This document shows, piece after piece, positions 1-20,184 of a stretch of 20,184 bases of DNA. Origin of the DNA: a virus. Where the stretch lies: the IMG/VR virus record IMGVR_UViG_3300028840_002018, positions 1 through 20,184 of that record. The stretch is one strand, 5' to 3'. A program made the translations under genes and the position numbers. The first letter of the stretch is position 1, and every line of letters starts with the position of its first letter. Under the pieces are notes generated by a model, which saw nothing but the letters and a program-made list of their open reading frames with translations, did no database searches and was not told the DNA's origin.

Positions 1-1
1 G

Positions 2-82
2 GAGGCGATCGACACCGGCGCCTGTGATCGGTTCCTCCCCAAACCATGCCGGGCGGACGACTTGCTGAAGGCCCTACTCTAA
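2..82 (+). CDS. Partial response-regulator receiver domain (C-terminal end)
   Basis: This is the last 26 codons of a gene entering from the left, ending at the TAA at 80-82. The tail contains GACDRFLPKPC followed by ADDLLKALL. It resembles the end of CheY-like receiver domains, where a conserved Lys-Pro follows strand beta-5 and a final amphipathic helix ends the fold. That resemblance is the only evidence, so the call is a family-level inference. The upstream Asp phosphorylation site lies outside the window. It could be a host gene at a prophage edge, the C-terminal receiver of a hybrid kinase, or a phage-borne regulator. Confidence 0.45.
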   Translation, partial: EAIDTGACDRFLPKPCRADDLLKALL

Positions 83-110
83 GCGGCCCACCGACCTCGC
101 AAAATTTATT

Positions 111-150
111 GCTTATTTTTGTTGACACGGCCGGTGCTGCGTGCCAAGAT
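111..150 (+). promoter_or_regulatory. Strong promoter, copy 1 (TTGACA-17 bp-CAAGAT) with AT-rich upstream element
   Basis: The -35 is TTGACA at 122-127 and the -10 is CAAGAT at 145-150, with a 17-bp spacer. The 25 bases before the -35 are strongly A/T-rich in an otherwise GC-rich window, resembling an UP element. Bases 111-133 are identical to 2698-2720 (23 bp), and both copies are preceded about 30 bp upstream by AAGCGGCCC. The predicted start is the A of ATGATGACGG at 157, six bases after the -10. Confidence 0.8.
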
Positions 151-156
151 TTACTC

Positions 157-192
157 ATGATGACGGACACACACACAACGGAGGGCAACTAA
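157..192 (+). CDS. Leaderless leader peptide, 11 aa (MMTDTHTTEGN)
   Basis: An ATG coincides with the predicted transcription start of the promoter at 122-150. It opens an 11-codon frame ending TAA at 190-192, two bases before the ATG of the basic protein at 195. The coding region contains the Shine-Dalgarno GGAGGG (181-185 region) of the next gene, so translating the leader could affect initiation downstream. The first ten bases, ATGATGACGG, recur at the same distance from two other promoters. No protein family is recognised. It could be translated, or the conserved bases could act only as DNA or RNA. Confidence 0.4.
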   Translation: MMTDTHTTEGN

Positions 193-194
193 CC

Positions 195-293
195 ATGGCG
201 CTGAAAAAGAACGACCGCTCCCGCAAGACCCGCAAGTCTCACCACAAGAAGCTGCGCCGCCGCGCCGACCGCGCCGCGTGCGCCGGCCGCTAG
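195..293 (+). CDS. Very basic 32-aa protein, function unknown
   Basis: The 32 residues start with MALKKNDRSRKTRKSHHKKL. More than half of them are Lys, Arg or His, with a single Cys near the end. The ATG at 195 follows a GGAGGG Shine-Dalgarno and lies two bases after the stop of the leader ORF. It is the first substantial gene behind the strongest promoter, so it is probably made early and abundantly. The composition suggests nucleic-acid binding (neutralising DNA or RNA, or a ribosome- or polymerase-binding peptide), but no family is recognised. The stop at 291-293 is 10 bases before the ATG of the next gene, which suggests co-transcription. Confidence 0.6.
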   Translation: MALKKNDRSRKTRKSHHKKLRRRADRAACAGR

Positions 294-303
294 GGAGGGC
301 ACC

Positions 304-1614
304 ATGTACGCCGACACCAACGACACCAACACCGACCCCGCCGCCGACGCCGCGGCGGTGGTCGCCACCCCGGAAGCTCCCCCGACGTTTTGGTTCACCG
401 CGGGCGAGCTAGATCACATCGACGACCTGCTGAAGCTGACCACGACGGGCACCCCGTTCGCCGGGGCCAGCTGGCGCCGCACCGGGGAAAAGACCCACGT
501 CGACCGGTACGGATACGAGGTCACGGTGTACGCGGTCGAGCTAATCGCCGACGTGACCAGCTACCTTGAGATTCCAGACCACACGTTGATCGCCACCGCC
601 AAGGCCGCGGCCGAGGGGGAATGGTTTGTGAACCTGCTCGGCGAGACGACCTACGCCGACATCGCCGAGGATTTGGACCCGCGGCGGTGCGATGTGTGCG
701 GCATCCGGCACAACCGGACCAAGCTCTACATCATGGTCGAGGACGCCACCGGGGATCACGTTGTCACCGGCGGAACGTGCGCGCGGAAGTTCCGCAACGT
801 CGACCTGCTCTCCGCGGTCGATGCGTGGTTCCGGCTCCGGTCCGAGGTCGCCGGCGACATCGACGAGAAAATGGACAAGCTCCGCGGGGCCCGCGACTTC
901 TGGATCGAGCTTGCTGCGGCGGAACACATCGTCACCGAGCGCGGCTACGTTTCGGCCGCCGACGCCGAGGAAAAACGGACCACGTCGACCACCTCTGAAT
1001 TGGTCTACTGGTGTGACCGCGGGTGGAAAGAAATGGACGCGAAAACCGCCCGCGGGATCTACACCCGGGCGACCGAGCTTATGGACGGCGGCGCCGCTGA
1101 ACTGCTCGCTTGGATCGACGCCCGGAACGCCGATCGCCCGTCGTCGTTCTGGCACAATTGCGGGGTGGCACTCCGCACCGGCGACCCCGGCCGCGGCCGC
1201 GGGTTGGTAGCGTTCCTCGGTAGCGTCAAAATGAGGATCGCCGAGGACGCGATCCGGGCCGCCCGCCCGCCGGCGAAAAACTACGCCGACGCCCCGCTCA
1301 AAAAGATGATCGACCTCGACGGGTGGTGGACGGTGCTCCGCTCCAAATGGTTCGACGGCTACGGGTACACCGATTCGATCGGGTACACCATGACGAACGA
1401 GGACGGGGTCAAAATCTGGTGGAAAAGCTCGGTCGAGGGGAACGCCGCCAACGCGATCTTCTCTGCCGAAAACGACGCGAACCTCAACGGCGTCGACCAC
1501 GACCGGATCCAATACCGGCTCCGGGGGAAGGCCAAAGAACACAAGGACGGGATTTCGTTTTTCACTCACATCAAGGTACTGGACACTCGCGTCGTCGACG
1601 GCGCGGACAACTAG
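304..1614 (+). CDS. Conserved phage protein with treble-clef-like zinc motif and C-terminal OB-like region
   Basis: This 436-aa protein starts at an ATG eight bases after a GGAGGG Shine-Dalgarno. A disordered Asp/Ala/Thr-rich N-terminus (residues 1-28) leads to a zinc site: C129-x2-C132, with C159 in a GGTCARKF context after a TKLYIMVEDATG hairpin. This matches a pattern common in phage proteins (CxxC, a K-x-Y strand, then G-x-x-C-x-x-F). The C-terminal ~85 residues hold GYTMTNEDGVKIWW followed by RLRGKAKEHKDGISFFTHIKVL. These resemble the short OB-like segment that accompanies the zinc motif in such proteins (a strand with W, then G-x-x-K-x-H and T-x-[IV]). It may bind nucleic acid; no biochemical role is known to me. 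A 24-base hairpin lies just after the stop. Confidence 0.85.
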   Translation: MYADTNDTNTDPAADAAAVVATPEAPPTFWFTAGELDHIDDLLKLTTTGTPFAGASWRRTGEKTHVDRYGYEVTVYAVELIADVTSYLEIPDHTLIATAKAAAEGEWFVNLLGETTYADIAEDLDPRRCDVCGIRHNRTKLYIMVEDATGDHVVTGGTCARKFRNVDLLSAVDAWFRLRSEVAGDIDEKMDKLRGARDFWIELAAAEHIVTERGYVSAADAEEKRTTSTTSELVYWCDRGWKEMDAKTARGIYTRATELMDGGAAELLAWIDARNADRPSSFWHNCGVALRTGDPGRGRGLVAFLGSVKMRIAEDAIRAARPPAKNYADAPLKKMIDLDGWWTVLRSKWFDGYGYTDSIGYTMTNEDGVKIWWKSSVEGNAANAIFSAENDANLNGVDHDRIQYRLRGKAKEHKDGISFFTHIKVLDTRVVDGADN

Positions 1615-1621
1615 ACGAACC

Positions 1622-1645
1622 GGACGGGGTCCTCTGGCTCCGTCC
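1622..1645 (+). repeat. Hairpin downstream of the 436-aa gene
   Basis: GGACGGGG at 1622-1629 can pair with CTCCGTCC at 1638-1645 (eight pairs including one G-U) around an eight-base loop. No T-run follows, so it is not a typical intrinsic terminator. It sits directly before the Shine-Dalgarno hairpin of the next gene and may be an RNA processing or stability element. Confidence 0.4.
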
Positions 1646-1646
1646 A

Positions 1647-1664
1647 CTAACCGAAGGGGGTTAG
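1647..1664 (+). promoter_or_regulatory. Shine-Dalgarno hairpin A (CTAACC-GAAGGG-GGTTAG)
   Basis: A perfect six-base-pair inverted repeat, CTAACC (1647-1652) with GGTTAG (1659-1664), presents GAAGGG in its loop. The loop and the start of the right arm form the ribosome-binding G-run, which ends six bases before the ATG at 1666. The same purine core with paired flanks recurs before the starts at 5553 and 7532. This fits a translational operator that ribosomes or a protein would recognise. Confidence 0.6.
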
Positions 1665-1665
1665 G

Positions 1666-1893
1666 ATGCCGATAACCTGCGACGACGGAAGGACGACCCT
1701 CCACGCGCCCGACAAGCTGGCTGCGAGGACGGCCGCGATCCCGGGGTGGGTCTACGACTACGAGGACCAGCTGGCCGCCGAGGTCGGCGACGTGACCTGC
1801 CCGGAGTGCGGCGAGCTTGTCCCCGAGGAGGACGCCGGCGAGCGGTGCCCCGGCTGCGGCTGCGATGTCGACGCGGCGGGGGGGGGGGCATAG
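1666..1893 (+). CDS. Small zinc-ribbon protein, 75 aa
   Basis: The start at 1666 is set by the hairpin-borne Shine-Dalgarno. Residues 1-40 are unremarkable; the C-terminal half is a zinc ribbon, with CPECGELV and RCPGCGCDV giving four or five potential ligands. The last codons run through an 11-G tract (1878-1888), so the Gly-Gly-Gly-Ala end depends on the exact tract length. One extra G, or a -1 slip, would join this frame to the following gene. It is probably a small nucleic-acid- or protein-binding factor; no specific family is recognised. Confidence 0.7.
   Translation: MPITCDDGRTTLHAPDKLAARTAAIPGWVYDYEDQLAAEVGDVTCPECGELVPEEDAGERCPGCGCDVDAAGGGA
1878..1888 (+). repeat. Homopolymer of 11 G
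   Basis: Eleven consecutive G residues end the 75-aa gene and lie seven bases before the ATG at 1896, so the tract can also act as that gene's ribosome binding site. Tracts of this length are prone to slippage during replication, transcription or sequencing. Confidence 0.9.
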
Positions 1894-1895
1894 AC

Positions 1896-2645
1896 ATGGC
1901 AACGATCAGAACAAGCTACGAGGCGGCCCGCGGCTGCGGCTTTCGGAAGGCCGGCGGGCTCTACTTGGTCGCCGGTTCGGAGGGCGAGCCGTGCGGCCGA
2001 TTGCCGATCGACCTGCGGGTGTGCCCGTGCTGCGGCCAGGGGATCAAGCCCGCCCGATCGTGGACGTGGATCGAACCCCGGCAGCTGATCACCGGGACCC
2101 TGTGCCGGACGATGCAAGCCGACCCGCAGTCCTGCGCCGGGCGGTGCATCCTCTCTGATCTGAGGTGCCCGGAACGCGCCGGGCTCTTGTGGATCGGCGG
2201 CAAGTTCTACCCGACCCCGGCGGCCTTCTCTGGCGAGGCGGCGAGGATGGGAGTGTCCCGCCGGATCACCGCGGTTCCGCGAGGGTTCGTCGTCGGCGAG
2301 ACGTGGGTTCTGCTCGCTCACCGCGAGGTGCTGAACCGGAACGGCGACCGCGTCCCGGCGATCTTCTCCGCGTTCCTACCGACGGCGATCGAGTACATCG
2401 TCAAAGGCACTGAGACGGACGAGGAACTCGACAAGCTCGAAGCGCGGGGGCTGACATTGGTCGACGTCAAACCGTTGCAGGCTCCCCTCGAGGCGGTCCC
2501 TGACGAACCCGACGACGGCGACCCGTGGACGTGTCCGCGGTGCGGCGCCGAGGTCGAGCCCGGCGCGCCCCGGTGCGGCGACTGCGGATCCGATCCCGAC
2601 GGCGCGCCGCCGGACCAGCTGGACCGGGATCCGCTGCCCAACTAG
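1896..2645 (+). CDS. Conserved phage zinc-finger protein, 249 aa
   Basis: The protein begins MATIRTSYEAARGCGFRKAG and carries CGRLP and CPCCGQGIKP (C43, C45, C46), then GLLWIGGKFYPTPAAFSGEA and GVSRRITAVPRGFVVGETWV. I recognise this arrangement from an uncharacterised family found in many tailed phages, with no known function. A second domain at the C-terminus is a zinc ribbon (CPRCGAEV plus CGDCGSDP, about residues 213-231) after an acidic linker; the end is rich in Asp and Pro. The ATG at 1896 follows the G-tract and lies three bases after the previous stop. The frame is open far upstream, so a fusion with the 75-aa protein is possible if the G-tract length varies. Confidence 0.85.
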   Translation: MATIRTSYEAARGCGFRKAGGLYLVAGSEGEPCGRLPIDLRVCPCCGQGIKPARSWTWIEPRQLITGTLCRTMQADPQSCAGRCILSDLRCPERAGLLWIGGKFYPTPAAFSGEAARMGVSRRITAVPRGFVVGETWVLLAHREVLNRNGDRVPAIFSAFLPTAIEYIVKGTETDEELDKLEARGLTLVDVKPLQAPLEAVPDEPDDGDPWTCPRCGAEVEPGAPRCGDCGSDPDGAPPDQLDRDPLPN

Positions 2646-2647
2646 CC

Positions 2648-2674
2648 GGCCGCCCGCCCGCTCTCCAAGCGGCC
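2648..2674 (+). repeat. Inverted repeat after the 249-aa gene
   Basis: GGCCGC at 2648-2653 can pair with GCGGCC at 2669-2674, or alternatively CCGC (2658-2661) with GCGG (2669-2672). C-rich sequence and an A-run follow rather than T's. It might weakly terminate or insulate transcription ahead of the promoter at 2709, but a terminator is not well supported. Confidence 0.3.
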
Positions 2675-2697
2675 CCCAGAAAAATCAGCACCGCCAT

Positions 2698-2737
2698 GCT
2701 TATTTTTGTTGACACGGCCGAGCCTGCGTGTAACGAT
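2698..2737 (+). promoter_or_regulatory. Strong promoter, copy 2 (TTGACA-17 bp-AACGAT)
   Basis: The -35 TTGACA is at 2709-2714 and the -10 AACGAT at 2732-2737. Bases 2698-2720 repeat 111-133 exactly, including the T-rich stretch before the -35. As in copy 1, ATGATGACGG begins six bases after the -10 (2744), and GGAGGGCAA follows as ribosome binding site. The two promoters look like a duplication, with one spacer, the -10 and the gene behind them diverged. Confidence 0.8.
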
Positions 2738-2743
2738 AGCTTC

Positions 2744-2968
2744 ATGATGACGGGGCAACACAACGGACCGGAGGGCAAAATGAATAGGCTCGGAATCGTA
2801 GAATATACCCATTACCACCACGCGATCTACGTCGACGGCTACCGCCTCGGCGACCTCCACAAAGACCACGACGGAACGTGGTCGGTCCACCACCGCGAGG
2901 CTGTCGTTGGCTCCTCGCTCGGCTACGTCCGGGCGATCGCCGCACTGCGCCGCGCGGCGGGGATCTAG
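2744..2968 (+). CDS. Small phage protein, 62 aa from ATG 2780 or 74 aa from a leaderless ATG 2744
   Basis: From ATG 2780, preceded by GGAGGGCAA, the product is 62 aa starting MNRLGIVEYTHYHHAIYVDG. The same frame is open from ATG 2744, the predicted transcription start, which would add MMTGQHNGPEGK. Both starts may be used. The sequence is rich in His and Tyr with an Ala/Arg-rich amphipathic end (GYVRAIAALRRAAGI); I recognise no family. In copy 1 of this promoter the leader stops before the next gene, whereas here it is fused in frame. The stop codon's G is the first base of a 10-G tract. Confidence 0.65.
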   Translation: MMTGQHNGPEGKMNRLGIVEYTHYHHAIYVDGYRLGDLHKDHDGTWSVHHREAVVGSSLGYVRAIAALRRAAGI

Positions 2969-2977
2969 GGGGGGGGG
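2968..2977 (+). repeat. Homopolymer of 10 G acting as likely ribosome binding site
   Basis: Ten consecutive G residues start with the last base of the preceding stop codon and end four bases before the ATG at 2982. No other Shine-Dalgarno is present, so this tract probably recruits the ribosome. Unlike the 11-G tract at 1878, it lies after the stop codon, so changing its length would alter spacing rather than reading frame. Confidence 0.8.
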
Positions 2978-2981
2978 CGGC

Positions 2982-3167
2982 ATGGGACGCCGGATCAAAC
3001 CGAAACCGACCTGCGCCGGCTGCGGCAAGCCGCTGGTGAAGTTCCACGACTACCCGGTCGAGGGTATCAAGTACAAACGCCGCCGCAAGGGCAAGGACGT
3101 GTGGGTCACGCCCCGGGTGTGCGAAACCTGCAACGAGATGGACAACAGAATGGAGGGCACCGAATGA
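2982..3167 (+). CDS. Small basic zinc-finger protein, 61 aa
   Basis: MGRRIKPKPTCAGCGKPLVK opens the protein, and CETCNEMDNR closes it, giving a CxxC...CxxC zinc ribbon around a basic middle (KYKRRRKGKD). The stop overlaps the next start in ATGA (3164-3167), which implies translational coupling to the GHKL ATPase gene. It may be a DNA-binding accessory of that protein, but this rests only on adjacency. No family name is assigned. Confidence 0.7.
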   Translation: MGRRIKPKPTCAGCGKPLVKFHDYPVEGIKYKRRRKGKDVWVTPRVCETCNEMDNRMEGTE

Positions 3168-4588
3168 AAAAACAAGGATGGTTCGACGTGGATCGCGGTG
3201 GTCTACGTCAGCTGGTCGCCGACCGCAACCCCGGCTTCATCCTCGCCGAGCTGATTCAGAATGCGTGGGATGAGCCGGGGGTGACCCGGGTCGACGTCAA
3301 GCTTGAGCCGGTGGCCGGAGCCCGGTCCGCGCTGCTCGTCGTGAAGGACGACGCGCCGGAGGGGTTCTACGAACTGGCCCACGCTTGGACGTTGTTCTCG
3401 GACACGCGGAAGCGAACCGACCCCTACGCCCGGGGCCGGTTCTGCCTCGGTGACAAGCTGGTCCTCGCGCTCTGTCGCTGGGCTGAGATCACCACCACCA
3501 CCGGGGCGGTCCGGTTCGAGTCCGACGGCACCCGCAAGCGGCGCCGGCGCAAGACCGAATCCGGCTCCGTGTTCGAGGCCGAGGTCCCGATCACCCGCCA
3601 GCAAATCGACGACGCTCTGAGCCTGGCTCGGACGTTCATTCCGCCGGACCTGATCGACACCACGATCAACGGCGACAAGCTCCCGAGCCGGGAACCGCGG
3701 GCGAGCTTCACGTGCACGCTCCCGGTGCCGCTCGCCGACGCCGACGGGGTGATGAGGGAATCCCGGCGCAAGGTTGCGGTGCGGGTGTTCGACACGCTCC
3801 GCGGCGAGTCCCCGACGCTCTACGAGATGGGGCTGCCGGTTGTCGAAACCGGCGACCGCTGGCACGTGGACATCGGCCAGAAAGTCCCGCTCAACGCCGA
3901 CCGCGACAACGTCCGGCCGAGCTACTTGCGCCGGGTGCGTGCGTTCGTGGCTAACGAGTTGGTCGACGACCTGAGCCCGGACGATGTGTCGGAGGCTTGG
4001 GTCCGCGACGCGACGACCTCTCCCGACATCGACGGCGACACCGTGCGCCGGGTCGCCGACCTGCGATGGGGCGAGAATCGGGTGGTGGTTTCGCCCGGTG
4101 ATCGATGGGGCAAGGAACGGGCGATCGCCAACGGCTTCACGATCGTCGGATCGCGGGAGCTTTCCGCGGCCGAATGGGAGCAATTCCGATCGGCCGACGC
4201 GGTCCCGGCGACCACCGACAAATTCAAGCGGGGCACCGCCAACGCGAAGATCCTGAACCGCAACCAGCTGACCCCGGGAATGCTCCGGGTCGAGCGCATG
4301 ACCAAGGCCGTGGCCCGGATCGGGCTGAACATGGACGTCCGGGTCACGTTCCTGCACTCGCCGGAGGCCACGGTGTCCGCCGACTACACACCCGGTCACG
4401 TCCGGTTCAACGTCGCGCTCCTCGGCAAGTCGTGGTTCGCCGGACCGGCCGTCCCGATCCTGCGATTGGTGATCCATGAGTTGGGACACGAAGGCGGGGG
4501 CCACCTCGAGGCTGGCTACTACGACACCCTGGCCCGGATCGGTGCACGGTTGGCCGTCGCATCCGACCGGCTGAACACGGAGGTCTGA
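3164..4588 (+). CDS. GHKL (Hsp90/histidine-kinase-like) ATPase fused to a C-terminal HExxH metallopeptidase-like domain
   Basis: The 474-aa product starts at ATG 3164 (MKKQGWFDVD), after GGAGGG and overlapping the previous stop. Bergerat-fold motifs are visible: N-box ELIQNAWDE (29-37), a divergent G1 box VKDDAPEGF (60-68), and a Gly-rich GRFCLGDK (91-98). PLNADRDNVRPSYL (242-255) is also typical of phage members of this group. The end holds VIHELGHEGGGHLE: H438-E439-L-G-H442, with H447 and E449 as further possible metal ligands. It may be an ATP-driven chaperone or regulator coupled to a protease; the pairing is known to me only as an uncharacterised phage architecture. The G1 Asp-Asp-Ala-Pro-Glu-Gly departs from the usual DxGxG, so activity is not certain. 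Confidence 0.8.
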   Translation: MKKQGWFDVDRGGLRQLVADRNPGFILAELIQNAWDEPGVTRVDVKLEPVAGARSALLVVKDDAPEGFYELAHAWTLFSDTRKRTDPYARGRFCLGDKLVLALCRWAEITTTTGAVRFESDGTRKRRRRKTESGSVFEAEVPITRQQIDDALSLARTFIPPDLIDTTINGDKLPSREPRASFTCTLPVPLADADGVMRESRRKVAVRVFDTLRGESPTLYEMGLPVVETGDRWHVDIGQKVPLNADRDNVRPSYLRRVRAFVANELVDDLSPDDVSEAWVRDATTSPDIDGDTVRRVADLRWGENRVVVSPGDRWGKERAIANGFTIVGSRELSAAEWEQFRSADAVPATTDKFKRGTANAKILNRNQLTPGMLRVERMTKAVARIGLNMDVRVTFLHSPEATVSADYTPGHVRFNVALLGKSWFAGPAVPILRLVIHELGHEGGGHLEAGYYDTLARIGARLAVASDRLNTEV

Positions 4589-4590
4589 AC

Positions 4591-4962
4591 ATGGGTCACG
4601 ACAACGACAACGACATCACCGCGCGGATCGCCAAGCTCCCGCGGTGGGCCCGGCAACACATCGACAAGCTCACCGCCGATCTCGAATCCGCCAACCGCAA
4701 GCTGCGCGCCTCCACCGACCCGGGGTCCCGGGTCCGGTGGGGGCACCTCGGCATCGACAACGACCGCGGGACCCCGATTCCCGAGGGCGAGCCGATCATC
4801 TTTTCCATGGTGCCGTTCTCCGAATGCAAGCACCGCGTTCGGATCAAGGCCGCCTACGACCCGGACACCGGGACGCTCGAAATCAGCGGTGGCGATGCGG
4901 TCGACGTGGAGCCGGTGGCGCGCAACGTGATCCGCGTCCGGTGCGGCAAGCTTTTCGACTAG
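4591..4962 (+). CDS. Conserved small phage protein with N-terminal helix (RIAKLPRWARQHIDKL)
   Basis: This 123-aa protein starts two bases after the ATPase stop, behind ACGGAGG. The N-terminal RIAKLPRWARQHIDKLTADL predicts a long amphipathic helix or coiled coil and resembles a recurrent opening of small phage proteins. The second half is beta-rich (IIFSMVPFSECKHRVRIKAA; GTLEISGGDAVDVEPVARNV). No catalytic motif is seen and no function is known. It is likely co-expressed with the upstream gene. Confidence 0.75.
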   Translation: MGHDNDNDITARIAKLPRWARQHIDKLTADLESANRKLRASTDPGSRVRWGHLGIDNDRGTPIPEGEPIIFSMVPFSECKHRVRIKAAYDPDTGTLEISGGDAVDVEPVARNVIRVRCGKLFD

Positions 4963-4968
4963 CAACGC

Positions 4969-4997
4969 TTGACGCGAACGGGCCCGCGGTGTATGCC
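4969..4997 (+). promoter_or_regulatory. Candidate promoter for the double-HTH regulator
   Basis: TTGACG at 4969-4974 and TATGCC at 4992-4997 are separated by 17 bp. The -35 with its following CG matches the other promoters (TTGACACG); the -10 is poorer. It lies in the 57-bp gap before the regulator gene, whose GGGGAGG ribosome binding site is at 5005-5011. Confidence 0.5.
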
Positions 4998-5019
4998 TAT
5001 CGGCGGGGAGGTTCATAGC

Positions 5020-5523
5020 ATGGACACTGACATCAGAATGCAAGTCAAAATCGCGGCGGCCGCGGCGGGGCTGAAGCTCGCCGACGTGGCGCGCTCTCTG
5101 AGCACCACGCCGCAACACCTCAACACGCTGCTCAGCCGGGAGAATCTGAGGCTACGGTGGGTCGAGCGGATCGCCGGTGTGATCGGGGTCCGCCCGTCGT
5201 GGCTCTTGGTTCCGCCGGGCACGTCAATCGAACCGGCACCACCCCGGGCGAAACCCCCGACCGAAACGGTACACGACAAGGTGCGAGTGCTATCGGCGCG
5301 GAGGGATCTCTCGGTGGCCGAGTTGGCGCGCCGGATCGGGATGTCGCGGCAAGCTCTCAACGAACTGCTCCGCACCGGCAACCCGAGCCTCGGACACGTC
5401 CGCCGGATCGCCGATGCGCTGGACGTCCCGCCGGCCGATCTGCTCCGCCCGGTTACCGAGGACGAGTGGGCGGACTTCGGGAGGTTCACCGCCGGGGCAC
5501 CGTTGGCCCGGGCCGCGAGCTAG
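5020..5523 (+). CDS. Regulator with two tandem XRE-like helix-turn-helix domains
   Basis: The ATG at 5020 follows GGGGAGG with good spacing and gives 167 aa. Domain 1 (about residues 5-60) contains LKLADVARSLSTTPQHLNTL and the trailing VERIAGVIGVRPSWLL. Domain 2 (about 85-148) contains LSVAELARRIGMSRQALNEL and VRRIADALDVPPADLL. Both have the five-helix Cro/CI pattern, including the [AV]RRIADAL-like fourth helix, and look like an internal duplication separated by a Pro-rich linker. No cleavage or oligomerisation domain is present. With its own promoter, it may be a Cro-like or repressor-like switch protein binding a two-part operator as a monomer; this role is inference. Confidence 0.8.
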   Translation: MDTDIRMQVKIAAAAAGLKLADVARSLSTTPQHLNTLLSRENLRLRWVERIAGVIGVRPSWLLVPPGTSIEPAPPRAKPPTETVHDKVRVLSARRDLSVAELARRIGMSRQALNELLRTGNPSLGHVRRIADALDVPPADLLRPVTEDEWADFGRFTAGAPLARAAS

Positions 5524-5533
5524 CTAGACCGAC

Positions 5534-5553
5534 TCGAACGGAAGGGGGTTCGA
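5534..5553 (+). promoter_or_regulatory. Shine-Dalgarno hairpin B (TCGAAC-GGAAGGGG-GTTCGA)
   Basis: TCGAAC (5534-5539) is perfectly complementary to GTTCGA (5548-5553), leaving GGAAGGGG in the loop. The right arm reaches the A of the start codon at 5553. The stem sequence differs from hairpins A and C but keeps complementarity, as expected for a conserved RNA structure around the ribosome binding site. Confidence 0.6.
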
Positions 5554-6371
5554 TGGTCGACCATCATTCAAGCTCACAGATCGATATGTTCTGGCGGTGT
5601 CCTCGGCAGTGGTGCTACCGGTACGAGCAAGGGTTGAAGCTCCCGCCGGGGATCGCGTTGATCCTCGGTGGTAGCGTGCACGGCGCCGCCGAACTGAACT
5701 TCAGGGCCAAGCTGATCTCGCGGGTCGACGAGCCGGTGGACGTGCTGGTCGACGCCGCGGTCACCCGCTACAACGAACGGCTCCGCGAGGACGGGATCCT
5801 TCTCTCCCGGGACGACCTCCCGGCCAAGGACAGGATCCTCTCTGAGCACAAGGACAAGGCCGTCCAGCTGACCAAAGTGTTCGCGGCCGATGTCGCACCC
5901 GGGACCCAACCCGCCCTCGTTGAAGAGCGGCTGGAAATGTCTCTGCCCGGCGTCGACAAAACGGTGATCGGGTACGTCGACGTTTACACCGAGGACCGCC
6001 GGCTGACCGACCTGAAAACCTCCAAACGGAAGTGGCCGAAGCTACGACCGCACACCGAGACTCAGCCGACGGTCTACGCCGAAATGATCCGCCAGCTTGA
6101 AGGATCCTACCCGGACCGGGTGACGTTCGACGTGCTGGTCCACACGAAAACGAAGGGGTGCTACCACCAACCCCTCGACACAACCCGAGGGCCGGACGAC
6201 ATCGCCGCTCTCGCCCGCCGGGTGCAGATAATGGAAGCGATGCAGAAGGCGGGCAACTACCCGGGCGCGAAGCCTGAGCGGGATTGGTGGTGCTCGCATA
6301 CGTGGTGCGGATATTGGGGCATCTGCGATCTGATACCGGATCGATTGCGACGCCTCCCCAACGTGGCATAG
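5553..6371 (+). CDS. PD-(D/E)XK nuclease, Cas4/RecB-like, with Cys cluster
   Basis: The 272-aa protein has the ordered motifs of the RecB/Cas4 nuclease family: SSSQIDMFWRCPRQWCYRYE at the N-terminus (C16, C21), LGGSVHGA with H43, GYVDVY (D143), DLKTSK (D153-L-K155), and QPTVYAE (Q171, Y175). It ends with WCSHTWCGYWGIC (C247, C252, C258), which with an N-terminal Cys could hold an Fe-S cluster as in AddB and Cas4. Such enzymes resect DNA ends as 5'-3' exonucleases. It is directly followed by a probable single-strand annealing protein, so the pair may act like lambda Exo/Bet. No Cas1, Cas2 or repeat array is present, so a CRISPR role is not supported. Confidence 0.9.
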   Translation: MVDHHSSSQIDMFWRCPRQWCYRYEQGLKLPPGIALILGGSVHGAAELNFRAKLISRVDEPVDVLVDAAVTRYNERLREDGILLSRDDLPAKDRILSEHKDKAVQLTKVFAADVAPGTQPALVEERLEMSLPGVDKTVIGYVDVYTEDRRLTDLKTSKRKWPKLRPHTETQPTVYAEMIRQLEGSYPDRVTFDVLVHTKTKGCYHQPLDTTRGPDDIAALARRVQIMEAMQKAGNYPGAKPERDWWCSHTWCGYWGICDLIPDRLRRLPNVA

Positions 6372-6380
6372 GAGGGGACG

Positions 6381-7508
6381 ATGAACGAGCAGAAATCTGA
6401 GACTTTCGACGACGTGCCGGCGACGACACACGACGAACTGCCGGCGCAGCTGGCGCGCACCGACGACCCGGCCTCGCCCGGGGTGGCGATGGCATCGATC
6501 GCCGCCACCGGAGAACAGGCTCGCGCGGTGGCCGAGGTGCAGGTCATGATGATCGCCGCGCTCGGAAACCCGCGCGACGAGAAGGACGTGTGGACCCGGA
6601 TGCGCCGCACGTGCAAGCGGGCGACCTTCGCCGACCGGGCGGTGTACGCTTTCAGCCGGGGCGGCCAGTCCATCACCGGCCTCGGGATCAAGGCGATCCG
6701 CGAGTTGACCGCGTGCTATCGCAACGTCGATTACGGCTACCGCGAGTTGGAGCGCGAGGGCGACGTGTCCAGGGTCGAAGCCTACGCCTGGGACATGGAG
6801 GCCAACGTCCGCGTCAAGCGCGAGTTCTGGGTGCGGCACGCCCGGGACAAGTCCGGCGGGGTGGAGTTGGTCACCGCCGAGCGCGACCGCTACGAGGTGA
6901 TCGCCTCGATGGCTCAGCGTCGCGTCCGGTCCTGCTTGGAGCAGGTCCTACCGGCCGACTACCTCGACGAAGCGATGCGCCTCGTCCACAACACCCTGCG
7001 CGCCGGCGACGGCCGCCCGATGGAGGACCGGGTCCGCGATATGGTGATCCGGTTCGGCGAGCTTGGCGTCACCGAGGCCCAGCTCGAGGGGTTCCTGCTC
7101 CACCCGTTGCGGTCCACCCGCCCGGAGGAGATGCCGCGCCTCCAACAGATCCACAACTCGATCCGCGACGGCATGGCCCGGATCACCGACTTTTTCAAGG
7201 CGGGGGCCGCGCCACCGGACTCTGATCCGCCGGCCGACCCCGGCCCCCCCGGCGACACCCCGCCCGACGACGAGCCGGAGGTCGACCCCGAAACCGGCGA
7301 GGTGGTCCCGCCACCGGAGCCGCCCGCCGAGCCCGAGCCCGAGCCCGAGCCGGCCGCGGACCCGGCGCCCGATCCCGGGGCTGAGGCGAGCGACACGCCC
7401 CCCCCTGCCCCGCCGGACGACGAGCCCGACCCGTTCGCCGCGGGAGAAGGAGGGGCGCAGGGAACGCTGCTGGACCCCGGTGAGGAGGATCCGTTCGCAC
7501 GCAAGTAG
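6381..7508 (+). CDS. Probable phage recombination (single-strand annealing-type) protein with acidic Pro-rich tail
   Basis: The 375-aa protein starts after AGGAGGGG. Its core (about residues 45-260) includes EVQVMMIAALGNPRDEKDVW, RATFADRAVYAFSRGGQSIT, GLGIKAIRELTACYRNVDYG, VEAYAWDMEANVRVKREFWV and YEVIASMAQRRVRSCLEQVL. I recognise this pattern from a widespread uncharacterised phage family usually found beside nucleases. Its role as an annealing protein is inferred from that context rather than shown by motifs. Residues from about 267 on are a Pro/Asp/Glu-rich tail of roughly 100 aa ending LLDPGEEDPFARK. This resembles the acidic C-terminal tip of SSB proteins and may recruit partners. Confidence 0.7.
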   Translation: MNEQKSETFDDVPATTHDELPAQLARTDDPASPGVAMASIAATGEQARAVAEVQVMMIAALGNPRDEKDVWTRMRRTCKRATFADRAVYAFSRGGQSITGLGIKAIRELTACYRNVDYGYRELEREGDVSRVEAYAWDMEANVRVKREFWVRHARDKSGGVELVTAERDRYEVIASMAQRRVRSCLEQVLPADYLDEAMRLVHNTLRAGDGRPMEDRVRDMVIRFGELGVTEAQLEGFLLHPLRSTRPEEMPRLQQIHNSIRDGMARITDFFKAGAAPPDSDPPADPGPPGDTPPDDEPEVDPETGEVVPPPEPPAEPEPEPEPAADPAPDPGAEASDTPPPAPPDDEPDPFAAGEGGAQGTLLDPGEEDPFARK

Positions 7509-7513
7509 GCACA

Positions 7514-7529
7514 TAACCGAAGGGGGTTA
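7514..7529 (+). promoter_or_regulatory. Shine-Dalgarno hairpin C (TAACC-GAAGGG-GGTTA)
   Basis: TAACC (7514-7518) and GGTTA (7525-7529) flank the loop GAAGGG (7519-7524). The 16-base core equals that of hairpin A, while the surrounding bases differ. It ends two bases before the ATG at 7532. Confidence 0.6.
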
Positions 7530-7531
7530 CA

Positions 7532-8401
7532 ATGCCACGGAAAAAGAAACCGAAAACGAAGCCTGACCACTACGTCCGATCGCAGCACGGCGCGCAACTC
7601 TGCAAGCTCGTCCGAGAGATCGACGGGACCGACGCCGGCCGGTGGCCGATCGACGTCGCCGAGAAGGTGGCCGCCACCGCCAACCGAGCCTTCAACGAGA
7701 AGGCGTCGCCGAAGTGCTGGCGCCAGCGGTACACCGCCGCGACCCGCACGCTCGACGCGAAGGGCCAGCAATTGCGGGCCCGGATCCGGGCGGCGATGAA
7801 GGCGAAGGGGGTGTCGACGATCACCGACCTCGCCGAGCGGTGCCCGAACCTGAGCCGTCCGCAGCTGGACTACCGCGTCCGGGGCCAGATCCCGTGGACC
7901 GACGACCAGCTGGCCGAGGTCGGCAAGGCTCTCGGGATCGACCTTGCCGGGCACATGGACGGGGACAAGCAGTCCGAACTGCCCCTCGCCGAGAACGGCG
8001 ACGGCGACCCGTCCCTGGCTCAGCCGAAGGGGTTGGTCTACGACGGCCCGGGGTCCGGTATCGTCCCGCCGTTCAACGAACCGTGTCAGCTGGCACCGTC
8101 GGGGACCGTCGCCGCGGCGCGCGACTCTCTCGCCGCGTGGGCGAGGATGCACCTGCCCGCCGGGGTCAGCATCTTCACCGCGCTCAAAGAGATGGGGATC
8201 CTCCCCGACGGCAAGGACGACGACGCCAACGCCCGGATCGAGTGCGCGAAGGAAATCCTGCGCGACCAGTGGAAGCGGTTCGTTCGGTCGGGCAAATGGT
8301 CCGACCCGCACCGGATCCACACGGCCCTGAGCGTGCTCGAGGGGGCCACGCCGCCGTGGCCGATCAAGGCTGAGAAGAACGGGGCCGAGGGGAACGGTTG
8401 A
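7532..8401 (+). CDS. Unknown 289-aa protein with a possible central helix-turn-helix
   Basis: The start follows hairpin C. The N-terminus is highly basic (MPRKKKPKTKPDHYVRSQHG), with a helical segment to about residue 75. Residues 90-140 (GVSTITDLAERCPNLSRPQL, then QIPWTDDQLAEVGKALGIDL) look like an XRE-type HTH. A charged, low-complexity linker (145-180) leads to a second helical domain (190-275) without a recognised signature. It sits between the recombination pair and the replication initiator, which suggests a DNA-processing or regulatory role; no specific function can be given. The initiator's promoter overlaps its stop codon. Confidence 0.7.
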   Translation: MPRKKKPKTKPDHYVRSQHGAQLCKLVREIDGTDAGRWPIDVAEKVAATANRAFNEKASPKCWRQRYTAATRTLDAKGQQLRARIRAAMKAKGVSTITDLAERCPNLSRPQLDYRVRGQIPWTDDQLAEVGKALGIDLAGHMDGDKQSELPLAENGDGDPSLAQPKGLVYDGPGSGIVPPFNEPCQLAPSGTVAAARDSLAAWARMHLPAGVSIFTALKEMGILPDGKDDDANARIECAKEILRDQWKRFVRSGKWSDPHRIHTALSVLEGATPPWPIKAEKNGAEGNG

Positions 8402-8425
8402 CCGAGGGGGCTTGCCTCGTAAGAT
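8398..8425 (+). promoter_or_regulatory. Promoter of the replication initiator (TTGACC-16 bp-TAAGAT)
   Basis: TTGACC at 8398-8403 overlaps the TGA stop of the preceding gene, and TAAGAT at 8420-8425 follows after 16 bp. The predicted start is about 8431-8433, just upstream of the palindromic repeats at 8443-8484. Binding there could therefore block transcription of the initiator gene. Confidence 0.6.
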
Positions 8426-8442
8426 CGGGGCCGGCAACCTGT

Positions 8443-8484
8443 CGTGACGTCACGGCTGATAACGCTTGTCACGGTGACGTCACG
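8443..8484. promoter_or_regulatory. Operator-like repeat cluster upstream of the initiator gene
   Basis: Two copies of the palindrome GTGACGTCAC (8444-8453 and 8474-8483) are 30 bp apart, about three helical turns; the first extends to a 12-bp palindrome. Between them lies GATAACG, three bases, then GTCAC-g-GTGAC (8458-8478). The same composite recurs at 8883-8903 inside the next gene. The position between promoter and start codon suggests autoregulation by the initiator or control by the HTH protein. Confidence 0.7.
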
Positions 8485-8504
8485 CTAGCACATGAGGCGA
8501 ACCA

Positions 8505-9395
8505 ATGGCGCAAGCTGTCCTGATTAGCACGGGGTTCGACACGGATCCCGACGTGGTCCCGTTGGATGTGTTCGGCCGGGCGTTGGTGCTGTTCCTCGTC
8601 CGGCAGATCAAGCTCCGCAACGGGCGCGGCAAGCTGCCGCGAAAATACTGGAACGTCGAGTATTTAGCACCGATGCTCGGCGCCGTCGGGTTCGAGAAAA
8701 AGGTCCTCGCGCAGATGCGTTTCCTGGCGTCCGAGCATAGCGCGATCCTGACCGTCGAGGCCGATCACGTGGTCGTCCACAATTACGGCAAGTTCAACGT
8801 CGACCCGACCGCAGCTGCACGGCAACAACGACACCGCCAGCGCAAGCGCGAGGCGTCCGTGACGTCACACCCTGTCACGCCGGATAACGGTGGTCACAGT
8901 GACAGCCCGCTGTCACGCCGATCGGATCGGAAAGGATCGGAACCTCCCAAGGGAGGAGCGCGCCCGCCCGCGTTGGATGACTATACCGATTTCAAAGACG
9001 GACACCACCGGGCCGCGTTCGAGGCGATCCTGCTCGAACGGCCGAACGCCAACCCGCAGATCACGTGGGAAACCACCGCGATCCTCGCCGGGCGGTACGG
9101 TGCCGCTGCGCTCGAGCAAATCAAGCTCGCGTTCGAGTGGGACCGGACCCGGGCGCCCGGCTATCGGTGGCAGGATCACGCGGTCTGCTCGCACATCAAA
9201 AGCTGGGTAGAAAAGGAATGTAGCAAGGCCCCGCCCTCTGGCTCTGATCCGCCCGCCGACGAGTGGATCCCGTTCGGGTTGTTCGTGCCGAAGGGGATGA
9301 CGGTCGAGGACGCGATCGCCAAGGCCGAGGCGGACGGGGAAGAACCCGAGAAGATCGCCCGGTGGCGGGGGGAAGTCGAGCGGCGCAATGGATGA
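8505..9395 (+). CDS. Probable phage replication initiator (lambda O/DnaD-type organiser)
   Basis: The 296-aa protein has an N-terminal domain (1-100: DVVPLDVFGRALVLFLVRQI ... SAILTVEADHVVVHNYGKFN) resembling winged-helix domains of phage replisome organisers. A basic, low-complexity linker follows (101-155: AARQQRHRQRKREASVTSHP, then Ser/Pro-rich), and a C-terminal helical domain (157-240: FEAILLERPNANPQITWETT ... VCSHIKSW). The linker is encoded by a cluster of GTCAC repeats, as in lambda O, whose gene contains the origin. The gene immediately precedes and overlaps a DnaB-like helicase by 8 bp, the usual initiator-helicase order. Start: ATG 8505 after GAGG. The family assignment is by organisation and weak motif likeness. 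Confidence 0.7.
   Translation: MAQAVLISTGFDTDPDVVPLDVFGRALVLFLVRQIKLRNGRGKLPRKYWNVEYLAPMLGAVGFEKKVLAQMRFLASEHSAILTVEADHVVVHNYGKFNVDPTAAARQQRHRQRKREASVTSHPVTPDNGGHSDSPLSRRSDRKGSEPPKGGARPPALDDYTDFKDGHHRAAFEAILLERPNANPQITWETTAILAGRYGAAALEQIKLAFEWDRTRAPGYRWQDHAVCSHIKSWVEKECSKAPPSGSDPPADEWIPFGLFVPKGMTVEDAIAKAEADGEEPEKIARWRGEVERRNG
8859..8940. other. Candidate replication origin: iteron cluster inside the initiator gene
   Basis: Within codons for the linker lie GTGACGTCAC (8859-8868), TGTCACGCCG (8873-8882), GTCAC-a-GTGAC (8893-8903) and TGTCACGCCG again (8911-8920). The GTCAC units at 8874, 8893 and 8912 are spaced exactly 19 bp. Three GATCGG copies follow (8920, 8925, 8935). The GATAACG composite at 8883-8903 matches the operator upstream. 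An origin inside an initiator gene with linker-encoded iterons is the lambda arrangement; its function here is inferred. Confidence 0.6.
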
Positions 9396-10779
9396 TATGG
9401 AACGCCGCGAGGGACAACGCCGGACACGGCGCCAGCCAGCGATGACGAGTCCCGAGGGGCGGGTCCCGCCTTACGATCGGGTGGCCGAGGAGGCGGTGCT
9501 CGGGTGCTGCCTCCTCGACGACCGGACGATCGCCCGGGCCCGAACGATCATTCCAGATCCGAGGATGTTCTACGTCCAGACCAACGGGATGATTTTCTAC
9601 TGCGCCTGCAAGTTGAAGGACCGGGGCGAGCCGGTGGACGTGGTGACGATCGCCGCCGAGATGAAGCGTCGGGACTACTTCGAGCGCGCCGGCGGCGCAG
9701 CTGCTCTCTCCAACCTGACCGACGACGTGCCGTTGGTGAGTCGGATCGACAACTACGCTCAGGCGGTGCGGGATTCCTACGCCGTCCGGCAGATGATCTA
9801 CACCGCTCAGCAAATCGTCGCCGACGGGTTCTCGAATCACGACCGAGCCGAGGACTTCCTGACCCGGGCGCGCTCGTCGGTGGTGACGGCCGCCGCCGAG
9901 AACCAAGTTGTCGAGGGGGTGCAGTTCGCCGACGACGGGATCCGCGATGCCTACGACGCGGCGACGTCGACCGAGGAACCCCGCGACATGATCCCGGCAG
10001 GGCTCGGTGGAATCCGACTCCCGCGGGGGATCGTGTCGGTGCTCGGCGCCCGACCGTCGAACGGGAAATCTGTCACCGCGCTGAACATCGCCAGCAACGC
10101 AGCGTCGCTCGGCTATCGCCCGTTGATCATGGGATTGGAGGACACCAAGCAGCGCACGTGGACGCGGCTGCTCGCCCGTCACGCGAACATCGATGCCAAT
10201 CTATTGCAGGATCGCAAGGTGCCGGACGACGCACACCCTCGGCTCATCGAGGCGGGCAACGTCGCCGGGTCCCTGCCGATCGCAATCTGCGATCGCAAAG
10301 GGGTGTCGGCGAATTGGATCCGGCAGTTCGCCGCGGGGCACAAGGAACAGCACGGGCTCGACCTCTTGATCGTGGACTACTTGCAGCTGCTATCCGGCAA
10401 GGGTCGGGACCTCTACGAGATCGCCACGCTCGAAATGCGCGAGCTTGTCGCCGCGGCCGACGAACTGGGGTGCGCGTTGCTCGCGGTGTCGCAACTCAAA
10501 CGGCCGGGCGAACAACGCGAGGGGAAACCGCCGCGACTCTCTGATCTGCGGCAGACCGGCGAAATCGAGCAGGTTGCGAAGCTCGTAATCCTGCTCCATT
10601 GGTGGTCGTTCTACGACGAACAACGCGACCCGCACGAACTACGGTGCGAGGTCGCCAAGAATTCCGAGGGGCCCACGGGGGTCAAGACGCTTTACGCGGA
10701 CATGCCGACGATGTACGTTGGAGACGGTGACCGACACGGGGCACCGCCCGACAGCGAAAGGGGAACCGATGAATACTAA
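9388..10779 (+). CDS. dnaB: Replicative DNA helicase, DnaB family
   Basis: The protein is 463 aa, in the normal range for DnaB. The N-terminal domain starts near residue 29 (YDRVAEEAVLGCCLLDDRTI) after a basic extension, followed by the helical hairpin and linker (120-175). The RecA-like domain holds Walker A GARPSNGKS (220-228), Walker B LDLLIVDYLQLL (324-335), SQLKR (368-372), and LSDLRQTGEIEQVAKLVILL (384-403), typical of DnaB. It unwinds DNA at the phage fork, presumably loaded by the upstream initiator. The gene overlaps the initiator stop by 8 bp, and its own stop overlaps the amidase start by 11 bp. ATGs at 9397 and 9442 are alternative starts; 9442 would remove the basic extension. 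Confidence 0.95.
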   Translation: MDDMERREGQRRTRRQPAMTSPEGRVPPYDRVAEEAVLGCCLLDDRTIARARTIIPDPRMFYVQTNGMIFYCACKLKDRGEPVDVVTIAAEMKRRDYFERAGGAAALSNLTDDVPLVSRIDNYAQAVRDSYAVRQMIYTAQQIVADGFSNHDRAEDFLTRARSSVVTAAAENQVVEGVQFADDGIRDAYDAATSTEEPRDMIPAGLGGIRLPRGIVSVLGARPSNGKSVTALNIASNAASLGYRPLIMGLEDTKQRTWTRLLARHANIDANLLQDRKVPDDAHPRLIEAGNVAGSLPIAICDRKGVSANWIRQFAAGHKEQHGLDLLIVDYLQLLSGKGRDLYEIATLEMRELVAAADELGCALLAVSQLKRPGEQREGKPPRLSDLRQTGEIEQVAKLVILLHWWSFYDEQRDPHELRCEVAKNSEGPTGVKTLYADMPTMYVGDGDRHGAPPDSERGTDEY

Positions 10780-11647
10780 GCAAATCGACCTGACCGGGGC
10801 CGGATACAAGGACACCGAGGCGATCGCCGTCGGCGGGGTCTGTTACTCGATCGGCGTCGGGGTCCGGCGGTGGGATCACCCGCGCGGGCTCAACGCCTAC
10901 CTCACCAACACGGCCCGCGTCGAGAAGGTCGACCGGCACACCGGCAAGGTGAAGGTGCGGATCATCAAAGGCCGGCGGTACGCAAAGCGGCAAGCCGGGC
11001 TCGCCGGGATCCGCCAGCTGGTGATCCACCATTCCGGCGGCGACCGCGAGGATCCGTCCATCATGTATCAGGTGCTCCACAACCAGCGGAAGCTCTCGGT
11101 GCAGTTCGCGCTCGAGGACGGCGGCGGGTTGGCCCACGGGGCGCCGATGCTCTGGCAATTCCTCGACGCGATCGAGTGTGCGTGGCACGCGGGGGGCGCC
11201 TTCAATCAGGCGTCGGTCGGAGTCGAGTGCGCGCTATACCCGGAGTTCGAGCGGTGCCCGGACTACTACTCGCCGCGCGGCTGCCTCAAACGCAAGAACC
11301 TGCCCCACCCCGTCGTGGAGGAGGTGGTGCACGGTGTCCGGCGCGAGGTGTTCGGCATGCCGGACCCGCAGCTCATGGCCCTCGCCAAGTTGTGGGCCGG
11401 GGTGTGGACCGCGCTCCGCTTGCGCCAGCCGGACACGGACCTCCCGCCGCTCCCGAAGTTCCCGCGGGTGGACGGTGCGATCCCGAGGACGAAGGTCGAG
11501 GACGCGATCCAGCACACCGGGATGATCGGCCACTTGCAGATCACCCGGAGGAAGGTGGACCCGGCCGGGTTCCCGTGGGAAACGTTCGAGGATCAGGTCG
11601 AGCAGGAATGTCGGCAGATGGCGGCCGTCGCCGGGCTCGACATCTAG
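10769..11647 (+). CDS. Zinc N-acetylmuramoyl-L-alanine amidase (endolysin, Amidase_2 type)
   Basis: ATG 10769 follows AAAGGGGA and yields 292 aa. About 75 residues of beta-rich sequence precede the catalytic domain. IRQLVIHHSGGDRED (81-95) supplies zinc ligand H87 or H88, CAWHAGGAFNQASVGVECAL (137-156) has H140 and E153, and MIGHLQITRRKVDPAG (252-267) has H255 with K262 and D264. These are the ligand and catalytic positions of Amidase_2/PGRP enzymes, which cut the bond between MurNAc and L-Ala in peptidoglycan. The enzyme should act in lysis at the end of infection. No signal peptide is seen, so release would need the holin. Linkage to the helicase by an 11-bp overlap is unusual for a late function. 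Confidence 0.9.
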   Translation: MNTKQIDLTGAGYKDTEAIAVGGVCYSIGVGVRRWDHPRGLNAYLTNTARVEKVDRHTGKVKVRIIKGRRYAKRQAGLAGIRQLVIHHSGGDREDPSIMYQVLHNQRKLSVQFALEDGGGLAHGAPMLWQFLDAIECAWHAGGAFNQASVGVECALYPEFERCPDYYSPRGCLKRKNLPHPVVEEVVHGVRREVFGMPDPQLMALAKLWAGVWTALRLRQPDTDLPPLPKFPRVDGAIPRTKVEDAIQHTGMIGHLQITRRKVDPAGFPWETFEDQVEQECRQMAAVAGLDI

Positions 11648-11698
11648 CACAGGACGACCTACGAGACGACCTCAGGCTCCGCGGCGAGGGGGGCGGTG

Positions 11699-11707
11699 TG
11701 GTATAGT
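11699..11707 (+). promoter_or_regulatory. Extended -10 promoter candidate (TGG-TATAGT)
   Basis: TATAGT at 11702-11707 is preceded by the extended -10 dinucleotide TG (11699-11700). No good -35 is seen 16-18 bp upstream. It lies in the 109-bp gap before the transglycosylase. A small hairpin follows (GGGCG 11708-11712 with CGCCC 11721-11725), and GAGGGG or AACGGAG may serve as ribosome binding site. The missing -35 could mean an activator-dependent promoter. Confidence 0.45.
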
Positions 11708-11756
11708 GGGCGCGGTTGCTCGCCCGGCTGAGAGTCTGAGGGGCAACGGAGATTGA

Positions 11757-12596
11757 ATGCGACACAGGACGAAAAGAATCATTCGAGTGCTGGCGGTGAT
11801 CGCCGCAACGCTACTCGCCCTCGTCTGCTACTTGCTGCTGTCCGCAGCTGTCAACCCGACCGAAGGATCCGCCGCGCCGATTGTACCGACCCCGACCGCC
11901 ACCGCGACACCCTGGCTTAAGGCCCAGCCCGAGCCGGAGTGTTCGTGCATCCTCTGCCCGGAGGAACCTTGCCACCCGCCGGCGCCGGAGGACATACCCG
12001 AGTCGGAGGTTCCACGTGAAACCATGGTCGAGGAGTTGGTGATCCTCTGGAATCTGATGTTCGACGACGACGACGCCAGCCCGGACGACTACCGGAGGCT
12101 CCGGTTCGAAGAGTATGCAGAGATGGTCGCCGACGCAGTGCTCATCTATCAAAACGAAGAGGCCGACAACGGCGGCCGCCTCCCGCGGCACCCGAACACG
12201 CACATCCTGATCGGGGTGATGATCAAGCTCGAATCCTCGGTGCGGCCGGAGGTGGTCGGTCGTTCACACGGGGAGGTCGGGTTGATGCAGGTCCACGGCA
12301 AGGCCCTCGCCGGGTACGCTCCCGAGTACGTCCAGAAACGCCCGAACCTCGGCGTGCTGCTCGGGGTGCGGTGGTTCGCCTCGCGGATCCCGATCTGCTA
12401 CCCGGACGGGTTCGACGATCACGAATGGACCAACGCCGATTGGATGGGGCCGCTATCGGTCTACGCCGCGGGCGAGCGAGGGATGAAGGAAATCGGCCAC
12501 TGTTGGAAGATCAAGGTCGCCCGGGCTCGGCACGACATGATGCTGATGTTCCGCAACCGGATCGATCACGAAATGCGAATGATGAGAGAAGATTGA
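11757..12596 (+). CDS. Membrane-anchored lytic transglycosylase-like protein (SLT fold)
   Basis: The 279-aa product begins MRHRTKRIIRVLAVIAATLL: a basic start and one membrane segment (about 9-32) serving as signal anchor. A Pro/Cys-rich stretch (41-75; C62, C64, C67, C72) follows, perhaps disulfide-bonded outside the membrane. The C-terminal domain has MIKLESSVRPEVVGRSHGEV with E159 as likely catalytic acid, GLMQV (175-179), NLGVLLGVRWFASRI (197-211) and SVYAAGERG (234-242), matching the SLT E, GLMQ and AYNxG positions. It would cleave the MurNAc-GlcNAc glycan bond. It could act in lysis together with the amidase or locally at DNA entry if packaged; the anchor favours an envelope location. 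Confidence 0.8.
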   Translation: MRHRTKRIIRVLAVIAATLLALVCYLLLSAAVNPTEGSAAPIVPTPTATATPWLKAQPEPECSCILCPEEPCHPPAPEDIPESEVPRETMVEELVILWNLMFDDDDASPDDYRRLRFEEYAEMVADAVLIYQNEEADNGGRLPRHPNTHILIGVMIKLESSVRPEVVGRSHGEVGLMQVHGKALAGYAPEYVQKRPNLGVLLGVRWFASRIPICYPDGFDDHEWTNADWMGPLSVYAAGERGMKEIGHCWKIKVARARHDMMLMFRNRIDHEMRMMRED

Positions 12597-12943
12597 TGCC
12601 AGCTGCGAAGGGGGTCGTGGTCCCGATCGCGGTGACCCGGTGTTGGTACGAGGGCAAGCGGTCCGGCGCGCCGGAGTACACGGTGACGATCGTCCTGCAA
12701 CGGGACGGCGATCACCGCGTCCGGCTCGACCACGGCGAGGCCGTCGGGATCTGGCGCACCGGGTTGGTCGCCGGGGACATCCCGAGGGCCGACGAGCTTC
12801 GCTACCTTGAGAAGCGTTTCTTCAACGGCGCCGCCGTGGTAAATACGAGGTCGGCACGCATCTATAACAGCCTCTACCTCGACGCCCTCCGGGCGCTCGA
12901 AACCGAGGCCGCCCGGGCCCGCCGGGCAGGAGGATCGACGTGA
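12596..12943 (+). CDS. Hypothetical protein, 115 aa
   Basis: The ATG overlaps the preceding stop in TGATG (12594-12598), so translation is probably coupled. The N-terminal half is beta-rich (VVVPIAVTRCWYEGKRSGAP; EYTVTIVLQRDGDHRVRLDH) and the C-terminal third is helical and Ala/Arg-rich (DALRALETEAARARRAGG). No motif or family is recognised. It begins a run of four small tightly linked genes. Confidence 0.65.
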   Translation: MPAAKGVVVPIAVTRCWYEGKRSGAPEYTVTIVLQRDGDHRVRLDHGEAVGIWRTGLVAGDIPRADELRYLEKRFFNGAAVVNTRSARIYNSLYLDALRALETEAARARRAGGST

Positions 12944-13290
12944 AGAAGAACACCGTAACTGTGCAGGTCATGGAAACCCGGCCGTGGATCGACCGGTCGC
13001 AACCGGCACCGGCCGCCGTGCCCGTCGAGAAGCTCACGCTCGATGTGCCGAAGAACCAGCGCATGACGCAACGGCTACCGGAGATCGAGGTCGAGATCCG
13101 CCGGCGCCTCGGGACGCGGTGCCGCAAGGTGTCGTTCGCCGCACCCGAGCAGGGGTTCGACGTGGTCGCCTACATCGACCCGGACAAGTCCGGCAAGCCT
13201 CTCAAGAAGGCGGGTCGCCCGGTCACGCGCGCCGGTGTCCACGGTGGGCCGATCGGCCGCGACGTCCAGCCCCGTCGGCGCAAGCGGTGA
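12940..13290 (+). CDS. Hypothetical basic protein, 116 aa (GTG start)
   Basis: GTG at 12940 overlaps the prior stop (GTGA) and follows a strong CAGGAGG. The middle (EKLTLDVPKNQRMTQRLPEI, then EVEIRRRLGTRCRKVSFAAP) suggests an alpha/beta fold. The C-terminus is a basic tail (VTRAGVHGGPIGRDVQPRRR) that could bind nucleic acid or be disordered. No family is recognised. Confidence 0.65.
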   Translation: MKKNTVTVQVMETRPWIDRSQPAPAAVPVEKLTLDVPKNQRMTQRLPEIEVEIRRRLGTRCRKVSFAAPEQGFDVVAYIDPDKSGKPLKKAGRPVTRAGVHGGPIGRDVQPRRRKR

Positions 13291-13742
13291 CGGACATCCA
13301 AGATCGGATCGCCTCGCTCGACGCACCGCACGACTACAGCCTCGAGCTGAAACCCGGCGACGTGATGCGCGCCGACGCGCCCGACCCAGAGATCGAGGTG
13401 GTCGACGCGAACGTGATGCACCCGAAGGCGATCGCGTGGCAGCAACTGACCGTGCGCGCCACCGACCAGCTGTCCGGCCGGGTCGAGCGGTTCGTCGTGG
13501 GGCGGGTGGTCGCGGTGTTCGACGGCGACGACGGCGAGACGGAGATCGAGATCGGCGAGCGGACGGTGATCCCGGCCGCGCTGCTCGATCACCCGACCGC
13601 GGACCTGACCACGTGCGCCGCGTGCGGTGCTCCGATCATCGACCAACGCGAGGCGGTGGTCTACCGTGACGCCGCGTACCACGCCGGCTGCTTCGAGGTG
13701 GACGAACCGAAACCGCCCGACGACGACACCGACGAGGAGTAG
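13287..13742 (+). CDS. Hypothetical protein with LIM-like half zinc site, 151 aa
   Basis: The proposed start is GTG 13287, overlapping the previous stop in GTGA; no strong Shine-Dalgarno is seen, so initiation is probably by coupling. The main body (about 10-105) is beta-rich and acidic, with VERFVVGRVVAVFDGDDGET and IEIGERTVIPAALL. It ends with CAACGAPIIDQREAVVYRDA followed by AYHAGCF: two CxxC/HxxC pairs like half a LIM finger. An acidic tail (PKPPDDDTDEE) follows. No specific function is recognised. Confidence 0.6.
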   Translation: MTDIQDRIASLDAPHDYSLELKPGDVMRADAPDPEIEVVDANVMHPKAIAWQQLTVRATDQLSGRVERFVVGRVVAVFDGDDGETEIEIGERTVIPAALLDHPTADLTTCAACGAPIIDQREAVVYRDAAYHAGCFEVDEPKPPDDDTDEE

Positions 13743-13745
13743 ACC

Positions 13746-14081
13746 ATGGCAGCTGCCGACGACATCAAAACCAAGGTGCGCGCCGAGGCCGACGGGCTGA
13801 CCCCGTCCGAGGGCAAGTTCCCGGGGGCCCGCGCGGCTCTCGGAACACCGGACACAACGGTCGAGTGGGAGGGCGACGAGTACCCATGCGGGACCGCGTG
13901 GGGAGAGTCTCCGTTCGAGGCTCTCGTCCGCGGGATCGGGGCGTGGTCCGACGACGCCGGAGACGTATCTGCGATCAAGGCGAAGCTCAACGAGTTGATC
14001 GGCGAATTCAATCAGCTGCTCGACGACCACAACAACGGCGTGATTCCCTCGACCGCGTCGTCCGTCACGCCGCTGACATAG
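13746..14081 (+). CDS. Hypothetical protein, 111 aa
   Basis: The ATG at 13746 is three bases after the prior stop and is preceded by GAGGAG. It is mildly acidic with one Cys. It contains TTVEWEGDEYPCGTAWGESP and a C-terminal helix SAIKAKLNELIGEFNQLLDD, likely a coiled-coil or oligomerisation helix. No family is recognised. It is the last gene before a separate promoter at 14089, and no clear terminator follows. Confidence 0.65.
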   Translation: MAAADDIKTKVRAEADGLTPSEGKFPGARAALGTPDTTVEWEGDEYPCGTAWGESPFEALVRGIGAWSDDAGDVSAIKAKLNELIGEFNQLLDDHNNGVIPSTASSVTPLT

Positions 14082-14088
14082 AAACAGC

Positions 14089-14117
14089 TTGACACGCTCG
14101 CGGGGCGGTGTTACGAT
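14089..14117 (+). promoter_or_regulatory. Promoter, copy 3 (TTGACA-17 bp-TACGAT)
   Basis: TTGACA at 14089-14094 and TACGAT at 14112-14117 are separated by 17 bp. As in copies 1 and 2, ATGATGACGG starts exactly six bases after the -10 (14124). The A/T-rich upstream element of those copies is absent here. It drives a long structured leader and then the HNH-like gene. Confidence 0.8.
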
Positions 14118-14123
14118 TCCCCC

Positions 14124-14183
14124 ATGATGACGGGAACAACCCAACCCACGAACGCAACGCCGCGCCTTCGCGGGATCGTCTGA
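14124..14183 (+). CDS. Leaderless leader peptide, 19 aa (MMTGTTQPTNATPRLRGIV)
   Basis: An ATG at the predicted transcription start opens a 19-codon frame that ends TGA at 14181-14183. It shares the MMTG opening with the frame at 2744. The stop lies inside a 14-base segment (14172-14185) that can pair with 14230-14243. A ribosome translating or terminating here would therefore change leader folding. It is Thr/Pro/Arg-rich, with no recognised family. Confidence 0.4.
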   Translation: MMTGTTQPTNATPRLRGIV

Positions 14184-14268
14184 GCAACCCTACCCGGTGC
14201 CCTCCGTGTAGGTGTCCGTCATCATACCCGCTCGGACGATCCCTCGAGGGCACGGCCCCCGGGGCACG
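14124..14268 (+). promoter_or_regulatory. Structured 5' leader with competing long complementary segments (attenuator or riboregulator candidate)
   Basis: Pairs seen: 14124-14133 (ATGATGACGG) with 14216-14225 (CCGTCATCAT), 10/10; 14172-14185 with 14230-14243, 14 pairs with one G-U; 14197-14204 (GTGCCCTC) with 14246-14253 (GAGGGCAC), 8/8; 14189-14193 with 14208-14212, 5/5. The first and second sets are interleaved, so they form either a pseudoknot or alternative folds. The GAGGGCAC segment resembles the GGAGGGCAC ribosome sites used at 304 and 3164, so pairing could hide it. GGGCACG is repeated at 14248 and 14262. No ligand-binding riboswitch class is recognised. Confidence 0.55.
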
Positions 14269-14892
14269 ATGAACCAACGCCGACCGACACCCCGCGACAA
14301 AGCCTTTCTGAAATTCGTACACAGGTTCACGGCGGTCTGTTGTCAGTGCCGGGTGTCGCCGTTCGAGGAGGCTCACCATTTCGGCACCGGCGGGATCGGG
14401 TTGAAGGGGTCCGACTACCTGCAAGCTCGGTTGTGCCGGCGGTGCCACCGGATAGCGTTCAAACAGCACGCGCTCCAACGCAACGGCGATTACGAGACTC
14501 TCGTTATGTACTACGCCGACGCGGTCGACCTCATGGAGCGATACATCATTGAGCTACTCGAAACCCGACGCGGCCGGATGAAGATCCCGCGGTGCGTCGG
14601 GTGCGAGTTCTGCGACGGCGACGGGTGCCGGGCGCAGCTGCCGCACATCGAACCGCCGACCGAATGCGCCACCGACGAGCTAGTCAACTGGCTCGCGGAG
14701 TCTTTCGAGGGGGACGACCCCGGCACCGCGGCCGCGTGGCTTTTGGATTGGGCGAACCGGCGCGCATCCGAGCAGAACGAGGTCCTCGTTGAGGCTCTCG
14801 AAACGATCGCCGACAACCCCGACGACGCGAACGGGGACAACGGACGGACAGCGATCGGCGCCCTGCGCCGGATCGGGAAGGTAGGTGATTGA
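14269..14892 (+). CDS. HNH-like zinc protein, 207 aa
   Basis: ATG 14269 (MNQRRPTPRDKAFLKFVHRF) follows GGGG at 14261-14264. A GTG at 14212 in the same frame is a less likely start because it lies inside the leader stems. Residues about 25-75 hold CCQCRVSPFEEAHHFGTGGI, then LQARLCRRCHRIAFKQH: two CxxC pairs with HH and CH, the layout of phage HNH nucleases of the YbcO-like kind. A second Cys cluster (CVGCEFCDGDGC) follows. The C-terminal half is helical and acidic. DNA-cleavage activity is plausible but not shown; the catalytic His would be within EAHHFG. Confidence 0.7.
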   Translation: MNQRRPTPRDKAFLKFVHRFTAVCCQCRVSPFEEAHHFGTGGIGLKGSDYLQARLCRRCHRIAFKQHALQRNGDYETLVMYYADAVDLMERYIIELLETRRGRMKIPRCVGCEFCDGDGCRAQLPHIEPPTECATDELVNWLAESFEGDDPGTAAAWLLDWANRRASEQNEVLVEALETIADNPDDANGDNGRTAIGALRRIGKVGD

Positions 14893-15104
14893 TGCCGAGG
14901 TTTGATCTGTCACATATCGACGTCGACGAGGTCGCCGACCTCGCCGAGGGCGTGCTGACCGAAACGCTACACGGTTCGGTGCCGATGGAGACCGTCGCCA
15001 AGCTGGCCGAGGGCGTGCTGGCGCTGAAGGAGGAGATCGACGATCTGCGCCTTCAGATGTTGGCCGACGGTGAGCGGGACGACATGGAGGCAGGGCGTGG
15101 CTAG
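14892..15104 (+). CDS. Small acidic helical protein, 70 aa
   Basis: The ATG at 14892 overlaps the prior TGA (TGATG). The protein is acidic and has a repeated phrase: VADLAEGVLTETLHGSV, then VAKLAEGVLALKEEIDDLRL. This suggests two similar helices followed by a coiled coil, possibly a dimer. A TTG three bases upstream is a minor alternative start. No family is recognised. Confidence 0.65.
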   Translation: MPRFDLSHIDVDEVADLAEGVLTETLHGSVPMETVAKLAEGVLALKEEIDDLRLQMLADGERDDMEAGRG

Positions 15105-15327
15105 ACGCGGACACCGACGCCGACGCGATCGTCCACGCGGCCGCGGCCGTCGTGGTCCGCGGCGGGTGGTCGTCGGCCAGCGCAGATCGGGGGGCACCGT
15201 CTACAACATACTCGAGTGTGGTCACGAGATGCCGGCGGCCTCGCACCACATCGGGATCCCGCTCGAGTCGATCAAGCCGCGGCAGTGCAGCCAGTGCCGC
15301 AAGGAGGCCAACGATGCCGACGTGTAA
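15097..15327 (+). CDS. Arg-rich zinc-finger protein, 76 aa (GTG start)
   Basis: GTG 15097 follows GGAGGCAGGG and overlaps the previous gene by 8 bp. The first 30 residues are almost entirely Arg/Gly (ARRGHRRRRDRPRGRGRRGP), then come TVYNILECGHEMP and CSQCRKE. CGH with a later CxxC is a recurrent phage mini-zinc-finger pattern. The basic arm suggests RNA or DNA binding. Confidence 0.6.
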   Translation: MARRGHRRRRDRPRGRGRRGPRRVVVGQRRSGGTVYNILECGHEMPAASHHIGIPLESIKPRQCSQCRKEANDADV

Positions 15328-15520
15328 GAGCTGCGGCGCCGAGATCATTTGGGCAAAGACGCAGAAGGGGAAGGCGATCCCGCTCGACCCCAAGCCGGAG
15401 AAACGGGTCGTGCTCGAGCATCCCGACGGTCCGATGTTCGACGCGGTGGCGACGGTGGTCGACACCTACGTCAGCCACTTCGCCACGTGCCCGGACGCGG
15501 ACAAACACCGCCGACGCTGA
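15314..15520 (+). CDS. Small conserved phage zinc-ribbon protein, 68 aa
   Basis: ATG 15314 follows AAGGAGG and overlaps the previous gene by 14 bp. MPTCKSCGAEIIWAKTQKGK, then AIPLDPKPEK, is a very common phage opening (CxxCGAxIxWAxTxxGKxxPLDP). FATCPDADKHRR supplies further Cys/His ligands at the end. The function of the family is unknown. Confidence 0.8.
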   Translation: MPTCKSCGAEIIWAKTQKGKAIPLDPKPEKRVVLEHPDGPMFDAVATVVDTYVSHFATCPDADKHRRR

Positions 15521-15551
15521 CGCGGTCGGCGACAACTACGAAGGGGACACC

Positions 15552-16790
15552 ATGACCAGCAAACTGATCCGATTGGAGGCGACCAACTTCAAACGCCTCA
15601 GGGCGGTCGAGATTCGGCCGTCCGAGTCCGGGGTGACCGTGGTCGCGGGGAACAACGCGCAGGGCAAGTCGTCCGTGCTGGACGCGATCCAAGCTGCGCT
15701 CGGTGGCGGACACGCGGCGCCGACCAAGCCGGTGCGCGACGGCGAGAAAAAAGCTCTCGTCGTGTGCGAGCTGGACGACCTCACGATCCGCCGGTCGTTC
15801 ACCACCAACAAGGGGGGCGGGACTCTCACAGTGACGGCCACCGACGGGGCGAAACTCCGCACGCCGCAGAAGGTGCTGGACCGGCTGTATTCGAGCCTGT
15901 CCTTCGACCCGTTGGCGTTCACCCGGATGGGGCCCACCGACCAAGCGAACGAGGTGCAGCGCATCGCCGGGATCGATGTCGACGACCTCCGCAAGTTGCA
16001 CGCCGAGCAGTACGCCGCCCGGCGGGCCGAGCGGCAGGACGTGAAACGCCTCGAGGCGAAGCTCGCCGAGATGCCGCACCACGACGACGCCCCCGACGAG
16101 GAGGTGTCGTTGGAGGATCTCGAACTGGAACAGGCCGCCGCGGTCAAGGCGCACGGTGAGAGAATCGTGGCGCAGGGCGAGGTCGACCGGTTGCGGAAGG
16201 ACTACGACGAAATCTGCGAACGGATCGCAGGGTTGGTCGACGAACGCGAGCGGATCCGCGACGCCGGACGCGAGGCCAAGGAACGGCTCGACGCGATGCC
16301 GGATGTCGACCGCGACGCGATCGCCGAGCGCATCGCCGACGCGGCATCGATCAACCAGAAGGTGCGGGACAACCTCGCCCGGGCCGGCGCCCTCGGCGAG
16401 TTGGACGGGCACCGCGCGAACGCGGCGACGCACGACGACCAGCTGAAACAACTGAAACAGCAGATCGACGACGCGATCGCCGCGGCCGATCTACCGGTGG
16501 ACGGGCTGGCCTTCACCGAGGACGGCGTGACGTTGGACGGTGTGCCGTTCGCGCAAGCGTCCCAGGCTGAGCAGTTGCGGGCGTCGGTTGCGATGGGGAT
16601 CGCCGCCAACCCGGAGTTGAAGCTCCTCTTGATCCGCGACGGCTCGCTCCTCGACGACGCGCACCTGAAACTCGTCGCCGAACTCGCCGAGGCCCACGGG
16701 ATGCAGATCCTGATCGAGCGGGTCGGCACCGACGACCCGGCCGCGGTGATCATCGAGGACGGATCGATCGTGGACGGGGGGGCGGAATGA
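15552..16790 (+). CDS. RecF/SbcC-like AAA ATPase with central coiled coil
   Basis: ATG 15552 follows GAAGGGGAC. The 412-aa protein starts MTSKLIRLEATNFKRLRAVE, with Walker A AGNNAQGKSSV (32-42) and the DAIQAALGG helix. A coiled coil (about 150-310: EQYAARRAERQDVKRLEAKL and later segments) is followed by a degenerate signature (SQAEQLRASVAMGIA, near 336-350) and LLLIRDGSLLDD, a phage variant of Walker B. It closes with QILIERVG and VIIEDGSIVDG. I recognise this IRDGSLLD form from a widespread phage SMC-like family. It should bind DNA and ATP and may assist recombination or act with the Cas4/RecB-like nuclease. At 412 aa it is far shorter than SbcC, so the coil is short. Confidence 0.85.
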   Translation: MTSKLIRLEATNFKRLRAVEIRPSESGVTVVAGNNAQGKSSVLDAIQAALGGGHAAPTKPVRDGEKKALVVCELDDLTIRRSFTTNKGGGTLTVTATDGAKLRTPQKVLDRLYSSLSFDPLAFTRMGPTDQANEVQRIAGIDVDDLRKLHAEQYAARRAERQDVKRLEAKLAEMPHHDDAPDEEVSLEDLELEQAAAVKAHGERIVAQGEVDRLRKDYDEICERIAGLVDERERIRDAGREAKERLDAMPDVDRDAIAERIADAASINQKVRDNLARAGALGELDGHRANAATHDDQLKQLKQQIDDAIAAADLPVDGLAFTEDGVTLDGVPFAQASQAEQLRASVAMGIAANPELKLLLIRDGSLLDDAHLKLVAELAEAHGMQILIERVGTDDPAAVIIEDGSIVDGGAE

Positions 16791-17008
16791 ACCCCCGGAA
16801 CTACTGCCCGCGGTGCCGCTCTTGGTACCTCGCCGAGGACGGGTATTGCGAGTGCGAGGACTACACCGACGAACAGCTGGCCGCCGGCGAGGCCGCCGCG
16901 GAGGAGGCCGCGATCGCCCGGTACGAGGACAGCCTCGAACCCGACGACCACGCCGCCGACCTCGCGGCCGACGCCTACGAGCGGGACATCGAGCGGGGGT
17001 GGCCGTGA
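16787..17008 (+). CDS. Small acidic zinc-ribbon protein, 73 aa
   Basis: The ATG overlaps the ATPase stop (ATGA) and follows a 7-G run that probably serves as ribosome site. CPRCRSWYLAEDGYCEC at residues 7-23 is a compact zinc knuckle; the rest is strongly acidic and Ala-rich helix (EAAAEEAAIARYEDSLEPDD). It may bind a partner protein. No family is recognised. Confidence 0.65.
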   Translation: MNPRNYCPRCRSWYLAEDGYCECEDYTDEQLAAGEAAAEEAAIARYEDSLEPDDHAADLAADAYERDIERGWP

Positions 17009-17505
17009 CCGTCCGCGCTCTGAACTACGACAAGGGACCCTGGCCCTTCTGCGAAGTGTGCCGCACCGCACGGGCCGCACGTCGACCGGTGGCCCGAGGA
17101 GGTGACGAGAATCAGCCTGAGGTGGTATGGTTGGAACTGCCCGACGGCGATCGCATGGTGCGTCGCCGTGTGATCGTGTGCGAAGAGTGCTTGCGGGCGG
17201 GGCGCTTCGAGGAAACCCGGGAGGAAACGCTGCACCGGTTGTCGACTCCGGCTAGTCACGCGGGGTCGTTCGTCGGTGATGAGCACGGGCTCGAAGGGTG
17301 GACCGAGTTGAAGGGTCGGTTGGCCGACCTGACCCGGGGCACCCGCGAGGGCTTGTTTTTCCGGCGTCACCCGGAGGGGAGAACCGACCATGGACCTAGT
17401 CAATCAGCTACTCACACCTCAGGTGCTCGCAATCTCCGCGGCGATCGTCGCATTGCTCTGGGGGGTCGGGCAGGTCAAGCTCGGCAAGGGCAAGCTCGCG
17501 GATAA
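17005..17505 (+). CDS. Zinc-ribbon protein, up to 166 aa, 3' end overlapping the holin-like gene
   Basis: GTG 17005 overlaps the prior stop (GTGA). The first 125 residues look genuine: PFCEVCRTARAARRPV and RVIVCEECLRAG form a four-Cys zinc site, with a beta-strand between (VVWLELPDGDRMVRR). Beyond about residue 128 the sequence (HGPSQSATHTSGARNLRGDR) loses this character and runs 116 bp inside the next gene in another frame. The C-terminus may be a simple read-on overlap, a sequencing error that removed a stop, or a real tail. Confidence 0.55.
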   Translation: MTVRALNYDKGPWPFCEVCRTARAARRPVARGGDENQPEVVWLELPDGDRMVRRRVIVCEECLRAGRFEETREETLHRLSTPASHAGSFVGDEHGLEGWTELKGRLADLTRGTREGLFFRRHPEGRTDHGPSQSATHTSGARNLRGDRRIALGGRAGQARQGQARG

Positions 17506-17707
17506 CAAGTGGTGGCGCAAGTTCCTGCCGATCATCCCGCTTGCGCTCGGTGTCGCGGGCGCGTTCGCGGTGGGCCAGTTTGGCGACGGCGCCGAGAAGG
17601 TACAGGAACCGATCCTCACTGGATTGTGGGCCGGGTTCGTCGCGGCGCACGGCCGCAAGATTATCAAGCGGCTGGTGAAGGACAAGCTGGGAGGCGATGA
17701 AAAATGA
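17390..17707 (+). CDS. Holin-like membrane protein, 105 aa
   Basis: GGAGGGG precedes ATG 17390. Two clear hydrophobic segments are seen: VLAISAAIVALLWGVGQV (12-29) and FLPIIPLALGVAGAFAVGQF (45-64), with a weaker third at TGLWAGFVAAHG (77-88). A basic tail (RKIIKRLVKDKLGGDEK) follows. Size, membrane segments and charged C-terminus fit phage holins, which permeabilise the inner membrane so that the amidase can reach the wall. The following spanin-like genes support a lysis role. The exact holin class is uncertain. Confidence 0.65.
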   Translation: MDLVNQLLTPQVLAISAAIVALLWGVGQVKLGKGKLADNKWWRKFLPIIPLALGVAGAFAVGQFGDGAEKVQEPILTGLWAGFVAAHGRKIIKRLVKDKLGGDEK

Positions 17708-18099
17708 AGTGCCAGGGATTCCGACCGGCCGAGGTGATCCGTTGGTTTGGTGCGCGGCCGACGTGGCAGAAAGTCCTGCTCGCGGTGCCGTTGGTTTTGG
17801 CGTTGGTCGCCGCCGTGCTGTGGTTCGTGATGCGGGGCCGACCGTCGGCACCGGGGACGGTGATCACCGCGGCCGGTGACGCGCACGATCGGGGCGTGGC
17901 CGACGCGCTCGAACGGATCGACGCTCGGGACAGGGAGGCCGCCGCCGTGTCCGAACGTGAACGGGCCGAGCGCGACGCGCGCAAGGCCGAGGGCGCCGCG
18001 GCTGCGGCGCGACGGGAGGAGGATCATGCTGCGATTGATGACGCTAGCTCTATTGGTGACGTCGACGCTGTGGTGTACGGTCGCCGGCGCCGACGATGA
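17704..18099 (+). CDS. Membrane-anchored coiled-coil protein, i-spanin-like
   Basis: ATG 17704 overlaps the holin-like stop (ATGA) and is preceded by GGGAGG. The 131-aa product has one N-terminal membrane segment (about 24-43: VLLAVPLVLALVAAVLWFVM). After it comes a charged helix rich in Ala, Glu, Arg and Asp (IDARDREAAAVSERERAERD). This is the topology of Rz-type inner-membrane spanins. A second gene starts inside it in another frame, as Rz1 does inside or beside Rz. Family membership is inferred from topology and order; sequence likeness is weak. The C-terminus (VVYGRRRRR) is unusually basic. Confidence 0.5.
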   Translation: MKCQGFRPAEVIRWFGARPTWQKVLLAVPLVLALVAAVLWFVMRGRPSAPGTVITAAGDAHDRGVADALERIDARDREAAAVSERERAERDARKAEGAAAAARREEDHAAIDDASSIGDVDAVVYGRRRRR

Positions 18100-18505
18100 G
18101 CTTTTATTGGCCCCGCCTGAGTGGAGTCGGCCGGACCTGATCACACCACCGCTCGGCAAGGTAGTCGAGATCGACGGGCTCGAACACAAGTGTTTCTCGC
18201 CGCCGGAGTGGAAGGTGCTCGGCCACCTGATCGTAGACTACCGCGACCTCTGGCTCGCGTCGGTCCGGTGGGAAGCAGACCGGGCGAGCTTCGCCCGGGA
18301 CCTCGCGGCGAAGGACGTCCGAATCCAGGCCGGGCTCGATCGGGCCGCCGTGCTCGCCGGCGATCGAGATTTCTGGCGCGACACCGCGAAGGCTCTGGAC
18401 AAGCACCGGCTCGAACTGGACCGGCGGCACCGGTCGACTGGTTGGATCCCGTGGGCGATCGTCGTCCTCGAAGCAGGGTTCATCGTGGTGCAGGGGTTCC
18501 AATGA
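18026..18505 (+). CDS. Exported coiled-coil protein with C-terminal membrane segment, spanin-like partner
   Basis: ATG 18026, after GGGAGGAGG, starts inside the preceding gene (74-bp overlap, +1 frame). It has a signal peptide (MLRLMTLALLVTSTLWCTVA, possible cleavage near AGA-DD). The Cys in TLWC is a poor lipobox, so lipidation is doubtful. The middle is helical and charged (WEADRASFARDLAAKDVRIQ, then DFWRDTAKALDKHRLELDRR), and the C-terminus has a membrane segment (GWIPWAIVVLEAGFIVVQGF). A secreted coil with C-terminal membrane anchor resembles the unimolecular-spanin layout. Alternatively it partners the overlapping protein as outer spanin. Total 159 aa. Confidence 0.55.
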   Translation: MLRLMTLALLVTSTLWCTVAGADDELLLAPPEWSRPDLITPPLGKVVEIDGLEHKCFSPPEWKVLGHLIVDYRDLWLASVRWEADRASFARDLAAKDVRIQAGLDRAAVLAGDRDFWRDTAKALDKHRLELDRRHRSTGWIPWAIVVLEAGFIVVQGFQ

Positions 18506-18972
18506 GCTACCCGATCGACGCCGACGGAACCGAGGCGATCCTGCTCGCGGTGGTCACCAAGGATCCGGTCGTCCTCCCGGGCGTGCCGGATGAACACCTC
18601 GAGGTGGCCGTCGAGGGGCGCACAGTCGCCCGCCTCGCCTGGGAGGGCACCGCACACCGGGTCGTAGCTCTCCGCTGTCACAGGGCGGCTCACGGCGTCC
18701 TGCCCGCATTCAAACGGCTAGCCGACAAGCTCGAAGAACTGTCCGGGCAGCGCATCGATCCCGAGGACTGTGAAACGTGCGGCGGTACCGGGTGGGTCCC
18801 GGTCGACAAGCCGGAGGCTCGGACGGTCGCCACCGCGGCTCTGTTCTTGCGAATGTTCCGGGGGATCGTTCTCTCGAAGGACACCGACGCCCTCGAAAAG
18901 TTGAAGGACCACGTCGACGCGGGGACCATGTTCGGCAGCCTCCTCGGCGGATTCAACAACGACGCCCGATAG
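18502..18972 (+). CDS. Hypothetical protein with CxxCxGxGW motif, 156 aa
   Basis: The ATG overlaps the prior stop (ATGA) after CAGGGG. The N-terminal part is beta-rich and acidic; the centre has CHRAAHGVLPAFKRLADKLE and CETCGGTGWVPV, a single DnaJ-like Cys pair that cannot form a complete zinc site alone unless the protein dimerises or uses C and H from CHRAAH. The C-terminal third is helical. No family is recognised. It ends the transcription unit before a promoter at 18991. Confidence 0.65.
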   Translation: MSYPIDADGTEAILLAVVTKDPVVLPGVPDEHLEVAVEGRTVARLAWEGTAHRVVALRCHRAAHGVLPAFKRLADKLEELSGQRIDPEDCETCGGTGWVPVDKPEARTVATAALFLRMFRGIVLSKDTDALEKLKDHVDAGTMFGSLLGGFNNDAR

Positions 18973-18990
18973 GACTCTCACTCACAACCT

Positions 18991-19019
18991 TTGACACGGA
19001 TCGCCGCGGGTATTACAAA
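18991..19019 (+). promoter_or_regulatory. Promoter giving a leaderless mRNA (TTGACA-17 bp-TACAAA)
   Basis: TTGACA at 18991-18996 is followed after 17 bp by TACAAA at 19014-19019. The ATG at 19025 lies only six bases from the -10, so the start codon should coincide with, or nearly coincide with, the 5' end. AAAGGGGA touches the ATG, too close for a normal Shine-Dalgarno. Confidence 0.65.
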
Positions 19020-19024
19020 GGGGA

Positions 19025-19516
19025 ATGGCGAACCGTCGCCGGGGCTGCACTGAGCGGATTTTTCGAGCGGTAATTGAAACCGTGAAGGGGAACCGTCGCC
19101 CGGCGACCCGCCGCGAGGTTCAGGAGTTCTGCGCGGTGTCGTCCGCCACCGCCCGCCGCGAGCTTGAGAGGTTGAGGGGCGCCGGCCGATTGTGGCGGGT
19201 GCCGATCATCGACCCCGATCAGGAGGGGGGCAAGTCCCGCCGCGGATACCTGCCCACCGACGACCGGCTCGTCGGCAACATTGCGATCGGCGAGTGCGAC
19301 GTCGACGGGTGCATCGCGGTACCGGTGATCATGCTGACCCGGGGCGGCCGGAGGTGGAAACTTTGCCGGCGGTGCATGCGGGGATTCGACGAGGCCACCG
19401 GGCGCGGGTTCGGCGGGCCCACCGACGAACGAGCTTACAGCCTGTCGTTGTCCGCGGGACGCACGTCCTCGGCGTTGTTTTGCGGGGGGTGGGAACCGCC
19501 GACCGGGGACGACTAG
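19025..19516 (+). CDS. Winged-helix regulator with zinc site, 163 aa, probably leaderless
   Basis: The 163-aa protein opens with a basic winged-helix-like domain (about 8-65: IFRAVIETVKGNRRPATRRE, VQEFCAVSSATARRELERLR, then GAGRLWRVP). The helix-turn-helix is in SSATARRELERL. CDVDGCIAVPVIML and WKLCRRCMRGF provide four Cys for a zinc site. The remainder is Ser/Gly-rich. It has its own promoter and no ribosome site, so it may be expressed early or constitutively as a transcription regulator; the target is unknown. Confidence 0.75.
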   Translation: MANRRRGCTERIFRAVIETVKGNRRPATRREVQEFCAVSSATARRELERLRGAGRLWRVPIIDPDQEGGKSRRGYLPTDDRLVGNIAIGECDVDGCIAVPVIMLTRGGRRWKLCRRCMRGFDEATGRGFGGPTDERAYSLSLSAGRTSSALFCGGWEPPTGDD

Positions 19517-19586
19517 CTCAGACATGCCAGCCAGGGGCCAGTGAGTCTCGCAGCAAGCCCGACCAGGGAAGGAATTTAGAGGGCCA
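19517..19586 (+). other. 70-bp gap before the excisionase-like gene
   Basis: Short direct repeats CCAG and CCAGGG occur (19528-19540, 19563-19568). GGAAGGA (19567-19573) and AGAGGG (19578-19583) are possible ribosome sites for ATG 19587. No convincing promoter or terminator is seen. Confidence 0.3.
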
Positions 19587-20045
19587 ATGATTACGGGGGT
19601 TTGCGCCGAAGCCAAAGGGACTGGTCAGCCAGTCGCAGCCAGGTACAGGGCGCTGAAGGTCGCCGCGGTTGCGAAACGACTCAGCGTCACAGAGAAGATG
19701 GTCCGCGAGCTATTGAGGCGCGGCACGTTGCCCGGGTTCAAGATTGGTCGGGCGTGGCGTGTCGCAGAGTCAACCGTCGACGACGTGATCGCAGGTCGGT
19801 TGTCGTTGGAGGTTGGAGGGCAAGATGCGACCCCAGGATCTTTACATCGAGGCGACGCACACCCGGACGGAAACGGAGGAGGAAAAGTTGCAGCGCCAGC
19901 TGGAACTGCTCACCACCGAACGGCAACGGGACAAGCGGACGATTCGCCGGTTGGAGGATCTCGCCGACCGCCAAGCGCAGGAGTTGCTGCGATTGCGGCG
20001 TCGGCCGATCCCTGCCGCGGAGGTGCCGGCGCCCTGAAGGTGTGA
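19587..20045 (+). CDS. Excisionase/MerR-type HTH protein, 152 aa, with long 3' overlap
   Basis: Residues 21-75 (YRALKVAAVAKRLSVTEKMV, then LLRRGTLPGFKIGRAWRVAE) match the HTH_17 pattern of excisionases and AlpA-like proteins, including KIGRAWR and the final helix STVDDVIAG. Such proteins bend DNA in excision or regulate transcription. After about residue 79 the sequence becomes Gly/Pro/Ala/His-rich and lies inside the following gene in another frame for 213 bp. The real protein may end earlier if a base is wrong, or the tail may be disordered. The start at 19587 is chosen for AGAGGG upstream; its spacing is short. Confidence 0.65.
   Translation: MITGVCAEAKGTGQPVAARYRALKVAAVAKRLSVTEKMVRELLRRGTLPGFKIGRAWRVAESTVDDVIAGRLSLEVGGQDATPGSLHRGDAHPDGNGGGKVAAPAGTAHHRTATGQADDSPVGGSRRPPSAGVAAIAASADPCRGGAGALKV
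19825..20037 (+). CDS. Small coiled-coil protein, 70 aa
   Basis: ATG 19825 follows a strong GGAGGG. MRPQDLYIEATHTRTETEEE is followed by KLQRQLELLTTERQRDKRTI and RRLEDLADRQAQELLRLRRR, a continuous heptad-like coiled coil. It lies wholly inside the longer excisionase-like frame. The ribosome site and typical protein composition make it the more convincing gene for this stretch. The function is unknown. Confidence 0.65.
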   Translation: MRPQDLYIEATHTRTETEEEKLQRQLELLTTERQRDKRTIRRLEDLADRQAQELLRLRRRPIPAAEVPAP

Positions 20046-20071
20046 CGCGACCTCACGGAAGGGGGTTCGAC

Positions 20072-20091
20072 CGCGCGACGGACACCGCGCG
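20072..20091. repeat. Inverted repeat CGCGCG-N8-CGCGCG
   Basis: CGCGCG at 20072-20077 and 20086-20091 can form a six-pair hairpin with an eight-base loop. CTTTTCC follows ten bases later, too far for a classical terminator. A GGAAGGGGG sequence just upstream (20058-20065) resembles the hairpin-borne ribosome sites, here with only a bulged pairing of CGACC with GGTTCG. Confidence 0.35.
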
Positions 20092-20119
20092 ACTAGATAG
20101 CTTTTCCGGTTCGGGGAAC

Positions 20120-20170
20120 GGTGCCGCGGGTGGCGGCCGGCAAAGGGGCGCCGCCGTGGCCCGCGGGACC
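20120..20170. repeat. Large GC-rich inverted repeat at the end of the window
   Basis: GGT (20120-20122) pairs with ACC (20168-20170), CCGCGGG (20124-20130) with CCCGCGG (20160-20166), and GGCGGC (20132-20137) with GCCGCC (20150-20155): 16 pairs with small internal loops. No T-run follows within the window. It might be a terminator-like stem or part of a coding start. Confidence 0.45.
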
Positions 20171-20184
20171 TGACCCCGTCCGAC
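20121..20184 (+). CDS. Possible start of a further gene (GTG 20121), truncated by the window
   Basis: GTG 20121 follows TCGGGGAA and opens a frame that stays open to the end (VPRVAAGKGAPPWPAGPDPV). GTG 20130 is an in-frame alternative. Low-complexity Gly/Pro/Ala starts are common in phage terminase small subunits, but nothing here proves that. The large inverted repeat overlaps it, so it may be non-coding. Confidence 0.2.
   Translation, partial: MPRVAAGKGAPPWPAGPDPVR

Follow-up and report, generated by a model that had tools for sequence, protein, structure and literature searches.

Start-associated sequences (SAS) were described in cluster K mycobacteriophages (Pope et al., 2011; PMC3203893) and have been without an assigned role since 2011. 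Moreover, hairpins hiding the Shine-Dalgarno sequence or the AUG represent an established phage device, e.g., at the T4 genes e, soc, 49 and I-TevI (PMC3014915). Here, we analysed a virus record of 20,184 bases (in the following, the window), in which three genes are preceded by hairpins built around a Shine-Dalgarno sequence, probably acting as a local translation-control element at these three starts. The element is not an SAS, yet resembles SAS in kind.

Hairpins at three starts and their sequence family

The window aligns to bases 62650-82950 of the 94,119-base IMG/VR contig IMGVR_UViG_3300017960_000001 (19,660 aligned bases with 3 mismatches, followed by 540 with 0), and because of this near identity the 94-kb contig was taken as the genome in all background tests. 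The phage is represented by a further contig of 25 kb, which likewise spans the region. Genes for the large terminase, portal and tape-measure proteins on the 94-kb contig identify a tailed phage. Starts were predicted with a custom-written, uncurated model based on codons and the Shine-Dalgarno sequence, giving 134 genes on the contig, almost all on the same strand, and 133 starts which entered the hairpin counts. The sites and genes of interest in the window are:

1647..1664, + strand: site A, hairpin CTAACC-GAAGGG-GGTTAG, 1 nt 5' of ATG 1666 of the zinc-ribbon-like gene
1666..1893, + strand: 75-aa protein with a weak double-zinc-ribbon match (E 0.0056, below the Pfam cut-off)
5534..5553, + strand: site B, hairpin TCGAAC-GGAAGGGG-GTTCGA, its final base being the A of ATG 5553 of the PDDEXK nuclease gene
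5553..6371, + strand: PD-(D/E)XK nuclease (E 5.5e-15) in a RecE/Cas4-like position, preceding the RecT-like gene
6381..7508, + strand: RecT-like single-strand annealing protein, phrog_3657 (3e-73)
7514..7529, + strand: site C, hairpin TAACC-GAAGGG-GGTTA, 2 nt 5' of ATG 7532 of the HTH protein gene
7532..8401, + strand: 289-aa protein with a repressor-like HTH, phrog_4583 (3.7e-7), relatives not found
20049..20070, + strand: site D, partial copy of B with a broken stem and no start codon after it

Sequences and coordinates of A, B and C agree exactly with an earlier sequence-only reading of this DNA, and its gene labels hold as well, with a weak match for the zinc ribbon, PDDEXK for the nuclease and a repressor-like match for the HTH protein. 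The RecT-like gene has an ordinary Shine-Dalgarno sequence and no hairpin of this kind at its start. Apart from these genes, the early region encodes an uncharacterised, very basic peptide of 32 aa (window 195-293).

In 160-nt windows, the upper stems of all three sites are predicted to pair with a probability of about 0.95-0.99 (0.95 for B, 0.99 for C), the value for A being 0.98-0.99 in the widest window and just 0.23-0.31 with flanks of 25-40 nt. Stem-only energies are -6.8 (A), -6.7 (B) and -4.2 kcal/mol (C), and the fold energy of the whole region stands out for C (z -3.2) and is unremarkable for A (0.15) and B (-1.3). The loops differ in length (6 and 8), and at each site a 9-nt complement to 16S rRNA extends from the loop into the 3' arm of the stem, with a Shine-Dalgarno/16S duplex of -12.8 kcal/mol at A and C and -15.6 kcal/mol at B. 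The Shine-Dalgarno sequence, which had been described as presented in the loop, thus lies there with its first half, but its second half is within the 3' stem arm. Comparison with Rfam gave no match of a curated RNA family at the sites in the window.

On the 94-kb contig, the start-associated sequences have the family core AAC(C/G)GAAGGGGGTT in common. No two start regions of the contig have a longer identity than A and C, which agree over the 16 bases of TAACCGAAGGGGGTTA, and B and D agree over the 15 nt of CGGAAGGGGGTTCGA; both identities are too long for chance and therefore speak for the existence of a sequence family. Site D had been taken for a weaker, bulged version of the hairpin; the 15 nt in common with B bear out the relationship, but its stem is broken and no start codon follows. 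A search of the 94-kb contig for near-identical patterns, which recovered D, also revealed site E outside the window (contig 90327, AACCGAAGGGGGCTAccATG), which lies at a start, is immediately preceded by TTGACG-17-TAGTAT, promoter-like as judged by eye, and is unable to form the stem. Including two weak copies, F (contig 26170) and G (28929), which were left out as evidence on folding, the contig contains five clear copies (A-E) and two weak ones; six of the seven are situated 1-3 nt before a predicted start and all seven are on the + strand. As E has core and start without a stem, and D the core without either, the sequence can persist without structure. A tRNA at D, considered on account of its GGTTCGA motif, was dropped since no tRNA was found.

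Among the 133 starts, 4 possess a perfect stem of at least 5 bp enclosing the Shine-Dalgarno core in its loop, three of them being A, B and C. Dinucleotide shuffles gave an expectation of 1.0, and a count of 4 was reached in about 1% of the 200 shuffles. When a looser core or G-U pairs were allowed, the excess was gone (5 vs 3.3 and 8 vs 4.6 expected, respectively). With positions -13 to +3 held and the flanks shuffled at the starts of the 94-kb contig, Shine-Dalgarno loops were not in excess genome-wide (21 observed vs 24.8 expected), while strong Shine-Dalgarno loops with a paired AUG numbered 5 vs 2.5 expected, a value found in 8% of shuffles. The phage consequently makes no general use of such hairpins, which are confined to this group: three of the six starts carrying GAAGGGGG, a class picked after the data had been seen, possess the stem (P ~9e-6, or ~6e-4 if A and C are counted as one event). 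Enrichment over shuffled sequence is accordingly found locally, but genome-wide it is absent once the Shine-Dalgarno sequence is fixed.

Alignment of A, C and B on the core revealed three identical pairs and one pair in which both bases differ, being T-A in A and C but G-C in B. When all seven copies were considered, every covariation measure was at the shuffle mean, with 71.4% of cells paired vs a shuffle mean of 70.4, a count in which F and G, as the weakest copies, speak against structure. The previous description of covarying stems was therefore overstated; it applies to a single pair, but the family as a whole gives no signal.

No relative close enough to examine conservation came from phage records, IMG/VR or a scan of genome contigs. 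Megablast with the complete window as query gave no match among phage records, the nuclease, RecT-like, HTH, DnaB and 304-1614 proteins identified just two viral contigs, both of the same phage, and one scan of genome contigs with the HTH protein gave no match. Alignment of the RecT-like protein yielded at least 78 other viral loci, with identities of up to 47% among the matches listed, of which four carry a relative of the nuclease (31-35%, likewise among the matches listed). The nuclease starts inspected at these distant RecT-type loci have no such hairpin, a result made little informative by the distance. Pattern scans of viral contigs gave scattered matches for the A type, unrelated except for weak structural-gene matches in two, and two extra matches for the B type, with folds unlike B.

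A predicted second helix over the start codons of B and C

Beyond the hairpins, the predicted folds contain further helices around the starts:

1622..1645, + strand: strong 10-bp hairpin GGACGGGGTC-CTCT-GGCTCCGTCC of the MFE fold, directly 5' of A
5527..5558, + strand: site B with a second helix GACCG (5527-5531) / TGGUC (5554-5558), which takes in the start codon and has a 2-nt 5' bulge
7508..7536, + strand: site C with a second helix GGCA (7508-7511) / TGCC (7533-7536) over the start codon

In 45-nt folds, a second helix with a 2-nt 5' bulge was predicted at all three sites. A helix common to A, B and C was nevertheless rejected, because the lower helix of A drops to 0.0 with flanks of at least 25 nt; it is therefore claimed for B and C only, where it is stable to flank size (predicted probability 0.78-0.92 for B and 0.91-1.0 for C, of which 0.78-0.84 and 0.91-0.99, respectively, with the wider flanks). 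At A, the hairpin at 1622-1645 takes the 5' strand of the second helix and competes with any pairing of the start codon. When B and C were given flanks borrowed from other genes of the phage, a helix of at least 4 bp including the AUG formed in 7.2% (B) and 8.1% (C) of trials, and one with the 2-nt 5' bulge in 0.5% (B) and 1.3% (C), percentages that are to be read in light of the helix having been noticed post hoc.

The gene upstream of B ends with a stop codon at 5521-5523, 3 nt before the 5' arm of the second helix, and the TAG upstream of C (7506-7508) shares its last base with the first base of the 5' arm. The footprint of a terminating ribosome would span 5' arms adjacent to a stop codon. 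Since this ribosome would cover the 5' arms at both sites, the arrangement of a second helix over the start codon near the upstream stop, which is new here, suggests translational coupling at B and C. At A, the 10-bp hairpin sits between the upstream stop codon and the site, so that coupling does not fit there.

Proposed hairpin brake and coupling, and alternative explanations

Based on sequences, common cores, predicted folds and stop-codon positions, we infer folding in the cell, an effect on translation and coupling. Our preferred reading, held tentatively, is that of a small family of start-associated ribosome-binding elements acting in cis on translation, with the hairpin as a brake and additional coupling at B and C. 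At all three starts, the element would fold into a hairpin of 5-6 bp, holding the first half of the Shine-Dalgarno sequence in its loop and the second in its 3' arm. As the Shine-Dalgarno sequence pairs more strongly with 16S rRNA (-12.8 to -15.6 kcal/mol) than the stem arms do with each other (-4 to -7), the stem is expected to slow initiation rather than block it; the ribosome would be able to win against the stems, which should serve as brake or display and not as a lock. At B and C, the second helix could additionally hide the start codon until a ribosome finishing the upstream gene covers the 5' arm and frees it, whereby translation of the nuclease and the HTH protein would be tied to that of the respective preceding gene. 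Overall, the sequence family is real, and its local RNA structure is likely. Against the favoured view we count D and E, which have no stem, the null result on covariation, the dependence of A on its flanks, the unremarkable fold energies of A and B, the misfit of coupling at A, the missing excess in the fixed-sequence test and the failure to find relatives.

It is also possible, with a lower probability, that a strong Shine-Dalgarno cassette was merely copied within the genome and that the pairing of its flanks is incidental and unused, in which case the matter would be an ordinary one. Consistently, this phage reuses other start motifs which have no hairpin (GGAGGGCACC and TAGGAGGACAC), D and E retain the core and lose the stem, covariation does not exceed the shuffle mean, and matches to AACCGAAGGGGGTT before ATG in other viral contigs are scattered and unrelated. 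An unused cassette would, however, hardly account for stems of at least 5 bp at A-C in excess of shuffles, for the outer stem of B, which differs in sequence yet pairs over 6 bp, or for the second helix at B and C.

An explanation we consider unlikely is that of translational operators, in which a protein of phage or host origin would recognise the hairpin loop and jointly repress or activate all three genes. The loop core is the same and the geometry similar at three starts, a very basic peptide is encoded in the early region, and the start codon lies inside the hairpin structure at B and C, resembling the replicase operator of RNA phages (PMC3561173). On the other hand, the loop length varies between 6 and 8, the stem is lost at E, and the collections searched hold no relatives that could show conservation. 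In CsrA/RsmA targets, the loop of a hairpin located at the Shine-Dalgarno sequence displays a GGA; this GGA is present in B, but absent from the loop GAAGGG of A and C. No binding protein was identified, and a profile search for CsrA (PF02599) found no match on the 94-kb contig, while controls were positive. B and C are explained no less well by a mechanism free of a trans factor, in which the ribosome finishing the upstream gene opens the local hairpin. The sequence-only reading thus proves right in that the hairpins are real as sequence, stable on paper and locally above chance, but the protein-bound regulon which it derived from them found no direct support: covariation comes down to the single double change, the stems of D and E are broken, and CsrA, a known regulator of Shine-Dalgarno loops, is absent from the 94-kb contig. 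We give still less credence to the specific version in which a phage RNA-binding protein coordinates translation of the recombination and regulatory genes by recognising the loop-borne Shine-Dalgarno sequence as its core; if true, it would also offer a model for the role of the cluster K SAS.

Binding of the inverted repeats as double-stranded DNA by an HTH protein encoded here appears highly improbable. The repeats are perfect over 16-20 bp, two HTH genes adjoin B and C, and D does not sit at a start; a promoter search, however, found nothing promoter-like at either A or B, its one match at the three sites being a poor one (9 of 12) that overlaps C, the part in common is a purine core that is asymmetric, keeps the same orientation and lies 1-3 nt before starts, and the half-sites of A and C differ from those of B. 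Three unrelated coincidences among many starts, finally, are very hard to believe given the 16-nt and 15-nt identities, which already disfavour chance, even though the genome-wide excess is modest and vanishes with the Shine-Dalgarno sequence fixed.

Relation to known translational elements of phages

The T4 e-type hairpins are similar in that the AUG of B and C is located in a local helix robust to its flanks, which is not the case for A. Unlike here, the late promoters of T4 e and I-TevI give transcripts that do not contain the 5' strand. The replicase operators of MS2, PRR1 and phage M (PMC3561173) likewise consist of a hairpin around the start codon with unpaired bases on the 5' side; in contrast, the loop of the candidate element holds the Shine-Dalgarno sequence, loop and bulge differ in sequence, and it comes without an identified binding protein. 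The T4 gp43 operator (PMC3014915) is also a small hairpin near a phage ribosome-binding site, but it is placed some 40 nt 5' of the start, and its loop does not carry the Shine-Dalgarno sequence.

The comparison with the SAS of cluster K, already drawn in the sequence-only reading, is apt (PMC3203893). Both are short repeated sequences just 5' of starts, situated in the non-structural half of the genome, in one orientation and with the Shine-Dalgarno sequence inside, and both have complementary outer ends and rare copies away from starts. The 13-bp cluster K consensus GGGATAGGAGCCC differs from the sequence found here; a scan allowing up to 2 mismatches gave one match on the 94-kb contig (2 mismatches, contig 83306), inside a predicted gene, compared to 16 copies in the partial Anaya and 18 in the partial Pixie sequence used as positive control. 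Further differences concern the number of copies (11-19 per genome for SAS vs 4-5 here) and the outer pairing, which comprises mostly 3 bp in Anaya and Pixie and 5-6 bp here. The extended ESAS of cluster K combine 17-bp inverted repeats with a SigA-like promoter upstream of the SAS; the extended inverted repeat was not seen at our sites, a promoter-like site is missing upstream of A and B, and that at E was recognised by eye. In this context, the presence of repeated start-associated sequences with longer complementary ends in another, unrelated phage suggests more than one origin of such elements, and a local hairpin combined with coupling provides a simple and testable idea for this phage as well as for cluster K.

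The 94-kb contig, its ends and its start motifs

Because its first 22 bases recur at its end as a terminal repeat, the 94-kb contig of the same tailed phage, which contains the window, may be a complete genome. About 117 bp of this contig (82308-82411) are missing from the window at 19645-19659, inside an excisionase-like gene (window 19587-20045). The two sides of the junction overlap by 15 nt, and the gap has the appearance of a deletion that took place between short repeats. Two further motifs are common to start regions on the contig, both without hairpins:

GGAGGGCACC, contig starts 3633, 62953, 65813 and 82965, no hairpin
TAGGAGGACAC, contig starts 11636, 61498, 87335 and 88583, no hairpin

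Promoter-like stretches and other elements

Read by eye, the window holds three promoter-like stretches (121-170, 2703-2760 and 14088-14135) of the form TTGACACG-n-(T)(A/G)CGAT or similar, each with CATGATGACGG immediately downstream and each followed by a gene group. A strongly basic 32-aa peptide (195-293, MALKKNDRSRKTRKSHHKKLRRRADRAACAGR), possibly a nucleic-acid binder, heads its gene group. At 4966-5062, an imperfect inverted repeat (GTGTATGCcTAT ... ATAGCATGgACAC) flanks GGGGAGG, encloses position 5020, where the tandem-HTH gene starts, and overlaps a promoter-like TTGACG-17-TATGCC site; it could represent an autoregulatory operator or a start hairpin.

Outer pairing in the start-associated sequences of Pixie

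Among the start-associated sequences (SAS) of cluster K mycobacteriophages, the copy at 10520 of the Pixie record (L136), CGGATAGGAGCCG, has its outer G-C changed to C-G with the 3-bp complement kept. This complement is broken in other SAS copies.
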